A DNA stretch of 64,000 nt from Candidatus Avelusimicrobium intestinale. Lineage in GTDB: Bacteria > Elusimicrobiota > Elusimicrobia > Elusimicrobiales > Elusimicrobiaceae. A program made the translations under genes and the position numbers. Positions 1 through 64,000 of the stretch are shown piece by piece (within the stretch, counting starts at the first letter, position 1; each line of letters opens with the position of its first letter). Under the pieces are notes generated by a model that saw only the letters and a list, made by a program, of their open reading frames with translations, was not told the DNA's origin and ran no database searches. Location of the stretch: assembly GCA_902765225.1 (NCBI GenBank), contig CACWYV010000003.1:62001-126000 (forward strand). The letters run 5' to 3'.

Positions 1-1277
1 ATCGTTCCGATAATCACCAATTTTCCCAGCCAAGATAACTCAGGCGTTGCTCCGGCCGACAGGCCGCTGGTGCTCAAGGCCGCCGTAGATTCAAACAGCA
101 ACTGCAAAAAAGGTAATTTTTCCGTCCAAGTAAGTAGAAAAACACTCGTTAATAGAAAAATAGTATATAACAAAAACGTAGAAGTGGCCGCATATAACCG
201 CATCATGGGGATGCGCCGGCCTAAAATTTCCACGCGTGTGCGCATTTGCAAGCGGGTATACATAATAGCTATCACGCTGGCGAAGGCCGTAATCTTCATA
301 CCGCCGGCTGTGCCGGAAGGGGCTCCTCCAATGCTCATCAGTATAATCAGTATGAGTAGGGAACAAGAAGACAAAAAGCCCACATTAATCGTATTGAACC
401 CGGATGTTGTCATGGCCGCAATGGATTGGAAACAGGCTTCTCCCCAGGTAATTCCCGGCGAAGTAATAAACAGAGTGACTGTCCCCAACGCCAAAAGAAG
501 CAAGGTCGCCAGGACAATAATTTTGGTCGTTAATGAGATGGCTTGTGTTTTGCGCCGGATAAAATTAAATACGTCCGTAACAACGATGAATCCCATGGAC
601 CCGGCCAGGGCCAGAGCGGAAATAACAATATTAATGGTTTTGCTGTCTACAAACGTTTCTAAACTGTTATTCCACAATGAATACCCGGCTGTACAAAACG
701 CCGATATACTGTGGAAAATGCTATACCACGCCGCATTCAGGATGGAATAATCGTGATGGCGGAAATAGTTGAACAGGAAAACGGCCCCGATACTTTCGGC
801 AATAATCGTAAAAATAAAGGCAGAACGCAGGAAAAGGGATAAATCCAGCGTTTGAGGCAGAGAAACTTCGGCCGACAGAGATTCCTGTTGGTGATGACGT
901 AAGCGGTGGCGTTGCGAAAAGGATAAATAGACAAAGGAAGAGAATGTCATGTATCCCAACCCGCCGATTTGAATCAAAATCAAAACGACAAACTTGCCCA
1001 GCCAGGTATACGAGTCAGCAAAATTGACGCTTTGCAGCCCGGCGGTAGAAACGGCCGCCGCAGCCGTGAAAAAATTGTCAATAAACGACACGGGAAGCCG
1101 GTTCATAAACGGCAAAGATAACACAATCGTACCGAGGATGGTGTACGATAACACCGTTTGTGCAATGTTCTGGTGCGGAGTTAAGTGCAACAGAAACAGA
1201 GAATACTTGCGCACAGTGGCCTTTGCCAAATCTTTTGTTTTTATAAAAATTTCTTTCCAGTTAATTGCCATATACAT
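1..1277 (-). CDS. ktrB: KtrB/TrkH-family potassium transporter subunit (3' truncated by window edge)
   Basis: Reading leftwards from 1277 or 1271 the frame stays open to base 1, so the C-terminus lies outside the window (about 425 residues seen). The protein is an integral membrane K+ channel-like subunit. Selectivity-filter loops of the TrkH/KtrB fold are recognisable: AAAVSTAGLQS near residue 60, HSISAFCTAGYSL in the middle and ESTAALSTSGLSAG near the visible end, each followed by hydrophobic helices. In the family it works with a cytosolic RCK/KtrA-type gating subunit, which is not upstream here. Start: ATG at 1277 and an in-frame ATG at 1271; a TATAAT box ends 8 nt before the second, so 1271 on a leaderless mRNA is plausible. 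KtrB rather than TrkH is inferred from the short N-terminus. Confidence 0.9.
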   Translation of the reverse strand, partial: MYMAINWKEIFIKTKDLAKATVRKYSLFLLHLTPHQNIAQTVLSYTILGTIVLSLPFMNRLPVSFIDNFFTAAAAVSTAGLQSVNFADSYTWLGKFVVLILIQIGGLGYMTFSSFVYLSFSQRHRLRHHQQESLSAEVSLPQTLDLSLFLRSAFIFTIIAESIGAVFLFNYFRHHDYSILNAAWYSIFHSISAFCTAGYSLWNNSLETFVDSKTINIVISALALAGSMGFIVVTDVFNFIRRKTQAISLTTKIIVLATLLLLALGTVTLFITSPGITWGEACFQSIAAMTTSGFNTINVGFLSSCSLLILIILMSIGGAPSGTAGGMKITAFASVIAIMYTRLQMRTRVEILGRRIPMMRLYAATSTFLLYTIFLLTSVFLLTWTEKLPFLQLLFESTAALSTSGLSAGATPELSWLGKLVIIGT

Positions 1278-1362
1278 ATATTATATAAAAGCCATAAAGT
1301 GAAATAAAACTTTTATCATCCGGGTTTTATACAGGACAGGACTTTACACAGGAGGTAATTGT

Positions 1363-1776
1363 ATGAAAAAGATACTTGTTTTACTAGCGGCCAGTGCTCC
1401 CCTGGGCGGGTGCATGGCCATGGTAACCCCGGATGGCAACGTGCAAACGGCTTTGTTAGTTCCGCCGGTAGAAACAGTAGAAGTCTATCATTATCAACCG
1501 GTTCCGCCGGTTCCCGTTTGGATTGCTCATCGGCCCCATGTTTATCGGGTGGCTCCGCGCCCGTACCGCCCGTACCGGGTCACACCGCGTCCGCATCGGG
1601 TAGCCCCACGTCCGCATCGGGTAGCACCTTCACCCCGCCGTCCGATTGCCCGGCCGACTCCTTCCGGGAAGAATGTTCGCCCTAATCCGCAATATAAACC
1701 AGCCAAGCCGCGGGCAGAGCAACCCCGCCATAAACCGGGGACTTCCGGTAGCCGGTCCAAGCCTAAAAAAAGGTAG
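1363..1776 (+). CDS. Arg/Pro-rich repeat lipoprotein of unknown function
   Basis: 137 residues with a lipoprotein signal peptide: MKK start, short hydrophobic stretch and lipobox LGGC with Cys17. After a VPP-rich linker comes a basic low-complexity region, residues about 55-95, built from tandem RPHRVAP/RPYR units, then a Lys/Arg/Pro/Ser tail. At the DNA level the unit is an almost perfect 21-bp direct repeat around 1585-1630. An AGGAGG ribosome site sits 8 nt before the ATG. The gene is monocistronic, followed by a strong terminator. It may be a periplasmic or outer-membrane-anchored protein binding a polyanion such as LPS or peptidoglycan; that is inference from charge only. No family recognised. 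Confidence 0.8.
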   Translation: MKKILVLLAASAPLGGCMAMVTPDGNVQTALLVPPVETVEVYHYQPVPPVPVWIAHRPHVYRVAPRPYRPYRVTPRPHRVAPRPHRVAPSPRRPIARPTPSGKNVRPNPQYKPAKPRAEQPRHKPGTSGSRSKPKKR

Positions 1777-1782
1777 TTAAAG

Positions 1783-1815
1783 CAACCCCCGATTTACCCG
1801 GGGGTTGTTCTTTTT
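1783..1815 (+). terminator. Intrinsic terminator after the Arg/Pro lipoprotein
   Basis: 8-bp stem CAACCCCC/GGGGGTTG with a 9-nt loop, followed by a T-rich run. It separates the lipoprotein gene from the sugar operon. Confidence 0.85.
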
Positions 1816-1901
1816 GCCGGTGGGGGTATTTTGGAACAGAATATGCTATGATAATAGATAGATTGGGCTTTCTGTGATAACAGCCGGGCGGAGGATACGT
1901 T

Positions 1902-2678
1902 ATGAAAGTGTTGATATTGGCGGGTGGATTGGGTTCCCGTTTGAGCGAAGAAACCGAACTCAAACCCAAGCCGATGGTAGAGATTGGCGGGCATCCCATT
2001 TTGTGGCATATCATGAAAATTTATTCCCACTATGGGTTTAATGATTTTATTATTTTAACGGGTTACAAATCGCACATTATTAAAGAATATTTTATTAACT
2101 ATTACCACCGTTATTCCGACGTTACGGTCAATATGCAAACGAACACCGTTACGGTACACAAAACCCGCCAAGAACCGTGGTCGGTGACGATGCTTTATAC
2201 CGGCTTGAATACTATGACAGGCGGACGCATTAAACAGGCAGCCCCGTACGTGGGGAATGAGCCGTTTTTGTTAACATACGGAGACGGGGTAAGTGATATT
2301 AATATTGCCGATCTGGTGGCTTCGCACCGGGCTTGCGGTAAGTTGATGACGATGACGGCCGTGAAACCTTCGGGCCGTTTTGGCGCGCTGGTTATTGACG
2401 GGCAAGATACGGTTACTTCGTTTATGGAAAAGCCCAAAGGAGATGGCGCGTGGATTAACGGCGGTTTTTTTGTGTGTGAGCCGGAGGTGATGAAGTACAT
2501 CGGCGAAGGAGACGACGTAATTTTTGAGCGTGCCCCGCTGGAATCTTTGGCCCGGGCCGGTCAGTTACACGCCTACAAGTACGAGGGATTTTGGCAACCG
2601 ATGGATACGTTGCGGGATAAAATCCAACTAACGGAGTTGTGGAAAACAAACAAAGCCCCGTGGAAGAAATGGGAGTAA
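1902..2678 (+). CDS. rfbF: Glucose-1-phosphate cytidylyltransferase
   Basis: 258 residues, normal family length. It makes CDP-glucose from CTP and glucose-1-phosphate, the entry step to CDP-linked 3,6-dideoxyhexoses. Visible motifs are the nucleotide-binding start LAGGLGSRL (residues 6-14), KPKPMVEIGG (residues 22-31), the metal-binding YGDGVSD loop and the sugar-site WINGGFFV. GGAGG lies 9 nt upstream of ATG. An extended -10 (TGCTATGAT, about 1844-1852) may drive the operon. First of six genes in one direction with overlaps or gaps under 10 nt. Confidence 0.95.
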   Translation: MKVLILAGGLGSRLSEETELKPKPMVEIGGHPILWHIMKIYSHYGFNDFIILTGYKSHIIKEYFINYYHRYSDVTVNMQTNTVTVHKTRQEPWSVTMLYTGLNTMTGGRIKQAAPYVGNEPFLLTYGDGVSDINIADLVASHRACGKLMTMTAVKPSGRFGALVIDGQDTVTSFMEKPKGDGAWINGGFFVCEPEVMKYIGEGDDVIFERAPLESLARAGQLHAYKYEGFWQPMDTLRDKIQLTELWKTNKAPWKKWE

Positions 2679-2684
2679 ATACGC

Positions 2685-3752
2685 ATGTGGCAAAACACCT
2701 ACAAAAATAAGCGGGTACTAATTACGGGCCATACCGGGTTTAAGGGGGGATGGTTAGCGTTGTGGCTTCATAAATTGGGGGCGGAAGTATGCGGGTATGC
2801 TTTGCCGCCCAATACAACTCCTAATTTGTTTGAAGCGGCCCAAATCGGAAGTGTGATTACCAGTGTGCTGGGGGATCTGTCCGACCGGGATAAACTCAAC
2901 CAAACTTTTCGTAATTTTCAACCCGAAATTGTTTTTCACTTGGCGGCCCAACCGCTCGTTCGTTTGTCGTATGCCGAGCCGGTACAGACGTATCAAACCA
3001 ACGTGATGGGAACACTCTATGTATTAGAGGCGGCGCGCCAAGTTTCTAGCGTAAAAGCGTTTGTCAATGTAACCACCGATAAATGTTATGAGAATAAAGA
3101 GGTCCGCCGCGGATATAAAGAAGAAGACCCTATGGGTGGGTACGATATGTATTCGTCTTCCAAGGGATGTGTGGAAATTTTGTCTTCCTCATACCGTCGC
3201 TCTTTTCTGCAAAACGGAGGGTATGCACTGGCCACCGCGCGGGCCGGGAATGTGATTGGCGGCGGTGATTGGGCCGTTGACCGCTTGGTGCCCGATTGTA
3301 TGCGCAGTTTACAGGCAGGCAAGCCGATTGAAATTCGTTCTCCAAAATCTACGCGTCCCTGGCAGCATGTATTGGAACCAATTAGCGGTTACCTTTTGCT
3401 GGGCCATTTGCTGTATACGTACGGCCCCAAATATGCCCAGGCCTTTAATTTCGGGCCTGACGATACCAGCGTGCTAACGGTAGAGGATGTCGTGCGGCAA
3501 GTGATAGCGGCTTACGGTACAGGGACACTGCAAGTGCATCCGCAAGATCAGTTGCACGAAGCCAAACTGCTTATGTTGGACATCACAAAGGCCAAACAAG
3601 TGCTTCGTTGGAACCCGGTATATACGGTGCAACAGGCCATTGGGGAAACAGTCAGTTGGTACAAGTATTTTTACGAAGGACAACTCATGCGGGAATTTAC
3701 CATGGCCCAAATTGAGGAATATGCACGGAGAATCTCATGGAAAGCAAATTAA
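2685..3752 (+). CDS. rfbG: CDP-glucose 4,6-dehydratase
   Basis: 355 residues, extended short-chain dehydrogenase fold. Converts CDP-glucose to CDP-4-keto-6-deoxyglucose with bound NAD+. The NAD-binding glycine motif GHTGFKG is at residues 15-21, the TTDK loop follows the fourth strand, and the catalytic Tyr-x3-Lys is YSSSK. Its ribosome site (GGGAG) lies inside the end of rfbF, 6 nt away, and its last 16 bases overlap rfbH, so the three are almost certainly co-translated. Confidence 0.95.
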   Translation: MWQNTYKNKRVLITGHTGFKGGWLALWLHKLGAEVCGYALPPNTTPNLFEAAQIGSVITSVLGDLSDRDKLNQTFRNFQPEIVFHLAAQPLVRLSYAEPVQTYQTNVMGTLYVLEAARQVSSVKAFVNVTTDKCYENKEVRRGYKEEDPMGGYDMYSSSKGCVEILSSSYRRSFLQNGGYALATARAGNVIGGGDWAVDRLVPDCMRSLQAGKPIEIRSPKSTRPWQHVLEPISGYLLLGHLLYTYGPKYAQAFNFGPDDTSVLTVEDVVRQVIAAYGTGTLQVHPQDQLHEAKLLMLDITKAKQVLRWNPVYTVQQAIGETVSWYKYFYEGQLMREFTMAQIEEYARRISWKAN

Positions 3753-5092
3753 GACAGGCTGTTAAACAAGCCGCCAGTGAATACTACCGTCATGTACACG
3801 GAACAAAAAAAGAATTGACTTATATCCCTCCGTCCGGCAAGGTATTGGACGAGGAAGATTTGCTTAGTCTGGTGGATGCCAGTTTGGATATGTGGCTGAC
3901 AGCCGGCCGGTTTAACGACCAATTTGAACGTGAATTTGCCCAGTTTTTGGGGGTAAAGTTTGCGTTATCCACTAACTCCGGTTCGTCCGCTAATTTATTG
4001 GCGCTATCCGCGTTAACGTCACCTAAATTAGGGGACAAGCGGTTAAAAAAGGGAGATGAAGTGATTACGGTGGCTGCCGGTTTCCCCACCACGGTCAATC
4101 CGATTATCCAACACGGACTGGTGCCCGTATTTGTGGATTGTGAAGTCGGTTCCTACAATATTGTTGTTTCGCAGATAGAAGCGGCACTTTCCCCCAAAAC
4201 GAAAGCTATTTTTATTGCCCATACTTTGGGGAACATGTTTGATATGGAAGCTGTTTTGTCTATCTGCCAAAAACATCATTTGTGGTTGATTGAAGATTCC
4301 TGCGATGCGTTAGGGGCTGAGTGGAAAGGGAAAAAGGCCGGTACGATTGGACATATCGGTACATATAGTTTTTATCCGGCCCACCACTTAACCATGGGGG
4401 AAGGCGGTGCGGTAGTTACCAACGATCCGCAACTCTACCGTATTATTTTGTCCTTCCGTGATTGGGGGCGGGATTGTTGGTGTAAGCCCGGTACGGACAA
4501 TACATGTAAAAACCGTTTTAATATGCAATTGGGTCACCTGCCGTTTGGCTATGACCATAAATATACCTATTCGCATGTGGGTTTTAACCTAAAAATTACC
4601 GATTGGCAAGCCGCGTTGGGGCTTACCCAATTAAAAAAGTTGCCCCAATTCTTGCAAAAACGTACCGCGAATGCCGCCTATTTGACCCGTGCGTTGGCCG
4701 ATTTGCAAGATTATTTCATTTTGCCCACGGTGGCCCCGGATGTGAAACCGTCTTGGTTTGGTTATCTGATTTCCGTTAAAGCGCAGGCGCCTTTTACCAA
4801 ACAACAATTGGTGGAATATTTGGAAGCACATGGTGTCGGTACGCGCCAACTGTTTGCCGGTAATCTGTTGCGTCAACCCATGATGGTGGATAATGACATC
4901 CCCTTGCGTATTGGGAGTTCACCTGTTTTAAAATCGTGCGATTTAACCGAAAAAGAATACGCACTATTACCGCAAACCGATTTTATTATGGATCATACTT
5001 TTTGGGTGGGCACTTTCCCTGCACTCGGAGAAGCGGAGATGGAAAAGATAGCCCAAACCATTAGGCACTTTGTACATGAAAATCAACGGTAA
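3737..5092 (+). CDS. rfbH: CDP-6-deoxy-4-hexulose 3-dehydrase (E1, RfbH/DdhC type)
   Basis: 451 residues, PMP-dependent enzyme of the DegT/AscC fold. With a reductase it removes the C3 hydroxyl of CDP-4-keto-6-deoxyglucose. The usual PLP lysine is replaced by His in PAHHLTMGEGGA (about residues 214-225), the hallmark of this 3-dehydrase class, and the [2Fe-2S] cysteines are seen as DCWCKPGTDNTC (about 249-260). The family needs an E3 iron-sulfur flavoprotein (AscD/DdhD); none is encoded in this operon or window, so it must be supplied elsewhere. Overlaps rfbG by 16 nt. Confidence 0.95.
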   Translation: MESKLRQAVKQAASEYYRHVHGTKKELTYIPPSGKVLDEEDLLSLVDASLDMWLTAGRFNDQFEREFAQFLGVKFALSTNSGSSANLLALSALTSPKLGDKRLKKGDEVITVAAGFPTTVNPIIQHGLVPVFVDCEVGSYNIVVSQIEAALSPKTKAIFIAHTLGNMFDMEAVLSICQKHHLWLIEDSCDALGAEWKGKKAGTIGHIGTYSFYPAHHLTMGEGGAVVTNDPQLYRIILSFRDWGRDCWCKPGTDNTCKNRFNMQLGHLPFGYDHKYTYSHVGFNLKITDWQAALGLTQLKKLPQFLQKRTANAAYLTRALADLQDYFILPTVAPDVKPSWFGYLISVKAQAPFTKQQLVEYLEAHGVGTRQLFAGNLLRQPMMVDNDIPLRIGSSPVLKSCDLTEKEYALLPQTDFIMDHTFWVGTFPALGEAEMEKIAQTIRHFVHENQR

Positions 5093-5978
5093 ACGAAAAC
5101 GGATTTTACTGACGGGCGGTAGCGGCTTTATCGGCAAAAATATCCGCGAAAGTTTTTTGGCCGAACAGTACGAAATCGTGGCTCCGCGCAGCAAGGAACT
5201 TAATCTTACTGATACGGCGGCCGTGGATGCTTTTTTTCAGCAAAACTCATTTGATGTCGTCTTGCACGCGGCTACCAAACCCGGTCATCGTAATGCCAAG
5301 GACCCCACAAACCTTTTTTATACCAATGTGCGGATGTTTGAAAATCTGGTTCGCCATACCGATAAATTCGGCAAACTCATTAATTTTGGGAGTGGGGCTG
5401 TTTATGATATCGCGACGGATAACCGCTTGGTGACGGAAGACCAAATCGGCTTGCGTATGGGTACGGATGACCACAGTTTTTGCAAATATGTTGTGCACGA
5501 GCGCATAGAAGCATTGCCTAACGTGATAGACTTAAATATTTTTGGTATTTTCGGAAAATACGAGGATTGGGAAATCCGTTTTATTTCAAACGCCATTTGC
5601 AAAACCTTATTTGGATTGCCCATTACGATGAGGCAAAACCGCCGGTTTAGTTATTTGTATGTAAAGGATTTGATGCCCATATTGGCCTATATGATTGAGC
5701 ACGATATGGCCCATAAAAGTTATAACATAACGCCCGACGGAGAAACCGAGTTGTTGCAGGCTGCCCAAACGGTCCGGCAAGTGGGGAACAAAAAAAACGA
5801 TATCCGTATAGCCACACCGGGATACGGGCTTAACTATTCCGGCAGTAATGCCCGGTTGAAAACAGAAATAAAAGATTTGGCGTTTACGCCGTTTGAACGA
5901 GCTGTTAAGGAGTTGTTCGTATATTATAGCCAACACCAAAGTGAAATAGATAAAAACTTGTTATTAACAGATAAATAG
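5076..5978 (+). CDS. NAD(P)-dependent sugar epimerase/reductase (extended SDR) with altered active site
   Basis: 300 residues from ATG 5076, overlapping rfbH by 17 nt; no clear ribosome site, so translational coupling is likely. Rossmann motif LLTGGSGFIG at residues 11-20 and FGSGAVYD near 104-111 identify an extended SDR. Where family members have Tyr-x3-Lys this protein reads H133-S-F-C-K137, so the catalytic Tyr appears to be His. In CDP-dideoxyhexose operons an SDR here usually reduces or epimerises the 4-keto sugar; with a branching enzyme downstream it might instead reduce the added acetyl group, as YerF does. Substrate is inferred from context only. Confidence 0.8.
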   Translation: MKINGKRKRILLTGGSGFIGKNIRESFLAEQYEIVAPRSKELNLTDTAAVDAFFQQNSFDVVLHAATKPGHRNAKDPTNLFYTNVRMFENLVRHTDKFGKLINFGSGAVYDIATDNRLVTEDQIGLRMGTDDHSFCKYVVHERIEALPNVIDLNIFGIFGKYEDWEIRFISNAICKTLFGLPITMRQNRRFSYLYVKDLMPILAYMIEHDMAHKSYNITPDGETELLQAAQTVRQVGNKKNDIRIATPGYGLNYSGSNARLKTEIKDLAFTPFERAVKELFVYYSQHQSEIDKNLLLTDK

Positions 5979-5986
5979 GAGAAATT

Positions 5987-7069
5987 ATGAAAAATAAAAT
6001 TTTTGAAGATTTATTTGTGTTAGAACTTGCCAATAATCACTGGGGTAAACGGGAGAGGGGCATTAAAATTATTGAAGATTTTGCCAAAGTGGTTCGTTTT
6101 AATAACGTGCGGGCGGCTATTAAGTTGCAGTTTCGTGATGTAGATACCTTTATTCACAAAGAATTTAAAGACCGTCAAGATATCCGCTACATAAAGAAAA
6201 CGATGGCCACCAAAATGGATATCAAAGATTATCAAATTCTGGTAGATGCGGTGCGCAAAAACGGGTGTATTGCAATGAGTACTCCTTTTGATGAGAAATC
6301 GGTGGATACATGCGTAAAACTGGGCGTTGACATTATCAAAATTGCCAGTTCCGACTTAAACGATTGGATACTCATTGAGAAAATTGCCACCACCCGTAAA
6401 CCCGTTATTGTATCTACCGGGGGTAGTTCACTTAAAGATATTGATGATTTGGTAACGTTTTTTGAACATCGGGATATCCCTTTGGCGATCAATCATTGTG
6501 TCAGTATTTATCCCAGCGAGAAGGAAGACCTGGAACTCAACCAGATTGATTTCTTAAAAAACCGTTATCCCAATCACATCATTGGTTTTTCTACGCACGA
6601 ATACAACGAAGATCTTGAAAGCGCCATGTTGATGGCTTACGCTAAGGGCGCCCGGACTTTTGAGCGGCATATTGATATTGAGGCCGACGGTATTCCGGTA
6701 TCTCCGTACTGTTCGTTGCCCCAAGATATAGACCGTTGGATCAAAGCGTATCAGAAAGCGGTTATTATTTGCGGGCACAGTTCAACCGCTAAAAACATAC
6801 CTCCTCGCAAAGAGATTACTTACTTGGATGCCTTGGTGCGTGGCGTGTATGCCCGGTGGGACTTGCCGAAAGGTCATAAGTTGACGGACGAAGATGTTTA
6901 CCTGGCTATTCCTTTGCAAAAAGGCCAAATTTCGTGTCGGGAACTCATGCGCGGAGAAGTGTTACTTGCGGATATTAAAAAAGACCAGCCCATTTGTATT
7001 TCGCAAATAGATTGCCCGTATGCGCATGATCCGGCTCTGAAAGCTCTTATTGAAAAACGTGGGTTATAG
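5987..7069 (+). CDS. NeuB-family (sialic-acid-synthase-like) PEP aldol condensing enzyme, divergent
   Basis: 360 residues. N-terminal TIM-barrel of the NeuB family: ELANNHWG (residues 13-20, cf. E-x-G-x-NHNG), KLQFRD (46-51), IKIASSDL (117-124), STGGS (143-147), HCVSIYPSE (170-178) and GFSTHE. Residues about 295-350 look like the C-terminal SAF/antifreeze-like domain (ARWDLPKGHKLTDEDV, IPLQKG). Family members join PEP to an N-acetyl-hexosamine to make nonulosonic acids. The usual EKHFT motif reads FERHID here and the following loop differs, so the acceptor is probably not a standard one. AGGAGA ribosome site 5 nt before ATG. Its presence in a CDP-dideoxysugar operon is unusual. Confidence 0.85.
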   Translation: MKNKIFEDLFVLELANNHWGKRERGIKIIEDFAKVVRFNNVRAAIKLQFRDVDTFIHKEFKDRQDIRYIKKTMATKMDIKDYQILVDAVRKNGCIAMSTPFDEKSVDTCVKLGVDIIKIASSDLNDWILIEKIATTRKPVIVSTGGSSLKDIDDLVTFFEHRDIPLAINHCVSIYPSEKEDLELNQIDFLKNRYPNHIIGFSTHEYNEDLESAMLMAYAKGARTFERHIDIEADGIPVSPYCSLPQDIDRWIKAYQKAVIICGHSSTAKNIPPRKEITYLDALVRGVYARWDLPKGHKLTDEDVYLAIPLQKGQISCRELMRGEVLLADIKKDQPICISQIDCPYAHDPALKALIEKRGL

Positions 7070-7073
7070 AAAA

Positions 7074-8843
7074 ATGAAACTGGCGGATTATTTAGTTCAC
7101 AAATTGGAATCTTACGGTGTGCACCATGTGTTTATGGTGACCGGCGGCGGGGCGATGCACTTAAACGACAGTTTCGGCAAAAGTAAGAAAATTAAACTGC
7201 TTTTTAATCATCACGAACAGGCGGGTGCCATGGCTGCCGAAGGCTACGCGCGTACAAAACAGCAATTGGCTGTTGCGTGTGTGACAACCGGGCCGGGGGG
7301 GCTTAATTGTTTAAACGGAGTCTTTGGGGCCTGGACGGATAGCGCGCCCGTATTGTTTATTTCTGGGCAAGTTAAAGCGTCTACTACGCTATCTTCGTGT
7401 CCGCAAATTCCGCTACGGCAACTGGGGGACCAGGAAGTCAATATCATCCGGGTGGTGCAGCCGCTCACTAAATATGCCAAAATGGTCACCAACCCACTGG
7501 AGATAGACGCTGTATTGGACGAGGCTATTTTTCAAGCCACCACCGGGCGTCCCGGGCCTGTGTGGATTGATATACCGCTCAATGTGCAAGCCGCGCAAAT
7601 TGATCCCGGGAAATTAAAAAAATTTCGCGCCCCCAAAATAAAAACGCCCGCTATCGCTCCTGCTTTGAAAAAAGCAGTCACCTGGCTTACGCAGGCGCGT
7701 AAACCGTTGGTGGTGGTGGGGCACGGCGTGCGGCTAAGTGGTATGCAATTTGTGTTGGAGCAATTACTTCGGCAAACAAAAGTTCCGGCCGTAACTACTT
7801 TTAACGGATGTGACCTTCTGCCCGATACGTGTCCCAATTTTGCCGGACGCATTGGAACAATCGGTCAGCGTGCTGGAAATTTTACGCTTCAAAATGCGGA
7901 TGTGATCTTGTTTTTAGGCACGCGTAACAATATTCGCCAGATTAGTTATAACTGGGAAAATTTTGCCAAGAATGCTAAAAAAATCGTTGTAGATATTGAT
8001 CCGGCGGAACTTAAAAAACCGACGGTCAAACCCGATTTACCCATTTGTGCCGACTTAAAGTATGTTTTACCGCAATTTGTAAAACGGCTTCAACGTCCTT
8101 TGGGACAAAAGGGTTGGTTGGAACACTGCCGGATTTTGCGCAAAACATACCCGCCGCTACGGGAATTCACCGTCAGCCCGGCGGATAAAGTTCATCCGTA
8201 TTTGTTTGCGGAAACACTGTCCGCCCAAGTACCGGCTACTATGCCGGTGGTAACTTCTAACGGTACAGCGAGTGTGGCCTTTTTCCAGACAGCCGCAGTA
8301 AAAAAACATCAGCGGATTCTCTTTAATTCCGGCGATGCCTCCATGGGGTATGGCCTTCCGGCTGCCATGGGGGTATGTTTAGCCAGCGGAAAACCCGTTA
8401 TTTGTTTGGAAGGGGACGGCAGTATCATGATGAATTTGCAAGAATTGCAAACCGTCAAAACAAACCGTCTGCCGCTGAAGATTTTTATTCTCAAGAACGG
8501 TGTTTATAAGTCCATTATTCAAACGCAGACGAACTTCTTTGACGGTCGTTTAACGGGTTGCAATGCGGCCAGCGGAGTAGAAGTCCCCGATTTCGTACAG
8601 GTAGCCCGATCGTTTGGCCTTTCCGCCGTGCGTTTGACAAAAAACCGCGATTTGGAAAAGGGAATTAAAAAAATACTGGCCATGCCCGGGCCGGTTGTGT
8701 GCGAAGTGGACTGCACGGAAAATTATACTTTCATGCCCAAACTTTCTGCCCGCAAATTGCCGGACGGAACGCTGGTAAGTCCTACCCTAGAGGATATGTT
8801 CCCGTTTTTGGACCGGGAGTCCTTTGCCAAAGCCAAATACTAA
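7074..8843 (+). CDS. Thiamine-diphosphate enzyme, acetolactate-synthase/YerE-like
   Basis: 589 residues. Three-domain ThDP fold: N-terminal PYR domain with cofactor-activating Glu48 in NHHEQAG, a middle domain (about 195-330), and a C-terminal PP domain with the metal/ThDP motif EGDGS...N starting near residue 446. Acetolactate synthases occur outside sugar loci, but YerE of Yersinia, from this family, transfers a pyruvate-derived acetyl group to C4 of CDP-4-keto-3,6-dideoxyglucose to build yersiniose. Co-location with rfbF-G-H makes that role the best guess. ATG 7074 (MKLADYL), 4 nt after the previous stop, is preferred to an in-frame 7050 start inside the preceding gene. Last gene of the operon; no terminator before the convergent rlmB. 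Confidence 0.85.
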   Translation: MKLADYLVHKLESYGVHHVFMVTGGGAMHLNDSFGKSKKIKLLFNHHEQAGAMAAEGYARTKQQLAVACVTTGPGGLNCLNGVFGAWTDSAPVLFISGQVKASTTLSSCPQIPLRQLGDQEVNIIRVVQPLTKYAKMVTNPLEIDAVLDEAIFQATTGRPGPVWIDIPLNVQAAQIDPGKLKKFRAPKIKTPAIAPALKKAVTWLTQARKPLVVVGHGVRLSGMQFVLEQLLRQTKVPAVTTFNGCDLLPDTCPNFAGRIGTIGQRAGNFTLQNADVILFLGTRNNIRQISYNWENFAKNAKKIVVDIDPAELKKPTVKPDLPICADLKYVLPQFVKRLQRPLGQKGWLEHCRILRKTYPPLREFTVSPADKVHPYLFAETLSAQVPATMPVVTSNGTASVAFFQTAAVKKHQRILFNSGDASMGYGLPAAMGVCLASGKPVICLEGDGSIMMNLQELQTVKTNRLPLKIFILKNGVYKSIIQTQTNFFDGRLTGCNAASGVEVPDFVQVARSFGLSAVRLTKNRDLEKGIKKILAMPGPVVCEVDCTENYTFMPKLSARKLPDGTLVSPTLEDMFPFLDRESFAKAKY

Positions 8844-8862
8844 AACTAGATTGCGTTGACGG

Positions 8863-9609
8863 TTAGCCCGCTATTTTGGCCATCATGTCGTACATGATGA
8901 TACTGGCGGCTGCGGCAGCGTTTAAACTTTCTACCCCGCCTTTTTGCGGAATAGAGATAATTTCGTCGCAATTCTCTGCTGTTTTTTCGCGGATTCCAAA
9001 TCCCTCCGAGCCGATAACCAGCACCGCCGGAGAGGCGTATTTCATTTTTGTAATGGGTTTGCCGGCCATATCAGCGCCGTAAATCCAAAAGCCTTCTTCC
9101 TTTAAATCGTTTAGGGCGGCAGACAAATTGGCTACTTCCACGATATTGATGTTCTCAATCGCGCCGCAAGCCACTTTGTAAACGGCGGGCGTGATGCCCA
9201 CAGTTCGGCGGTTGGGCAGGATGATGGTAGAAAATCCCAAACACGCTGCGCTACGGATAATCGCTCCTAAATTTTGCGGGTCGGTCATTTCGTCCACGGC
9301 CAGCCAAAGATCTTTTTTGTTTCCGTCGCTTTCGTAGAGAGCATTGGATAACTTCATAAGCCGCACCGGCTGAATTTTAGCCATTACGCCTTGGTGGTTG
9401 GCGTTTCGGGTTAAACGGTCTAAGGTTTTATTATCTATGCGGTCAATCTTCACGTTGGAACGTTTGGCCAAGCGGATAATTTCTTCCACTCCGCGGTGTC
9501 CGGCCTTGGTATCGGACACATACAACTGCGTGACATTGCGCTTCTTGCTGCGTAGTGCTTCCTGCACGGGATGAATACCGTAAATGAGATCTAAATTTGT
9601 ATCGTTCAT
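8863..9609 (-). CDS. rlmB: 23S rRNA (guanosine-2'-O-)-methyltransferase RlmB / SpoU family
   Basis: 248 residues. SPOUT (trefoil-knot) 2'-O-methyltransferase. An N-terminal substrate-binding domain begins DLIYGIHPVQEALRS; motif 1 is DPQNLGAIIRSA, motif 2 is VIGSEGFGI and motif 3 is SLNAAAAASI at the C-terminus. ATG 9609 is chosen because AGAGGT lies just upstream and the upstream in-frame extension lies within pfkA. Third gene of ispH-pfkA-rlmB, 11 nt after pfkA. RlmB versus another SpoU rRNA/tRNA target is by similarity of layout only. Confidence 0.92.
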   Translation of the reverse strand: MNDTNLDLIYGIHPVQEALRSKKRNVTQLYVSDTKAGHRGVEEIIRLAKRSNVKIDRIDNKTLDRLTRNANHQGVMAKIQPVRLMKLSNALYESDGNKKDLWLAVDEMTDPQNLGAIIRSAACLGFSTIILPNRRTVGITPAVYKVACGAIENINIVEVANLSAALNDLKEEGFWIYGADMAGKPITKMKYASPAVLVIGSEGFGIREKTAENCDEIISIPQKGGVESLNAAAAASIIMYDMMAKIAG

Positions 9610-9620
9610 ACGTTTACCTC

Positions 9621-10721
9621 TCAACCAATTTCGCGCGAGCCGAAACTCATGCCTACTTCCAATGCGGCTTTTACTTCCGCTCCGTGCGGGTCCACTCGTT
9701 TTAATCGGGCCACGGCATCGGCAATTTTCACTTCGTTCATGGAGAACCCGCGCAAGGCCGCCATATAACCGAATTTCCCTTCCAACACCATATCCAACGC
9801 TTTGGCCCCGTAAAGCGTAGATAACCACCGGTCAAACGCTGTGGGGGTACCGCCGCGTTGGGTGTGTCCCAGTACACACGCACGCGATTCAATGCCGGTT
9901 TTCGTTTCAATCATATCGCTTAATTTGTTGGCAATGCCGCCCAAGCGGATGGCATCCGTGCTGCCGGCTACGGTGCGGGCCACGGAGGCTTCGCCTTGTT
10001 CGTTTTTGGCTCCTTCCGCTGCAACCACAATGCTGAAAGTTTTTCCTTTGCTTTTGCGGTTTAAGATATATTTTACAATGACATCATCATTGTAAGGGAT
10101 TTCGGGAATCAGAACGACATCGCCCCCGCCGGCGATGGCGGAACGCAAGGCAATCCAACCGGCATAACGGCCCATTGTTTCCACAATCATGACACGGTGG
10201 TGTGATTGGGCCGTTGTGTGCAAGCGGTCAATGGCTTCCGTTGCAATGTGAAGGGCCGAATCAAAACCGAAAGTTTGGTCGGTTGCGGATAAATCGTTGT
10301 CAATCGTTTTGGGAACGGCTACAATCGGCATGCCCAGTTCCACGAATTTTTGCGCCATGTGTAGGGTGCCGTCCCCACCAACTGTAATGAGCGCATCAAG
10401 CATATTTTCCTTAAAATTATGTAATACTACGGAAGACAAATCGCGCGGTGTTTCCGGAGTGCCAAACGGCGGCAACGTATAATTGAACGGGTTGGCGATA
10501 TTGCTGGAACCCAAAATGGTGCCGCCCAACGTTAAAATGCCCGAGACGGTTTCATTAGAGATACGGATTTTTTCGTTACGTACGAGTCCGTCAAAACCGT
10601 TTTTAAATCCCAAAACTTCTATGCCGTGGCTGAGTGCATTTTTACTTACAGCCCGTACAACGGCGTTCAGGCCGGGGCAATCGCCGCCGGCAGTTAAAAT
10701 TCCGATGCGTTTGATAGTCAT
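9621..10721 (-). CDS. pfkA: 6-phosphofructokinase (mixed ATP/PPi-type signature)
   Basis: 366 residues, about 45 longer than E. coli PfkA. Phosphorylates fructose-6-phosphate in glycolysis. Motifs: GILTAGGDCPGLNA (7-20), GGDGT (115-119), PKTIDND (137-143), ETMGRYAGWIA and GHTQRGG. E. coli Gly104 is kept (Gly118), which fits ATP use, but E. coli Gly124 is Lys138, the residue of PPi-dependent enzymes. The combination occurs in family branches with Gly104/Lys124; the phosphoryl donor cannot be settled from sequence. Start overlaps the ispH stop by 4 nt. Confidence 0.93.
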   Translation of the reverse strand: MTIKRIGILTAGGDCPGLNAVVRAVSKNALSHGIEVLGFKNGFDGLVRNEKIRISNETVSGILTLGGTILGSSNIANPFNYTLPPFGTPETPRDLSSVVLHNFKENMLDALITVGGDGTLHMAQKFVELGMPIVAVPKTIDNDLSATDQTFGFDSALHIATEAIDRLHTTAQSHHRVMIVETMGRYAGWIALRSAIAGGGDVVLIPEIPYNDDVIVKYILNRKSKGKTFSIVVAAEGAKNEQGEASVARTVAGSTDAIRLGGIANKLSDMIETKTGIESRACVLGHTQRGGTPTAFDRWLSTLYGAKALDMVLEGKFGYMAALRGFSMNEVKIADAVARLKRVDPHGAEVKAALEVGMSFGSREIG

Positions 10722-11599
10722 TTAATTCCCTCGCTGGTAGTTTCGGTGCGCAAGGCACGTACATGCTGAGCCACACGATCAATCACCCACTCGGGTGTGG
10801 AGGCACCAGCAGTAATAAAAATCCGTTTGGCCTGTAAAATTTGTGTTTTGGCCAGTTCTGTTTCTGTTTCTACGTGTTGCACGGCGGAGCCAAGTTCTCT
10901 GCACAGTACGGCAAGCCGCGCCGTGTTGGCACTATGCTTGCCCCCAACTACAATTACTAAATCGGCATTGCGGGCACACTCAATAGTTTCCTTTTGACGT
11001 TCTTTGGTCGGTTGGCAAATGGTATTGGAAACTTGGCAAAGATCAGCATGCTTTTTTACTTCCTCGGCCGTGGCATAAAAGACACTTTCTTTTTGGGTCG
11101 TTTGGGAAACCACATTGACCTTTTGAAAATGCGGCAATCGGGTGGCTTCTTCCGGCCCGGATACAACGGTCCCGTGGCCCTGGGTGTAACCCATCAGACC
11201 AATGACTTCGGCATGATCTCCGTCACCTACAATCACGGTATGGTACCCTTGCTTGGCAAATTTATCAATAATGTTTTGCGCGTGTTTCACAAGCGGACAA
11301 GTGGCATCCACTACTTCCATTCCGTAGTCCTCAATTTCCCGTTGGAATTGCGGCGTGATGCCATGCGCCCGGATAACAAGCACCCCGGATTTATCACGGG
11401 CTTCTTGCGGGGAATCAATGGCCGTGATGTGTTTTTCGGACAACATATCGGTTGCTTGTTTGTTATGAATCAGCGGGCCAAGTGTATATATGGGAGTCTT
11501 GCCGGCGGCTTCCAATTCCAATACTTTTTCAATGGCGCGTTTGACGCCCGGGCAAAACCCGGCACACGTGGCAACGGTTACATCTTGTTTTGTATCCAT
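10718..11599 (-). CDS. ispH: 4-hydroxy-3-methylbut-2-enyl diphosphate reductase
   Basis: Last step of the MEP isoprenoid pathway, making IPP and DMAPP with a [4Fe-4S] cluster. The three cluster cysteines are seen in CAGFCPGV (N-terminus), DATCPLV and NTICQPTKERQ. Also visible: the AHG motif (RAHGITP), a SQTT loop and a GGKHSANTARL loop. Two in-frame ATGs exist, 11605 and 11599. A TATAAT box occupies 11606-11611, so 11605 cannot follow a transcribed leader; 11599, 6 nt downstream, fits a leaderless mRNA. 293 residues. First gene of ispH-pfkA-rlmB. Confidence 0.95.
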   Translation of the reverse strand: MDTKQDVTVATCAGFCPGVKRAIEKVLELEAAGKTPIYTLGPLIHNKQATDMLSEKHITAIDSPQEARDKSGVLVIRAHGITPQFQREIEDYGMEVVDATCPLVKHAQNIIDKFAKQGYHTVIVGDGDHAEVIGLMGYTQGHGTVVSGPEEATRLPHFQKVNVVSQTTQKESVFYATAEEVKKHADLCQVSNTICQPTKERQKETIECARNADLVIVVGGKHSANTARLAVLCRELGSAVQHVETETELAKTQILQAKRIFITAGASTPEWVIDRVAQHVRALRTETTSEGIK

Positions 11600-11605
11600 A
11601 CTCAT

Positions 11606-11611
11606 ATTATA
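11606..11611 (-). promoter_or_regulatory. -10 box of the ispH operon
   Basis: TATAAT on the minus strand ending 6 nt before ATG 11599, implying a leaderless or nearly leaderless transcript. No good -35 seen. Confidence 0.6.
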
Positions 11612-11712
11612 GAAAATTACAAGGATTTCTTCCCGAAGGATAATGGACGTACGGCGGATTTCTTTACGATCTTCTACCGCATTTTGTGCCTTATTTGCTA
11701 CAATAAGAGTGT

Positions 11713-11785
11713 GCCCCGTTAGTTCAACTGGATAGAGCGCTAGTCTTCGGAACTAGAGATATGGGTTCAAATCCCGTGCGGGGTA
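11713..11785 (+). tRNA. tRNA-Arg (anticodon TCG)
   Basis: Cloverleaf by hand: acceptor GCCCCGT/GCGGGGT with G.U at both ends of the stem, D-arm GTTC...GAGC, anticodon stem CTAGT/ACTAG with loop CTTCGGA (anticodon TCG), T-loop TTCAAAT, discriminator A. No encoded CCA. A TGCTACAAT extended -10 (about 11697-11704) lies just upstream. Confidence 0.9.
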
Positions 11786-11944
11786 TTTCTTTTCAACCAT
11801 TCCTTCCTGTGTCTGTCCCGGTGTGTTTATAACCCTTTTACAAGGTTGGGTTAAATTGGTTACAATATGAAGAAATGACGGGAAACCGTAAAATCTAATA
11901 TAAAATAATAGCCCTCGGTTGGTAAAAAGGGGTATTATTTAGGA

Positions 11945-11950
11945 TATAAT
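11945..11950 (+). promoter_or_regulatory. -10 box, probable leaderless start of the CpXC gene
   Basis: TATAAT six nt before ATG 11957, with no ribosome site. The rest of 11786-11944 holds nothing I can assign. Confidence 0.6.
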
Positions 11951-11956
11951 ATACCT

Positions 11957-12598
11957 ATGAAATCAATTAAGAATGCGGCCAGCGTATGCTGTCCAAACCA
12001 TTGTGAAGAATTTGACGTAGAGTATTGGTCTGTCATCAGTGCGGACCAAGACCCCGATTTGAAAACAGCTGCTTTGGGAGGGGAATTGAATTTAGTTCAG
12101 TGCCCGGCTTGCGGAACGTTTTTTCACCACGACGGAGATTTTATTTACTTGGATGCCCCGGCCCAACTGTTGGTTTTTGTGTTTTCCCCCAAAAACCGCT
12201 CCCAAGAGCAGGAACTGCGCCAGCGCATGCAGCAAGATTACCAGATTATTAAAAATACGCTTGCGAAACAATTGCATATTGATTATCCTCCTGTGTGCGT
12301 GTTTGGGTTAGATGAACTCAAGCATTTACTCCAACAAGAAGAAGACAACTCGTTTGAGTCGGAAGCTGTGGCGGCTTCGGCTGCTGCTGCCGGGTTTGGG
12401 GTGGTGCGGTTAAAACCGTCTTACGCGCGGGAACACCATTTTCCGTACTATGTTCCCGTTCCAACGGGCCGTGCCACGGCCAACGGATATGCGGTAGCTG
12501 CCAGTCAAGTGTTAAAAACGGGACTTAAAAGTCCGCTCTTGCTGCACTTTAAGGACCAAATGAGTCAGGAGGGGGCTACAGCACCGTTAACATTATGA
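11957..12598 (+). CDS. CpXC-domain protein
   Basis: 213 residues, soluble. Paired cysteine motifs CCPNHC (residues 11-16) and CPACG (about 50-54), followed by the FFHHDGDFIYLD strand region, match the CpXC domain, a probable zinc-binding domain of unknown function. The C-terminal part after residue 110 is acidic, then Ala-rich, without recognised motifs. Its stop overlaps the next start (ATGA), so it is translationally coupled to the CCA transferase. Confidence 0.75.
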   Translation: MKSIKNAASVCCPNHCEEFDVEYWSVISADQDPDLKTAALGGELNLVQCPACGTFFHHDGDFIYLDAPAQLLVFVFSPKNRSQEQELRQRMQQDYQIIKNTLAKQLHIDYPPVCVFGLDELKHLLQQEEDNSFESEAVAASAAAAGFGVVRLKPSYAREHHFPYYVPVPTGRATANGYAVAASQVLKTGLKSPLLLHFKDQMSQEGATAPLTL

Positions 12599-13707
12599 TA
12601 CCGGAAAAATACAGAGAGCCGTTATACACCGTGGGAGCATACGCCAGCAAACTGGGCTTAAAGGCCTGGGTAGTAGGTGGGGCTGTGCGCGATTTTTATT
12701 TAAAACGCGATACGCAGGATATTGATTTGGCATTCAGCGGTAACCAGGAATCCGTGGCTGGGTTTTGCGTGAAACAATGGGGGGGAGATAAACACAAATT
12801 CTCACGTTTTTTTACGTACCGCGTTTCTTTGGGTAATGGGGTGAAACTGGATATGGTGCGTATCCGTAAAGAGAGTTACCCTTACCCCGGATGTTTGCCG
12901 GAAGTGGAGCCCAGCCCGTACATCAAAGATGATTTGTTCCGACGGGATTTTACGACCAACGCTTGGTGTTGTTCCATTAATCCGGATTCATTTGGCAAGT
13001 TGTATGACCCTTTCGGCGCCCAGAAAGATATTGCGCGGGGGCTGGTGCGTATTTTGCACGATAAAAGTTTTTTAGATGACCCGACGCGTTTGTATCGGGC
13101 GGTTCGGTTTGCGGGTCGGTTTGGTTGGAAACTGGCTCCCAAAACAGAACGTTTGTTGCGTCAAGCAGTGCAGGGAGAATATCCTTTGTTGGTGTCACGG
13201 GACCGGTTCAGCCATGAATTTTTGAAAATTTTAGAAGAACCGCGTGTTAAAGAAATTTTCGCGCTGATGGAAAAGTACGATTTACTTAAATTTGCTTGGC
13301 CCGGCCTCCGGTGGCAGGGATCCTTGTTGCAAACGGACAGTGTGCAGGAACGGGTAGGTATTTTGGCTTGCGCGTTGGAAGACAGCGGGGAAGAATTTGT
13401 GCGCAGTCTGCACCTGCCGGCAGATTTTTCGCGTGAGGTATTGGATGCGTGGAAAACAGCTCAAGAAAAAATGAGTCCGCTTGCCCCGCTTTCTTCAGTT
13501 AAAAAACGGATTTTACAGGCCGTGTGCCCGCACTTGCCGGCTACCGCGTTGGAACCGTGCGTGTTAAGCGGGCGGGAACTCAAAGAAATGGGATTAGCCG
13601 GCCGTCATATTTCCTCCACTTTGACCCGTATCCGGCAAGCCCAGTGGAACGGACAGATTCAAACCCGGCAGGATGCTTTAAAACTATTGAAGCAAAAGGT
13701 GGGTTAG
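12595..13707 (+). CDS. cca: CCA tRNA nucleotidyltransferase / poly(A) polymerase family
   Basis: 370 residues, class II nucleotidyltransferase. Head domain motifs: VVGGAVRD (26-33), the metal-binding DIDLAF (41-46), RRDFTTNAW (motif B) and DPTRLYRAVRFAGRFGW (motif D). Helical neck and body follow. It should repair or add the CCA end of tRNAs, and all five tRNA genes in this window lack encoded CCA, so such an activity is essential. An A-adding enzyme or poly(A) polymerase from the same family cannot be excluded. Coupled to the CpXC gene by a 4-nt overlap. Confidence 0.88.
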   Translation: MIPEKYREPLYTVGAYASKLGLKAWVVGGAVRDFYLKRDTQDIDLAFSGNQESVAGFCVKQWGGDKHKFSRFFTYRVSLGNGVKLDMVRIRKESYPYPGCLPEVEPSPYIKDDLFRRDFTTNAWCCSINPDSFGKLYDPFGAQKDIARGLVRILHDKSFLDDPTRLYRAVRFAGRFGWKLAPKTERLLRQAVQGEYPLLVSRDRFSHEFLKILEEPRVKEIFALMEKYDLLKFAWPGLRWQGSLLQTDSVQERVGILACALEDSGEEFVRSLHLPADFSREVLDAWKTAQEKMSPLAPLSSVKKRILQAVCPHLPATALEPCVLSGRELKEMGLAGRHISSTLTRIRQAQWNGQIQTRQDALKLLKQKVG

Positions 13708-13798
13708 GGGCTTTTGAAAAAGTAATGTAGCGACATATAAAATTTAGTACAATAAAAAAGAAGGTCCTTTACTTATTTTACGGAGGTCGTAAAAATAT

Positions 13799-14335
13799 AT
13801 GTTGCAAGAACGATCAGGGTTTACCTTGTTGGAATTGTTAGTGGTCGTATTGATTATTGCTGTCTTAGCCGCGGTGGCTATGCCGGAATATTTAAAAGCG
13901 GCGGAACGTTCCCGTGCGACGGAAACGATAACGATGCTAGAAGCTATTGCTAAGTCGCAACAACGCAAATATATGCAAACCAGCACGTTTGCAGGAGAAT
14001 ACGGGGGATTGGATATTCAACCGGTGGGTGCCGTCGGGTCTCTCTATTACACAAAAGGGGATCCCAGCACCGGTGCAGGCGGTAACGGTTTTGCTATTAC
14101 CTTGTATAACCCGGGCGGTTACGAAGCGGGCTATGCTGAGGGAGAACGCTATGCGGGTGGACAAGTACTGCGTTTTCCTTATTCGTTGCGCCGTTACTAT
14201 GCGAGTACCGAAACGACTTGCTTGAGCGATCAACCCAGCGGACAAGCCTTGTGTGCCGACTTATGTGGGATTGATGCACCGGTGGCTGCGTGTTGCACCA
14301 ACGGCTCTTCTTCGGCATGTGAGAATCCAAGCTAA
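13799..14335 (+). CDS. Type IV pilin-like protein
   Basis: 178 residues. Short basic leader MLQERSG then FTLLELLVVVLIIAVLAAVAMPEY, a prepilin-peptidase site with Gly(-1), Phe(+1), Glu(+5) and a hydrophobic assembly helix. The soluble domain is Gly/Tyr-rich and ends in a Cys-rich tail with six cysteines that could form disulfide loops. GGAGGT ribosome site 11 nt upstream. Monocistronic with its own terminator; no pilus assembly genes nearby. Confidence 0.9.
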   Translation: MLQERSGFTLLELLVVVLIIAVLAAVAMPEYLKAAERSRATETITMLEAIAKSQQRKYMQTSTFAGEYGGLDIQPVGAVGSLYYTKGDPSTGAGGNGFAITLYNPGGYEAGYAEGERYAGGQVLRFPYSLRRYYASTETTCLSDQPSGQALCADLCGIDAPVAACCTNGSSSACENPS

Positions 14336-14353
14336 TCCTTGATTTGTTGAAAA

Positions 14354-14389
14354 AACAATCCCCCGGTGAAAGCCGGGGGATTGTTTTTT
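14354..14389. terminator. Bidirectional terminator between pilin and glycosyltransferase
   Basis: AACAATCCCCCGG/CCGGGGGATTGTT hairpin flanked by A-run and T-run, serving both converging genes. Confidence 0.9.
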
Positions 14390-14407
14390 AGAAAACTACC
14401 TTACGTG

Positions 14408-15172
14408 TTACTTCGTTTCAATCTGGTCCCACAAAAACCACAGCTTCATGTATTTAACAAACACATAGAAACAAGAAAAGGAAGCCCAAATCAATCCACG
14501 TATTCCGTCTAAAAAACCCAGTTTTAATACGTAGCGCCGCATAAATTCAAACGGTACGGTGAGCAATACACGCAGCAAACCGACCCGCTTGCCACTGTCA
14601 AACATCGTTTGCGCGGCCAACGTGGTGTATTTGTTAAATTTGGCAAAATAGTCCTCTATGTTGTCATACGGGTGATGGACGAACACGTTTTTTAAACGGC
14701 GGGTGCGGCCTTGAACTTCCAATTTTTCATGTACCTTTCCGCCGACAAATTTAGCTTTTTCCGTGCGGACCAGACGTACGATATATTCTTTTTTGATGCC
14801 GCTATGCTTCATCCGTTTACCCAGAAATTCGTTTACGCGTGGTAGCCGGTAACCGTTGGCTTTTCCGGTGAGCGTAATTTGATAGATTTCGCTAGCCAGT
14901 TCGGGAGTAAGCGTTTCATCGGCATCTAGCGATAGGGCCCATTCGCGTGTCACTTGACTTAAGGCTGTATTTTTCTGTTGGGTAAAATTCTCAAACGGAT
15001 GCTGATAGATACGGGCACCAAATTTTTCGCAAATGCGGACGGTGCCGTCCGTGGAATAACTATCCACGATAATAATTTCTTGCACCAAAGCCCGCGCACT
15101 ATCCAAACAGGCAGCAATGTTGTGTGCTTCGTTTTTTGTGATTACGAATAAAGAAATTCCGGGCTCTTTCAT
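14408..15172 (-). CDS. Family 2 glycosyltransferase, WaaE/KdtX-like (LPS core)
   Basis: 254 residues. GT-A fold: SLFVITKNEAHNI (8-20), IIIVDSYSTDGT (34-45), DADET (the metal-binding Asp motif) and GGKVHEKL, all typical of WaaE-type transferases that add a hexose to LPS inner core. The C-terminal 60 residues are hydrophobic and basic, suggesting membrane association. Stands alone on the minus strand, converging on the pilin. Confidence 0.85.
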   Translation of the reverse strand: MKEPGISLFVITKNEAHNIAACLDSARALVQEIIIVDSYSTDGTVRICEKFGARIYQHPFENFTQQKNTALSQVTREWALSLDADETLTPELASEIYQITLTGKANGYRLPRVNEFLGKRMKHSGIKKEYIVRLVRTEKAKFVGGKVHEKLEVQGRTRRLKNVFVHHPYDNIEDYFAKFNKYTTLAAQTMFDSGKRVGLLRVLLTVPFEFMRRYVLKLGFLDGIRGLIWASFSCFYVFVKYMKLWFLWDQIETK

Positions 15173-15246
15173 AACAGTATTATTGTAGCATTTCTGGCCG
15201 GTACTGCAACAGGAGCTGTTTTTGATATAATTTAGTGGGAGGAATT

Positions 15247-15849
15247 ATGAAAAAAATATATCTTTCTTTACTTAGTATGATGTTAGTAGGAGCGTGTACG
15301 ACGTTGCCGACGTCTACGGAATATGTGACGCGGGCTGACGGCTATTTTTACGACGGGCAGCCACAGAAAGCCATTGACGCCTACAACCGGGCACTCAAAA
15401 AGAATCCGCATAATTTGCAAGCATATGCTTCGCGCGGAGCGGCCCATTTCTTTGCGGGGCAGTTGGAGTTGGCCCAGCAGGATTTTGAACATGTATTGCA
15501 GGAAAACCCTTACCACGCTGACACCTATACAGCTTACGGTAGCGTGTTGGCTGCACGGGGAGACTTCCAAAGTGCGCTGCAAGTATTGGAAATAGCTATT
15601 CGTTTATCGCCAGATAAGGTGGAGAATTATTTTTCCCGGGCCGGTATTTATTTTATGTTAGAGCAGTATGATCAAGCCATTAACGACTATACCCGCGTCT
15701 TGCAGACACATCCGGCGGCGGAAGTGTTTAATGCGCGCGGGGCGGCTTATTTGCGTCTCAACCGCAACGACTTGGCTGAGCAAGATTTTCAAACAGCTCA
15801 AAACGAACGGTTACCCGCTACGTTAAGCGTATATAGCAAGATGAAATAG
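15247..15849 (+). CDS. TPR-repeat lipoprotein
   Basis: 200 residues from ATG 15247, preceded by GGGAGG; a GTG 12 nt earlier overlaps the ribosome site and is rejected. Signal peptide with lipobox LVGAC. Residues about 28-190 are four to five tetratricopeptide repeats (AIDAYNRALKKNPHN, AQQDFEHVLQENPYH, ALQVLEIAIRLSPDK, AINDYTRVLQTHPA). Similar to NlpI/PilF-type outer-membrane TPR lipoproteins that scaffold envelope complexes; exact role unknown. Confidence 0.88.
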   Translation: MKKIYLSLLSMMLVGACTTLPTSTEYVTRADGYFYDGQPQKAIDAYNRALKKNPHNLQAYASRGAAHFFAGQLELAQQDFEHVLQENPYHADTYTAYGSVLAARGDFQSALQVLEIAIRLSPDKVENYFSRAGIYFMLEQYDQAINDYTRVLQTHPAAEVFNARGAAYLRLNRNDLAEQDFQTAQNERLPATLSVYSKMK

Positions 15850-15878
15850 TCTTGCGGGCGATTTTTCGGAAGAAATAA

Positions 15879-15907
15879 TTGCACGCGGCCGTTGGTTTTG
15901 CTATAAT
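15879..15907 (+). promoter_or_regulatory. Promoter of tRNA-Met
   Basis: -35 TTGCAC at 15879-15884, 17-bp spacer, -10 TATAAT at 15902-15907. Confidence 0.85.
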
Positions 15908-15924
15908 ACCTATATAGGCTTTAC

Positions 15925-15998
15925 GTCACCGTAGCTCAGCTGGTTAGAGCGAGCGTTTCATAAGCGCTAGGTCGGTGGTTCGATCCCACCCGGTGACA
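15925..15998 (+). tRNA. tRNA-Met (anticodon CAT)
   Basis: 74 nt. Acceptor GTCACCG/CGGTGAC fully paired, D-arm GCTC/GAGC, anticodon stem AGCGT/GCGCT with loop TTCATAA, T-loop TTCGATC, discriminator A, no encoded CCA. The paired first base argues against an initiator. CAT could also be lysidine-modified tRNA-Ile2, not decidable here. Confidence 0.92.
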
Positions 15999-16006
15999 GT
16001 TTTTTA

Positions 16007-16033
16007 TCCCTCTTGCCAGCAAGGGGGTTTTTT
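16007..16033 (+). terminator. Terminator after tRNA-Met
   Basis: CCCTCTTGC/GCAAGGGGG stem with 2-nt loop followed by six T. Confidence 0.85.
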
Positions 16034-16081
16034 ATGTGCAAAAGTTGTCAAAATGTACTATCATTATAATAAGGAGTTTTT

Positions 16082-16693
16082 ATGAAAAAATACATAGTGA
16101 TGGTTTTATTAGGTGCGGCTACAGGGGTATTGCAAGCCGCTACTACTTGTGAGATGCGGGTAGATAAACATCCCGGAGCCTCCACGCGGCAGCGTGTGGA
16201 GTATTGTTTAACGCAGGAATCTGCGGAGACACCTAAAGAGAAAGGGCCCGTCTTATTGTATTCTAAAATTACGCGGGCGCCCCGAGCGACCCAAGAGGAA
16301 GCGACCCGTGCCCGTAAACAGGTTTATTTTGAAGATGAAGAAGTAGCCATTGCCCGCAAATATGTGGGGACCAATCGCTTCCCCGTTTTTCAAAATGAAA
16401 TTCCTAGCGAGCAAGAACGTCAGACTCAGCCCAAGACCCGGGCATCGTTTGCCCGCCCGCAAGATAAGCAGGTAAAGGCGGAAAAAGAGGACAAGCCCCA
16501 GCCGGTTGTTGTCATTGAGCCGGAAAAAGATAAAACAGTAAACAAGTCGAGCGGAAAGAAAACGGGCCGGAATAAGAAATCTAAAACAGAGGAAAAAACA
16601 GGCCTTTATTCCCGCATTCGCGTTAATGGGGAAGAAATGCCGGAGCAAACCCCCACGGATGCCGACGATATTTATTACAGGGCGTTCCGTTAA
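16082..16693 (+). CDS. Secreted, highly charged protein of unknown function
   Basis: 203 residues. Signal peptide (residues 1-20, cleavage likely after LQA), then two cysteines near the mature N-terminus (C23, C42). The remainder is dominated by Lys, Glu, Arg and Gln, including a Lys-rich low-complexity stretch (about 130-180), and is probably disordered. AAGGAG ribosome site upstream. No family recognised. Confidence 0.75.
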   Translation: MKKYIVMVLLGAATGVLQAATTCEMRVDKHPGASTRQRVEYCLTQESAETPKEKGPVLLYSKITRAPRATQEEATRARKQVYFEDEEVAIARKYVGTNRFPVFQNEIPSEQERQTQPKTRASFARPQDKQVKAEKEDKPQPVVVIEPEKDKTVNKSSGKKTGRNKKSKTEEKTGLYSRIRVNGEEMPEQTPTDADDIYYRAFR

Positions 16694-16701
16694 GGTGGGC
16701 C

Positions 16702-16730
16702 TTGACAATTCGGCCCGGAGCGAATAGAAT
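16702..16730 (+). promoter_or_regulatory. Consensus promoter with a leaderless start
   Basis: -35 TTGACA (16702-16707), 17-bp spacer, -10 TAGAAT (16725-16730), then only 6 nt to ATG 16737. No room for a ribosome binding site. Confidence 0.8.
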
Positions 16731-16736
16731 AAAACT

Positions 16737-17006
16737 ATGCAGAACCTACTTACTTTTCTAAAACGGCCTTACACCGAAAAAGGTATTTTTTGGGGCACCT
16801 GTGATATGGTGTTGAAACTGGTTGTATTAAGTTTGTGGTGCTATGTGACGGTGATTTTGATCCGGCTATTTATCGGGTCTTTATTAACGGACTATAATTT
16901 TGCCCGTAAGTTTTGGTGGTTCTCGTATTGCTTTTGGATGTTTTTCGGCGGGTCGTGGTTGACGTATATTGTGTTTTTTGTACGGGATTACAACGGGGAT
17001 GATTAA
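16737..17006 (+). CDS. Small two-helix membrane protein
   Basis: 89 residues, with hydrophobic segments at about 24-46 and 60-81 separated by a short loop (LLTDYNFARKFW). Aromatic-rich, no signal cleavage site. Its start lies 6 nt from a near-consensus -10 box and its own terminator follows. No family recognised. Confidence 0.75.
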   Translation: MQNLLTFLKRPYTEKGIFWGTCDMVLKLVVLSLWCYVTVILIRLFIGSLLTDYNFARKFWWFSYCFWMFFGGSWLTYIVFFVRDYNGDD

Positions 17007-17027
17007 CCGTGTTTCCCGTAACTTTTA

Positions 17028-17056
17028 AAACCGTCCTGCCCGGGCGGTTTTTTGTT
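17028..17056 (+). terminator. Intrinsic terminator
   Basis: AAACCGTCC/GGGCGGTTT stem, loop TGCCC, followed by T-rich sequence. Confidence 0.85.
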
Positions 17057-17128
17057 TGCCGGGAACCCTACATAAAATTTGGATACGTAGCGTAAAAACT
17101 TGTTATAATAAACGTACGAGGATATTTT

Positions 17129-17986
17129 ATGCCAGAATACAGAATTAATATCATGGAGCCGCAACCACAGCCGCAACGCCCGGCAGAAGTTTCCACCCAA
17201 GAAGTGGTATATGGGGCCGTGACGGAGCGGTTTGTTGCGTTGTTGATTGATTACGGAGTTGTCTTTTTACCGTTTAATTTGATTACGCATTTGTGGTTGA
17301 AATTTTTCCGTCCCGAACTGGACTTGGCGCAAGCCTTGGCGTTGATGGGGGGAATTAACGGGCTATTTATTTTGTATGAAGCTATTTTTTCTTGTGGCGG
17401 CCGGATGACGCTAGGGAAAGCGTTAGTGGGGTTGGCCGTTGTCAAAAAAGACATCAGCGGGCCGCTTTCGTTCATGCAGGCTTTGCGGCGTGCAGTAGGG
17501 TACTATGTAAGCGGCGCGCTGCTGTTTGGCGGATTCTTGATGGCTTTTTTTGATGACCGTCACCGGGCGTTACACGATATCTTCGGCGGAAGTGTGGTAG
17601 TGCAAATACGCCAAAAGTCTGTCGGAGAGCGTCTTGTTTTACGGGCGGCCGGCGGATTGTTGCTGGTGGCTTTTTTGTGGATGATTTATGCCCAGTTTTT
17701 TAACAAGGGAGCCCTGTTAGACGAGTATTATATCCGCCACGGACGAACGCAGTTGCAAAAAATTGCCTTGTTGGAAGAAGCGCACTACGTTAAATTTGGA
17801 TATTATACCAACAATTTGGAACGTTTGTTCTTGATGTCCGGGGATCCGGTCCAATTTCAGCGCGATACCTTAGGTATCTTGGAGCCCCGCGGTGTCAAAA
17901 TCGGAGTGTCTAAAGATTCCTACGCCATCAGCGCAGTGGCTAAAGACCGAAACCACACCCGCATTTCTTTTGCGCCCCAGCGGTAA
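17129..17986 (+). CDS. RDD-family membrane protein with a pilin-like C-terminal domain
   Basis: 285 residues. After a Pro/Gln-rich start, an RDD domain spans about 30-160: ERFVALLIDYGVVF (R..D pattern), GGRMTLGKALVGLAVV and DRHRALHDIFGGSVVV, with three to four membrane helices. A further helix (about 172-190, LRAAGGLLLVAFLWMIYAQF) is followed by a soluble domain with EEAHYVKFGYYTNNLERL, which resembles the segment after the helix in type II/IV pseudopilins. RDD proteins are poorly characterised; some are linked to ion or compatible-solute transport. The fusion is inferred by eye. GAGG lies 8 nt before the start. Confidence 0.78.
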   Translation: MPEYRINIMEPQPQPQRPAEVSTQEVVYGAVTERFVALLIDYGVVFLPFNLITHLWLKFFRPELDLAQALALMGGINGLFILYEAIFSCGGRMTLGKALVGLAVVKKDISGPLSFMQALRRAVGYYVSGALLFGGFLMAFFDDRHRALHDIFGGSVVVQIRQKSVGERLVLRAAGGLLLVAFLWMIYAQFFNKGALLDEYYIRHGRTQLQKIALLEEAHYVKFGYYTNNLERLFLMSGDPVQFQRDTLGILEPRGVKIGVSKDSYAISAVAKDRNHTRISFAPQR

Positions 17987-18007
17987 CGTAGGATGCGTTT
18001 TTACAAA

Positions 18008-18046
18008 ATAAATCCGGTAGTTCCTTTGCGGAACTACCGGATTTAT
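18008..18046. terminator. Perfect 17-bp hairpin between converging genes
   Basis: ATAAATCCGGTAGTTCC/GGAACTACCGGATTTAT with loop TTTGC. On the minus strand it is followed by TTTTGTAAAAA. Likely serves both the RDD gene and the minus-strand gene ending at 18058. Confidence 0.75.
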
Positions 18047-18057
18047 GTAACATACTA

Positions 18058-19587
18058 TTATGGTTCCAACGGGTTAAACCAGTTTCTAAATCTAGATTTG
18101 AGAACAGGATCCGTTGGTTTTTCTCCGGCGGATGGGTCCATGTCGTGTTTCAAAAAGAGTTCTTGGGTTTGGGAGTCCAGGGGTTCCTCCGCAATCTCAT
18201 AGGATGCCAATATCACATCAAAGGCCGGTACGCCAATAGAAGGTACGGGTGAGGTAAGGTCGGCCCGGAAATCTTCTAAGAGGAGGCGAAGGGTTTCATA
18301 AGGGCCTGCTCCTTGCAGGGATACTGCGGGCAGTTCGTACCGGGCAAGTTTATACACACGTAAGGTAACCTCCCACTTGTCTGCCAAGTGACCTAAGAAC
18401 AAATTGATATTCATGCCGGCTTCTTGTACTAGGAGATTTAACACCTCCTTTTGTACAGAAGACGGTAGGCACATCCAATACTCTGGCAGATCACTTTTGA
18501 ATACAGAATTGACATCTACGTGGTATTGGGTAATCATTTCCCGCAAGAAATTCAAGGTTTCTTCATAGGTCGCTTTACGGATGGGGTAACCTAAATCACT
18601 GGCTACCCGCGTAAACAAAGCATTAAAGAGATCCGGGTATTGCTGTAGATTTTTTTCCGCCAATTCACGGGCCATATCACGCAGATTGTTCAGCTGGTAG
18701 CTCATCATGCTTTTACGGGATATGGAGAAAATCGGGTTATGCGATTCTTCCGCGGGCTCTATTCCTTTTGAAATGCCTTTGACAAGATCGTTCCGGTCCC
18801 GGTTAAAACCAAAATTTTTCATTACTTCGTATACCGGTCCGCCATGTTCCACGATGGCTTCCTTTTCTTTTTCGGAAAATACAGCATCCAGACGTACTCC
18901 ATGCTCTGTTAAGAACCTTAGGCCGGTTTCATCGCCTTCCCAGGCCATGTTACGCACGAGGTCGTCCGGTCGGATTTGGCCGGGAGCCTGTTTTAAGTCA
19001 GGTTGTTCAAAAACAGTTCGGAAATCCGCGTCTTTTTTGGCCAAAAAACTTAGGGCCTGATATCTTTTTGTCAGTGTTAAAAACAATACGTCTTGGTCGG
19101 TTATTTTTTGGGCGAAATCAGGAATACGTTGGGCTAATTTTTCCAGCTCGGCCGGGTTTTCCCGGGCTAGAATTTGCGTAATCAGAAGCCCCTTTTGCGC
19201 CCACGCGGATTGGGAGACAGATTCGGTTCCCCGAACCGTAGGAAGTTGGGTGCTACGAGGCGTGTGTGACCCTGCCGAAGCGGGGTTACTCAGTAAGTCT
19301 GCCAGAGTCATCCGTTGCTCTAGGGCAGTATATAAGTCCAGTCCGTACGGATTATGTTCCGGGGTAACCGTGTTGTTGGCAAAAGTGACGTGATTAAACG
19401 GTTTTCCGGTGATATTTCGCATGATTGACCAAGGCAGTTCTATTGGAACGGTAAATTGGGTTGCCCGACGGGAAGCCTGGGTGAGTTTTAGGGTACTTTT
19501 GGCTATTTCCCCGCCTTGGGCATAACCCGTAACCGTCAGTATGCATAAACAAACCGGAGTGAGGGCGAATTGAAAAATACGTGTCAT
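18058..19587 (-). CDS. Secreted helical-repeat (ankyrin-like) protein of unknown function
   Basis: 509 residues from ATG 19587, which has AGGAG upstream; an in-frame start 33 nt earlier lacks one. Signal peptide with likely cleavage after TGYAQ. The rest is alpha-helical; segments such as DETGLRFLTEHGVRLDAVF and GPVYEVMKNFGFNRDRN look like weak ankyrin units. It belongs with the secreted proteins at 24703 and 44815 in style and length, and shares their upstream palindrome-promoter module. No enzyme motif seen. Confidence 0.75.
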   Translation of the reverse strand: MTRIFQFALTPVCLCILTVTGYAQGGEIAKSTLKLTQASRRATQFTVPIELPWSIMRNITGKPFNHVTFANNTVTPEHNPYGLDLYTALEQRMTLADLLSNPASAGSHTPRSTQLPTVRGTESVSQSAWAQKGLLITQILARENPAELEKLAQRIPDFAQKITDQDVLFLTLTKRYQALSFLAKKDADFRTVFEQPDLKQAPGQIRPDDLVRNMAWEGDETGLRFLTEHGVRLDAVFSEKEKEAIVEHGGPVYEVMKNFGFNRDRNDLVKGISKGIEPAEESHNPIFSISRKSMMSYQLNNLRDMARELAEKNLQQYPDLFNALFTRVASDLGYPIRKATYEETLNFLREMITQYHVDVNSVFKSDLPEYWMCLPSSVQKEVLNLLVQEAGMNINLFLGHLADKWEVTLRVYKLARYELPAVSLQGAGPYETLRLLLEDFRADLTSPVPSIGVPAFDVILASYEIAEEPLDSQTQELFLKHDMDPSAGEKPTDPVLKSRFRNWFNPLEP

Positions 19588-19629
19588 ATGAGTTGTTCTC
19601 CTGAATTGGAATAAATACACCTATCATTT

Positions 19630-19697
19630 ATTGTAAAAATGTTTACCGTTTTGACACAAGGGCCTTTGGACCTAGACGCATCTAGGTCCTCGCCCCC
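19630..19697 (-). promoter_or_regulatory. Palindrome-promoter module, copy 1
   Basis: On the minus strand: palindrome GGACCTAGA-TGCG-TCTAGGTCC (19668-19689), then AAAGGCCC immediately followed by -35 TTGTGT (19654-19659), 18-bp spacer and -10 TACAAT (19630-19635). The left arm beyond the core has decayed. Same layout as copies at 44715, 53046 and 55239. It precedes the secreted gene starting at 19587. Confidence 0.7.
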
Positions 19698-19778
19698 CAA
19701 AAATAAGAGGACTGACAACTCCATTCTGTACGGGATACGGAATTTTTTCCTATTGCCGAGGAATAAGAACAACCGTTG

Positions 19779-20156
19779 TTACTCGTGGCGGTGCTCGGTA
19801 GAGTGCTGGCAGTTAATGCAATAACGGGCAAACGGCAAGGCTTTAATTCTTTTTTTGGGAATGGGTTGGCGGCAGTATTCGCAGATGCCGTAAATGCCTT
19901 TGTCCATTTTGCGTAAGGCCGCTTCAATTTGTTCAATCGTGTTGTGGGCATTTCCGGAGAGTTCAAATAACATCTCTTTATCCAAACTGCGGGTAGCATC
20001 GTCAATCGGGTCACCTACTTCGGCTTCCGGCATATCCATATTTTTCTTATCTTTCAGCCGGGCGGCGGCTTCTTCTTTTAAGGTTAGCAAATGTTTTTTG
20101 ATTTCTTTTAATTCGGTGGCAGTCAGTGCCTCTTTGTTGGTCTTTTTAATTGCCAT
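19779..20156 (-). CDS. dksA: TraR/DksA-family zinc-finger regulator
   Basis: 125 residues. An N-terminal coiled coil (ELKEIKKHLLTLKEEAAARLKD) carries an acidic EVGDPIDDATR segment; the C-terminal zinc finger is CEYC...CINC, followed by the expected helix. DksA-type proteins enter the RNA polymerase secondary channel and, with ppGpp, retune rRNA and amino-acid promoters. The coiled-coil tip residues that distinguish DksA from other TraR relatives are not clear. Monocistronic with its own promoter. Confidence 0.85.
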   Translation of the reverse strand: MAIKKTNKEALTATELKEIKKHLLTLKEEAAARLKDKKNMDMPEAEVGDPIDDATRSLDKEMLFELSGNAHNTIEQIEAALRKMDKGIYGICEYCRQPIPKKRIKALPFARYCINCQHSTEHRHE

Positions 20157-20224
20157 AATATAATTCCTTTAGATGTTTTCAAAAAATGTGCGCACGGCCT
20201 ATGGGACCGAACGCTTGTCTGATT

Positions 20225-20253
20225 AGTGTAGCAAAGTACGCTGCGTTTTGCAA
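20225..20253 (-). promoter_or_regulatory. Promoter of dksA
   Basis: Minus strand: -35 TTGCAA (20248-20253), 17-bp spacer, -10 TACACT (20225-20230), leaving a leader of about 60 nt before ATG 20156. Confidence 0.75.
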
Positions 20254-20276
20254 GTCTTTTTCCTCGGAGAGAACCC

Positions 20277-20315
20277 GCCTACATATCCCCGGACTTAACC
20301 GGGGGATATGTAGGC
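20277..20315 (-). terminator. Hairpin downstream of infB
   Basis: GCCTACATATCCCCGG against CCGGGGGATATGTAGGC: 16 bp with one bulged base, no T-tract. Placed 25 nt after the infB stop, so probably its 3' end. Confidence 0.6.
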
Positions 20316-20339
20316 AAACATTCTTCCGGAAATTAAAGA

Positions 20340-22640
20340 CTACATTTTGATACGGCGGGTGACGTTTTCTTTCTTGAAACATTCAATGGTGTCACCTTCG
20401 GCGACTCCCTTAAATCCTTCAATCAAGATACCGCACTCGTATCCTTTTTCTACTTCTTTTACGTCGTCTTTAAAGCGTTTCAAACCGCCGATTTTCCCGT
20501 GGCCGACTTCTTCTCCGTTGCGTTTGATGCGCACTTCATAACCGCGGTAAATCGTTCCGGTTTCTACCAGTGAGCCGGAAATCAAACCGGAACTCAACTT
20601 CATCACTTTTTTAATCGTGGCGGTACCGACTACGGTTTCTATAACGTCCGGTTCCAACAAACCTTCCATAGCGGCTTTAATGTCTTCCAACAATTCAAAA
20701 ATGATAGTATATCGGCGTATCTCAATGCCTTCGCGTTCCGCTTCGGCCGCGGCTTTGTGTTCCGTATCCACGTGGAAGCCAATGACAACGGCATTGGAGG
20801 CCTTGGCCAGTAAAATATCCGATTCATTGATATTACCCGGGGCCGAAAGGATGATATCTACTTCTACTTCATCCGAAGGAATACGCAAAAGCGCATCTTT
20901 AATGGCTTCAATGGAACCTTGCACGTCTGCTTTCAAAATTAAACTTAATTTTTTGGCAGTGTTGGCATTTTCTTCCGTTTTGGCCAATCCCATCAGCGAC
21001 GCTTGTTTGCGGTGTGCCTGCGAGTCTTCCTTTTGCGCCAGTTTACGTTTTTCCGCTGCGTAGCGGGCTTCTTTTTCGCTCGTCATGATATAGAGCGTAT
21101 CCCCTACTTGCGGCGGTTCGCCGTTAATGCCCAAAATTTCAGCCGGTACGCTGGGGCCGATTTTCTGGTAGCGTTGGGAATTTTCATCAATCAGCGCGCG
21201 GATGCGGCCGTAGTTGGTTCCTACGATAAACGGATCGCCCACTTTCATCGTGCCTTTCTGCACGAGTACCGTAGCCACGACGCCGCGCTTGTTATCGCGT
21301 TTACTTTCCAGGATAACACCCACGCCCGGGCGGTCCGGATTGGCTTTTAATTCCATCATTTCAGCTTGCAGCGCAATCATTTCCAAAAGTTTATCAATGT
21401 TGATATGCTTTTTGGCCGAAATTTCTACAAAAATAGTATTCCCTTGCCATTCTTCGGGTACGAGTCCCCGCGCCGCCAAATCCTGTTTGACACGGTCCGG
21501 ATTGGCTCCGGGCAGGTCAATTTTATTCACGGCTACGATAATGGGGGCTTTGGCCGCTTTGGCGTGTTCCATGGCTTCAATCGTCTGCGGCATGATACCG
21601 TCCGTAGCCGAAACGACTAATACCACAATGTCGGTAGCCTGTGCACCGCGGGCCCGCATGGCGGTAAACGCTTCGTGACCGGGGGTGTCTAAAAACGTCA
21701 AGATTCCGCGCGGCGTTTTGACGCGGTACGCCCCGATGTGCTGGGTAATGGCTCCGGCTTCGCCCGCTACAACGTTTGATTTGCGGATGGCGTCCAACAG
21801 ACTGGTTTTACCGTGGTCCACATGGCCCATAATCGTAATGACGGGACTGCGCGGCTGCAAAGAGGCCGGATCGTCGGCTGTTTCCAAGAGTTCCAATGTC
21901 TCTTGCGCTAAATCTTCTTCTACCAGTTCCGCCTTAAAACCACATTCGTCCACGATCAATTCCAACATATCTTTTTCCAACCGTTGGTTGATGGTGGCAA
22001 AAATTCCCATCCCCATCAATTTCTTGATGAAGTCATTGGTTTGAAAATTCATTTTCTCCGCCAATTCTTTGACGGTGGGCTGCCCCACAATGCGAACAAC
22101 CTTTTCCTCTTTTTTAGGAGCAGCAGGTTGGGGGGCCTTCACGTGACCGTGCCGGTCCACACCGGTTGCAGTTGCCTGCGGCTGTTTGACCGGCGCTGCA
22201 GGTGCCTGCTGTGTTTTAACGGGCGGGGCCGGGGGAACAACCGGCTTAGGGGCCGGAGGTACTACCGGAGCGGCCGGTTGCACTTTAGGGGCTGGCGGTA
22301 CCGGGGTCGGTTGGGGAGCCACAACTGCCGGTTTCGGTTGTGCCGAAACGGGTTTTTGCGGTTTAGGTTGAACAACGGTCGGAACCGGAGCAGTCACCTC
22401 TACGGCAACAGCTGGTTTTTCAACTTTCGGTTTAACCGTTTTTTTAGTCGCCGATTTAGTCGTCGTTTTAGCGGCAGTTTTTTTGGCCGCTGTTTTTTTA
22501 GCTGCCGGTTTAGTCGCTGTTTTTTTAGGTGCGGCTTTTTTGGTGGCAGGTTTAGCGGTCGTTTTTTTGGCCGTTGTTTTTTTAGCCGCCGGTTTCTTTT
22601 TAGTGGAAGTTTCTTCCTCTGTACTAGTTTTCTTGGGCAT
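20340..22640 (-). CDS. infB: Translation initiation factor IF-2
   Basis: 766 residues. Residues 1-80 are Lys/Ala/Thr repeats (KKTTAKK type), 80-180 are Pro/Val/Ala-rich, followed by the short IF2-N helical module ([16 protein letters not shown]). The GTPase domain begins near 262: GHVDHGKT (G1), DTPGHE (G3), NKID (G4), then domains II-IV. It places initiator tRNA on the 30S subunit. Last gene of rimP-nusA-infB; its start overlaps the end of nusA by 17 nt. The low-complexity N-terminus is typical of the variable part of IF-2. Confidence 0.97.
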
Positions 22641-24012
22641 TAGCGGCCTCCGGTTGCGTTTGGGCCGCTTGGGCGGCTTTGTCGGCTAAGTATTTTTTAG
22701 CCCCTTCTATAATTTTTTCAGCGGTTTTGTCCCCAATACCTTGTACGGCAGATAAATGCTCTGTAGTGGCAGAAGCTAACTGCTCTACACTGGAAAAACC
22801 GGCTTTCTGTAGGATTTCAGCCATTTTGGGGCCCACGCCTTCCACATCGGCGAAAAGTCGCTGGATGTTTTCGGTAGCTGTTTTTTCGGCCCGGGCTTTT
22901 TGGATTTCACTCTTGACGTCCAAATCCCATCCGGTCAGACGACTGGCCATTTTAATATTTTGCCAATCTTTACCTAAAGCGATGGCCAACTGATCGTCCG
23001 GTACATAAATAACAGCCCGTTTTTCGGTGGCACTGAGAATTTTGACGGAATTGGCTTTGGCCGGTGAAATGGCATTCATAAGTAGGGTGGAAATATCTTC
23101 GGTGTAGTGGATTAAATCAATGCGTTCGCCCGATAGTTCGTTCATGACCGCATGAATGCGGATTCCGCGCATTCCCACACAGGTACCGACGGGGTCAATC
23201 TTGCTGTCCGTGCTGGATACAATCACTTTGGCGTGGAAGCCCGGGTCCCGTTGGACTTTTTTAATTTCCACAATACCTTCTCCGATTTCCGGTACTTCTA
23301 CTTTAAACAGTTCCTCTAAAAATTTACCATTGGCGCGCGACAAAATGATGTACGGCCCACGTTGCCCTTTATCCAACCGGTAAGCGGCGGATTTATAGCG
23401 TCCCAGAGTGGGGTCGTCGGTTACTTCCGCCAAATCGGTCGGGCTGAGCACTTTGGTAATGACGGCTTTGATACGGGAACCGGTGGTATAGCGTTCCTTT
23501 CTGATTTGTTCGCAATACGGGAAAATGGCTTCCACTTTCCCCAAGTCCACGATAATATCCCGATCGGAAAACCGGCGTACGGAACCGGTGACAACTTCTC
23601 CTTCACGCGGTTTGTATTCTTTATAGAAATTCTCACGCTCAATTCCACGTACTTTTTGAATGAGGACTTGTTTGGCGATTTGGGCCGCAATGCGCGAAAA
23701 GTCTTTTACATCTACCGTTAAGGTTACGGTATCACCCGGTTTCGGGTTTTTCAAGTGCTGTTTAGCATCTTCTACGTTAATTTCCGTCTCCGGGTTGGAT
23801 ACAATTTCAACCACTTGCAAGGTCTGAAATGCCTTGATGGAGCCGTTTTCTACGTCAATTTTTGCACTGATTTGAGCCGTTTTCCCCAAATTTTTGCGTA
23901 ACGCAGAGACGAGGGCATCTTCCACGGTTTTCAAAATATCTTCGCGTTTAATATTTTTTTCTCTTTCCAGCCCTTCCAGAGCCAGAACTAAATCTTTTGC
24001 ATTGCCTTCCAT
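22624..24012 (-). CDS. nusA: Transcription termination/antitermination factor NusA
   Basis: 462 residues. N-terminal RNA-polymerase-binding domain (1-125), S1 domain (about 135-200, GEVVTGSVRRFSDRDIIVDLG), two KH domains (about 230-345, with GMRGIRI and ALGKDWQNIKMAS), and a C-terminal helix-hairpin-helix pair (VEGVGPKMAEIL, VQGIGDKTAEKI). An insertion of about 30 residues (around 200-230, TDLAEVTDDPTLGRYKS) separates S1 and KH1. Modulates pausing and Rho-independent termination. Its operon leader carries a terminator (24515-24540) that it may act on. Confidence 0.97.
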   Translation of the reverse strand: MEGNAKDLVLALEGLEREKNIKREDILKTVEDALVSALRKNLGKTAQISAKIDVENGSIKAFQTLQVVEIVSNPETEINVEDAKQHLKNPKPGDTVTLTVDVKDFSRIAAQIAKQVLIQKVRGIERENFYKEYKPREGEVVTGSVRRFSDRDIIVDLGKVEAIFPYCEQIRKERYTTGSRIKAVITKVLSPTDLAEVTDDPTLGRYKSAAYRLDKGQRGPYIILSRANGKFLEELFKVEVPEIGEGIVEIKKVQRDPGFHAKVIVSSTDSKIDPVGTCVGMRGIRIHAVMNELSGERIDLIHYTEDISTLLMNAISPAKANSVKILSATEKRAVIYVPDDQLAIALGKDWQNIKMASRLTGWDLDVKSEIQKARAEKTATENIQRLFADVEGVGPKMAEILQKAGFSSVEQLASATTEHLSAVQGIGDKTAEKIIEGAKKYLADKAAQAAQTQPEAANAQEN

Positions 24013-24030
24013 TTTTATTCTCCTTGTGTA

Positions 24031-24489
24031 TTAAAATTCCAGGACAGGGTCCAAGTTAGCCTTCTTTATATTGTCGTAGGCGAAATGATACTGGTTGGTA
24101 CCGTCGTCTAACACAAATTCATGTTCATCGGCAGAGGCGATAACGCCGGTAAAAAAGCCGCGGCCTTCCAACGGCACTTTGAGTACAATTTTTACCCGTT
24201 GGGAAATAAATTGCTTAAAATGGGCCGGTTTTTTGAGTACCCGTTGCACGCCGGGAGAAGATACTTCCAAGATATACGCCCCGCCAACCAGGTTTTCCAT
24301 CTCCAAAACAGCATCTATTTTGTCGGTCAATGCGCCGCAGTCGTCTAAGGTTACGCCGCCGACTTTGTCCACAAAGAACTGCAGGAGTGTCTTTTTGCCC
24401 TGATGTTGGATGACCAAATCTACCAGTTCTACGTGTTCGTTTTCCAAGGCTTGGGAAACTTTTTGTTCAATCGTTTTTGGGTCTTGCAT
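24031..24489 (-). CDS. rimP: Ribosome maturation factor RimP
   Basis: 152 residues. DUF150/RimP two-domain protein needed for 30S assembly; the signature YILEVSSPGVQRVL (about 73-86) and LDDCGALTDKID are clear. First gene of the conserved rimP-nusA-infB operon, 18 nt before nusA. AAGGAG ribosome site 7 nt before the ATG. Confidence 0.95.
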   Translation of the reverse strand: MQDPKTIEQKVSQALENEHVELVDLVIQHQGKKTLLQFFVDKVGGVTLDDCGALTDKIDAVLEMENLVGGAYILEVSSPGVQRVLKKPAHFKQFISQRVKIVLKVPLEGRGFFTGVIASADEHEFVLDDGTNQYHFAYDNIKKANLDPVLEF

Positions 24490-24514
24490 ACAATACTCCT
24501 TGCGGCTGATTAAC

Positions 24515-24540
24515 GAAAAAGCGACTTGTACTCAAGTCGC
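24515..24540 (-). terminator. Terminator in the leader of rimP-nusA-infB
   Basis: Minus strand: GCGACTTG-AGTA-CAAGTCGC, 8-bp perfect stem, followed at once by TTTTTCG. It lies between the promoter at 24554-24582 and the rimP ribosome site, so most initiations could stop here unless antiterminated. Confidence 0.8.
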
Positions 24541-24553
24541 TCTTACTTTATAC

Positions 24554-24582
24554 ATCATAACATTTGCAAGAGCCGTTGTCAA
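24554..24582 (-). promoter_or_regulatory. Promoter of rimP-nusA-infB
   Basis: Minus strand: -35 TTGACA (24577-24582), 17-bp spacer, -10 TATGAT (24554-24559). Start predicted near 24547, leader about 58 nt. Confidence 0.85.
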
Positions 24583-24600
24583 CTTTTTGAAGTTCGCAAA

Positions 24601-24672
24601 GGACCTAGGAGGAAGGCCCAGACAACTTTAGGTCCAAAGACCTATGGACATTCCGGGGGACGCTATTATAAT
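24601..24672 (+). promoter_or_regulatory. Palindrome-promoter module, copy 2 (degenerate)
   Basis: Starts GGACCTAGG, later TAGGTC-CAAA-GACCTA (24629-24644), a 6-bp palindrome of the family's core words in altered order. It is followed by -35 TGGACA (24645-24650), 16-bp spacer and -10 TATAAT (24667-24672). Lies between the divergent rimP promoter and the ankyrin gene. Confidence 0.55.
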
Positions 24673-24702
24673 ATCTATATAGTTCCTATGAGGAGAGTAT
24701 AT

Positions 24703-25710
24703 ATGAAGAAAATAGCGGTTATGTGTAGTTTGTTGTTGTTGGCTGGGATGGCCCAGGCCCAAATAAAGGGGAATTTGGCCTCTGCAATTGCCGGAGCAGT
24801 TGTTTCTACGGAGAAAGCAGATAAATTTTTGGAAGCCGTTGCTGCCGCGGATTTGCGCACAGTGAGATGGATGCTAGCCGATACCCGGAAGACGTCCCAT
24901 CTGGTGAATGTGAAAGATAAAGACGGCAATACGCCCCTCATGCGGGCTATTCAAGGGTTGAATAGCGATCTTTCCACCTATACGCGGGGAGTTGCTGCCA
25001 AAAAGCGCGAAGATTATATTCGTATCATTGAATTATTAGGGGAGAGCGGGGCCTACGTGAATACGACCAACGAAAAAGGATGGACGGCTTTGTGTATGGC
25101 GGCCCAAGGGAGTTACCCCAGAGTGGTAAGTTATTTACTGGCCCGAAATGCGCATGTGGACCATTTGTGCGGAGGTAAAAAAGAGGGAGTTACGCCTCTT
25201 TTGGTGGCGACCCATAGTAAGGATTTGCCGGAGATGATCCAATTATTAGTAGATGCCGGGGCCGATGTTAATTTTCTGAGTCCGTTCCGGAGTTATCTTG
25301 AACTTCGTAGTACTCCGTTGATGGGGGCGGTTGACCACGGGGATGTTGAATCCGTGGGAATTTTGCTGGACGCGGGGGCAGATATCAATGCGGAAACCCG
25401 GGGCACGGTGGAAGGAATGACCGCAGCTTGGATTGCCGTTCAAAACCGGGATTGGTTTATGCTTCAGTATTTAGTGGAGCACGGAGGACATTTGTTCTCG
25501 TACTTGGATGGTGATGTATTGGTGGGTATTCGGGAGAGGGATTATATGTTCCCGGGCCATATCCGGGAATATCTGGAAAGCAAGGGATATGATTTTAACA
25601 GACCTACCAGACTCCGTGTTTTCTTGTATCAGGGCGGAGATTATGTGAATGAATATTCAGCAGCGGAAATGGAACAATTGTATAAAACGGGAAAGCTGAA
25701 AAAGAAGTAA
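24703..25710 (+). CDS. Secreted ankyrin-repeat protein
   Basis: 335 residues from ATG 24703 (GAGGAGAG upstream). Signal peptide ending near AQAQ. Ankyrin repeats follow: KDGNTPLMRAIQG, KGWTALCMAAQG...VVSYLLARNAHVDH, GVTPLLVATHS...MIQLLVDAGADVNFL, STPLMGAVDHGDVESVGILLDAGADINAET, and MTAAWIAVQNRDWFMLQYLVEHGG. The C-terminal 70 residues are less regular. Likely a periplasmic or exported protein-binding scaffold; partner unknown. Promoter module copy 2 lies upstream. Confidence 0.88.
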   Translation: MKKIAVMCSLLLLAGMAQAQIKGNLASAIAGAVVSTEKADKFLEAVAAADLRTVRWMLADTRKTSHLVNVKDKDGNTPLMRAIQGLNSDLSTYTRGVAAKKREDYIRIIELLGESGAYVNTTNEKGWTALCMAAQGSYPRVVSYLLARNAHVDHLCGGKKEGVTPLLVATHSKDLPEMIQLLVDAGADVNFLSPFRSYLELRSTPLMGAVDHGDVESVGILLDAGADINAETRGTVEGMTAAWIAVQNRDWFMLQYLVEHGGHLFSYLDGDVLVGIRERDYMFPGHIREYLESKGYDFNRPTRLRVFLYQGGDYVNEYSAAEMEQLYKTGKLKKK

Positions 25711-25737
25711 TTTGTTTTCGGAGTTTGTGATTTAAAT

Positions 25738-25773
25738 AACCGGGCGGTCCGTTTTAGACCGCCCGGTTGTTTT
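25738..25773 (+). terminator. Terminator after the ankyrin gene
   Basis: AACCGGGCGGTC/GACCGCCCGGTT, 12-bp stem, then TGTTTTG. Confidence 0.85.
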
Positions 25774-25829
25774 GAGGTTAAAACCGCTTGCCAGAACAAG
25801 AGTACCGTGTCCCGGAAAACGATTTATAG

Positions 25830-25866
25830 CCGGGTTATGACTTCTGCAACAGATGTCATAACCCGG
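25830..25866 (-). terminator. Hairpin downstream of tig
   Basis: CCGGGTTATGAC/GTCATAACCCGG, 12-bp perfect stem, 13-nt loop, 5 nt after the tig stop on the minus strand. No T-run. Confidence 0.6.
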
Positions 25867-25871
25867 TAAAT

Positions 25872-27158
25872 TTATTTGTAATTGGCTTTGGATTTCAAAA
25901 AGTCAAACACTTTGCGTTCGGTGAGTGTAGCCAGAATGTGGGCCTTGCGTTCCGCAAAGAATGCCTTGATTTTTTGTTCGTCCGATTTGTTTTGGGCAGA
26001 AGTTAAACTTTTATCCAATTCTGTTTTCCAATCTTCTTCCGTGGCTTCCAAGTTTTCTTTCTTGGCGATGGCATGCACAATGTATCCGATGCGCAAGTCT
26101 TTTTCCACAGTCGGACGGATGCGCTCTTCAAACGCTTTGTGTTGCTCGGCCGTCAATTGGTCGGGTTTGATTTGCGTCATGTTGTGCACAAAATTGTGTA
26201 AAGAAGATTCCGTATATTCTTCTACCAAACTTTGCGGCAGGGCAAAGTTGTTCATTTTAACGAGGTGATTTTCAATTTGTGTCACTTCGTCGCGTTGGGA
26301 ATTTTGCTTGGCCTCGGCATCCAGACTTTCCTTTACCTTGGCTTTCAGCGCGTCCAACGTTTCAAATCCCATATCTTTGGCAAAGTTATCGTCCAAATTG
26401 GGTACGATTTTGTTCTTGATATCATCTACCACTACATGGTACGAAACCGTATCGTTGCCGTCTTTGGTTTCAATGTCTTTTTCGTCCCCTTTTTTGAGCC
26501 CTTTGAGTCCTTCGGCCAAGCCGGGCATGGTTTGCGGAGCGGACATGTCCACCAGTTCGCTATCGGCACTTAATTTGTAATCGTCCGTACCGTTGCGCTT
26601 GCCGGAATAATGAATCACGGCGTAGCAAGTATCGTTAATAGTCGCTCCTTCGGCGGCACTTTCCAGCCGGGCATTGGCTTCCAATACGCGGGTTAAATTG
26701 TCTTGAACGTCCTTATCGGTAGCGGTATCCGGTTTTTTGGTAATTTCTATACCGGTATAATCCTTAACGTCAAATTCGGGGGTAACGTCCACTGCCATTT
26801 CAAAACAGAGGGACTTGCCTTCTTGAAAGGCGGCAAAATCCGCTTTGGTTAAAGTCGGAACACCTACGGCATCTAATTTAGTAGTGTTTACAGCCGCCCC
26901 AATAGCGGCCTTTACGGCTAAATCCAAGGCGCGTTCCTTAATATGCCCGGCGAAGTTTTGTTTCACCAGATCCAACGGTACTTTACCGGCGCGGAAACCT
27001 TGCATTTGCGCGCGGGATTGTACCTGTACGGCTGCATTTTGAAAACTGCGGTTCACTAATTCTGCCGAGGCCTCTACTGATAAAGTAACCCGGCATCCTT
27101 CTTTGCCTATTTGTTGGGCTTTGACTTCTCCGGCCTGGGCCGTTTTGAAAATGGACAT
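25872..27158 (-). CDS. tig: Trigger factor (ribosome-associated chaperone, prolyl isomerase)
   Basis: 428 residues from ATG 27158 (AGGAGTG upstream); a longer frame runs back into the tRNA and is rejected. N-terminal ribosome-binding domain with the signature region MQGFRAGKVPLDLVKQNF (cf. G-F-R-x-G-K-x-P), central FKBP-like domain (about 160-245, ATINDTCYAVIHYSGK), and helical C-terminal arms. Binds at the exit tunnel and folds nascent chains. Lies just downstream of tRNA-Lys and tRNA-Leu on the same strand and may be transcribed with them. Confidence 0.93.
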   Translation of the reverse strand: MSIFKTAQAGEVKAQQIGKEGCRVTLSVEASAELVNRSFQNAAVQVQSRAQMQGFRAGKVPLDLVKQNFAGHIKERALDLAVKAAIGAAVNTTKLDAVGVPTLTKADFAAFQEGKSLCFEMAVDVTPEFDVKDYTGIEITKKPDTATDKDVQDNLTRVLEANARLESAAEGATINDTCYAVIHYSGKRNGTDDYKLSADSELVDMSAPQTMPGLAEGLKGLKKGDEKDIETKDGNDTVSYHVVVDDIKNKIVPNLDDNFAKDMGFETLDALKAKVKESLDAEAKQNSQRDEVTQIENHLVKMNNFALPQSLVEEYTESSLHNFVHNMTQIKPDQLTAEQHKAFEERIRPTVEKDLRIGYIVHAIAKKENLEATEEDWKTELDKSLTSAQNKSDEQKIKAFFAERKAHILATLTERKVFDFLKSKANYK

Positions 27159-27193
27159 CTTTACACTCCTTGTATCGGACGAAGCCGAAACTA

Positions 27194-27275
27194 TGGACGG
27201 AGAGGGACTCGAACCCTCACGGATCACTCCATACGCTCCTAAGGCGTACGCGTCTACCGATTCCGCCACCCGTCC
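27194..27275 (-). tRNA. tRNA-Leu (anticodon TAG)
   Basis: 82 nt, class II. Acceptor GGACGGG/TCCGTCC (one G.U), anticodon stem TACGC/GCGTA with loop CTTAGGA, long variable arm TGGAGTGATCCGT, T-loop TTCGAGT, discriminator A, no encoded CCA. Confidence 0.93.
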
Positions 27276-27308
27276 GTATATGTTGATTTTTGTTAGAACT
27301 TCAAAAAG

Positions 27309-27381
27309 TGGGCCATGTGAGGCTCGAACTCACGACCTTACGCTTAAGAGGCGTCTGCTCTACCAACTGAGCTAATGGCCC
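27309..27381 (-). tRNA. tRNA-Lys (anticodon CTT)
   Basis: 73 nt. Acceptor GGGCCAT/ATGGCCC fully paired, D-arm GCTC/GAGC, anticodon loop CTCTTAA (CTT) on stem GACGC/GCGTA with a 27-43 mismatch, T-loop TTCGAGC, discriminator A, no encoded CCA. Confidence 0.92.
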
Positions 27382-27393
27382 GAACGATACCTT

Positions 27394-27402
27394 ATTATAC
27401 CA
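27394..27402 (-). promoter_or_regulatory. Extended -10 promoter of tRNA-Lys/tRNA-Leu (and possibly tig)
   Basis: Minus strand TGGTATAAT (-10 TATAAT at 27394-27399) 12 nt before the tRNA-Lys 5' end. The -35 is weak. Confidence 0.7.
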
Positions 27403-27434
27403 TATTTGCAGATCTTATGCGCTACAGACCGTTG

Positions 27435-29189
27435 TCATTGCCGGGGTAAAACCGGTCGGCTGTTTGTAAAAGTGCTCATCAGGTTGAGCAGATTTTTATC
27501 CGAGGGACGGGTAGAGCGCAAGGGTACCACCTGTTGACGTTGGGAGGTGGTTACAATGGCAAAATCCTCTTTAATATCAAACACGCTTCGTTTGGCGTTT
27601 ACATCAAACAAACTGTGCCCGAAAAATGCGGCCGGCGGTTCTATATTAAGCAGGTCTAATATAGTCGGGGCGATATCCAGTTGGCTGGCCAAAGGGTCCG
27701 CGGTGACGGGGGCGGTGATTTTTTTGCGGGTGAGGATGATAAACGGTAAATTATCAAATTCAGGCCGGAACGGAGTGAATAAATCTACCGTTGGCATATT
27801 GGAATACGAGGGATGGTCCGGCGTAATGAGAACAAGTGTTTTGTCATCCCATAATCCCCGCTGTTTTAGTCCATCCAAAAAGTGTTCCACGTCTTGACCA
27901 AAGCGCGCAAATGCACGGGGCAAAGTCGGTGTTTTATAATCTTTATGGTCAATTTCCGTGTATGGTTCTTCCAAGTAATCCAAGCGGCCCAACGGTACGT
28001 GGGAATCTACCGTCAGGACGGTAATGAAGGTGGGTTCGTTTTTGTGTTCACTTAAAAATTCAAGTGCATAATCAAATAGTTTTCGGTCTAATAAACCCCA
28101 CCAGTTCACGTGTTTTTTATAATCGTCCCGAGTTTTGAAATAGGTAGCTCCGATGACTTCTTCAAATCCGGCCTGTTTAAATAACAAATGCTCATCCATA
28201 TACGTTTCGTTGGCTCCGCGTAAAAATGCCGTGTGAAAGCCGCGTTCTTTGAGCATCCGCACAAAGGAAACGGGATAGCCGTTTTCATACGTCAGTTTGA
28301 CAAACGGGTGAGAAGTAAAAATAACCGACAGCCCGTACAAGGTAGAAAGCGAAACGTGTTTGAGTGAAGCCGAGGGATAATTTTTATACAAGGTATCCAA
28401 CGGGGCACTGGCTTGCGGCGGGATACGGGGATTGAAATGGTGCATATATTTATTGGATAACGATTCGGCCGCAATCAAAATGACGCGGTTGTAAGGGCGT
28501 CCGACTCCTGTATTTTGGGCGGAAAAAACATTATATTCCCGTGCCAAAGCGGCTGTTTGCTTATCCAGTTCAAAGCGCGCCGGCGGCGTTTGGGCCAGTT
28601 TGGTTTGCAGGGTATAGATGATGGAAGGAGGGACCAGATAAGAAGTATAAAAATCGTTGGGTGCGGACAAAAATTGGAGCGGTGTCCACGTCAGCAGTAG
28701 CAAAAACCCGGCTAAGCACACAACGGCGCGGCGGAGCGTATCCTTGACGGGGGTGGCAGTAAAAAACCGGCGGAATACAAACGCACAAAACAGAAAGACA
28801 AGAGCAAAATAGGTAAGTAGCCGCCAATCGGTCATGAAATTATAATCGCCGCCTTGTACCGTATCCAAATACTTGGCCCCGAAGCGTTCCCGGAAGTAGA
28901 TTAGGAGCACAAAATCGGCCGTCATCAAAAAATAATATACAAACCCGATGACGGACAAAATCCACTTGTTTTTCAACCCGATTAAATTTAAAAGTGCCAA
29001 TCCCAGCCCAATAAAACAACACTCGCACAGGCCCTTAACTAAGCTAAGCGATACGGCATTGGCGGGGGTAAGCCGTCCCAGTTGGTGCAACCCAAACAAT
29101 CCCAGTAACACCGCCGGAGCGGATAAAATGAGAAGTAACTTCCAGTGAGTTTTAAACGGAGATAATAAATAATTGCGTACAAAAGCCAT
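27435..29189 (-). CDS. LtaS/EptA-type membrane sulfatase-fold phosphotransferase
   Basis: 584 residues. Five N-terminal membrane helices (about 20-40, 45-70, 77-97, 122-142, 158-175), then a periplasmic alkaline-phosphatase-fold domain from about 230. Visible: ILIAAESLS (metal-site Glu), LSTLYGLSVIFTSHP where the family's catalytic Thr lies, HVPLG, and TPDHPS (metal-binding Asp/His). The family transfers phosphoglycerol or phosphoethanolamine from phospholipid to surface glycans. In a Gram-negative, modification of LPS or periplasmic glucan (OpgB/EptA-like) is more likely than lipoteichoic acid. Monocistronic; its promoter overlaps the divergent thrS promoter. Confidence 0.82.
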   Translation of the reverse strand: MAFVRNYLLSPFKTHWKLLLILSAPAVLLGLFGLHQLGRLTPANAVSLSLVKGLCECCFIGLGLALLNLIGLKNKWILSVIGFVYYFLMTADFVLLIYFRERFGAKYLDTVQGGDYNFMTDWRLLTYFALVFLFCAFVFRRFFTATPVKDTLRRAVVCLAGFLLLLTWTPLQFLSAPNDFYTSYLVPPSIIYTLQTKLAQTPPARFELDKQTAALAREYNVFSAQNTGVGRPYNRVILIAAESLSNKYMHHFNPRIPPQASAPLDTLYKNYPSASLKHVSLSTLYGLSVIFTSHPFVKLTYENGYPVSFVRMLKERGFHTAFLRGANETYMDEHLLFKQAGFEEVIGATYFKTRDDYKKHVNWWGLLDRKLFDYALEFLSEHKNEPTFITVLTVDSHVPLGRLDYLEEPYTEIDHKDYKTPTLPRAFARFGQDVEHFLDGLKQRGLWDDKTLVLITPDHPSYSNMPTVDLFTPFRPEFDNLPFIILTRKKITAPVTADPLASQLDIAPTILDLLNIEPPAAFFGHSLFDVNAKRSVFDIKEDFAIVTTSQRQQVVPLRSTRPSDKNLLNLMSTFTNSRPVLPRQ

Positions 29190-29285
29190 AGGATCCTCTT
29201 AATTTTATATAATTATTATATCTTATTGAGGACCTTCGCTGCCCGGCCCGGTCGTGGTGGCCGGCGGGAGCGTAGCGTAAATCAC
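29190..29285. promoter_or_regulatory. Divergent promoter region and thrS leader with a GC hairpin
   Basis: TATAAT at 29208-29213 (plus) faces AT-rich -10-like sequence on the minus strand. The thrS leader holds hairpin 29237-29272: outer CGCT/AGCG, inner CCGGCC/GGCCGG, 10-nt loop CGGTCGTGGT containing CGT. No strong Shine-Dalgarno precedes ATG 29286; GGGAG is 14 nt away, inside the hairpin. Confidence 0.55.
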
Positions 29286-31037
29286 ATGGAAAATAATGAA
29301 CTTGAAGTAAAACGCCACTCGTGCGCGCATGTCATGGCGCAGGCAGTGCAGCAGTTGTTCCCCGGTACGAAACTTGGTATCGGTCCGGCTATTGAAAATG
29401 GTTTTTATTACGATTTTGATTGTCCGCACGCATTTACGCCGGAAGATCTAAAAACCATTGAAACAAAGATGAAAGAAATCATTAAAGCGCGTCAACCCTT
29501 TGAGCGTAAAGAGATGAGCAAAGCCGAAGCCAAAGAATTTTTTGAAAAACGCGGCGAAACATATAAATTGGAATTATTGGAAGAGTTAGAGGACGGCTCT
29601 ATTACCGTTTATATCAACGGCGATTATGCCGACCTTTGCCGTGGCCCGCACGTGGAACATACCGGTAAAGTAAACAGTTTTAAACTCACGACTATTGCCG
29701 GGGCCTATTGGCGCGGAGATGAAAAACGTCCGATGCTCCAACGCATTTACGGGTTGTGTTTTGATACGAAAGATGAATTAAACGCCTACGTCAAACAACA
29801 GGAAGAAGCCGCCAAACGCGACCACCGTAAACTGGGGCCGGAGTTGGACTTATTCAGCATCAATGACAACATCGGGCCGGGGTTGATTTTAATGCATCCC
29901 AAAGGTGGTATGTTGCGCAAAATTTTGGAAGACTGGATTAAAGACCAAAACTTAAAACGCGGTTACGATTTAGTGGTCAGCCCGCATATCGCGCGCTACC
30001 ACCTGTTTGAAATCAGCGGGCACGCGGGGTTCTATTCGGATAGTATGTTTAAACCGATGGAAATTGATGAAGAAAAATATCAAATCAAACCGATGAACTG
30101 CCCTTTCCACGTGGAAATTTATAAAACCCACTTGCGCAGTTACCGCGATTTACCGCTGCGCTTTAGCGAACTGGGTACGGTGTACCGTTACGAACGTTCC
30201 GGTGCACTCCACGGGCTGATGCGGGTGCGCGGGTTTACACAGGATGATGCGCATATTTTTTGCATGCCCGAACAAGTGGAAAGCGAAGTTAAACAGGCCT
30301 TTGAATATGCTAAACATATTTTTAAAACGTTCGGTTTTGAAAAATATGCCGTGGAACTTTCCACGCGTGATCCCGAACATCCGGAACATTTTACCGGTGA
30401 TGTAAAAGAGTGGGAACGCGCCGAAAACGCGCTTAAAAAAGTGTTGGAAGAAAGCCAGATTCCGTACACTACCCACGCCGGGGAAGCCGCCTTTTATGGA
30501 CCGAAAATTGATATTAAAGTAATGGATGCTATCGGCCGGTTGTGGCAGTTATCCACTATTCAGTTTGATTTTAATCTGCCCGAGCGGTTTGACCTGGAAT
30601 ATGTGGCGCCGGAAGGACGCCAACGGCCTATTATGGTGCACCGCGCGATGTTTGGCAGTATTGAGCGGTTCACCGGAGTGATTATTGAGCATTTTGCGGG
30701 ATGGTTCCCGTTGTGGCTTGCCCCGGTACAAGTGAAAATCTTAACGCTGACTGACGAGCAGATTCCGTTTGCACAGGAAGTTGCCGCCCAAATGCGCGCG
30801 GCGGGCTTGCGGCCTGAATTGGATGTACGTCCCGAGAAATTGGGCTTAAAAATCCGGGAAGCGCATATGCAGCGTATCCCGTACACGGCGATTATCGGCA
30901 AGAACGAAGCCGCCAACGGTACGCTTACCCTGCGTTTGAAGGATGGTACAAACACCCAGCCGCTACCGGTGAACGAAGTGATTAAACGGATGCAGGAAGA
31001 AGTAAATACGTTTAGTTTAACAAACCTACTTAAGTAA
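29286..31037 (+). CDS. thrS: Threonyl-tRNA synthetase lacking the TGS domain
   Basis: 583 residues versus about 640 in E. coli. Begins directly with the editing (N2) domain, HSCAHVMAQAVQQLFP at residues 11-26, followed by ADLCRGPHV; the usual 60-residue N-terminal TGS domain is absent. Class II catalytic core: MNCPFHVEIY, RYERSGALHGLMRVRGFTQDDAHIF (motif 2) and HRAMFGSIERF (motif 3); C-terminal anticodon-binding domain from about 480. An upstream TTG at 29226 would add 20 residues that do not look like TGS. tRNA-Thr(CGT) lies 100 nt downstream in the opposite direction. Confidence 0.95.
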   Translation: MENNELEVKRHSCAHVMAQAVQQLFPGTKLGIGPAIENGFYYDFDCPHAFTPEDLKTIETKMKEIIKARQPFERKEMSKAEAKEFFEKRGETYKLELLEELEDGSITVYINGDYADLCRGPHVEHTGKVNSFKLTTIAGAYWRGDEKRPMLQRIYGLCFDTKDELNAYVKQQEEAAKRDHRKLGPELDLFSINDNIGPGLILMHPKGGMLRKILEDWIKDQNLKRGYDLVVSPHIARYHLFEISGHAGFYSDSMFKPMEIDEEKYQIKPMNCPFHVEIYKTHLRSYRDLPLRFSELGTVYRYERSGALHGLMRVRGFTQDDAHIFCMPEQVESEVKQAFEYAKHIFKTFGFEKYAVELSTRDPEHPEHFTGDVKEWERAENALKKVLEESQIPYTTHAGEAAFYGPKIDIKVMDAIGRLWQLSTIQFDFNLPERFDLEYVAPEGRQRPIMVHRAMFGSIERFTGVIIEHFAGWFPLWLAPVQVKILTLTDEQIPFAQEVAAQMRAAGLRPELDVRPEKLGLKIREAHMQRIPYTAIIGKNEAANGTLTLRLKDGTNTQPLPVNEVIKRMQEEVNTFSLTNLLK

Positions 31038-31060
31038 AGAATAAGTGTTTGCTTGATTGA

Positions 31061-31098
31061 CTCCCCCGGCCTATTTATGCGGCCGGGGGAGTGTTCTT
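31061..31098 (+). terminator. Terminator after thrS
   Basis: CTCCCCCGGCC/GGCCGGGGGAG, 11-bp stem, followed by TGTTCTTTC. Confidence 0.85.
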
Positions 31099-31104
31099 TC
31101 AATT

Positions 31105-31131
31105 AAAAAAGCACCCGTTGAGGTGCTTTTT
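31105..31131 (-). terminator. Terminator after tRNA-Thr
   Basis: Minus strand AAAAAGCACC/GGTGCTTTTTT hairpin ending in T-run, immediately 3' of tRNA-Thr. Confidence 0.85.
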
Positions 31132-31138
31132 AAATTTC

Positions 31139-31211
31139 AGCCAAGACGGGGGATCGAACCCCGGACCTATCGCTTACGAAGCGATTGCTCTACCAGCTGA
31201 GCTATCTTGGC
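31139..31211 (-). tRNA. tRNA-Thr (anticodon CGT)
   Basis: 73 nt. Acceptor GCCAAGA/TCTTGGC, D-arm GCTC/GAGC, anticodon stem ATCGC/GCGAT with loop TTCGTAA, T-loop TTCGATC, discriminator T, no encoded CCA. Converges on thrS. Confidence 0.93.
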
Positions 31212-31350
31212 ACAAAGGGAAATTTTTACTTCTTTTCTATATTTTACAAAATAAGTTCATTTTTTGCACGCGCTTTTTCCCGCCGGGTTGCTATCGCAGG
31301 TGCGCCGACCAAATTGGTATAATAGAATAAATGAAAACAAAGGAGTTGTT

Positions 31351-32229
31351 GTGTCTGCTTTAGCCGCCGCGTGGGTGTGCTGGGCGATTGTCGGATTTTC
31401 CCCGGTAGTCGGTAAATGGGCGGTCGGGGTGATTAGTCCGGCTTTGCTCGTCTTTCTGGGAACGTTGAGCGGTGTGTTGTATTTCGCTCCGTGGGTTACC
31501 CAACACCGTCAGTGGAAACAATTATTTGCGCCCAACTTGCTCGGAAAATTCTTATTTATCGGTACGTTTGGCACCGCCCTTCCGTTTACGATTTCGCTGG
31601 TGGCTCTCCATTATACCACGCCGGGAAACGCTGCCATTTTGCAGCAATCGGAGTTGTTTTACTCCCTGTTAATAGCATTTTTTTTCTTGCGGGAAATTCC
31701 TACCAAAAGCCAATTGGCGGGTAGTGCTCTGATCGTGGCAGGAGTGTGGATTATTCTGGCACACGGATATGATACGGCGCATTGGACGGGTGATTTGCTT
31801 ATCGTGGGCAGTACCTGGATGTTGCAAGCCGGCTCCGCCGTAGCCAAGCGGTTACCCAAAAATTTAGATTACCGGCTTATAGGCATGGCACGGAATTTGT
31901 TTGCCGTTCCGGCACTACTGATTATTTTGATAGTTTTGTACCTGCGGCAGGAGCCGTTTACTTTCGTATTTTCACCCCGTTTGTTGGGGATATGGGGGTA
32001 CACCGGAATTTTAAAATACGGGCTGGCGATGGTCGTTTGGTATAAGGCCATCCGTGCGTTGGATTTAAGTAAAGTAACCGCCATTTATTTATCGTACCCG
32101 GTTTTGTCGTTACTGATATCGGCCGCAGTAGGAATGGAAGTACCGTCGTGGCAACAGGGAATCGGGCTCGTTGTGACGGTTGCGGGGGCCTATTGGATTA
32201 GTCTGACAGTCCAAAAAGAAGGACATTAA
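31351..32229 (+). CDS. EamA/DMT-family transporter (first of a tandem pair)
   Basis: 292 residues from GTG 31351, which has AAAGGAG 6 nt upstream; frame-upstream ATG lies before the promoter. Ten predicted membrane helices in two EamA halves: first half with TPGNAAILQQSELFYSLLIAF, second with LSKVTAIYLSYPVLSLLI. Such carriers export amino acids or small metabolites; substrate unknown. Extended -10 TGGTATAAT at about 31314-31322. Paralogue of the next gene. Confidence 0.88.
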   Translation: MSALAAAWVCWAIVGFSPVVGKWAVGVISPALLVFLGTLSGVLYFAPWVTQHRQWKQLFAPNLLGKFLFIGTFGTALPFTISLVALHYTTPGNAAILQQSELFYSLLIAFFFLREIPTKSQLAGSALIVAGVWIILAHGYDTAHWTGDLLIVGSTWMLQAGSAVAKRLPKNLDYRLIGMARNLFAVPALLIILIVLYLRQEPFTFVFSPRLLGIWGYTGILKYGLAMVVWYKAIRALDLSKVTAIYLSYPVLSLLISAAVGMEVPSWQQGIGLVVTVAGAYWISLTVQKEGH

Positions 32230-32255
32230 CCTTTCCATTTTCGTCTAGAATTAGG

Positions 32256-32261
32256 TACAAT
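32256..32261 (+). promoter_or_regulatory. -10 box, leaderless start of second EamA gene
   Basis: TACAAT ending 7 nt before ATG 32269, no ribosome site between. Confidence 0.6.
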
Positions 32262-32268
32262 AGAATAT

Positions 32269-33159
32269 ATGTCTAAATTATCTCCCTTGGTGGCTATTTG
32301 GTTGTCGTGTGTATGTACGGCAATCAATGTAGTTATTTCCAAGATGGCCACACCGTACGTTACTTCGGCCCTGTTTTTGTTGGGGGCTTGTTTTAGCGCT
32401 TGTGTGTTACTGTCTTTTCCGTTAGGGAAACAGGGGTGGCGGCGCATCTGGGCCCCGGATGTGCGGTGGAAAGGGTTAGGCATGGGTACATTTGGTACGG
32501 CGCTCACTATGACCGTGTTTATGGTGGCATTAAATTATACCACGCCGGTAAACAGTGCCGTAGATAACCAGTTTGAAATTATTTACTCGCTGATTTTATC
32601 CACCCTAATCTTGAAGGAAAGGCCGACGTTCAAACAAATCAGTGGGTCTTTGTTCATTTTGATGGGTGTAATTTTGATCATTGTAAAAGGCGGCAGTTTT
32701 ATGCAGGCTAAAGGTGATTTTATGATTTTGGGTAGTTTGTGGATGTTCCAAATCAGTCATATTTTTGCCAAAAAACTTCCGGCAGATTTAACGGCTACAC
32801 AAATCGCCGCCGCGCGTGCTTTCTATGCCATGCCGGCCCTTATCGTTTTGTTGGGGGCGCTTTACATCATTCAGGGACCGTTTTTGTTTGAGAGCAACAC
32901 CGTTTTGTGGGGAACCTTACTGGGAAGCGCGGTCATCAATTACGTGACGGGTAATATTTTGTGGTATCACACGATTCGGAATATGGATTTAAGTAAAGCC
33001 ACTGCCATTATTTTGTGTTATCCGGTGTTTACTTTTATCTTCTCGGTGCTGTTGGGACAAGATGCCTTTTCTGTTTACAAAGTGTGGGGCCTGATATTGG
33101 CAGTGGGCGGGGCCTACTTGGTGACCAGTAGTGCCAAGCGACAAGGAGCCAAAAGATGA
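32269..33159 (+). CDS. EamA/DMT-family transporter (second of a tandem pair)
   Basis: 296 residues, ten hydrophobic helices, two EamA repeats. It shares landmark segments with the preceding gene: GTFGTAL, LNYTTP, FEIIYSLI, and LSKATAIILCYPVFTFIFS near the C-terminus, indicating tandem duplication. Its stop overlaps the next start (ATGA), coupling it to the HAD phosphatase. Substrate unknown. Confidence 0.88.
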   Translation: MSKLSPLVAIWLSCVCTAINVVISKMATPYVTSALFLLGACFSACVLLSFPLGKQGWRRIWAPDVRWKGLGMGTFGTALTMTVFMVALNYTTPVNSAVDNQFEIIYSLILSTLILKERPTFKQISGSLFILMGVILIIVKGGSFMQAKGDFMILGSLWMFQISHIFAKKLPADLTATQIAAARAFYAMPALIVLLGALYIIQGPFLFESNTVLWGTLLGSAVINYVTGNILWYHTIRNMDLSKATAIILCYPVFTFIFSVLLGQDAFSVYKVWGLILAVGGAYLVTSSAKRQGAKR

Positions 33160-34010
33160 AAAAACTCGTTTTATTTGATCTGGACGGAACTCTGGTGGAT
33201 GCCGGAGGTTGCGGGCGACGGGCGTTGGTGCATGCCATGAAAAATTTATATGGCGTTACCCCGCAGTTTGACCATACGTTGATTTCCGGTCGGACGGATG
33301 AAGACAACTTTACGGTTGTTTATGGGTTAATCAAAAAAGGTAAAAAACCTTCCGCCACGGAAATGAAAAAAATGAAAGCCGCCTATTTGGACCTGTTGCC
33401 ACAGGAAGTACAGGCTTCGGTGCGGGGGAAAAAATATAAATTGGTGCGCGGGGTAAAAAAATTCTTGGAGTTTTTAGCTAAAGATAAGGACATGATTTTA
33501 GGGTTAGGTACGGGTAATTTGGAGGAAGGGGCCCGGCTTAAACTGGAACCCAGCGGACTGGGAAAATTCTTTACGGTAGGTGGATACGGTTCTGACGGAC
33601 GCACCCGCGAGGAGATGCTTAAATCCGCGGTTAAACGGGCCGAAAAAAAATACAAAACCCACCTGGAGCCGCAGAACGTGTTTGTCATCGGAGATACACA
33701 CCGAGATATTGTGGCCGCTAAAAATTGCGGATTTCACAGCGCGGTGTTGACCAACGGATTCGGAGAGGCACAGAAAATTCAGCGGGCCGCGGCCGAATTG
33801 GAAGCGCGGGATTTTGTCAAAGATTTTACCTTATTTTGTGTGTGGCTCGGTATCAAAGCCGACCCCAAAGGCATTAAGCGGGGCCGTTATATTATGCCGG
33901 CCACGGCCATTGAACACGTTTTTTTCAGCCGAACCGGTATTGATGAAGACCGTTTGAAAATGTTGCGTATTAAAAAATACGAGGATTTGGAATCCGGTAC
34001 GATTATGTAA
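33156..34010 (+). CDS. HAD-superfamily phosphatase (phosphoglycolate-phosphatase-like)
   Basis: 284 residues. HAD motif I DLDGTLV (residues 8-14) with helical cap, motif II GLGTGN, motif III Lys, motif IV VIGDTHRDI. The last 60 residues after the HAD core (KGIKRGRYIMPATAIEHVFF onward) are an extra tail not seen in Gph and of unknown role. Translationally coupled to the EamA gene; substrate unknown. Confidence 0.85.
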   Translation: MKKLVLFDLDGTLVDAGGCGRRALVHAMKNLYGVTPQFDHTLISGRTDEDNFTVVYGLIKKGKKPSATEMKKMKAAYLDLLPQEVQASVRGKKYKLVRGVKKFLEFLAKDKDMILGLGTGNLEEGARLKLEPSGLGKFFTVGGYGSDGRTREEMLKSAVKRAEKKYKTHLEPQNVFVIGDTHRDIVAAKNCGFHSAVLTNGFGEAQKIQRAAAELEARDFVKDFTLFCVWLGIKADPKGIKRGRYIMPATAIEHVFFSRTGIDEDRLKMLRIKKYEDLESGTIM

Positions 34011-34022
34011 GAGGAACAAAGT

Positions 34023-34592
34023 ATGGAATGGTTCACCGCTGCAGAACGTTTTACGGCCGCCTTGGCCAGTTCTGACCCGACTCCGGGCGGGGGGGCGGCT
34101 GCCGCGCATGCGGGGGCAATGGGCTGTGCGTTAGCATTGATGGCTGTTCAAACTACGCTGAAGCGTAAATCAACGCAGACAGATGCCAGAAATCGATTGG
34201 AAAAATCAAGAAATCGTTTGGTGGCGTTAAAAAAACAAATGAACGGATATGTGTCCCAAGACGGCGAAGCGTATACGGCGTATTTAACGGCCAAAAAACT
34301 TCCGTTGGACGATCCGTCGCGGGAGGAAGCCATCCAACAGGCCCTGGCTTTTGCCGCCAGTGTACCTGCAGATACGGCGAAAACCGCAGTAGAAATACTG
34401 AAAGAAACCGAGGTGCTCAAAGACGATGTTTGCGCGGCTATTGTGCCGGACGTATATTGTGCCAAACACTTGTTGCAAGCGTGCATCCGTTGTGCGGTGG
34501 AAAATATCCGGGCCAATGCGCAGTTCATTCAAAACAACGATACCAAAACAATGTTGGAAAAACAAATCGCTGTTTTGCTAAAATCGTGTTAA
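34023..34592 (+). CDS. Cyclodeaminase/cyclohydrolase family protein (FTCD-C/FchA-like)
   Basis: 189 residues, alpha-helical. The signature DPTPGGGAAAAHAGAMG (29-45) and helices resembling methenyl-THF cyclohydrolase FchA and the C-terminal domain of formiminotransferase cyclodeaminase are present. Expected role: one-carbon folate metabolism. No formate-THF ligase or histidine-degradation genes nearby. Same direction as the HAD gene, 12 nt apart. Confidence 0.85.
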   Translation: MEWFTAAERFTAALASSDPTPGGGAAAAHAGAMGCALALMAVQTTLKRKSTQTDARNRLEKSRNRLVALKKQMNGYVSQDGEAYTAYLTAKKLPLDDPSREEAIQQALAFAASVPADTAKTAVEILKETEVLKDDVCAAIVPDVYCAKHLLQACIRCAVENIRANAQFIQNNDTKTMLEKQIAVLLKSC

Positions 34593-34605
34593 CGAGGAAT
34601 CTTTT

Positions 34606-36174
34606 ATGACCGAACAATCTACTTTGCGAAGCGGGATGCTTACGACCATTTATGAAATGCTCCCTGCCATTAACGACGATTATGCGGCGAAATTGGTTTA
34701 TACACTGGAAGATAAGAAAACCCTTGCCCAACTGCGCCAGGATATCGCCGATATGTCCGCCCAACTCAATTCCGATTCTCCCAGCACGGATACGCTCGTA
34801 GCTAAAATGTTGTTGGATGAAATTACGCTGCCGGCGGCCTTGCGCCAACTGCGTATTTACAACAACGCAATTTCGGTGGCGGAGTTATGCCAATCTGTGG
34901 CAATGGCTCCCCAGGATACCCAAAAAATTTTGGAGGTGTACGCCTCTTTTTCCTCGCGTCATTATTTTGATCAGGCGTTTTCGGAATTGTTACAGGAAAT
35001 TCCGGAGGACTCTCCTTTAACGGATGACGAAAAGGCCAGCCAAGCCGCCAACCGCCTCTTGGACCAAGCCAAAGCGTGGTTGGAGAAACAAACCGGACAG
35101 GCGGACAAAAATAAGCAAGATATCGCCGAATTGGTTCGGCAATATCACTTGTCTGCCCAAATTGCGGCAGAATTGGAACTGTTGTATACCCAGCCGGCCA
35201 GCATTTCGCTTCGGGAAGAAATGACCCGGCTGATAGAACAGTTGTCTTTTCACAACGGGGATACCCGTTTATGTGCATTTTTGGCGGCGCAGGTCATGTT
35301 AGGAAAGTTGACCGTCAAAGATGCGGAAGAAACGGCCCAAATTTCCAAACTGGCCAACGGACATATTTTGGAAGAAGATTTGTTGGTGATTGCGTGCCGG
35401 TATTTAAAAACGAAAACGCCCAAGGATATTGTGACGGTATTTAACACGGTGCTTTCCAAGTTACCGCATGTCAAATACCCGGCTGAAAACTTGGGGTTAG
35501 CGGTGCGTGTTCTGTTGGAAGGAACACCCGAAAGTTTCAACCGCTCCTGCCGCAAGGCGGCCATGCGCCAGGAACGCGAGTTGTTACGCCAGGGTTTGAC
35601 GGAATACGTTGCATTTGCCGGTTATGAACACGATTTGGCAGAACTGTTTGGCGGTAAGAAAACGGCGGAGCAATTACGGGCTTCCTTAGACGAAATCTTG
35701 CAGGCTCTCCCTTACTGCACGGATCCGCTGGAAAATAAAGAGCTGGCCTGCAAAGTATTACTGGGTACGCTCAGCCAAGAGGAGGCCGTTACCCAGGCCA
35801 AATATTTACAGAATTTGAAAGCCCAGTCGTTAACCAAAGGGTTGGCTCCGGGGTTGCTGAGAGATTATTTGGGAACACAACCGGCGGAAGAAGTGTTGGC
35901 CTTTTTGGAGGCCTCATTGGCACCCTATACGTTTTGGAAAACAAATCGCCCGCAACACGAGTTTGCACTGCGGGTGCTCGTTGGGGAATTGAACGGGCAA
36001 TATAACCGTCAAATTTCCCAATTTGTATTAGATATGTTTGAAAATGGTTCTTCGCTGGAGGTCATGGCGGATATGTTATCCAACATCCAAACGCGCAAGA
36101 CCAGTCCGGCCGATTTAGAGAAATTACTCCACCTGTACAAGCAGGCACGGGCGGAATCTAAGTTGTCCGATTAA
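34606..36174 (+). CDS. Alpha-helical repeat protein of unknown function
   Basis: 522 residues, soluble, no signal peptide. I see a degenerate repeat of about 75-80 residues whose core is LA.kVLLG.L...EA: residues 62-83 (LVAKMLLDEITLPAALRQLR), 224-246 (FLAAQVMLGKLTVKDAEETAQ), 297-319, 378-400 (ELACKVLLGTLSQEEAVTQA) and 451-473. Probably a cytosolic solenoid. 13 nt after the cyclodeaminase with ACGAGG ribosome site, so likely in that operon. No family recognised. Confidence 0.75.
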   Translation: MTEQSTLRSGMLTTIYEMLPAINDDYAAKLVYTLEDKKTLAQLRQDIADMSAQLNSDSPSTDTLVAKMLLDEITLPAALRQLRIYNNAISVAELCQSVAMAPQDTQKILEVYASFSSRHYFDQAFSELLQEIPEDSPLTDDEKASQAANRLLDQAKAWLEKQTGQADKNKQDIAELVRQYHLSAQIAAELELLYTQPASISLREEMTRLIEQLSFHNGDTRLCAFLAAQVMLGKLTVKDAEETAQISKLANGHILEEDLLVIACRYLKTKTPKDIVTVFNTVLSKLPHVKYPAENLGLAVRVLLEGTPESFNRSCRKAAMRQERELLRQGLTEYVAFAGYEHDLAELFGGKKTAEQLRASLDEILQALPYCTDPLENKELACKVLLGTLSQEEAVTQAKYLQNLKAQSLTKGLAPGLLRDYLGTQPAEEVLAFLEASLAPYTFWKTNRPQHEFALRVLVGELNGQYNRQISQFVLDMFENGSSLEVMADMLSNIQTRKTSPADLEKLLHLYKQARAESKLSD

Positions 36175-36260
36175 AAAGTACTGTTAAAACAGGCCATAAT
36201 TTGCTATGCTTTTAACAGGTCATTATTGTGTTGTTTATATTGTGCTAAGGGTGAAAAAGA

Positions 36261-39200
36261 ATGAGATATTGGGTCTATATCAACGATAAAGTGGAAGGTC
36301 CTTTTACCGAGGATCGATTGGTGATGTTGGAGGGTTTTACCCCGGATACGTTAATTTGTTCGGAAGATACTGCAAACAGCGGTAATCAGGCGTGGGTGAA
36401 GGCCTCTACCGTATTTGAATTTGATGAAACAGACGTTACGTCGGGCGATCCCGAGGCCGCCGCGCGGGCGGAAGCCGTACAGGAACACGCCGAAGCATTA
36501 ACTACGATGCTGCTGTCAAAAATTGATGCATTGACGGCCCAATTAAGCGGGATGCAAGAAAAATTAGACGGCATGAAGGCCAAGTTGGATGAATCCATTT
36601 CTACCCAACAAAAGGCCGCCGAAGATGCCGCGGCCCGCGCCGATGCAATTGTTGCCCAAGTCCACAACATATCTTCCCAATACGCCGATCCGACCCTTAC
36701 ACGCACAAGTTTTTCAGGATTCCCCGGTAGCGGGCCCAGCACACAGACGGTGGATTTATCTACGGACAGGAATAAACCGCTGGATATGTTAGAAGGAATT
36801 GATCTCGGGCCGGTGGAAACGACCCCTGCAGAGAACACGACCACGGTTGCCGAACAAACGACCGCTCCTTTGGTTACTAAACAGGAAGGAACTGTACCGG
36901 TGGTAGATTTGTCGTTACCTTCGGATCAACCTGTTCCGTTGGCGGAACAACCGCAAGAGGAGAACCAACTGCAGCCGGATAAACCGGAGCACGAAGTTGG
37001 TTCCACAGACATTACCGACGATTTGTTGGATAAAGGGGATGACGGCTTGGCGTTGAGTTCCGCGGTGGACGCGTTGCGTGCTAACAGAATGCAAGGCCCA
37101 AACAGAGTGCAAAGCCAGGAAGAGAATGAAACCACCTTCCAAGATTTGTTGACACCGCAGCAAGCCGAGCAACTGGCACAAGATGCCCCCGAATTTTTAA
37201 AAAAGGACTCACAAAAAACGCAGGAGCAGCCGCTCCCTGCCGATGATAAAGATGCAGAAACAAAGCGGGAAGAAGTTTTGGCCGAATTTTCTGCTGCCCC
37301 CGCCGGCGATAATGCCGTGGAACAATTGATTAAAGAAAAACAGGCCGAAAGCGAAGGGGAAGAAAAGCAATCTGTTACGATGCGTTGGGTAGCCGCGGCA
37401 GCCAGTTTGGTGGGCCTGAAGAAAAAGTTTTCCAAAGAAGATACAGAAGTCCCCGCACAACCGGCCGAAGAACCGGCTGCGGAATCACAACCGGCTGAAG
37501 CTGTTGAACCGCAAGCGCAGCCCGAAGAAGCAGCGGCACCTGCTGCTGAAGTAACGGCGGCGGAGCCGGAAGTGCCCGCCGAAACGGTTGAACAAACGCA
37601 AGAGCCGGCGGCGGAAGAACAACCGCAAGAACAAGCAGCCGCGGAAGAACAGCCACAGCCGGAAGAACCAGCCGAGCAGGAAGCTCCGCAAGCGTTGACA
37701 GAAGCTTTTCAACCGGTCGTAGAAGAAATCAATGTAGATACGCCGGCGGATGAGTCCGCCGCTCCGCAAGCCTTGACGGAAGCTGCTATCCAAATGGAAG
37801 AACCGGAACAAGTGCAACCGGCGGCCGAGCAAGAAGCTGCTCAGCCAAAACCGGTTCACGAAATTGAAGAAATTAATTTAGAGACGGCCCCCGTACCCAA
37901 TATGGAGCAGCCGGAAGCAGCCGAAACACCGGCCCGGCAAGAAGAACCGGTAGCTGAACAGCCGGCTGAAGCTCCTGTTTTGGAGGAACAACCGGAGCCG
38001 GTTGCTCAGGAACCGGCGGGTCCTGCGTTAGAGGATTTGTCGGCGGTACCGGAGTCGGCCCCTGTGCAGGAAGAAGCTCCCGCCCCGCAACCGACCGATG
38101 CGGAACCTATGGCGATTCCGTCGTTAGGGGAAGAATATAAGCCCCAAGCACAAGAAGAACAAAAAGAAGACGAAGAAGCTCCGCAGGAATTGGTACCCAA
38201 TGCCAAAGTAGAAGAGCCGTCCGGCGGAGTCATTACCGATTTAGACTTACAGGAAGCCTTCACCGAACGTGCCAGCCAGGGAGATGACCCCTCCGTGGAG
38301 CAGTTGTTTGGTTTGGCCAGCGCGCAAGGAGCCGTTACGACGCAACCGCCCGCCGAAGGAAGCGACGAAATTGAAGAAAAAGACATGCCGACCTCTTCGG
38401 AAATCTTCACGCCTTTCTCGGATGATATGACGGCGGTAGGCAATCCGAACGATTTAACGGAAATTGAACTTAAAGAAGGGGCTACGTATTTAATCTCGGA
38501 CTTTGTACCGCCGGCTACATCGGCTGATTCGGTGCAAGTGCCCACCTCGGATAATACGGTCGTAGTGGATACCAATCAGGACGCATCCAAGAAAGAAGAA
38601 GTGTTGGAAGTGCAGGATATTGTTAACAATACTTCTTCGGATAATCAAGCACAGGAAGCGGCCGCGGGAAACAAAGAAATTGAGCTGGCTGAAGAGGATC
38701 CGGAGATTTCCGTATCAAAAGTTATCTTGGAGCAAACCATTCGGGCCAAACGCGGAGCCAACTTGGATATTAAGACGGTGCCTATGGTGCCCGAACCGGC
38801 CCAGGCGGAACGCCTGGCGGTTGATATGGGAGATGATGATATCAACACCCAGCACGATATGAAAGAGGCCGATATTGAACCTGCCAGCAAAAATGCCCGG
38901 TTGATTGTGGCCAGTGTGTTTATGTTGATTTTGCTGTCGGTAGTTTACATTGTATTGGCTTGGATGCGTGTCATTCCGGCTAAACTCAATGTGTTTCCCG
39001 CCAAAGCGACCGTTACTCAGCAGGCCGAAGAGGAAATGCTGGGGTTAGATGACGGTACGCCGGTGGAATCACCCCGGCCCAGTGTTTTGGGAGCAGGTAC
39101 GGACCCGATGTTGGCCGAAGTACAACGTTACGTGCTTGCCAACGGTCAGACGCTCAAGGCATTTATAGAGGCGGAACACGCGCCTGTAGCATCCGCTATT

Positions 39201-39404
39201 ACGTGGGAAATTTCTCCCGCAGTAGATCCGGATAACTACTCGGTGTTGGCTAAAGTACCGCCGGATAATCCACAAAGTTTTAAAACGCCGTATCGCTTTA
39301 ATTACAATGCGGTTAGCAAGGAGTTAGTGCCTACTACGTCGGATGCTAAAAACTTACTGGCCAAGGCGGTTGCTGTTAAACCTGCCGGGAAAACCACTAA
39401 ATAA
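36261..39404 (+). CDS. GYF_2-domain membrane protein with a giant acidic Pro/Glu/Gln region
   Basis: 1047 residues. Residues 1-55 form a GYF_2-type domain (YWVYINDKVEGPFTEDRLVMLEG ... AWVKAST), normally a peptide-binding or adaptor module. 70-130 is a predicted coiled coil (LLSKIDALTAQLSGMQEKL). About 130-870 is acidic and disordered, with dense EEQP/AEQPAE repeats around 395-620. A single membrane helix lies near 879-905 (LIVASVFMLILLSVVYIVLAW), leaving about 140 residues outside. No N-terminal signal, so the GYF domain and disordered arm are cytoplasmic. Function unknown; a polar or envelope-spanning scaffold is a guess. Confidence 0.8.
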   Translation: MRYWVYINDKVEGPFTEDRLVMLEGFTPDTLICSEDTANSGNQAWVKASTVFEFDETDVTSGDPEAAARAEAVQEHAEALTTMLLSKIDALTAQLSGMQEKLDGMKAKLDESISTQQKAAEDAAARADAIVAQVHNISSQYADPTLTRTSFSGFPGSGPSTQTVDLSTDRNKPLDMLEGIDLGPVETTPAENTTTVAEQTTAPLVTKQEGTVPVVDLSLPSDQPVPLAEQPQEENQLQPDKPEHEVGSTDITDDLLDKGDDGLALSSAVDALRANRMQGPNRVQSQEENETTFQDLLTPQQAEQLAQDAPEFLKKDSQKTQEQPLPADDKDAETKREEVLAEFSAAPAGDNAVEQLIKEKQAESEGEEKQSVTMRWVAAAASLVGLKKKFSKEDTEVPAQPAEEPAAESQPAEAVEPQAQPEEAAAPAAEVTAAEPEVPAETVEQTQEPAAEEQPQEQAAAEEQPQPEEPAEQEAPQALTEAFQPVVEEINVDTPADESAAPQALTEAAIQMEEPEQVQPAAEQEAAQPKPVHEIEEINLETAPVPNMEQPEAAETPARQEEPVAEQPAEAPVLEEQPEPVAQEPAGPALEDLSAVPESAPVQEEAPAPQPTDAEPMAIPSLGEEYKPQAQEEQKEDEEAPQELVPNAKVEEPSGGVITDLDLQEAFTERASQGDDPSVEQLFGLASAQGAVTTQPPAEGSDEIEEKDMPTSSEIFTPFSDDMTAVGNPNDLTEIELKEGATYLISDFVPPATSADSVQVPTSDNTVVVDTNQDASKKEEVLEVQDIVNNTSSDNQAQEAAAGNKEIELAEEDPEISVSKVILEQTIRAKRGANLDIKTVPMVPEPAQAERLAVDMGDDDINTQHDMKEADIEPASKNARLIVASVFMLILLSVVYIVLAWMRVIPAKLNVFPAKATVTQQAEEEMLGLDDGTPVESPRPSVLGAGTDPMLAEVQRYVLANGQTLKAFIEAEHAPVASAITWEISPAVDPDNYSVLAKVPPDNPQSFKTPYRFNYNAVSKELVPTTSDAKNLLAKAVAVKPAGKTTK

Positions 39405-39423
39405 GTTTTAACAAACTGTCAGG

Positions 39424-39461
39424 AAAACCGCCCCCGATTGAATAGTCGGGGGCGGTTTTTG
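39424..39461 (+). terminator. Terminator after the GYF protein
   Basis: AAAACCGCCCCCGA/TCGGGGGCGGTTTTT hairpin with 8-nt loop. Confidence 0.9.
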
Positions 39462-39556
39462 GATGGGTTTTACGTGGGGTTGCATAAATAATTGCAGGCA
39501 GGTGAGTTTTTTTATATCATAGAACGTAGATTGAAAAAATTACTGAAGGGGGGGAT

Positions 39557-40186
39557 ATGTTTCCACAAAACGATTGTCACAAAACAAAGAGCACTGTGAA
39601 CTCTAAAAAGGCACTCATTGTATCTGTGACACACAATCTATCCGCTTTTACCCTTATTGAATTGTTAGTGGTTGTTCTTATTATCGGTATATTAGCCGCT
39701 ATCGCTGTGCCGCAGTATCAAAAAGCGGTAGAGAAATCGCGCGCCACGCAGGCCTTAACGTTATTGAAATCAGTCGTTCAAGCACAGGATGCCTATTATA
39801 TGGTCAATGGCGACTATGCCAGCCGTTTTGATGAATTGTCCATAGATATGCCTTGGACAGGTAATACCAGGTTTGTCACTACCAGTGCTGCGGATAGTAA
39901 ATCAAACGCAGATTGGGTGGTGGGAATTCAAAAGAGCAATAACAATAATTATATGAACGTATATCTAGCCCGTATTTCCGGTAAATACAAAGGGGCCGGA
40001 TTTATATGGGTTTATAGGACATTAACCCGTGGCATGCGGACGCAAGAAATGTTATGCTTTGAAAGAACGAGTACCGCCTCGCCTTTATTTGATACGGCTT
40101 TACCGGCGGGGGCGTATTGCGCTAGACTTTTTTCCGGTACGTTAGTTGGCGGAACTACCGGCCGTTATTATTCCATTCCTCAATAG
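39557..40186 (+). CDS. Type IV pilin-like protein with an unusually long leader
   Basis: 209 residues. The assembly helix FTLIELLVVVLIIGILAAIAVPQYQKAVEKSRA begins at residue 31, so the leader is 30 residues, longer than the usual 6-15, with Ala (not Gly) at -1. AAGGGGGGG precedes ATG 39557 and no nearer ATG exists, so the long leader seems real. After the helix: QAQDAYYMVNGDYASRFDEL, common to this organism's pilins, and a C-terminal domain with two cysteines. Monocistronic. Confidence 0.88.
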   Translation: MFPQNDCHKTKSTVNSKKALIVSVTHNLSAFTLIELLVVVLIIGILAAIAVPQYQKAVEKSRATQALTLLKSVVQAQDAYYMVNGDYASRFDELSIDMPWTGNTRFVTTSAADSKSNADWVVGIQKSNNNNYMNVYLARISGKYKGAGFIWVYRTLTRGMRTQEMLCFERTSTASPLFDTALPAGAYCARLFSGTLVGGTTGRYYSIPQ

Positions 40187-40205
40187 TTTTGATTTATTTC
40201 TATTA

Positions 40206-40236
40206 AAAACCCCCGCTTTTACAAGCGGGGGTTTTG
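40206..40236. terminator. Bidirectional terminator between pilin and gap
   Basis: AAAACCCCCGCTT/AAGCGGGGGTTTT hairpin with 4-nt loop, flanked for both strands. Confidence 0.88.
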
Positions 40237-40261
40237 CAAGTTTTTGTTATGCCAAATGACC

Positions 40262-41347
<1,086 letters not shown>

Positions 41348-41367
41348 TTAGACAGACAGGAGAATAA

Positions 41368-42117
41368 ATGAAACTGGTTTTCCCTATTAAAAATACCCGG
41401 CGTTCCCCGGCTTTGATTTCTCCCCGTGCTTACGTAAATGTAACGGCCCGGGGGTTGCAGTTGCCGTCCAAGGCGCTTGTGTGTCCTTTTTCGCTCCTGG
41501 CCAAAACCATTACGGCCCAAGGGACGTGGAAGCGGTATTTTTTGTCGGCAGATGTCTATTGTGCCGAGTCGCAGGATTTTTGTTTTGTTACCGGTTTTGG
41601 GTGCGGCGGCCCGGCGGTGGCGTTAGCGGTTGAACAGTTGATTGCCTTGGGAGTCAAAGAAATACTTTTTATCGGCTTGGCGGGCAGTTTGCAAGAAGAA
41701 GTCCGGCCGGGGGATATCGTGTTGTGCGACCAAAGTATCTGTGCCGACGGAACGTCGGCGCGTTACATCCAACGGGAAACCGTTTCTTCCGATCCGGCGT
41801 TGCAGAATCTGTTGGCGCGGGTATTGCGTGCCGAACAGGTTAATTTCCACACGGGGCGCAATTGGAGCACCGATACCCTTTTCCGGGAAACAAAGGCCGA
41901 AATTAAGCATTACCGACAAAAAAATGTTTTGACGGTGGATATGGAAACCTCTGCTTTTTTGGCTATTTGTAAACGGCGGCGTATCCGGGGCGCGGCGGCT
42001 TTTGTAGTGAGTGATGTGTTGCATACCGGCAAGTGGTCGCCCGATTTTAGTGATCCGTTAATTTGGAAAAACGTGCGCCAATTGGCCCAAACCGGCCGTT
42101 TTGTGTTGGGCAGGTGA
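41368..42117 (+). CDS. Nucleoside phosphorylase family protein
   Basis: 249 residues, PNP_UDP_1 fold. GFGCGGPAVALAVEQLIALG (about 75-95) and IGLAGSLQEEVRPGDIV match the phosphate/ribose site region, and VDMETSAF the ribose-binding Met-Glu motif (cf. VEMEAA). Splits nucleosides with phosphate for base salvage; uridine versus purine specificity cannot be read. AGGAG ribosome site and TATAAT about 25 nt further up. Divergent from gap. Confidence 0.88.
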   Translation: MKLVFPIKNTRRSPALISPRAYVNVTARGLQLPSKALVCPFSLLAKTITAQGTWKRYFLSADVYCAESQDFCFVTGFGCGGPAVALAVEQLIALGVKEILFIGLAGSLQEEVRPGDIVLCDQSICADGTSARYIQRETVSSDPALQNLLARVLRAEQVNFHTGRNWSTDTLFRETKAEIKHYRQKNVLTVDMETSAFLAICKRRRIRGAAAFVVSDVLHTGKWSPDFSDPLIWKNVRQLAQTGRFVLGR

Positions 42118-42203
42118 TACATTTTGCGGGTGCAACTACCGGAAAAACTTGTTTTTACGATAGGTATTTTATAAGATAAAAGAAAGATGATAGAGGAGGC
42201 CTC

Positions 42204-42701
42204 ATGCAAAAAGGTTTTACGTTACTGGAATTATTAGTAGCAGTGTTAATCATCGGAATTTTGACGGCGATAGCCGTTCCGCAGTATCAAAATTCCGTAG
42301 AGCGGGCGCGTACAAGCGAAGCCCTTTCCAACGGGCGGGTGTTGCTAGACAGCGTCAACCGGGCTTTTGCCCTTACCCCCAATACGCCACCTGTAAAATA
42401 CACGGCGTTGGATGTGCCGTTAGGGGGCGGGTCGTGGACCGCGTTGAATAAATATACCACTAAGGATTTTACATACGAGTTAGCCAACAATGGGCGTGTT
42501 ATCATTGCCCGCAGAAGCCCCGGTCCGGCCTATACCTTGTATTTTTACACGCAATACAACGGAACCGATAGCGGGTCCCGGAAATGTTATGGGGCGAGCA
42601 GTGAAGGAATTGCCTTGTGTAATTATATGAAAAAAACCTTTTGCGGCCCGACGAGTACCGCTTCATGCAAGTTTACCGTGGTGACAAGCGCTCCCTCTTG
42701 A
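42204..42701 (+). CDS. Type IV pilin-like protein
   Basis: 165 residues. Leader MQKG then FTLLELLVAVLIIGILTAIAVPQYQ: Gly(-1), Phe(+1), Glu(+5). The soluble domain has four cysteines in its C-terminal third. GAGGAGGCC ribosome region upstream. Monocistronic, own terminator; third pilin in the window. Confidence 0.9.
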   Translation: MQKGFTLLELLVAVLIIGILTAIAVPQYQNSVERARTSEALSNGRVLLDSVNRAFALTPNTPPVKYTALDVPLGGGSWTALNKYTTKDFTYELANNGRVIIARRSPGPAYTLYFYTQYNGTDSGSRKCYGASSEGIALCNYMKKTFCGPTSTASCKFTVVTSAPS

Positions 42702-42720
42702 TGGGTAGCGAGAATTTTAT

Positions 42721-42760
42721 AAAAAACCAACCCCCGGCGAAGCCGGGGGTTGGTTTTTTT
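42721..42760. terminator. Bidirectional terminator
   Basis: AAAAACCAACCCCCGGC/GCCGGGGGTTGGTTTTT hairpin between the converging pilin and flavodoxin genes. Confidence 0.9.
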
Positions 42761-42771
42761 GCGGAAAGAGA

Positions 42772-43422
42772 TTATTTCTTTTTCAATTTGTTTTTAAGTT
42801 TGTCTTTGAGCTTGTCTTTCTGAAGCCAACTTCTCACAACGTTTTGCAACGTAGTCGGTTCGTTTTGGGCGGTATGCCCAAAGAGAGAGAGTCCCGGATG
42901 CCAAATAGCGCTTGGCAATACTTTTTTAAGTTTATTTTCGCTGCTATCCATCCCACTTCCTTCGTGGGTGGCAAACGGATATACGTGTTTACCTTTCCAA
43001 TCATACGATTCTATAAAGGTATATACGGCCATAGGGGCAGTTCCATACCACACAGGATATCCCAAATAAATAGTTTCATACCGATCAAAATGCGCCAACT
43101 GTTCAGTCAGTTTCGGCCGGGCTTTATCCTGCAGTTCTTTTTTGGCTTCTTCCGCACATTCTTTGTAATTTTCCGAATAGGGTTTCACCGTTTGAATGCG
43201 AAAGAGGCTACCGCCCGTTTGACGCGCGATTTCTTCCGCCATTTTTTGCGTATTGCCTACTTCCACTACGCCCACGCTGTGGTTTTCCCCGGCGCGTGAG
43301 AAATAGGCCACCAATATTTTGGGATTGGTGGGGATGGGTTTTTCGGACGGCGGTGTCGGCGCTTTGGCGTTACACGCCAGAAGCATACTTGAAGCTAACA
43401 ACAACACGAGAGTTCGTTTCAC
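42772..43422 (-). CDS. Flavodoxin-like lipoprotein
   Basis: 216 residues, GTG start at 43422 with AGGAGG upstream. Lipobox MLLAC gives a lipid-anchored protein. The flavodoxin domain has FMN phosphate loop ILVAYFSRAGENHSVG, YLGYPVWYGTAP (second FMN loop) and ATHEGSGM. Ends in a Lys-rich KLKDKLKNKLKKK tail. A lipid-anchored flavodoxin suggests envelope electron transfer, perhaps from a quinol. Ten nt after the next flavodoxin gene. Confidence 0.88.
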   Translation of the reverse strand: MKRTLVLLLASSMLLACNAKAPTPPSEKPIPTNPKILVAYFSRAGENHSVGVVEVGNTQKMAEEIARQTGGSLFRIQTVKPYSENYKECAEEAKKELQDKARPKLTEQLAHFDRYETIYLGYPVWYGTAPMAVYTFIESYDWKGKHVYPFATHEGSGMDSSENKLKKVLPSAIWHPGLSLFGHTAQNEPTTLQNVVRSWLQKDKLKDKLKNKLKKK

Positions 43423-43431
43423 AGTGACCTC

Positions 43432-43911
43432 CTAATTTATAAATTGTTTGGCCCAGGCCGCCAGTTCCTGCGCGGAAACATTTGCCGAGAACCGTTGTCC
43501 GTTTTTGACGACAGCTTGAGGAGCCAGACGTTGCATGTTTTGCATGGAATCACCCAAGCCGCTTCCGCCGGAAGTTGCAAACGGTACGACAGTTTGTCCT
43601 TCAAAATTACCCTTTTCCATAAAGGTATCAATGATACTGGGTTCTCGGTACCACCAGACGGGAAATCCTACGAAAACAACCTGATAATTTGTTAAATCGG
43701 GAATGGCTTTTGCTAACGGCGGGCGGCAGTCCGGGTCGCGCATTTCCACGGAACTGCGCGACATTTTGTTGGTCCAATCCAAATCTGCCGTACTGTAAGG
43801 TTTTTGCGGACGTATTTCAAACGTATCCGCTCCAATTGTTTGAGCTAACCGATTGGCCAGATCGGCGGTGATGCCGCTGGCACTAAAATAACTGACCAAA
43901 ACTTTTTTCAT
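43432..43911 (-). CDS. Flavodoxin
   Basis: 159 residues, cytosolic, no signal. FMN phosphate loop VSYFSASGITADLA, FVGFPVWWYREPSIIDTF and ATSGGSGLGDS are diagnostic of the same flavodoxin subfamily as its downstream neighbour, so the pair probably arose by duplication with one copy gaining a lipoprotein signal. First gene of a two-gene operon; partner redox enzyme unknown. Confidence 0.9.
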   Translation of the reverse strand: MKKVLVSYFSASGITADLANRLAQTIGADTFEIRPQKPYSTADLDWTNKMSRSSVEMRDPDCRPPLAKAIPDLTNYQVVFVGFPVWWYREPSIIDTFMEKGNFEGQTVVPFATSGGSGLGDSMQNMQRLAPQAVVKNGQRFSANVSAQELAAWAKQFIN

Positions 43912-44084
43912 TTACTCCTCCTACCCCAGATATCTCTATTATAACAGTTAGGGGGGGTTATCCGTCAAGGTGTTTGAAGAACTAGGGCCGGAGCCAACGG
44001 TTGAAAGAATCGGACGGAAGGAAAATAAACCACCGGGTCTTCAAATAATTGTATAATAAACTAACACTATTACACGAGGTTATT

Positions 44085-44648
44085 ATGGAAGAAATTACCG
44101 CTTTACTCAGCAAAACCAAAACGGAAATGGCCGAACACGTGGCACGCTTGGAGCGCGATTTGGCTACCATTCGTACCGGTCGTGCCAGTACGGGACTGTT
44201 GGAAAATATCCGCGTAGATTACTACGGTACTCCCACGCCTATTAAACAAATGGCAGTCATCAATATTTTGGATGCCAAAACGTTGGAGATCCAACCGTGG
44301 GATATCAGCGCACTAAATGATATTGATAAAGCCCTTCAACAGGCCGACTTGGGGGCGAGCCCCGTTAATAACGGGAAAGTAATTCGTATTACACTTCCCT
44401 CTATGACGGAAGAACGCCGCAAACAACTCGCTAAAAATATTTCCAAAATGAGTGAGGATTTTAAAGTGGCTGTGCGCAATGTGCGCCGGGATGTGATGGA
44501 AAAACTAAAAAAGGCGCAAAAAGCGTCCGAAATCACCGAGGATGATTTGAAACGGTATGAGACGGACGTGCAAAAAACCACCGATGCCCACATTGCCCAA
44601 ATTGAAAAGGTCATCGCCAATAAAGAAGCCGAAATTATGAAAATTTAG
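44085..44648 (+). CDS. frr: Ribosome recycling factor
   Basis: 187 residues from ATG 44085 (CGAGG upstream; an in-frame start 36 nt earlier overlaps promoter sequence). Contains RTGRASTGLLENIRVDYYGTPTPI and EERRKQLAKNISKMSEDFKVAVRNVRRD, both diagnostic. Splits post-termination ribosomes with EF-G. The usual partner pyrH is not upstream here. TATAAT at about 44052-44057. Confidence 0.97.
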   Translation: MEEITALLSKTKTEMAEHVARLERDLATIRTGRASTGLLENIRVDYYGTPTPIKQMAVINILDAKTLEIQPWDISALNDIDKALQQADLGASPVNNGKVIRITLPSMTEERRKQLAKNISKMSEDFKVAVRNVRRDVMEKLKKAQKASEITEDDLKRYETDVQKTTDAHIAQIEKVIANKEAEIMKI

Positions 44649-44670
44649 TTGTTTGATATCGGTTTTTAGG

Positions 44671-44699
44671 CAGCCTGCGTAACCCGCAGGCTGTTTTTG
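44671..44699 (+). terminator. Terminator after frr
   Basis: CAGCCTGCG/CGCAGGCTG, 9-bp stem, 5-nt loop, then TTTTTG. Confidence 0.9.
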
Positions 44700-44714
44700 T
44701 ATGCAAAAATCTCT

Positions 44715-44781
44715 GGGTCCAAAGACCTAGAGGGGCTTGGGCCCTTTGACCCTTGTATAGGCTTCTTTAAATTATTACACT
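44715..44781 (+). promoter_or_regulatory. Palindrome-promoter module, copy 3 (imperfect)
   Basis: GGGTCCAAAGACCTAG...CTTGGGCCCTTTGACCC (44715-44752) pairs as GGGTC-AAAG/CTTT-GACCC. -35 TTGTAT follows directly (44753-44758), 17-bp spacer, -10 TACACT (44776-44781). Because frr has its own terminator, the palindrome is not needed as one. Confidence 0.65.
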
Positions 44782-44814
44782 GGTAGTATCTTACATTTGG
44801 AGAAAATCTAATCC

Positions 44815-46053
44815 ATGAAGAAATTGGTATGTCGGATGTTGTTAGTTGGTTTGTGCTTGGGGGCTCTTTCGGTAACGGAAGTACGAGCGCAGAATTGGAT
44901 GAAAGCCCTGACGAAGACGGCGAGGGGGGCGGTTGTGCGAAACCCGTTTGTAGAGACAACGATATTCGTGTTTGGAAAAGCGGGAGTGTCACGCACGCGT
45001 GCGTTGGAGAAGGTAGTCACGGATTATTATGCCGGTTTACCCGAACGTCCCGTATCAACGATAGAAAATTGTCTTCTTAATGCGCGGAAAATTGCGGCTT
45101 CCCATCCCGGTTTATTTACTCCAGAGCAACTTGCGCAGTTGCAGAAATTGGAGTTGGATCCCGTTGCGCTCCCGAGTACGATCCCGCAACGATACGAGCC
45201 TCCTATCACCCTAGAGTCTTTCTTGGAACGAGTCGCGCGGGAAGCACAAGTTCCTGCAAAGGAGCAATTGTTGCAAGCGGTAGCGGCAGGCGATTTGGAA
45301 GGAGTTAAAGCGAGTTTTCAGAACGGGGCCAGGATAGTTAACCAAGAGGAATTTAATCAATTTGTTAAAGCGGCCTTGCCTCATCCGGATATTGTGGAAT
45401 ATGTGTTCACTCTCCCCGGAGTTCAAGATTACATATCGAACCACATAAATTTGTCTATCTATGCGGAAGATGCCATTATGGGTGGTTATCGACAGACTGC
45501 TGCCAAGTTGATGAAAAGCTGGACGTTGTGGCGGTTAGAGGAGGGAGCAAGCCCCTCAGCTATTCTTAACGGTATGGAATCTTTCCTAAGGATGGCCTTG
45601 GATTCCAATCAACTGGTAATAGCGGGGGATTTGATTGACGGATTAAGTGATCGAATTCCGCAGGTGTTGCGGGCCTATCTAACCGATAGATCGTATAAAT
45701 TAACTGAGGAGAATTTGATGTTCTTATTACGGAACGGCGGAGATTCTCCTTCATTGTTCCGAGACGAATTAAAAATTTTTAATGAAAAGCTTCGCATAGT
45801 GAACGAGAGAGGGTCTATTCCTGCTATAACTGTTGCGGAAGTGGAGGCGAGTTTCCAATACCAGGCTCTACATAAATTAGTTGCTATTCCTGATTTACCT
45901 GCCCGGTTTGGATTAACGGCGGTAGAATATGCCAAAAAATGTGCCGAATCGCCGGGTATTGTTAGAGAGCCGGATTGGGAAGTGACGAATGAATGGTACC
46001 AGATGTTGTTGCAAATGAGGCTAATTGATGCCCCTGGGTTCCTTCTCGATTAG
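44815..46053 (+). CDS. Secreted helical protein of unknown function
   Basis: 412 residues. Signal peptide (1-25, VRAQ end). Alpha-helical throughout; QLLQAVAAGDLEGVKASFQNGARI (about 150-173) and PDIVEYVFTLPGVQDYI read like degenerate ankyrin units. Resembles the secreted proteins at 18058 and 24703. Shares their promoter module. Its codon use is slightly more AT-rich than its neighbours'. No domain recognised with confidence. Confidence 0.78.
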   Translation: MKKLVCRMLLVGLCLGALSVTEVRAQNWMKALTKTARGAVVRNPFVETTIFVFGKAGVSRTRALEKVVTDYYAGLPERPVSTIENCLLNARKIAASHPGLFTPEQLAQLQKLELDPVALPSTIPQRYEPPITLESFLERVAREAQVPAKEQLLQAVAAGDLEGVKASFQNGARIVNQEEFNQFVKAALPHPDIVEYVFTLPGVQDYISNHINLSIYAEDAIMGGYRQTAAKLMKSWTLWRLEEGASPSAILNGMESFLRMALDSNQLVIAGDLIDGLSDRIPQVLRAYLTDRSYKLTEENLMFLLRNGGDSPSLFRDELKIFNEKLRIVNERGSIPAITVAEVEASFQYQALHKLVAIPDLPARFGLTAVEYAKKCAESPGIVREPDWEVTNEWYQMLLQMRLIDAPGFLLD

Positions 46054-46074
46054 CGTGTTTGGTCTGTTTGCGTA

Positions 46075-46111
46075 AAAACGCCCTCCGTTTTCTGGCTACG
46101 GAGGGCGTTTT
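46075..46111. terminator. Bidirectional terminator
   Basis: AAAACGCCCTCCG/CGGAGGGCGTTTT hairpin between converging genes. Confidence 0.9.
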
Positions 46112-46127
46112 AATTTCGGGCAAGTGC

Positions 46128-47333
46128 TTATTTGTTTTCTTTAATTACTTCGGCTAACCGTTTCAACCCGTCCACAATTTGGGCGGGAGTGGAGTAGGAA
46201 AAATTCAGGCGTATATCGTTTTTGACGTTACACTGCGGGTAAAAATCTACGCCGGCTACATAAGCCACTTTGTGTTCCACCGCTTTGGGTAACAAGGCGG
46301 TCGCATCCATGTGTTTGGGGAGCGTTAGCCACAAGAACAGGCCTCCGTCCGGCCGCGTCCAGGATGTCCCTTCGGGCATGACTTCTTCCAAAGTTTTGAG
46401 CATTAAGTCGCGTTTTTCGCGGTAGCAAACAATTAAATCTTGGATATGGGCAGGTAATTTGCCGGCCTGTAAATACTTAGCCGCGGCCAGTTGCAGTACA
46501 GAGGAGGAACACAAATCCATCGCTTGTTTTAAAATAACAAATTTACGGATGACTTCCGCCGGGCCAATGATGAAACCCAGCCGAAAACCCGGGGCCAGTA
46601 TTTTGGAAAAAGTGAACATGGTCAACACATTCCCACGGCCTTCATCCAGCGCATAAAACGTACGCGGGGCCGTGCCCTCAAAGCGGATTTGGCGGTAGGG
46701 GGAATCTTCCAAAATAAACGTGTGGTATTTTTGGGCCAATGCCAACAGTTGTATGCGGCGGTCTTCGGGAATGGTGGTTCCCGTCGGATTTTGAAAATCC
46801 GGTACCAGGTAAATAAATTTGCACGGACGGCCTTGGGCTTGCAGGGCTTTCAGTTTGTTTTCTACATCCTGCGGCAAGATACCGTTTCCGTCGCTTTCAG
46901 CCCCTATAATATCGGCTCCGGCCGCTTGAAAAGCCTGTAGCGCACCCAAATAGGTGGGCGAAGCAGTAATGATAGCATCTGCCTCGTTGACAAAAGCGCG
47001 GGCGGTCAAATCTAATGCTTGTTGGGAAGCCGATACAATGAGTATTTGTTCCGGTGTGACGGTAATATTTTCGGTTTGTTTCAACAACGGAATAATCTCT
47101 TTTTTCAAAGCCGCCTGCCCTTCCGTAGCCCCATACTGGAGGGATGTTTTCGGATTGTTTTTGATGATGTCATACATCATTTCGGCAATTTCTTGGGCGG
47201 GGAATAAATCGGGGGACGGCAGCCCTCCCGCAAACGAAATAATCTCCGGTTGCGCAATCACTTTTAATAATTCGCGTATGGCAGACGCTTTGGAGCGTTT
47301 TACTGTCTTAGAAAATAAAGAGGTATAATCCAT
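46128..47333 (-). CDS. PLP-dependent aminotransferase, class I (2-aminoadipate/MocR-like fold)
   Basis: 401 residues. ISFAGGLPSPDLFP at the N-terminus, LQYGATEGQAALK, PDFQNPTGTTI, and the PLP lysine in FSKILAPGFRLG (about 235-246). Closest in style to LysN/Aro8-type aminotransferases and the catalytic half of MocR regulators, without a DNA-binding domain. Substrate unknown; possibly aromatic or branched amino acids. Last gene of the nadA-nadC cluster, 22 nt downstream of nadC with GAGGAT ribosome site. Confidence 0.88.
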   Translation of the reverse strand: MDYTSLFSKTVKRSKASAIRELLKVIAQPEIISFAGGLPSPDLFPAQEIAEMMYDIIKNNPKTSLQYGATEGQAALKKEIIPLLKQTENITVTPEQILIVSASQQALDLTARAFVNEADAIITASPTYLGALQAFQAAGADIIGAESDGNGILPQDVENKLKALQAQGRPCKFIYLVPDFQNPTGTTIPEDRRIQLLALAQKYHTFILEDSPYRQIRFEGTAPRTFYALDEGRGNVLTMFTFSKILAPGFRLGFIIGPAEVIRKFVILKQAMDLCSSSVLQLAAAKYLQAGKLPAHIQDLIVCYREKRDLMLKTLEEVMPEGTSWTRPDGGLFLWLTLPKHMDATALLPKAVEHKVAYVAGVDFYPQCNVKNDIRLNFSYSTPAQIVDGLKRLAEVIKENK

Positions 47334-47355
47334 AATTCATCCTCACCGTACAGAC

Positions 47356-48189
47356 TTATTTTGTGTAGGTAACTATTTTAAGACTCAAATCTTTGGCCGG
47401 TACGGAGTGCGTCAGGGCTCCCACCGAAATTACATCCACACCCGTCTGGCAGTATTCTTCCAAATTCTCGCGGCGGATACCGCCGGAAGCTTCCAACAAG
47501 GCCCGTCCGTTTACTTCCTGTTTACAACGCACAATTTCCGCCGGGGTCATATTGTCTAATAAAATAATATCCGCACCGGCTTGTAGGGCCTCTTTGACTT
47601 CTTGTAAGCACGTAGTTTCTACTTCAATTTTAGGAGTATGCCCGATCACGGCTTTGATTTTTTCTACGGCCCGGGTAATAGACCCTGCCGCCGCGATATG
47701 ATTATCTTTAATCATTACCGCATCAGCCAAACTGATCCGGTGGTTACGCGCTCCCCCAATCCGTACGGCGTATTTATCCAACCGGCGCATACCGGGTTGT
47801 GTTTTGCGGGTGTCAGTTATGAATACGTTGTATTTGTTCCCGATACGGGCATAGTCGCGCGCGACAGAGGCAATGCCGCTTAAGCGTTGCATAAAATTAA
47901 GGGCGGTTCGTTCCGCTTTTAAGATAGAAAGGGCCGGGCCGCTCAACTCTACTACGCTTTCACCTTTTTTTACATCGGCTCCTTCCTGTTTTAAAGGAGT
48001 AAACAGTACCGAGGTATCCACAGCGGCAAATACTTCTTGGGCAGTAGGTAAGCCGCATAGTACCAAATCTTCTTTGGCCACAATGATAGCGCGGGCCTTG
48101 TCGGACGGGGTAAAAATCGTGTCCGAGGTAATATCCCCTAAACTCAAATCTTCCGCTAAGGCCAGTTCAATTATCTTATCCAATATCAT
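47356..48189 (-). CDS. nadC: Nicotinate-nucleotide pyrophosphorylase (quinolinate phosphoribosyltransferase)
   Basis: 277 residues from ATG 48189, whose ATGA overlaps the nadA stop; an ATG 12 nt upstream is also possible. Motifs: EDLSLGDITSD, ERTALNFMQRLSGIA, TRKTQPGMRRLDKYAVRIGGARNHR and IKDNHI. Makes nicotinate mononucleotide from quinolinate and PRPP in de novo NAD synthesis. Coupled to nadA; L-aspartate oxidase (nadB) is not in the window. Confidence 0.96.
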   Translation of the reverse strand: MILDKIIELALAEDLSLGDITSDTIFTPSDKARAIIVAKEDLVLCGLPTAQEVFAAVDTSVLFTPLKQEGADVKKGESVVELSGPALSILKAERTALNFMQRLSGIASVARDYARIGNKYNVFITDTRKTQPGMRRLDKYAVRIGGARNHRISLADAVMIKDNHIAAAGSITRAVEKIKAVIGHTPKIEVETTCLQEVKEALQAGADIILLDNMTPAEIVRCKQEVNGRALLEASGGIRRENLEEYCQTGVDVISVGALTHSVPAKDLSLKIVTYTK

Positions 48190-49235
48190 TTTGTCGTCCA
48201 CTCAAACATGGCTTCAATAGTTTTTCGGGCTTGGGCAGCCACTGTCTTATCCACTGTAACGATTTGCTCGGGTCGCGGGTCAATCAGCGTACCCAAGGTG
48301 TTCATCAGCGTGTTTTTTTTCATATTACCGCATACTCCGGCCGGGCCTACAAATTGTTTGTCCGGGTGTTCGGCTTCCAAGCGGTTTACCAAACCGACTT
48401 CCGTCAGTAATCCAAATGTTTTGTCCGCAGAGGAGGCCACATAATCCATCATCCCTTTGGTACTGCCCACGTAATCGCACCGTTCACACACTTCCGGGGA
48501 ACATTCGGGATGTGCCAACACTCGTACACCGGGATAATCTCGGCGTAATGTTTCCACGTGTGTCGGACGGTAACGGTCGTGCACGCAACACGAACTGCCG
48601 TCGGAGATGATTTTTTTAGGCGTACCGCGCCGCTTTAATTCCGCGGCGATATTTTCCGCCATGAGTAAGTCCGGCACAAAAATCAGTTCGTTCCCCGGCA
48701 TTTTTTGAGCGATGTCAAATACATTGCCGGAAGTGACACACACATCACAGACGGCTTTTACTTCCGCCGAACTATTGATGTAACACAAGGCCGGAACGCC
48801 CGGGTGTTTTTCCCGCAGCGCGCGTACCTGGTCCGCTGTTAAAGCGTCGGCCAACGTGCAACCGGCTTTTCCGGCCGGGATGAGCACTTGCTTGGCGGGG
48901 TTAATGATCTTGGCGGTTTGGGCCATAAACCATACTCCGGCAAAGATGATTGTATCGGCGGAAGAATCGCGCGCCCGCAAGGCCAATTCATACGAGTCTC
49001 CCCGGTAATCCGCTACTCCGTATACCAAATCGGGGGTCGTGTAGGAATGGGCCAGGATGACGGCATTTTGCTCTTTTTTAAAACGGTTGATGGCTAACGT
49101 GTACGGAGCGATCGCCATGCAATCTCCCAGCGTCCACCGTTGCGTCGGAGATTTAGCCACTCCGCGCAACAGTTCCTGCAACCGCTGGGCCTCTTGCAAG
49201 ACGACTGTTTCTTTTGCCACCGTTTCAAGCATCAT
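48186..49235 (-). CDS. nadA: Quinolinate synthase A
   Basis: 349 residues from the ATGATG at 49235. Condenses iminoaspartate with dihydroxyacetone phosphate using a [4Fe-4S] cluster. Motifs: ILAHSYTTPDLVY, FAGVWFMAQTAKI, the cluster cysteine regions AGCTLAD and GVCGNM, and AHPECSPEVCERCDYVGST. Begins 15 nt after the lipoprotein stop without an obvious ribosome site, so coupling is likely. Confidence 0.96.
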   Translation of the reverse strand: MMLETVAKETVVLQEAQRLQELLRGVAKSPTQRWTLGDCMAIAPYTLAINRFKKEQNAVILAHSYTTPDLVYGVADYRGDSYELALRARDSSADTIIFAGVWFMAQTAKIINPAKQVLIPAGKAGCTLADALTADQVRALREKHPGVPALCYINSSAEVKAVCDVCVTSGNVFDIAQKMPGNELIFVPDLLMAENIAAELKRRGTPKKIISDGSSCCVHDRYRPTHVETLRRDYPGVRVLAHPECSPEVCERCDYVGSTKGMMDYVASSADKTFGLLTEVGLVNRLEAEHPDKQFVGPAGVCGNMKKNTLMNTLGTLIDPRPEQIVTVDKTVAAQARKTIEAMFEWTTK

Positions 49236-49249
49236 TCGGCCCGGAAAAA

Positions 49250-49711
49250 TCAATAATTGCCCGACGAGGACGTGCTGGTTGTGTACGTCGTCACCGTGGT
49301 GTTAGAAGACGAACGTGCCGGAACCGCCGGAGCAGGCCCGTCAATGTAATGGATATTGACGTTATTGATTACTTTTTTCTTACTGGTCTCCTGCGAAACA
49401 ACTACCTTTTTGGCGACAGCAGCCTTATCCACCGTGGGGGCTTTAGGCGTTTTTAATTTGGTAGTAGGCGGTACATAACCCGTGTTGCACGACTGCATTT
49501 CGCTGGCGGAAAGGGTGTCGTAATCACTATCCGGCGCGAGCAGATTGTCAAATTCTTGGTCAATGATTTGGTACTTGGCCTCTTTGAGTTGAGCCGTTTG
49601 TTGGGCGGGTTCGTAGGGAACTACTTCGCTATCATCTAGCATGTTAGCGGTTTTACTGGCACAGGCGGCGGCCACCCATACGGCCGCGAGCAAAACTAAA
49701 AATTGTTTCAT
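49250..49711 (-). CDS. Small lipoprotein of unknown function
   Basis: 153 residues. Signal peptide with lipobox AAAC (Cys17). The mature part is acidic then Thr/Ser/Val-rich, ending in a low-complexity Ser/Thr tail. AAGGAG ribosome site upstream. First in the strand-order lipoprotein-nadA-nadC-aminotransferase, though a functional link to NAD synthesis is not evident. Confidence 0.78.
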   Translation of the reverse strand: MKQFLVLLAAVWVAAACASKTANMLDDSEVVPYEPAQQTAQLKEAKYQIIDQEFDNLLAPDSDYDTLSASEMQSCNTGYVPPTTKLKTPKAPTVDKAAVAKKVVVSQETSKKKVINNVNIHYIDGPAPAVPARSSSNTTVTTYTTSTSSSGNY

Positions 49712-49825
49712 AGGTTCGTTTCTCCTTAACTAAGTTATACAAATACGTATACTAGATTATACCATATTGGGCCGGATTGGGAAGGGTTATCCGGTTGATT
49801 GTGTTAAATATTTCAACAAGCAAGA

Positions 49826-49831
49826 TATAAT
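49826..49831 (+). promoter_or_regulatory. -10 box of the O-antigen-ligase gene
   Basis: TATAAT 16 nt before ATG 49848; no clear ribosome site in the short leader. Confidence 0.55.
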
Positions 49832-49847
49832 TTGTTACCATATAAAC

Positions 49848-52151
49848 ATGTCTAAACAACGCCGGTTTTCCCAACAAACGAAAACTTCCGCCGCAGCAGG
49901 TCCCGGCGGCCGTGTCTTGCCGGAAGTAAACGGCGATTTTTCGCAAGCGGCCGAGACTTTTTTACACCGGGCTCTGGTACAGGTAACCGGAGTGCTGGGG
50001 TTGCTGATAACGGTTTCGTTTTTTACCGCGACGTATGATACGGCCCAAGTGAAATTAACGCTGCTACACATGGGGGGGCTTTTGCTCGCGGGGTTGTGGG
50101 GGGCGTTGCAACTGGTCCGTCGTGAAAATCCGTTTACAAGGAAAAATTTTCCGTTTTTACTGCCGGTATGGGTGTATTTGGGGTGGAATATTCTTTGTTT
50201 TATCTGTGCGCCGTACCACCTCAATGCGTTGGAAGAATTTATCCGCTTTTTGCTCTACGGCATGATTACGCTTTTAGCGGCTACCCAGTTTTCTACCGAA
50301 GATGTCAAAACCGTTACGAAGTGGATTTTGGCCGCTGCGTGGATTTCGGTCCTGTATGCGCTTGTACAGGTGGGGAATATTTTTTATCCGGGAATGGATA
50401 TAATGCCGTGGCGCGGATTTTTCGGCAAGCGGGTTTTTTCCGTACATGCCAATCCGAATTTCTACGGAGATTTTATTGTTTTTACTTCTTGTTTGGCCGG
50501 CGGCGTGTTCTTGATCAAACGCCAAAAATCCCTGTTGTTGCTGATGGGGTTGGGGCTTATCACGCTATTCTTTACAGAAAGTAAAGGGGCGTGGTTAGCC
50601 TATGCGGCGGCCTTGGCCGTCTTTGCTTTCTTTTACACCAATGCGTGTGCCGAAAAATTAAAGAGATATCGTAAACGGTTAAATATCCTGGCTTTGGTAA
50701 CGGTTGTTTTGGCGATTGGACTGACCGGAGTGTACACAGCCAAGCGGTTTCAATCGGTCAGTTTCCGTACGCACACGTGGTTGGGTACGCTGGAGATGAT
50801 TAAAGATTCTCCGGTGCTGGGGGTGGGTGTTGGAAATTTTAAAACAGTATATGCGGCGTACCGCCGGCCTCAAATTTTTTATATTGAAAACTCGCACAAT
50901 ACCGAAACACAACATGCCGAGAACGAACTGTTGGAACAAGCGGCGGTATCGGGTGTCGTCGGGTTGGCTATTTTCCTGGGACTCATTTCGTTTTTGGGGA
51001 TTTTGTCCTGGCGCACATGGCACCAAAAAGGACTTTCGCAAGATCGCCGGTTTTATCTGTTGGGATATGTAGCGGCTTTGTTGGGAATTTTTATCCATAG
51101 TTGGATGGATATCAGTATCCACTTTGCTTCCAGTGGTTATTTCTTTGCGTTATTTATGGGTATTATTCTGGCTTTGTGCCGGCCGGAGGCGGAAGAAAAG
51201 CCGCGGAAGGTTTTCTCTCCTTCTGCCGGATGGGCGTTGGGAATAGGCCGGGGCGTGCTGGCCTTGGGTTTGTGTTTTTGTGCGGGGTGGATTATCTATT
51301 CATTTTACCACATTACGATTTCACTAGGGAAGAAAACGCTGGGAGAAATGTTGCTACTCGGGCTGTCATGGGCGGTTTTAGCGGGCAGTTTGGCCGGGGG
51401 AGGGTATGTGGTTTGGAAAAGCGCGCGCAAGATTCGGTCCTGGCCGGCGCTCGTGCCGCTTTTAGTACTAATTCCTTTAGAGGCCCTAGCGTATTGTCCT
51501 TTTCAAGCCAATCATCTGTATAGTTTGGGGATTGCGGTGTACAAGATGCGCGATATGGAAGGTGCGCTGGCTTGCTTTACCCAAGCCATTAAATGGAATC
51601 CGCTCAAAACGGAAATGTATCAGTTCCGCGCCAATTTGTTGGCGGATATATTGGACCTAACCCCCCGGTTGTCCATAACTCACGGCGATCGCCAAACACC
51701 GTCGGACGATTTTACCCGTGCGGTGCGGGATTTCCAGGTGGTGCAAGACCGCGCTCCCAATCACCCGCTGTTGTACCATAATAAAGGCCAACTGTACTAT
51801 AAGATGGCACTCAACCGCTCTGAAGCGGCCCGCCGTGCCCGTAACATAGTAGAATATGAAGAACTAAAACGGGCGGCTCTGGATCAGATGGTTTTGGCGA
51901 AAAAATCATTTACGCGTTCCTTGGTAGCAGATCCGGTCAATCCGGTTACGTATACTTATCTAATACAAATTGCGTTGCTGGAAAATAATTTAGAGGAAGC
52001 CGAACGTTGGATTGCCCGTTTTGAAAAAGGACATCCGCTAATCACGGAAGAAGAATTTTTGCGGCGTAACCGGGAATACCAACCGATACAACAACTCAAA
52101 AAGCAGGTACAATTACGGCGCGCACAAACCGGGCAGCCGGCACATTCGTAA
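49848..52151 (+). CDS. O-antigen ligase/polymerase (Wzy_C) with C-terminal TPR domain
   Basis: 767 residues from ATG 49848. About a dozen membrane helices between residues 40 and 550; the Wzy_C/WaaL loop region contains VHANPNFYGDFI, ESKGAWLAY and THTWLGTLEMIKDSPVLGVGVGNF, with periplasmic HAENELLEQAAVSGVVGL. Residues about 565-760 hold TPRs (AVYKMRDMEGALACFTQAIKWNP onward). Such proteins polymerise O-chains, ligate them to lipid A-core, or glycosylate pilins (PilO/TfpO-like). Candidate end user of the rfb operon sugar and possibly of the pilins here; that link is inference. Confidence 0.87.
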   Translation: MSKQRRFSQQTKTSAAAGPGGRVLPEVNGDFSQAAETFLHRALVQVTGVLGLLITVSFFTATYDTAQVKLTLLHMGGLLLAGLWGALQLVRRENPFTRKNFPFLLPVWVYLGWNILCFICAPYHLNALEEFIRFLLYGMITLLAATQFSTEDVKTVTKWILAAAWISVLYALVQVGNIFYPGMDIMPWRGFFGKRVFSVHANPNFYGDFIVFTSCLAGGVFLIKRQKSLLLLMGLGLITLFFTESKGAWLAYAAALAVFAFFYTNACAEKLKRYRKRLNILALVTVVLAIGLTGVYTAKRFQSVSFRTHTWLGTLEMIKDSPVLGVGVGNFKTVYAAYRRPQIFYIENSHNTETQHAENELLEQAAVSGVVGLAIFLGLISFLGILSWRTWHQKGLSQDRRFYLLGYVAALLGIFIHSWMDISIHFASSGYFFALFMGIILALCRPEAEEKPRKVFSPSAGWALGIGRGVLALGLCFCAGWIIYSFYHITISLGKKTLGEMLLLGLSWAVLAGSLAGGGYVVWKSARKIRSWPALVPLLVLIPLEALAYCPFQANHLYSLGIAVYKMRDMEGALACFTQAIKWNPLKTEMYQFRANLLADILDLTPRLSITHGDRQTPSDDFTRAVRDFQVVQDRAPNHPLLYHNKGQLYYKMALNRSEAARRARNIVEYEELKRAALDQMVLAKKSFTRSLVADPVNPVTYTYLIQIALLENNLEEAERWIARFEKGHPLITEEEFLRRNREYQPIQQLKKQVQLRRAQTGQPAHS

Positions 52152-52166
52152 AGGGAGAAATAGCCT

Positions 52167-53039
52167 ATGTGGAAAATAGTTTGTTTAGTGGGGATCTTGC
52201 TAGGAAGTGTCATAGAGGGGAAGGCCGGGGTACCTTCTGACGTGTTAGCAACACGGGTGGCCCGTGCGGCGGCGCAAGCCTTGACCGCTGCAACCGCTGA
52301 AAATAACAGCGGGGCTATGAAAAATCACCAGATGGTGCAGTTCCGGGTATGGGATTACGAACATTTCCCGACGCATGCCCAGTATATTGCTTATGATATT
52401 GGTTGCAAGGCGTATGTGCTAGATAGTCATTGGCTGATTGTGAGCAGTGCTTGTATCCAGGCGCAGAACGAACTGATAAGCGATACGAATGTTTATGTGG
52501 AAGGCCACACGATAGCCCCGCTACAAAAAGAGGTTTCGCTAGAGGAAGGATTTCGCTTTTCCTTATTGTGGCATCCCAAACCCGTATATGCGGGGCCGTT
52601 TGTAAATGTGCTGGCTACTTTTTCTCCGGAACAGTTGATAGCTTTGGGCGATTCGGGTTATACATTACGGATGAATACTTCTCGGTTGGGATTAGACGTC
52701 ATTCGCCGGCGAAGCATTTCGGGCCCCAGTATTTTGGGAAATCTGTTTCACTTGGAAACAAATGTATTTCAAGTGACCGGTACGGCATTGGATCCGTTAT
52801 TTGTTACTTCGCCTGAACAAAGTGAATTTTTGGTGGCTTATAATGCCGGGTATATTACCTATAAAGCCGGGCCTCGGCCGCGGTGTTGGCGGAAGCATAA
52901 GTCCTCCGCGTGGTACAGCCTGGATAAGTACGATTTGGAATTTATCCAAAAAACCGTTTTGCAACATCGTCCGCAAGATTGGCCCCGTATTAAACAACGG
53001 CTTTTTTACAACCAAACCCACACCCCTTATTTCCGCTAG
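52167..53039 (+). CDS. Secreted trypsin-like pseudoprotease, copy A
   Basis: 290 residues. Signal peptide (1-20). The segment CKAYVLDSHWLIVSSAC (80-96) matches the chymotrypsin-fold strand pair C42...WVLTAAHC58, but the His57 position is Ala95. LLWHPKPVYAGPFVNVLA is shared with copy B. TGTALDPLFV sits where GDSGGPL is expected, with Ala instead of Ser. The end LFYNQTHTPYFR matches copy B. All three catalytic residues look lost. 15 nt after the ligase gene with GGGAG, so probably co-transcribed with it. Confidence 0.75.
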   Translation: MWKIVCLVGILLGSVIEGKAGVPSDVLATRVARAAAQALTAATAENNSGAMKNHQMVQFRVWDYEHFPTHAQYIAYDIGCKAYVLDSHWLIVSSACIQAQNELISDTNVYVEGHTIAPLQKEVSLEEGFRFSLLWHPKPVYAGPFVNVLATFSPEQLIALGDSGYTLRMNTSRLGLDVIRRRSISGPSILGNLFHLETNVFQVTGTALDPLFVTSPEQSEFLVAYNAGYITYKAGPRPRCWRKHKSSAWYSLDKYDLEFIQKTVLQHRPQDWPRIKQRLFYNQTHTPYFR

Positions 53040-53045
53040 AAAAGG

Positions 53046-53112
53046 GGGCCAAAAGACCTAGATCTGTCTAGGTCTTTTGGCCCTTGTGAAAGCTACAAAT
53101 ATTACTTACAAT
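53046..53112 (+). promoter_or_regulatory. Palindrome-promoter module, copy 4 (perfect)
   Basis: GGGCCAAAAGACCTAGA-TCTG-TCTAGGTCTTTTGGCCC (53046-53083), 17-bp perfect arms. -35 TTGTGA (53084-53089) starts on the next base, 17-bp spacer, -10 TACAAT (53107-53112). Leader to ATG 53234 is about 115 nt, the longest of the five. May also mark the 3' end of the preceding gene, but no T-tract follows. Confidence 0.75.
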
Positions 53113-53233
53113 AAAAGAGGAAGGACCCTGCCGGCCGTTGTAGGAGTAGAACCGGGTAGGGGAAAATTCATATATGGCCCCATGCGGGCCCGACGTAAAA
53201 GGTTGTGATGCTGTTGCATACTAGGGAGAGAAT

Positions 53234-54211
53234 ATGAAAAAAATACTTGTTGCCGTAAATGTCTTCCTGCTAGCGTGTACTTTTTCTTTTGCTTCTGAAA
53301 AGAGTAATTTGGACGCTAAGTTGGAAGCCGCTATTGCTGCCGCTGCCAAACCTGTGGGAATTAAAAAGGAGCCCCGGCAGTATAATTTGTCTCTGACCGC
53401 CCAGGAAGGGGTGTGGGGAAAAGAAGATAACGTTTTTACAGCCGAACCCGCCGATACACGCCAAAACACGACTATGAGCAACACGTGTAACGTGTATGCG
53501 TTGAGTGACCGTTGGGCAATTACTTCGGCGCAGTGTATACAAGATATATTCTCGCACAATTTCCGCTCCGTGGATGAGGCGCATGTGCGTGTGTACCGGC
53601 TTGAAGATTCTTCCAAAAAAGAGGCCAAGCCAGCCGATCGTTTCTTGGCCTTGGTGGGAAAAAACGGTATTATGAAAACGCGCCACCAACGGATTGCTTC
53701 CAACGGGAATATCATGTTGGTGTGGCACCCGAACGGGGAATATGCCGGCCCCTTTACCAATGTATTGGCCATGGAGGAGTACCAAAAATTAACTTCGCTC
53801 ATGAAATCTTTCTTCTTTGTGGGCGGTCGTATCCTCGTTACAAAAAAGTTTCCGCATAGCCGTTCCTTAACAGTGAAATCTATTCCTCAAGAGAACAATT
53901 TCCGCCTCTGCCGTACCTCTTTCCCGACCAACAACGGATTTTACGGACAAGCGGCTTCAGGCCTGTTGGGTTTTGATAAGGCCGGTGATGGATTCCTGAC
54001 CGGATTAAATGCGGGGGTAGTGCAGTGGAGTCCTATGGCGGCGAAAATTTATTCGCAATATGATACTTCCTCGTCTAATGTATGGAACGGTTTGACGAAA
54101 GATGACTTGATGTTCATTAAACAAACCGTCCAAGCCATTTATCCCGAAGATTGGGAACAAGTCAAAAAGCACTTGTTTTACAAGGTGACCGATTCTCCGT
54201 TCTTCCGTTAA
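53234..54211 (+). CDS. Secreted trypsin-like pseudoprotease, copy B
   Basis: 325 residues. Signal peptide (1-20). CNVYALSDRWAITSAQC (85-101) matches the Cys42-Cys58 region with His57 replaced by Gln100. SNGNIMLVWHPNGEYAGPFTNVLAM aligns with copy A; the Asp102 position reads Asn. GQAASGLLGF...FLTGLNAGVV is the GDSGGP region and may keep the Ser. C-terminal DLMFIKQTVQAIYPEDW...LFYKVTDSPFFR matches copy A (DLEFIQKTVLQHRPQDW...LFYNQTHTPYFR). Probably a binding protein rather than a protease. Own promoter module. Confidence 0.78.
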   Translation: MKKILVAVNVFLLACTFSFASEKSNLDAKLEAAIAAAAKPVGIKKEPRQYNLSLTAQEGVWGKEDNVFTAEPADTRQNTTMSNTCNVYALSDRWAITSAQCIQDIFSHNFRSVDEAHVRVYRLEDSSKKEAKPADRFLALVGKNGIMKTRHQRIASNGNIMLVWHPNGEYAGPFTNVLAMEEYQKLTSLMKSFFFVGGRILVTKKFPHSRSLTVKSIPQENNFRLCRTSFPTNNGFYGQAASGLLGFDKAGDGFLTGLNAGVVQWSPMAAKIYSQYDTSSSNVWNGLTKDDLMFIKQTVQAIYPEDWEQVKKHLFYKVTDSPFFR

Positions 54212-54235
54212 GACGAGCGGTTGAATGTTTTGAGT

Positions 54236-54268
54236 GTGCCCGCCGGATATTATCGGCGGGCACTTTTA
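54236..54268 (+). terminator. Terminator after pseudoprotease B
   Basis: GTGCCCGCCG/CGGCGGGCAC, 10-bp stem, then TTTT. Confidence 0.88.
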
Positions 54269-54338
54269 ACGCAAAAAAAGACATGGCTTAGTTCCGCAAT
54301 TTTATAAAATATAAACAAAACTGATAAGGGGGATATGT

Positions 54339-55142
54339 ATGAGCAATCCGATGTTTAATGAAGCTGCGTTTGAACGTGCTAAACAAGAACAAAGTCGTCC
54401 AACCGCCCACGCGCAAAGAGAAACTTTGCCCACGGAAGAATTGACTCCGCGCTACCGGGTAGCCGGTGCAAGCGTGATGACACTGCAAGGAACGATTAAT
54501 AAAACATTTTTCTTATTGGCTTTGTGTGTGGCCGGGGGATATGTGGGATGGAATCATTCTGAGAGATTATTGTCTTCTTCGGAGTGGTGGCTTAATGGCA
54601 CTATGTTAGCGGCCTTTGCTATCGCCGTGCTTACTGGTTTCAAACCGGTCCTGGCTTCTATTACTGCGCCCGTTTATGCTATGGCAGAGGGCTTTTGTTT
54701 GGGAATAATTTCCGCTATTCTTAATGAACAAGTGCCCGGTATTATATTGCAAGCCGTATTGGCTACCGGATTGGTATTGGCGGTTATGTTATTTATCTAC
54801 AAAACCGGAATATTAAAAGTTACCCAAGGTTTCGCGACCGCCGTTGTTTCTGCCACCCTCGCGATTGCCATTATGTATTCAGCGTCGTTGACATTTTCAT
54901 TATTTGGGGGAGATACTTCGTATTTAATTTCTTCCTCGCCGTTATCTATCGGGATTAGCGTAGTGGTGTGTATCGTGGCCGCACTCAACCTGATGCTGGA
55001 CTTCCAATTTATTTCGGACATGTCTTCTGGCGGGGACGCACCTAAATTTATGGAGTGGTATGCGGGATTTGGGTTGTTGGTAACTATCGTGTGGTTGTAC
55101 GTTGAGATCTTAATATTACTGAGTAAATTCAAACGCCGGTAA
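54339..55142 (+). CDS. Bax inhibitor-1 / YccA family membrane protein
   Basis: 267 residues. A soluble N-terminus (about 45) precedes seven membrane helices. PVYAMAEGFCLGIISAI and the C-terminal PKFMEWYAGFGLLVTIVWLYVEILILL are the family signature (cf. MEWYxAFGLLVTLVWLYLEILRL). Bacterial members (YbhL/YccA, BsYetJ) are calcium-leak channels or FtsH modulators. Monocistronic. Confidence 0.92.
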   Translation: MSNPMFNEAAFERAKQEQSRPTAHAQRETLPTEELTPRYRVAGASVMTLQGTINKTFFLLALCVAGGYVGWNHSERLLSSSEWWLNGTMLAAFAIAVLTGFKPVLASITAPVYAMAEGFCLGIISAILNEQVPGIILQAVLATGLVLAVMLFIYKTGILKVTQGFATAVVSATLAIAIMYSASLTFSLFGGDTSYLISSSPLSIGISVVVCIVAALNLMLDFQFISDMSSGGDAPKFMEWYAGFGLLVTIVWLYVEILILLSKFKRR

Positions 55143-55167
55143 ACCCGGTTTTGAATACTGCACCAAA

Positions 55168-55196
55168 CACCCCGGGCTTTTGCCCGGGGTGTTTTT
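55168..55196 (+). terminator. Terminator after the Bax-inhibitor gene
   Basis: CACCCCGGGC/GCCCGGGGTG, 10-bp stem, 4-nt loop, then TTTTTG. Confidence 0.9.
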
Positions 55197-55238
55197 GTAT
55201 GCTGTTTTAATTGCCCTTCGGAGTCACACGGACCGTAG

Positions 55239-55306
55239 GGGCCAAAAGACCTAGGCAGGCCTAGGTCTTTTGGCCCTTGTAGCGCAAGAGAGAAAAAAAA
55301 CATAAT
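55239..55306 (+). promoter_or_regulatory. Palindrome-promoter module, copy 5 (perfect)
   Basis: GGGCCAAAAGACCTAGG-CAGG-CCTAGGTCTTTTGGCCC (55239-55276), 17-bp perfect arms differing from copy 4 by a compensated pair (A-T to G-C) next to the loop. -35 TTGTAG (55277-55282) abuts it, 18-bp spacer, -10 CATAAT (55301-55306). A proper terminator lies upstream, so this is not one. Confidence 0.75.
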
Positions 55307-55365
55307 ATAGAGGCAGTAACCAAAACTGCAACAAAGCAGTTCACTTTATGTAAACAGGAGAAAGT

Positions 55366-56316
55366 ATGAAAGTAAGTAAACGAACAAGTATCATAGCGTT
55401 GATTCTGGGCATATGTTTTATGTCTACTGGGGTCAACGCCGCAGATAGAGTCCCGGCAGGTAAAAAAGCGGTTACTCTATCCACCGAAACCTTAAGCCGT
55501 ATTATCACGCCGATGATTCAAAACGAAACACCGTCGCAATGGAAGCGGCCCGGCTATTTATCGCAGAAACAATGGGATTGGCTCGTGTCCGTTGCTAACC
55601 AAAACAAAAAAAACTATTTCATCCGTGATTATATGGAGTTTTTGAGCCATTTGGATATAGAGGATCCTTATCAATTTTCCGATATCCTTCCTCTCATAGA
55701 AAAATTGGATGCGGGCTATAAGCACTATGTAGAGATTTTGCAACGGAATTCGTTAGAAATTTCGTCAGATGAACAAAAAGCTTATGAAATGGTGCGCAAC
55801 GTTTTGTACAAAAAATATTCTTCCATTACTAATTTGACACCTGTACAGCGGGAATTGGCTCTGTTTTGCCCCAATATGAGTGCCAAACAGGTCCAGCAAT
55901 TGATGCCGGCAATTGCTGCGGATGCGCAATCATATGAGAAGGTTACCGTGAGATGTTACCCGAAGGCGGAATTAGTAACATATCGGGACAGAAATTATCC
56001 CGAATTTCATAATCCGATGTTGGGAACGACTGTCAGACAACAGGTGTTTACAAACAAAGTATTTGTGATACCTTTTGATATGGATGTTAACGGACACCAA
56101 AAAACCGACAAACTGGTTGTATATGATGCTAATACCGGGGAAAGAGAGGAAGAAATTGCCCTTTCTGGAGCGGAGGGTTATATCACACTTTTAACCCATC
56201 TGACCAACCCGGAAACAGAAAGAATTCGTTTCACTACTACGAATGCTTTTTATGTTGAACAATGGGGCGTATCCCTTGGGAACCCCACGGTGTATGGTTA
56301 CAACCGTAAGCGCTAA
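55366..56316 (+). CDS. Secreted protein of unknown function
   Basis: 316 residues. Signal peptide (1-25, ending VNAAD). An N-terminal helical half (to about 170), then a beta-rich half with C168 and C197 and the string TVRQQVFTNKVFVIPFDMDVNG. ACAGGAG ribosome site. Driven by promoter module copy 5. No family recognised. Confidence 0.75.
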   Translation: MKVSKRTSIIALILGICFMSTGVNAADRVPAGKKAVTLSTETLSRIITPMIQNETPSQWKRPGYLSQKQWDWLVSVANQNKKNYFIRDYMEFLSHLDIEDPYQFSDILPLIEKLDAGYKHYVEILQRNSLEISSDEQKAYEMVRNVLYKKYSSITNLTPVQRELALFCPNMSAKQVQQLMPAIAADAQSYEKVTVRCYPKAELVTYRDRNYPEFHNPMLGTTVRQQVFTNKVFVIPFDMDVNGHQKTDKLVVYDANTGEREEEIALSGAEGYITLLTHLTNPETERIRFTTTNAFYVEQWGVSLGNPTVYGYNRKR

Positions 56317-56356
56317 TTGTTGTAACGACGTTGATTAAACCAATACTTTCTTTGGA

Positions 56357-56408
56357 CCCACCCCCGGAAGTCAGCCAACAATCTAACTTTTGGGGGGTGG
56401 GTTTTTTC
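56357..56408 (+). terminator. Terminator, long loop
   Basis: ACCCACCCCC paired with GGGGGGTGGGT across about 25 nt, then TTTTTT. Confidence 0.75.
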
Positions 56409-56533
56409 GGGCAATGCCGCAGGAAATGTGTTGTAACCGGCCTGTGATTATTTTTCCTTCCACGTAGGAAATTTTGTAAAATATAAAGGTCGCGGTTCCG
56501 GGAGGGACCGACATTATACAAGGAGTCAACCGT

Positions 56534-57727
56534 ATGAATTTTAACAACATCAAAAAAATGCAAGATATGGACCTAAAAAACAAAAAAGTACTTGTGCGTG
56601 TAGATTACAACGTGCCGCTTAAAGACGGGAAAGTGGATAATGCCAAACGCATCGTAGCGACGGAAAAAACCATTAAGTATTTGTTGGAGAATAACTGCCG
56701 TGTGGTACTCATTGCCCATTTGGGTCGTCCGAAAGGTAAAGTTTGCCCGGAATTTAGTTTGGCTCCTGTAGCGGCAGAAGTGGAGAAATTGTTTGGCGTG
56801 CCGGTGCACTTTGCCAAAGATTGCGTAGGGCCGGAAGCCGATAAAGTGGTAGCCGAAACGAAAAACGGCGAAATTGCTCTTTTGGAAAATTTACGTTTTC
56901 ACCCGGAAGAAGAAAAGAACGATGCCGAATTTGCCAAACAATTGGCCAAACACGGTGAAGTATTCGTACAAGAGGCATTCGGAACCGTCCACCGGGCGCA
57001 TGCTTCCACCAGCGCGGTAGCGCAATTGCTGCCCAGCGGTGCGGGATATTTGGTGCAGAAGGAAGTGGAATTTTTGGGTAAAGCGTTGGAAAACCCGGCC
57101 CGTCCGTTTGCGGCGGTGATCGGCGGGGCTAAAGTGTCCGATAAAATTTTACTGCTTAACAATTTGTTGGATAAGGTCAATGTACTGATTATCGGCGGCG
57201 GAATGGCGTATACGTTCTTGAAAGCCAAAGGTATTGAAGTAGGTAAATCTTTATTGGACGAGACAAAAATTGACGAAGCCAAACAAGTCATGCAGAAAGC
57301 CGCGGATAAAGGCGTCAAAATGCTTATGCCGGTAGATTACCGTGTGGCCAAGGAATTTTCCGAAACGGCTACCGCCACAGAGGTAGATCAAATCCCGGCG
57401 GGCATGGAAGCGATGGATATCGGTCCCAAAACGGAAAAATTGTTTGCCGATGAAATCTTAACCTGCAAAACGATTTTCTGGAACGGGCCGATGGGTGTAT
57501 TTGAATTCCCGAATTTCGCGCACGGCAGTTTTGCTATTGCCGATGCCATGATTGCCGCTACAAAAGCGGGTGCGGTTTCCATTATCGGCGGTGGTGATAG
57601 TGTCAACGTACTTAAAAAAGGGAAAATCAACCAAAAAGAATTTTCGCACGTTTCCACCGGTGGCGGTGCCAGTATGGAGTTTGTAGAAGGCAAAGAACTG
57701 CCGGGTTTGGTGGCACTGGCCAAGTAA
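56534..57727 (+). CDS. pgk: Phosphoglycerate kinase
   Basis: 397 residues. VLVRVDYNVPLKDGKV (residues 15-30; canonical R-x-D-x-N), IAHLGRPKG, ENLRFHPEEEKND, GGAKVSDK, NGPMGVFEF and GGGDS..N near the C-terminus. Glycolysis step producing ATP and 3-phosphoglycerate. CAAGGAG ribosome site. -10 TAAAAT at about 56476-56481, with a leader containing a weak GGTC/GACC hairpin. Monocistronic. Confidence 0.97.
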   Translation: MNFNNIKKMQDMDLKNKKVLVRVDYNVPLKDGKVDNAKRIVATEKTIKYLLENNCRVVLIAHLGRPKGKVCPEFSLAPVAAEVEKLFGVPVHFAKDCVGPEADKVVAETKNGEIALLENLRFHPEEEKNDAEFAKQLAKHGEVFVQEAFGTVHRAHASTSAVAQLLPSGAGYLVQKEVEFLGKALENPARPFAAVIGGAKVSDKILLLNNLLDKVNVLIIGGGMAYTFLKAKGIEVGKSLLDETKIDEAKQVMQKAADKGVKMLMPVDYRVAKEFSETATATEVDQIPAGMEAMDIGPKTEKLFADEILTCKTIFWNGPMGVFEFPNFAHGSFAIADAMIAATKAGAVSIIGGGDSVNVLKKGKINQKEFSHVSTGGGASMEFVEGKELPGLVALAK

Positions 57728-57752
57728 ATATATTTCGCGGAAATTGTAAAAA

Positions 57753-57790
57753 TTCAATCAGCCCCACATGGTCTTGTGGGGCTGATTGAA
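57753..57790 (+). terminator. Hairpin after pgk
   Basis: TTCAATCAGCCCCACA/TGTGGGGCTGATTGAA, 16-bp perfect stem with a 6-nt loop; weak T-tract. Confidence 0.75.
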
Positions 57791-57827
57791 TATAGGGAAA
57801 CTGAGCGAGGTCTCCCACGAGGTTTAG

Positions 57828-57833
57828 TATAAT
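57828..57833 (+). promoter_or_regulatory. -10 box, leaderless start of lipoprotein gene
   Basis: TATAAT six nt before ATG 57840; no ribosome site. Confidence 0.65.
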
Positions 57834-57839
57834 ACATGT

Positions 57840-58556
57840 ATGAACGGTTTTTGTAATAAGGGAATGTGGCTCATGGGCCTGGCAGCATGCACTGTGCTAG
57901 TCGGTTGTACTTATCACGGCCGGGTGCGACGGGGTATTTACGTGCAGCCTGCCCAAGATGACCGCGTAGTCGCGCGGGTGTTAGTCGTGTCGGATAAACA
58001 TATCCCGGAACAAATCTCATTGGTGGAGCCGGAATCCTCCCAACTATACGCTTTTGATATAGAAACAGCTGACGGAACAGCTGTGGCGGCTGCTGATGCC
58101 CTAGGTACGTTGTTTACGCAAGTAGATGCCGGGTTGCAACGGTTGGAAAACGAATATGACTTGGTGGCCGAGGTAACGTTGGAGTCGGGGTTGACACGTA
58201 GCAATTGCGAGGGATCCTTGGATAAATGGGCCGTGCGGGTAACGGGATTATGCACGCAAGTGACGGTATCAGTCCGGCGGCCGCAAACGGCGGATCCGGT
58301 AGCCGTTTATACGGTGCGTCGTTGGAAGGAATTGCATAAGCCCGGTTTTCCTACCGCGTTGCAGTGGCTTAATAAACATACGTTCTCTATCTTTTCTCCG
58401 GTTTTGCTTCCGTTGTACACCCAAACACAAGGGGCGGAGTTACGTCGCCAATTGGAAGAACACTTACGTGAAATCTTACAAGAAATTATGGAACAGTTGG
58501 GTACCCGGAAGGCAGAATTTAGGCGCGTGTTAGGTACCAGGCCCCCGGTTCCTTAA
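57840..58556 (+). CDS. Lipoprotein of unknown function
   Basis: 238 residues. Signal peptide with lipobox LVGC (Cys23). The mature part mixes strands and helices; two further cysteines (about 120 and 138) may pair. A segment VRVTGLCTQVTVSVRRPQTADPVAVYTV resembles LptE/DUF4136-type lipoprotein beta strands, but I cannot assign it. Leaderless start. Ends shortly before accB. Confidence 0.75.
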   Translation: MNGFCNKGMWLMGLAACTVLVGCTYHGRVRRGIYVQPAQDDRVVARVLVVSDKHIPEQISLVEPESSQLYAFDIETADGTAVAAADALGTLFTQVDAGLQRLENEYDLVAEVTLESGLTRSNCEGSLDKWAVRVTGLCTQVTVSVRRPQTADPVAVYTVRRWKELHKPGFPTALQWLNKHTFSIFSPVLLPLYTQTQGAELRRQLEEHLREILQEIMEQLGTRKAEFRRVLGTRPPVP

Positions 58557-58637
58557 AAGGATTGCGCCAACGGGCTTAAAATTATGTAAAATAGAGAAAA
58601 GCAGTAGATGGTTTACGGAAATAGAGGTTACGACGTT

Positions 58638-59147
58638 ATGAGAAAGACTATGATCAAAAAAACAATGCCGGTCCGCAAGATTAAACCGGCTACCCAAGCT
58701 GCCACAAAGGAATCTCCCATTTTAAAAGAAGTTAAGCAACTCTACAGTTTTATGCAGGACAATCAGTTAGACACCATTGAATACAACCAAAAAGGGTTGT
58801 ATTTGCGGCTGGTCAAAACACGGCCGGCAGTGGTACCCGTACCGGTGGCCGTAGGCGGCAGCGCTGTAGCGGCTACGGGGGGAGCCGTGGCGGTGCAAGA
58901 ACAATATAAAGAAGTATTAAACGCGCCGCTGATGGGTATTTTCTTCCGGGGGTCAACGCCCAGTGCCCCGCCGTTTGTAAAAGAAGGCGCGCGCGTGGAA
59001 AAAGGCGACGTAATTTGTTTAATTGAAGCCATGAAGGTGTTTAACGAGATGCGGGCGGAATTCCCCTGTATCGTCAAAAAAGTGCTGGTGGAGAACGGAA
59101 AACCCGTTAAACAGGGAGAGCCGTTGTTTGCCATTGAACGGGTATAA
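58638..59147 (+). CDS. accB: Biotin carboxyl carrier protein of acetyl-CoA carboxylase
   Basis: 169 residues from ATG 58638 (AGAGG 10 nt upstream); an ATG 30 nt earlier lacks a ribosome site. The N-terminal helical part and Ala/Val/Pro linker precede a biotinyl domain with the biotinylation site IEAMKVFNEM near residue 132 and the FVKEGARVEKGD thumb region. Carries CO2 for malonyl-CoA synthesis. accC is not adjacent; a small winged-helix gene follows 2 nt later. Confidence 0.94.
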   Translation: MRKTMIKKTMPVRKIKPATQAATKESPILKEVKQLYSFMQDNQLDTIEYNQKGLYLRLVKTRPAVVPVPVAVGGSAVAATGGAVAVQEQYKEVLNAPLMGIFFRGSTPSAPPFVKEGARVEKGDVICLIEAMKVFNEMRAEFPCIVKKVLVENGKPVKQGEPLFAIERV

Positions 59148-59149
59148 AT

Positions 59150-59404
59150 ATGAATCCATTACAAGAAAATATTAATTTAGCTGCCAATCAAATCAGTACA
59201 TATTTGGCCAAAAATAATACGGCCACTTCGTGGCAATTAAAAGTGATGTTCCGTATGTCCAGTTCGGTGTTGTATTTGGCCTTAGGAACGTTGTACCAGC
59301 AGGGAAAAATCTCGCTGGAAGCCGACGGCATTAACTACAACATTACTTGGGGTAGCGCGCCTAAGCCGCCTGCCGCGCCGAAGGCATTAAAAGAAGATAT
59401 GTAA
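59150..59404 (+). CDS. Winged-helix protein (DUF2582-like)
   Basis: 84 residues. Layout (helix NLAANQISTYLAKN, helix TSWQLKVMFRMSSSVLYLALGTLYQQGKISLEADG, short wing) matches the DUF2582 winged-helix family. It starts 2 nt after accB, so it is co-expressed and may regulate or bind near the fatty-acid genes; that is inference. Role in the family is not established. Confidence 0.72.
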   Translation: MNPLQENINLAANQISTYLAKNNTATSWQLKVMFRMSSSVLYLALGTLYQQGKISLEADGINYNITWGSAPKPPAAPKALKEDM

Positions 59405-59451
59405 ACGGGGAATACCCCGCCGGGGTATGTATTTCCGCCGATATTTTAAAG

Positions 59452-59482
59452 CAGGCCCGGGCCGTAACCCCGGGCCTGTGGT
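59452..59482 (+). terminator. Hairpin before the sirtuin gene
   Basis: CAGGCCCGGG/CCCGGGCCTG, 10-bp stem; a second palindrome ATACCCCGCCGGGGTAT precedes it at about 59412-59428. Confidence 0.7.
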
Positions 59483-59505
59483 TTAAAGGAGGGGCAACAG
59501 AGCAT

Positions 59506-60234
59506 ATGGATAATTTTCAACAAGCAGTCCAACTAATCAAAACCGCCTCGTACGGGGTGGTTTTCACCGGTGCGGGGATTAGCGTGGAAAGCGGTATTGC
59601 GCCCTTTACGGGGGTGGGGGGATTGTGGAACCAATACGACCCCAAATACATTGAAATTGATTTTTTTCGGATGCACCCGCAAGAAAGTTGGCGGGAGATG
59701 AAAAAGATTTTTTTTAACGATATGCACGACGCTGTCCCCAATAAAGCGCACGAAGTCGTGGCGGCATTGGAACAAAGCGGGCGTTTTAAAGGGGTAATTA
59801 CCCAAAATATAGACGGGCTTCATCAAAAGGCGGGCAGTAAAAACGTGCAAGAGTTTCACGGAACGATTTATACACTTTCCTGCCAACGGTGCGGCAAGCA
59901 ATATCAGTTGGCGGATGTTGATTTATCGGCGGACCCGCCGTGTTGTACGTGCGGGGGCGTATTAAAGCCCGATTTTGTTTTTTACGGGGAGGGAATCCCG
60001 CCGGTTGCATATCAAGGTTCGCTGCAGCTGGCGCAAAATTGTGATGTGATGATTATTGTAGGTACGGCGGGGCAGGTAATGCCGGCGTGCAGTATGCCGC
60101 TGGTAGCCAAGGAGTACGGGGCTAAAATTATAGAAGTCAATCCGCAACCCTCGTCCTTTACGGATAGCATTACCGATTATTACTTCCCGCAACAAGCAAC
60201 ACAATTTTTTGGTGCCTTGGAAAAAAAGTTATAG
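59506..60234 (+). CDS. Sir2-family NAD-dependent deacylase with altered NAD motif
   Basis: 242 residues. Rossmann GAGISVESGI (22-31), TQNIDGLH with catalytic His in EFHG, zinc cysteines CQRC...CCTC (one vicinal Cys extra), and IIVGTAGQVMPA. The usual GIPxFRG reads GIAPFTGVGGLW, so the Arg next to the nicotinamide site is Thr. Strong AAAGGAGG ribosome site. Deacylation of lysines, or an ADP-ribosylation-type role, cannot be distinguished. Confidence 0.88.
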   Translation: MDNFQQAVQLIKTASYGVVFTGAGISVESGIAPFTGVGGLWNQYDPKYIEIDFFRMHPQESWREMKKIFFNDMHDAVPNKAHEVVAALEQSGRFKGVITQNIDGLHQKAGSKNVQEFHGTIYTLSCQRCGKQYQLADVDLSADPPCCTCGGVLKPDFVFYGEGIPPVAYQGSLQLAQNCDVMIIVGTAGQVMPACSMPLVAKEYGAKIIEVNPQPSSFTDSITDYYFPQQATQFFGALEKKL

Positions 60235-60252
60235 GAAGAATTATTGATACAA

Positions 60253-60284
60253 AAAACAAACCGCCCTTATGGGCGGTTTGTTTG
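60253..60284. terminator. Bidirectional terminator
   Basis: AAACAAACCGCCC/GGGCGGTTTGTTT, 13-bp stem between converging sirtuin and DUF805 genes. Confidence 0.88.
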
Positions 60285-60297
60285 GCATCAGATTATA

Positions 60298-60675
60298 TTA
60301 GTTTTTAGAAGGCAACAAGGTAAAAATAAATACAATCAAGTTAGTAATGAAATACAACAGACCGAATATGACGGGAATTGTTATAAACTGGCCAAAGATA
60401 CTTATGATCGTAGAAGGTATAGCTGCCGCCAGAACCCACCAAGGACTAAACCCAGCATCTCGCACTCGTCGGGTAGTAATTCCCCAAACCGGCAAGAATA
60501 GTGCCAATGTTTCCAGTATCATTAGTTGAGGGGATAATATGAGCAAAAGCACTATATTAATGGGTACAAATACAATGAAGAGGTACAGCATAAACATCCA
60601 AAACTGTTTGCGCGTAGCGCGGCCCGAAAAGTCCACGTAATGGTGCATCAATACATCTAGGAAGTAAGTTTTCAT
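60298..60675 (-). CDS. DUF805 family membrane protein
   Basis: 125 residues. The N-terminal FSGRATRKQFWMFMLYLFI signature and RRVRDAGFSPWW are diagnostic of DUF805; about four membrane helices. AAGGAGAG ribosome site. Function of the family is unknown. Confidence 0.9.
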   Translation of the reverse strand: MKTYFLDVLMHHYVDFSGRATRKQFWMFMLYLFIVFVPINIVLLLILSPQLMILETLALFLPVWGITTRRVRDAGFSPWWVLAAAIPSTIISIFGQFITIPVIFGLLYFITNLIVFIFTLLPSKN

Positions 60676-60906
60676 TTTTCTCTCCTTTTGGGAAACGACT
60701 TCCCTGTTAGTATATCATAAAATAGTCCGGTGCAACAATAAGGAATTTTTCACTGAGAATTTAGCCCGTAATTCGGTAATTCGGTGAAATTTCTTAAGGG
60801 CGGTTTTGGAATTCCGTTAAGGTTCCGTGTGAAATACGCAGTACCTATAATTTTATTATGCTATAATGGGGAAAAGAAGTAATTTTATCTTTACACAGGC
60901 GTTGAT
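60676..60906. other. Intergenic region between divergent genes
   Basis: 231 bases. Contains a tandem TAATTCGG repeat (about 60770-60786), a -10 TATAAT at 60862-60867 for the heptosyltransferase gene, and a 40-nt leader. The start at 60907 has only a weak ribosome site (ACAGGCG). I see no RNA gene. Confidence 0.5.
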
Positions 60907-62250
60907 ATGGCTGAAAAACAAGCTCAAAATATAGTCAATAATTCCGCTCAAAATCTAGGCGAGTCACAGGGAATGGCAGCAGCCAATTCGGCCGCACCGG
61001 CCCCGCAAGACGTAACCGCTTCCGTTAATACCAATCAACCGCAAGCGCAAAACCCGTTTGTCGTAAATGCCCCGGCTATTCCTACGCAGGAAGGGCCTAT
61101 GGGTATCCGCTACGATTTTAACGACGGGGCGCGTGTGTTGCTGCCCAAAGGCAAATGGCACGTGCAACTTGAAGACGACGAAACGGATAACATTATTTTT
61201 GCTTGTGATGCCGACGAAGGATGGGTGTTAAGTACCAAGAAGTACTATATCCCGTTCCGCATCCGGGTGTGGGTGCGTGGGGAGCAAGAGCCCATTTTAA
61301 ACCATACGCTGGACCTGAAAGGCAAAGAAGTGCAGATTAAATTCCCTGTCGGTACGTTAGGGGATATTATCGGGTGGATGACATACGCGGACCGTTTTCA
61401 ACAGAAACATAAATGCGCGTTGGAAGTAACCATGGCAGACAATATGGCCGAAATCTTTGAAGGCCAATATCCTAATTTGTTTTTCACGCATCTGCCCGGG
61501 AAGACACGTTTTGAGAAACCGTATGCCAGTTATCTGCTCGGTTTGTTTTTCAAAGGGAATGATACGTACCAACCAATTGATTTCCGTAAAGTGGGCCTAC
61601 ACCGCACCGCAGGATATATTTTAGGGGTGGACCCGCGTGAAGAAGCACCGAAAGTCAAACTGGGTAGTAAACGCCTAATTAAAGAGCGGTATGTGTGTAT
61701 TGCCACCAAATCCAGTTCACAGGCCAAGTTTTGGAATAACGGCTATGGGTGGGAGCAAGTAGTAGCGTATTTAAAAGATTTAGGTTACCGTGTGATTTGT
61801 ATAGATAAAGAACCGGTAACGGGTTTTAAATATACGTGGAACCGTATGCCGCACGACGCGGAAGATTTTACGGGAGCCAAACCGTTACAGGAGCGCATTG
61901 AATTATTAGAACACGCCGACTTTTTTATCGGGCTTTCTTCCGGGCTTACGTGGCTTGCGTGGTGCACGCATATCCCAATAGTTTTAATTAGCGGTTTTAC
62001 GTTGCCGATTTGTGAATTTTACACGCCGTACCGTGTGTTTAACTCTCACGGATGTAATGGTTGTTGGGATGACATAAACTGTAACTTTGACCATTACGAT
62101 TATTTCTGGTGTCCGAAGTTCAAAGATACCGACCGCCAATATGAGTGTACCCGTTTGATTACGGGCAAGCAAGTGATTGGCCACATTAGGCAACTGATGA
62201 AAGATTATAAATTAACCGCGCCCAAAGACGCAAAAACACAGGAGAAATAA
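60907..62250 (+). CDS. Autotransporter O-heptosyltransferase (TibC/Aah family)
   Basis: 447 residues. A Gln/Asn/Ala-rich tail (1-60) precedes the BAHT core. The C-terminal half has LLEHADFFIGLSSGLTWLAW (glycosyltransferase-B sugar-nucleotide site), ISGFTLPICEFYTPYRVFN and the iron-binding cysteine cluster HGCNGCWDDINCNFDHYDYFWCPK (about 379-402, key Cys/His). TibC-type enzymes are cytosolic and add heptose from ADP-heptose to Ser of AIDA-like repeats before export. The target autotransporter starts 1 nt after this gene's stop codon. Confidence 0.93.
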   Translation: MAEKQAQNIVNNSAQNLGESQGMAAANSAAPAPQDVTASVNTNQPQAQNPFVVNAPAIPTQEGPMGIRYDFNDGARVLLPKGKWHVQLEDDETDNIIFACDADEGWVLSTKKYYIPFRIRVWVRGEQEPILNHTLDLKGKEVQIKFPVGTLGDIIGWMTYADRFQQKHKCALEVTMADNMAEIFEGQYPNLFFTHLPGKTRFEKPYASYLLGLFFKGNDTYQPIDFRKVGLHRTAGYILGVDPREEAPKVKLGSKRLIKERYVCIATKSSSQAKFWNNGYGWEQVVAYLKDLGYRVICIDKEPVTGFKYTWNRMPHDAEDFTGAKPLQERIELLEHADFFIGLSSGLTWLAWCTHIPIVLISGFTLPICEFYTPYRVFNSHGCNGCWDDINCNFDHYDYFWCPKFKDTDRQYECTRLITGKQVIGHIRQLMKDYKLTAPKDAKTQEK

Positions 62251-62251
62251 C

Positions 62252-64000
62252 ATGTCAAAACCCCGTCAAGAAGAAAACATCTATTCCAGTGCATGTATTC
62301 AGGCATTGGAGCAAGAATATTGTTCCAGCTGTAGCGCTGCCGTAGTATCCAGCCGAGGGCTGGGGGCACGGGTGGTGTCCCGCATTTATAACGGTGGGCG
62401 GCAAGCGTTATATACGGCTACCGTGGGGGCCATGCTGATGAACAATATGGCTGCTCCTGCATGGGGAACCACCACTAATGTGGCGGCCGGGCACACCTCT
62501 ACCGGACTTGTAGCCAATAGCGGCGATTTGATTAACGTATATGGTACAACCCGCAGTAGCATTATCAATAATAACGGAAGGGAGATCCTTTTCAACGCTG
62601 GAGAAACCCGTAGTACCACCGTCAATTCCGGCGGAGATCAACTTGTGTCCGGCGGAACAGCTAGGGGTACAATCATCAAAAATGGCGGAACGCAACATGT
62701 GGCTTCCGTAGGCGGAGCGAGAGCCATATCTGCCGTTATATCCGCTGGTGGTGTACAATTTGTGCGCGGAATCGCGGAGGATACAGAAATCCAGGGAGGG
62801 ATACAGATAGTTTCAAACGGGGCAAGTGCGTACGACACCACCATATATCAAGGGGGGCAATCTGTGGAATCCGGTGGGCGAGCAGGCCGTACCACCATAT
62901 CTTCCGGTGGGCAAACCATTGGTTCAGGCGGAGCAGCTGTTTGGACTAATATACAAAACGGGAGTCAAACTATTCTTTCGGGCGGACGTGCCACTGTGAC
63001 TTCCATTTATGCAGGCGGGAGACAATATATACAGGGGGGAGGAAGCGCTAATGATACCACCCTTTATGGGGGAACGCAAATTGTCTCTAACGGTGGGATT
63101 GTTACCAGTACTACTTTAAACGGTGGGGACTTAACAGTTTCTGTGGGTGGCAGTGCGGTTAGGGTAAGCCAAATTGTCGGAAATGTGAATGCAGATGTGG
63201 TTGGGGGACTTACAAGCAATACGTATATTTCCGGTACCAACCAATATGGTTCCTCTTTCACATTGGAAAGCGGCGTAGCCAGTAATTTTGTTTTAAATGA
63301 AAATGGCCGTCAAGTTGTTTCCTCCGGTGGAGTAGCCAATCATACGATTCTTAATGGTGGCACACAGCATATATTAGCCGGGGGCTCCGCTATAGGAATT
63401 ACCAATACGGCTGGAACCGTGACATTATCTTCCGGAGGGACGATAAGCAATTACAGCGGAAATGGAGATTTATATGTACGTGGCACCAATGTGTTAAGGG
63501 GGACTGCTAATTTGGGCAATGGTCAATTGGTTGTTGATAACAGCACTCCGGCGGATGTATCTGTACATCATTTGTCGGCGAATAATGCCGTCATTTCTAT
63601 GGGAGTCAACTTACAGGAGCAGACGGCCGATAAGTTGATAGTTACTAGCAGTTACAATGGAGATGCTCACCTGAAATTGAGAAATATGGCCCCTGTAGCT
63701 GGCGCAACTCCCGAAGACGGCATCAAATTAATTGACTTTAACGATAGTGCTACCGTAAACGGTACGTTTGACCTTGTAGGTGGGCAGTGGGATGAAGGTG
63801 GTTTCGTCTATCAATTAGCGCAAAACGAGGGTGATAACGATTACTACCTCAAGTCCACGGGACAGTTAACCGATACGTTTAAAACGATGCTCAATATCCC
63901 CATAATGAACGTGATCGTTGCTCAAACGGGTATGAACTCGTTGCAACGGCGGTTAGGTGATTTGCGTGGTATGAATAACACGCAAGCCAAACAAGGTATT
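62252..64000 (+). CDS. AIDA-I-like autotransporter adhesin (3' truncated by window edge)
   Basis: 583 residues visible; the frame is open to the last base. GGAGA ribosome site 6 nt before ATG 62252. The N-terminal 45 residues contain Cys12, Cys24 and Cys27, then a long signal-type hydrophobic stretch (about 50-68, YTATVGAMLMNNMAAPAWG), an extended signal peptide as in large autotransporters. Residues about 75-385 are around 15 strand-loop-strand repeats of the form GG.Q.V.SGG.A..T.I..G, substrates for the upstream heptosyltransferase. From about 400 a pertactin-like helix, and near 560-583 the linker into the beta-barrel (TGMNSLQRRLGDLRG). Likely a glycosylated adhesin or self-aggregation protein. 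Confidence 0.93.
   Translation, partial: MSKPRQEENIYSSACIQALEQEYCSSCSAAVVSSRGLGARVVSRIYNGGRQALYTATVGAMLMNNMAAPAWGTTTNVAAGHTSTGLVANSGDLINVYGTTRSSIINNNGREILFNAGETRSTTVNSGGDQLVSGGTARGTIIKNGGTQHVASVGGARAISAVISAGGVQFVRGIAEDTEIQGGIQIVSNGASAYDTTIYQGGQSVESGGRAGRTTISSGGQTIGSGGAAVWTNIQNGSQTILSGGRATVTSIYAGGRQYIQGGGSANDTTLYGGTQIVSNGGIVTSTTLNGGDLTVSVGGSAVRVSQIVGNVNADVVGGLTSNTYISGTNQYGSSFTLESGVASNFVLNENGRQVVSSGGVANHTILNGGTQHILAGGSAIGITNTAGTVTLSSGGTISNYSGNGDLYVRGTNVLRGTANLGNGQLVVDNSTPADVSVHHLSANNAVISMGVNLQEQTADKLIVTSSYNGDAHLKLRNMAPVAGATPEDGIKLIDFNDSATVNGTFDLVGGQWDEGGFVYQLAQNEGDNDYYLKSTGQLTDTFKTMLNIPIMNVIVAQTGMNSLQRRLGDLRGMNNTQAKQGI

What the first reader, a model, noticed from the sequence alone, without database searches (positions are those of the whole stretch)
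52167..54211. Two adjacent secreted trypsin-fold proteins with lost catalytic residues
Both have the Cys-(x)~15-Cys strand pair of trypsins, but AAHC reads SSAC in one and SAQC in the other. The Asp and Ser positions are also changed in copy A. The flanking WHPxxxYAGPF.NVLA segment and the LFYxxTxxPxFR end are shared, so a non-catalytic function is conserved. Copy A appears to be in an operon with an O-antigen ligase; copy B has the palindrome promoter.
Basis: partly seen in the sequence, partly recalled or inferred. Interest (0 to 1): 0.55.

Follow-up and report, generated by a model that had tools for sequence, protein, structure and literature searches.

The report
Secreted trypsin-like proteins without catalytic residues
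Two neighbouring, probably secreted proteins of a bacterium whose relatives live in animal guts have kept the shape of the digestive enzyme trypsin but lost its cutting residues, and they belong to a fast-changing family of such dead enzymes that probably bind something rather than cut it.

Summary
Copies A (52167-53039) and B (53234-54211) are homologues (28% over 244 positions). Their models resemble chymotrypsin-fold proteases (A pLDDT 85.9, best Z 12.4; B pLDDT 71.0, best Z 11.2); a family profile finds S1 proteases (best E 7.4e-5). All three triad positions are replaced: Ala/Arg/Ala in A, Gln/Asn/Ala in B. No Pfam or NCBIfam family matches over cut-off. Of 61 relatives with readable sites, 1 keeps His57, 3 Asp102, 10 Ser195, none His57 with Ser195; yet Asp197, Pro198 and Asn213 stand in 57, 58 and 57. 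Relatives are under purifying selection (dN/dS 0.07-0.35, 21 pairs) but change much faster than pgk. In 31 of 41 readable loci they fill the interval between groEL and a Bax-inhibitor gene; 2 are empty. The O-antigen-ligase neighbour was found in no other stretch; the palindrome is a dispersed repeat. Best reading: exported pseudoproteases that bind through the former active-site side; ligand unknown. A new family of a known kind (compare UmbA, MamO).

The parts
52167..53039 (+). Copy A, 290-aa exported-type pseudo-trypsin (alpha subfamily); Shine-Dalgarno-like GGGAG before the ATG (by eye)
52167..52226 (+). Copy A signal-peptide-like N-terminus (residues 1-20), read by eye, no predictor run
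52404..52406 (+). Copy A Cys80 = Cys42 of chymotrypsin (64 of 64 aligned rows)
52449..52451 (+). Copy A Ala95 at the position of catalytic His57
52452..52454 (+). Copy A Cys96 = Cys58 (64 of 64 aligned rows)
52554..52556 (+). Copy A Arg130 at the position of catalytic Asp102
52785..52787 (+). Copy A Ala207 at the position of catalytic Ser195 (GDSGGP reads GTALDP)
52791..52793 (+). Copy A Asp209, the conserved Asp at position 197 (57 of 61 members)
52842..52844 (+). Copy A Asn226, the conserved Asn at position 213 (57 of 61 members)
53234..54211 (+). Copy B, 325-aa exported-type pseudo-trypsin; longest end branch of the family in the tree (2.13)
53531..53533 (+). Copy B Gln100 at the position of His57 (SAQC)
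53708..53710 (+). Copy B Asn159 at the position of Asp102
53951..53953 (+). Copy B Ala240 at the position of Ser195; the Asp of position 197 is Ser242 here
54008..54010 (+). Copy B Asn259, the conserved Asn of position 213, kept
53046..53083 (.). 38-bp palindrome between A and B; dispersed repeat of this genome (6 places), possible terminator
49767..52151 (+). O-antigen ligase-like gene (Wzy_C plus TPR) 15 bases before A; neighbour not found elsewhere
54339..55142 (+). Bax-inhibitor-1-like gene (PF12811), usual right-hand neighbour of the slot in the genus
56534..57727 (+). pgk, usual gene further right

Best explanation
A and B are members of an Elusimicrobiaceae family of exported S1 (chymotrypsin-fold) pseudoproteases. 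Shown by computation: the fold (A firmly, B less so), the loss of the triad, the kept Cys42-Cys58 pair, a conserved Asp197-Pro198 and Asn213, purifying selection in close relatives, and a conserved but variable chromosomal slot. Inferred: descent from active trypsins of the same bacterial family by gene copying and loss of catalysis; export by the general secretory route; and the way of working, which is binding without cutting. I propose that a peptide or protein partner is held on the side of the former substrate cleft, because the residues that are conserved in this family and not in its active cousins flank the dead Ser195 in sequence, while the rest of the protein changes fast. Rapid change and variable copy number suggest that the partner is variable too, such as a surface structure of a rival or of the host, or a protease inhibitor of the gut. 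The identity of the partner is not shown by anything here.
For: Fold: model of A, pLDDT 85.9, pTM 0.80, VIA best Z 12.4, rmsd 3.3 over 180 residues, MASP-3; model of B, pLDDT 71.0, pTM 0.73, best Z 11.2, rmsd 3.9 over 193, PPAF-II. Sequence: profile A4 against PDB chains, 221 distinct sequences at E <= 10, of which the best 60 were listed: kallikreins, thrombins, protein C and two chains named nerve growth factor (kallikrein-like subunits, recalled); best E 7.4e-5 with C42, the His57 site, C58 and the Asp102 strand in register. Triad: 61 of 64 members had the sites aligned; His57 1, Asp102 3, Ser195 10, His57 with Ser195 0; Asp197 57, Pro198 58, Asn213 57 of 61. No His column is conserved at 70%, and no set that could replace the triad is seen. 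Selection: omega 0.07-0.35 in 21 of 23 close pairs (two had no finite dS); only four of these pairs have dS under 1, with omega 0.13, 0.13, 0.23 and 0.35. Single origin: family and active trypsins fall on two sides of one branch, 89/81, in 86% of bootstrap trees. Locus: 31 of 41 groEL to BI-1 intervals hold at least one member, 53 of 54 members on the strand of BI-1. Active cousins in the same genome: L087 and L088, TAAHC with an Asp and GNSGGG or GMSGSG.
Against: No ligand, partner gene or experiment. Foldseek TM-scores by model length are low (0.28-0.41 for A, 0.29-0.36 for B in the 50 rows shown of each; rmsd 8.3-11.8). The second barrel of B is modelled badly (residues 197-208 below pLDDT 50), and B has lost Asp197 as well. 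The two models rest on the same 24 sequences, so they are not independent. Where Asp197 and Asn213 point is inferred from the strand order; I had no coordinates. dN/dS was measured on relatives, mostly at saturated dS; A and B have no close orthologue (best identity 39.9% and 29.5%). The 61-member count uses a profile built from triad-less sequences and a cut (E < 1e-12) chosen after looking, which can leave out triad-bearing members. The tree tool warned of long branches that meet. The slot is empty in 2 of 41 loci, so the genes are dispensable.
Confidence: 0.6

Rival explanations
1. Still an enzyme: the trypsin scaffold has rebuilt an active site from other residues (for example around Asp197 and Asn213) and hydrolyses peptides or glycans.
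For: Asp197 and Asn213 are near-invariant (57 of 61 each) and lie close to the old Ser195; position 55 (S93 of A) is Ser in 49 of 64 rows and Glu220 is Glu in 52 of 63.
Against: No conserved His and no conserved nucleophile with a base; B lacks Asp197; Gly193 is only 45 of 61, so the oxyanion hole is not strictly kept either.
Confidence: 0.1
2. Decoy for protease inhibitors: the dead trypsins soak up serpins, Kunitz or ecotin-type inhibitors of the gut and so protect the cell's own active trypsins (L087, L088).
For: Active-looking secreted trypsins exist in the same genome, and 66 of 66 genomes of the genus have a PF00089 match at E <= 0.01, 65 over the cut-off (the family also takes in HtrA-type proteins); rumen or rectum in the record titles of three relatives; fast change of the family.
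Against: A decoy should keep the substrate-binding geometry; the His57 and Ser195 sites are lost. The genes are not next to L087 or L088, which lie on other contigs.
Confidence: 0.15
3. Subunit of a surface or secreted particle: a UmbA-like adaptor whose cleft holds an extended peptide of a partner protein.
For: UmbA trypsin-like domains lack the full triad and bind an extended N-terminus of UmbB in the cleft (PMC11062931, passages read); Umb1 chains are among the top Foldseek matches of A (8w20_C, rank 6, E 7.7e-5); members stand in tandem in 14 of 43 loci.
Against: No ALF-repeat match over cut-off in any of 66 genomes (3 had weak matches, the own genome none); no lectin family in A or B; the two subfamilies stand together in 10 of 14 tandem loci, about what random mixing would give.
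Confidence: 0.2
4. Decaying genes: leftovers of active trypsins without function.
For: Copy B has the longest end branch of the family (2.13) and has lost even the Asp197 motif; some loci hold only short proteins with weak partial matches.
Against: Intact reading frames of A and B; Cys pair in 64 of 64 aligned rows; omega 0.07-0.35 in relatives; presence in 31 of 41 slots and in a sister genus.
Confidence: 0.07

Closest known systems
UmbA trypsin-like domain of Streptomyces umbrella toxin particles (PMC11062931, passages read)
   Same: Secreted bacterial trypsin-fold domain without a complete triad and without measured activity; paralogous; Foldseek match to A (8w20)
   Different: UmbA carries lectin domains and works with UmbB and the ALF-repeat toxin UmbC; here no lectin family and no ALF match over cut-off
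MamO of magnetotactic bacteria (PMC4794232, passages read)
   Same: Bacterial trypsin-like protein with a degenerate triad kept for a non-catalytic task
   Different: MamO lies in the Deg branch of Trypsin_2, has a C-terminal transporter domain and a metal-binding His pair; here no transporter family was matched and no His is conserved over the family
Animal serine protease homologues (PPAF-II, protein Z; their status as inactive homologues is recalled)
   Same: S1 fold with lost catalysis; 2b9l is the best VIA match of B (Z 11.2), and 2b9l and 3f1s are in the list of A (Z 11.3 and 11.1)
   Different: Extracellular animal cascades with clip, EGF or Gla domains (recalled); no such family matched here
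Active-looking S1 trypsins of the same bacterial family (L087, L088 and relatives)
   Same: Same Cys-x15-Cys spacing and signal-like N-terminus, weak match to the family profile (E 5.6e-5 and 1.8e-4)
   Different: Intact TAAHC, Asp and G.SG motifs; other side of one branch in the tree (89/81); elsewhere in the genome

Membership tests
S1 (chymotrypsin-like) peptidases, as active enzymes | Two-barrel chymotrypsin fold | tested here: met
   A: (Z 12.4). B: (Z 11.2, low-confidence second barrel)
S1 (chymotrypsin-like) peptidases, as active enzymes | His57, Asp102, Ser195 | tested here: not met
   A: Ala, Arg, Ala; B: Gln, Asn, Ala; 0 of 61 members have His57 with Ser195
S1 (chymotrypsin-like) peptidases, as active enzymes | Sequence homology to the family | tested here: met
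   Profile A4 finds S1 chains, best E 7.4e-5; of 40 single members, 1 has a PF00089 match at E <= 1, best 0.11
S1 (chymotrypsin-like) peptidases, as active enzymes | Proteolytic activity | not testable with these tools
   needs purified protein
UmbA of umbrella toxins | Trypsin-like domain without full triad | tested here: met
   definition from passages
UmbA of umbrella toxins | Lectin domain fused to the trypsin-like domain | tested here: not met
   no lectin family in the Pfam scan of A and B at E <= 1
UmbA of umbrella toxins | ALF-repeat UmbC in the same genome | tested here: not met
   0 of 66 genomes over the PF03752 cut-off, 3 with weak matches at E <= 0.01, the own genome none; the 14 control genomes held none either, so sensitivity was not shown
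MamO | C-terminal TauE-type transporter domain | tested here: not met
   no such family; the S1 fold reaches residue 276 of 290 in A
MamO | Surface di-His metal site | tested here: inconclusive
   no His column conserved at 70% in 66 aligned stretches; a site special to A or B was not sought
Anti-phage defence or phage protein | Match to a PADLOC or PHROG family | tested here: not met
   no family at E <= 0.1 for A, B and one relative

The most novel reading that the evidence does not exclude
The groEL to BI-1 interval is a dedicated diversification locus: Elusimicrobiaceae have turned a trypsin into a scaffold for recognition, keep the fold and an Asp197/Asn213 site, and vary the rest, the copy number and the length from species to species to keep up with a changing partner in the gut (rival, phage or host). 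It would be a counterpart of the diversified lectins of umbrella toxins, built on the trypsin fold alone.
Probability: 0.2. Interest if true: 0.75.

Novelty: new variant of a known kind. Interest (0 to 1): 0.5.

Why it matters
Bacterial pseudo-trypsins are known from few cases (UmbA and MamO are the two I found). Here is a whole family, with a strong member (E < 1e-12) in 46 of 66 genomes of one genus (counted) and members in a sister genus, and with a readable series: active cousins, members that still keep Ser195, members that have lost all three residues, and short proteins with partial matches. The residues that are conserved instead (Asp197, Pro198, Asn213) can be tested, and the slot beside groEL makes the genes easy to find in new genomes. 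It also warns against annotating such genes as proteases.

Tried and rejected
Pfam and NCBIfam scans gave no family over cut-off for A or B; PADLOC and PHROGs gave none at E <= 0.1. Umbrella-toxin membership was tested through ALF repeats and failed. O-antigen link: ligase homologues (E <= 1e-5) were sought in the ORFs of 60 fetched stretches, 43 of them with a strong member, and found only in the own one; several stretches are short and do not show the left neighbour. Palindrome promoter: a dispersed element (6 places). Heteromer idea: alpha and beta subfamilies stand together in 10 of 14 multi-copy loci, but random mixing of 33 and 26 copies would give about 7 (my estimate), so I do not claim it. 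The first genome-contig scan with copy B alone found no relative. The 316-aa ORF at 55366 was checked as a possible further member: it has no homologue at E <= 0.01 in the ORFs of the other stretches.

Paper searches: Elusimicrobi with trypsin (44 papers, 15 seen as listing), with serine protease (20, 8 seen), with pseudoprotease (0), with groEL and secreted (0); pseudoprotease with bacteri and trypsin (47, 15 seen); umbrella toxin with UmbA and trypsin-like (2); Elusimicrobium minutum with genome (78, 10 seen). Passages were read in PMC11062931, PMC4794232 and PMC12748827; the last bears on neither question. No title or abstract start in these listings named this family; the unlisted rest and papers outside the held library were not seen.

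Rows dropped: searches kept 24 rows, leaving out copies of one gene in overlapping loci and a cut-off copy of B; one search had 43 different proteins, of which A4 (40 rows) leaves out three that run off a contig end (L022, L037, L049). The one search count takes 64 proteins with E < 1e-12 and drops 3 whose sites did not all align. The slot count leaves out L139, where BI-1 has moved, and sees only stretches that hold both groEL and BI-1. One search scored at most 6 candidates a genome, so its tally is a lower bound. One search used pairs over 55% identity only; two of 23 had no finite dS.

Full report
WHAT IS THERE. Window 52167-53039 and 53234-54211 hold two intact genes on the + strand, 194 bases apart, with Shine-Dalgarno-like sequences and secretion-type N-termini, both read by eye. 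They are homologous (28% over 244 positions, E 1e-19) and are the only strong members found in this 1.41-Mb, 7-contig genome. Neither reaches a Pfam or NCBIfam cut-off.

FOLD. A profile of 40 relatives matches S1 proteases of the PDB, best E 7.4e-5, with Cys42, the His57 site, Cys58 and the Asp102 strand in register. The model of A (pLDDT 85.9, pTM 0.80) aligns with MASP-3 at Z 12.4, rmsd 3.3 over 180 residues; of the 999 chains that Foldseek had ranked and VIA aligned, 938 have Z 8 or more. The model of B is weaker (pLDDT 71.0, pTM 0.73), but the rows shown are nearly all of the same kind, best Z 11.2. Foldseek agrees in kind, with low TM-scores.

CATALYTIC SITES. A has Ala95, Arg130 and Ala207; B has Gln100, Asn159 and Ala240 in place of His57, Asp102 and Ser195. 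Over the family, 64 proteins of the fetched stretches score better than 1e-12 and 61 have the sites aligned: His57 in 1, Asp102 in 3, Ser195 in 10, and no protein has His57 together with Ser195. The one with His57 (L110:6019) has Phe at 195. Two proteins of a sister genus (L153, L154) keep Asp102 and Ser195, with Tyr at 57. Against this decay, Asp at 197 (57 of 61), Pro198 (58 of 61) and Asn at 213 (57 of 61) are held. In the active trypsins I read Gly, Ser or Ala at 197 and Val, Ile or Thr at 213, by eye and without alignment, as the profile did not align them there. In the model of A the strands 210-214 and 220-226 follow each other; as a hairpin they would put residues 209 and 226 near each other. 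This is inference, as no coordinates were at hand. No conserved His, and no set of residues that could make another triad, is seen.

FAMILY AND LOCUS. With profile A1, 42 of 340 genomes of the phylum match at E <= 0.001, in 2 of 100 genera; with the wider A4, 57 of 66 genomes of the genus (46 of 66 at E < 1e-12, counted from the rows) and 74 of 90 of the bacterial family; the weakest of these matches include active trypsins and short slot proteins. Record titles of relatives name uncultured Elusimicrobium and Elusimicrobiaceae, three of them with rumen or rectum. I fetched 60 stretches around pgk or the family genes. The usual order is protein kinase, PP2C, groES, groEL, family genes, Bax-inhibitor-1-like gene, in some genomes a GAPDH gene, pgk. 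Of 41 loci with groEL and BI-1 in order, 31 hold at least one strong member, 6 only short proteins with weak partial matches, 2 an unmatched protein of about 231 aa, and 2 are empty (107 and 112 bases). 53 of 54 members share the strand of BI-1. A second place lies near tpiA. In the sister genus members also follow groEL (L155, L156, L158); BI-1 was not detected there. In the window genome the O-antigen ligase stands where groEL stands elsewhere; no groEL is in the 64 kb, and no ligase homologue was found in the other 59 stretches.

EVOLUTION. A maximum-likelihood tree of 64 members and 22 active-looking trypsins puts them on two sides of one branch (89/81; 86% of bootstrap trees). Long branches, a warning that some meet, and a profile biased to triad-less proteins limit this. 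Close pairs have omega 0.07-0.35 (21 of 23 pairs; four with dS under 1). Yet the family changes fast: to the genome of L134, A is 39.9% identical, BI-1 68.2% and pgk 95.5%. In L113 against L119, BI-1 and PGK are 99-100% identical in protein while the family protein is 62%, and its dS (0.77) exceeds that of BI-1 (0.24) and PGK (0.06), which points to exchange of single slot genes as much as to fast change.

HOW IT MAY WORK. Shown by computation: an exported-type trypsin fold with the disulphide Cys pair and no catalytic triad, kept by selection in relatives. Inferred: it binds rather than cuts, near the former active site. One bacterial precedent is UmbA, whose trypsin domain lacks the full triad and measured activity and holds an extended peptide of UmbB in its cleft (PMC11062931, passages); MamO is a second, with metal binding (PMC4794232, passages). 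This family is not shown to be either: no lectin family, no ALF match over cut-off, no transporter family, no conserved His. It works like them in being a repurposed protease scaffold.

VERDICT. The operon link and the special promoter do not hold up. The function remains an inference.

Noticed in passing
window 53046-53083 and 55239-55276: A 38-bp palindrome (GGGCCAAAAGACCTAG...CTAGGTCTTTTGGCCC, then TTGT) stands before copy B and before the ORF at 55366; 6 places in the genome with up to 3 mismatches, the backwards control 0.
   Followed up: partly
window 55366-56316: A 316-aa secreted-type ORF without Pfam match over cut-off and without homologue in the ORFs of the other fetched stretches stands between BI-1 and pgk, where some relatives have a GAPDH gene and others nothing.
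   Followed up: partly
L130, L131, L132 (slot between groEL and BI-1): The slot also holds proteins of 160-380 aa of other kinds, some with a Cys pair and NAKG in place of the trypsin strand; six genes in the slot of L132.
   Followed up: partly
L050, L059-L062, L064, L066: Many pilE-like genes (TLIELLVVVLIIGIL) lie around the slot, often on the opposite strand.
   Followed up: no
L160, L171, L172: The sister genus has active-looking secreted trypsins (TAAHC, GISGSG) in tandem pairs.
   Followed up: no

Follow-up and report, generated by a model that had tools for sequence, protein, structure and literature searches.

Promoters with paired dyads in the window

The window, which is the whole stretch of 64,000 nucleotides analysed here, is part of a 1.41-Mb genome in 7 contigs (G000) and holds five promoters that are each preceded by a palindrome (Table 1). 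A reading made from the sequence only had described these as copies of one CCTAG-centred palindrome leading directly into a -35 box, and all five were found, exactly or to within a few bases, at the positions that it gave. The arms at 53046 and 55239 are indeed perfect, with lengths of 17 and 18 bp instead of 17 bp in both, and the palindromes at 44715, 19656 (minus strand) and 24601 are imperfect. The CCC-TTGT junction is present in four of the five, while the site at 24601 has TATGGACA instead, and -10 boxes follow at all sites after spacers of 16–18 bp. Likewise, an ORF with a signal peptide is located downstream of every site, as had been claimed. When the palindrome core GACCTAG-N6-CTAGGTC was scanned over the own genome with up to two mismatches, 20 sites were found and none with the reversed pattern, which places the palindromes beyond chance.

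Table 1. Dyads, promoters and downstream genes of the five sites in the window
Feature	Position	Strand	Basis
Site 1, distal dyad GGGGCCAAAAGACCTA	53045..53060	+	sequence, dyad scan
Site 1, proximal dyad TAGGTCTTTTGGCCCT, abuts -35	53069..53084	+	sequence, dyad scan
Site 1, promoter: -35 TTGTGA, 17 bp, -10 TACAAT	53084..53112	+	9/12 consensus matches
Site 1, gene: secreted protein, 325 aa, signal peptide, no Pfam/NCBIfam family	53234..54211	+	
Site 2, distal dyad	55238..55253	+	sequence, dyad scan
Site 2, proximal dyad TAGGTCTTTTGGCCCT	55262..55277	+	alignment, dyad scan
Site 2, promoter: -35 TTGTAG, 18 bp, -10 CATAAT	55277..55306	+	
Site 2, gene: secreted protein, 316 aa, signal peptide, no known family	55366..56316	+	
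Site 3, distal dyad TGGGTCCAAAGACCTA	44714..44729	+	dyad scan
Site 3, proximal dyad TGGGCCCTTTGACCCT	44738..44753	+	dyad scan
Site 3, promoter: -35 TTGTAT, 17 bp, -10 TACACT	44753..44781	+	
Site 3, gene: secreted protein, 412 aa, no known family	44815..46053	+	
Site 4, proximal dyad TAGGTCCAAAGGCCCT	19659..19674	-	dyad scan
Site 4, distal dyad, degenerate (half-site GGACCTA)	19683..19697	-	sequence
Site 4, promoter: -35 TTGTGT, 18 bp, -10 TACAAT	19630..19659	-	
Site 4, gene: secreted protein, 509 aa, no known family	18058..19587	-	
Site 5, distal half-site AAGGCCCA	24607..24620	+	sequence
Site 5, proximal dyad TAGGTCCAAAGACCTA	24629..24644	+	dyad scan
Site 5, promoter, variant junction: -35 TGGACA, 16 bp, -10 TATAAT	24645..24672	+	sequence
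Site 5, gene: secreted ankyrin-repeat protein, 335 aa	24703..25710	+	

A 16-bp dyad abutting the -35 box

The repeated unit turned out to be smaller than the CCTAG-centred palindrome, which consists of two dyads placed back to back. The working unit is a 16-bp dyad, WRGGYC-N4-GRCCYW, with 6-bp half-sites and a 4-bp A/T-rich spacer, and a scan of the window for it with at most one mismatch gives the five promoters and only two further, weak matches. The promoter-proximal dyad TAGGYCYWWWGRCCC adjoins the TTG(T/C) of a sigma-70-type -35 box to about one base, and TAGGTC-N4-GRCCC-TTG is also found alone or apart from the palindrome (L016, L021 and L027). The consensus of 100 genus sites, aligned on the dyad, is TAGGYC-YWWW-GRCCC-TTG(T/C) followed by a -10 box; the spacer to this box measures 17 bp in 68 of the sites and 18 bp in another 22. 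Only the GG.C....G.C core and TKG were prescribed by the search pattern behind these sites; lying outside it, the A/T-rich spacer, the T or C after TTG and the -10 box emerged from the alignment. CCCTTG, touching the -35 box, is the best-conserved stretch of the element. With the -10 box set as -12 to -7, from which the start position follows, the centre of the dyad falls at about -42.5, and this is the class-II position, that is, a dimer site near -41.5/-42.5 that touches the -35 box. In about 19 of the 100 regulon promoters an ATG is located 4–9 nt past the -10 box and the Shine-Dalgarno sequence is weak or absent (for example L018, L019, L050, L053 and L112), and these mRNAs would therefore be leaderless.

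A second dyad, scored as at least 8/10 for GGYC-N4-GRCCYA, lies upstream in 74 of 130 sites (57%), compared to 1.6% when the upstream sequence of the sites was shuffled. The gap between the two dyads is 8–9 bp in 63 of the 74, corresponding to 24–25 bp centre to centre, and the bases within it are unconstrained. Of 47 dyad pairs, 11 have mirror-identical N4 cores, with a permutation mean of 8.0. Combinations of T with A and of C with G are modestly favoured between the two halves of the proximal dyad (Fisher p 0.009). T occurs with G as frequently as with A, however, and strict pairing is thus not kept. Since the dyads do not covary like the arms of a hairpin, the CCTAG palindrome represents two adjoining binding sites and no conserved hairpin.

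Genes downstream of the element

A sequence model of the element combined with pattern scans gives about 37 sites in the own genome, and at nearly all of them an ORF encoding a Sec signal peptide begins within approximately 30–250 nt. Signal peptides were called by a hydrophobicity heuristic and reading by eye, with no trained predictor, and on this basis such an ORF follows all but two or three of the 37 or so sites of the own genome and, in the genus, about 92 of 99, compared to a baseline in the window of 15 of 59 genes passing a similar heuristic. Five SPase-I-type genes of the window have the motif in front of them; its five lipoprotein-type genes all lack it. The proposal of a secretome regulon with its own operator thus finds agreement in both the genome-wide and the class-wide scans. 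Many copies away from promoters had been named as the finding that would speak against it, and such sites are rare exceptions only, namely G000:C2:94086 and perhaps C2:137226, which lack a -10 box and a secreted gene. The clearest of them (L138, G000:C2:94086-94127) is a convergent dyad-like pair, ATAGGTCCTTTGGCCC ... GGGGCCAAAAGTCCTATA, with no secreted gene near. Two other regulon promoters precede shortened ORFs, one with a stop shortly after the signal-peptide stretch (L033, G000:C2:118228-118288) and one stopping after 56 codons (L044, G000:C4:121090-121145), and both are probably decayed secreted genes with an intact promoter. The first of these sites is also counted with the exceptions in the own genome.

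The majority of the regulon products have no Pfam or NCBIfam family. Recognisable among them are weak reprolysin/M6-like metalloproteases with the motif HExxHxxGLxDQY, an M20/PepT-like peptidase, of which a relative in genome G030 (L116) retains the element, and ChaN/Tiki-like, ankyrin, REC-like, 5'-nucleotidase and Endonuclease I proteins. A search of genome contigs with the secreted PepT-like protein gave no match. The theme of these products suggests a role in scavenging of peptides and nucleic acids.

Several of the genes are arranged in groups. Three paralogous metalloprotease-like secreted proteins (L034, G000:C2:134000-144000) and three paralogous ChaN/Tiki-like secreted proteins (L029, G000:C1:31000-41000) are encoded in tandem arrays with one element per gene, and a divergent pair of secreted genes (L037, G000:C4:176500-181500; L007) has back-to-back copies of the element in the common intergenic region. 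One secreted regulon protein in G030 (L106, the ORF in frame 0 behind the site) contains a P-loop stretch reminiscent, on inspection by eye, of a zeta-toxin-like kinase. In some relatives the gene next to the element is instead a short conserved ORF of about 50–70 aa without signal peptide; there are two kinds of these (L022 and L070; L017 and L069), and the second is located upstream of a secreted repeat protein.

Distribution in Elusimicrobiota

A strict 19-base pattern was scanned over 295 Elusimicrobiota genomes with the reversed pattern as control, which gave 4 matches in total. The element is not confined to the genus: other genera of the family have it as well, and one or a few sites are kept by further families within the class. 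In the genus it was found in each of the 58 genomes sampled, with 1–23 sites per genome and none for the reversed control, and it is present in both genomes of g13 (9 and 18 sites), in 10 of 16 genomes of g12, in all five genomes of f7/g22, and at about one site in 22 genomes of family f2. No strict-pattern sites were found in f15, a large Endomicrobia-like family that we infer to be Endomicrobia. Most of the f2 and f7 sites that were read retain the distal dyad, the -35 and -10 boxes and the signal-peptide gene, and the conserved target in f2 is a secreted Endonuclease I. A strict pattern was also detected in MAGs of Elusimicrobiaceae that came from cattle rumen and sheep colon. Across 85,000 species genomes it was found in three Elusimicrobiota records and at one acidobacterial position, which has no signal-peptide gene and is probably a chance match. 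Being present in other families of the class, the element predates the family or has spread within the class.

A probable operator for an activator, and other explanations

The element is probably a class-II operator for a dimeric helix-turn-helix activator. In this reading, a dimer would bind the proximal 16-bp dyad through the WRGGYC half-sites, next to a weak sigma-70 -35 box (TTGT or TGGT), and at many sites a second dimer would occupy the second dyad 24–25 bp upstream. The two bound dimers would recruit RNA polymerase, and the Sec-exported, mostly orphan proteins, including metzincin-type proteases, the M20 peptidase, ChaN/Tiki-like and ankyrin proteins, Endonuclease I and 5'-nucleotidase, would be induced together, probably for scavenging of extracellular peptides and nucleic acids.

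The sequence-only reading had left it open whether the operator serves an activator or a repressor. An operator is strongly supported, and since the dyad is centred at about -42.5 next to a weak -35 box, activation appears the better supported of the two modes and is rather likely. An unlikely alternative is repression, with RNA polymerase blocked at the -35 box until a nutrient or a signal from the host relieves it. This would also fit a dyad touching the -35 box, which is a site of repressor action too, and operators of repressors are frequently dyads. The -35 boxes, however, are weak (TTGT, TGGT) and show no drift to TTGACA, as in activator-dependent promoters, and the position of the proximal dyad together with that of the second site is the pattern of class-II activators. 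Much less probable is an alternative sigma factor with an extended promoter whose -35 region includes GRCCCTTG. The high conservation of CCCTTG in contact with the -35 box could be explained in that way, but the -10 box is a plain TATAAT at 17 bp, and neither a two-fold dyad with a 4-bp A/T core nor another dyad 24–25 bp upstream resembles a sigma recognition element.

The earlier suggestion of a REP- or MITE-like mobile hairpin that carries a -35 box, and was selected where secreted genes gained a promoter, has become very improbable. The copies in the own species are long palindromes with nearly identical arms, as expected from such a repeat, but the two dyads do not covary, the sequence of the gap between them is not conserved, L016, L021 and L027 have proximal dyads outside a palindrome, hardly any copies are found away from promoters, and the dyad-promoter unit is kept in other families of the class; neither a promoter-independent dispersal nor a conserved hairpin is thus seen. 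That the palindrome is a terminator of the upstream gene, or a hairpin of the leader RNA, is the least credible of these explanations. At 53046 the upstream ORF ends 7 nt ahead of the palindrome, which has a T-rich tail on the minus strand. On the gene strand, however, the stem runs into TTGT with no T run, at 55239 the upstream gene is followed by a separate ordinary hairpin (55165-55194), and the element is located upstream of the -10 box and would hence lie outside the mRNA. A search with Rfam covariance models detected only tRNAs and no match to the element, which also argues against an RNA hairpin.

Candidate regulators

As the dyad consists of two 6-bp half-sites with a 4-bp spacer, the activator proposed above is expected to be a dimeric helix-turn-helix protein. 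A regulator of the NarL class might be the binder, a suggestion that falls somewhat short of probable, and the best candidate, put forward tentatively, is a NarL/FixJ response regulator at G000:C4:15387-16073. In an alignment to DevR/DosR its recognition helix KTIKN retains the residues equivalent to K179, K182 and N183 of DosR. It is found class-wide and is common to f2 and f7, and its operon also encodes a dCache sensor kinase, a receiver-kinase hybrid and Tad-pilus-like proteins, the latter assigned by eye and without Pfam match. GerE-type (NarL/FixJ) regulators are usually present in two copies per genome in nearly every motif-bearing genome tested, and none were found in three f15 genomes. 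The candidate also occurs in numerous genomes of f7 and f8 that hold few sites or none, and searches did not detect it in G253 and G274, a pair of f2 genomes that do have a site; G274 is rated 99% complete. The Tad-pilus-like genes of its operon have no motif, and no dyad was found in scans beside either of the two response-regulator operons, which gives no sign of autoregulation. The second NarL-type regulator (G000:C1:361856) has NTVHV at the contact positions, without the K/K/N residues, and was not seen in two f7/g22 genomes tested; it is the less likely binder.

Other regulator families were considered and rejected. The own genome encodes no protein with an HTH_Crp domain of the CRP/FNR type, and weak HTH_Crp hits in the genus are mostly to a LexA-like winged-helix/S24 protein. 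No GntR domain proteins (FadR/DasR-type, with GGTC half-sites) were found in eight genomes of the family. The LexA-like protein is unlikely to recognise GGYC-N4-GRCC because the boxes upstream of its own gene are tandem TATAGAAC repeats. In one locus per relative (L122-L136) the Ala-Gly cleavage bond of this protein is replaced by Cys-Gly, and the direct tandem repeats upstream, TATAGAAC-N4-TATAGAAC, constitute a different kind of SOS box.

Comparison with known systems

LexA/SOS boxes, GAAC-N4-GTTC, have the same 4-4-4 geometry as the dyad. The DosR-type box has the consensus GGGACTWWAGTCCC, whereas the element reads RGGYCYWWWGRCCC, with an equal frame and a difference at the fourth position, which is Y/R in the element. 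DosR of Mycobacterium tuberculosis is reported to contact bases through K179, K182 and N183 (PMC4082495), the residues kept in the candidate regulator. Its promoters have one or more closely packed boxes, the proximal one overlapping the -35 box (PMC3029386), and one target probe contains AAGGCCTTTGGTCC (PMC12919924); closely packed GG.C...G.CC dyads of 14–16 bp, the proximal over the -35 box, are thus a common feature. In contrast, the targets encode secreted proteins here and are dormancy genes in Mycobacterium, the phyla are unrelated, and the sensor kinase encoded next to the candidate carries dCache instead of haem-GAF.

ComA, a NarL-family regulator of Bacillus subtilis, binds upstream of the RNA polymerase site to two hexamers that form an inverted repeat around a 4-nt spacer, and has a second related site nearby (PMC4797271). 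The arrangement is similar to that of the dyads, but the hexamer is TTGCGG compared to WRGGYC here, and the second ComA site is a direct repeat. The PorX-PorY-SigP system controls type IX secretion components in Porphyromonas (PMC4800418) and is likewise a two-component system over a protein-secretion function, but it uses an ECF sigma factor and has the secretion machinery as target, whereas here the cargo genes share a sigma-70-like promoter with dyads.

Meaning for the Elusimicrobiota

The promoter element is real and deeply conserved, and apparently undescribed. Within the limited range of literature searched we found no description of it and no cis-regulatory elements for the phylum Elusimicrobiota, for which few or none appear to have been described. 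A putative undescribed regulator, perhaps a DosR-like two-component protein, probably turns on a secreted digestive toolkit. More speculatively, a DosR-like response regulator older than the families of the class Elusimicrobia, with its gene beside those for Tad-pilus-like proteins, could be the master switch of the accessory secretome, its targets having expanded from single ones, such as a secreted Endonuclease I, to dozens in gut Elusimicrobiaceae; if so, the targets in the latter would be fast-evolving orphan exported proteins. Most proteins exported by these reduced gut genomes have no known family, and the common operator brings them together in one co-regulated programme, supplies a list of candidate secreted proteins for each genome and narrows the question of the controlling signal to a few regulators. 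If such a master switch exists, one 16-bp dyad would reveal the secreted toolkit of the bacterium from DNA alone.
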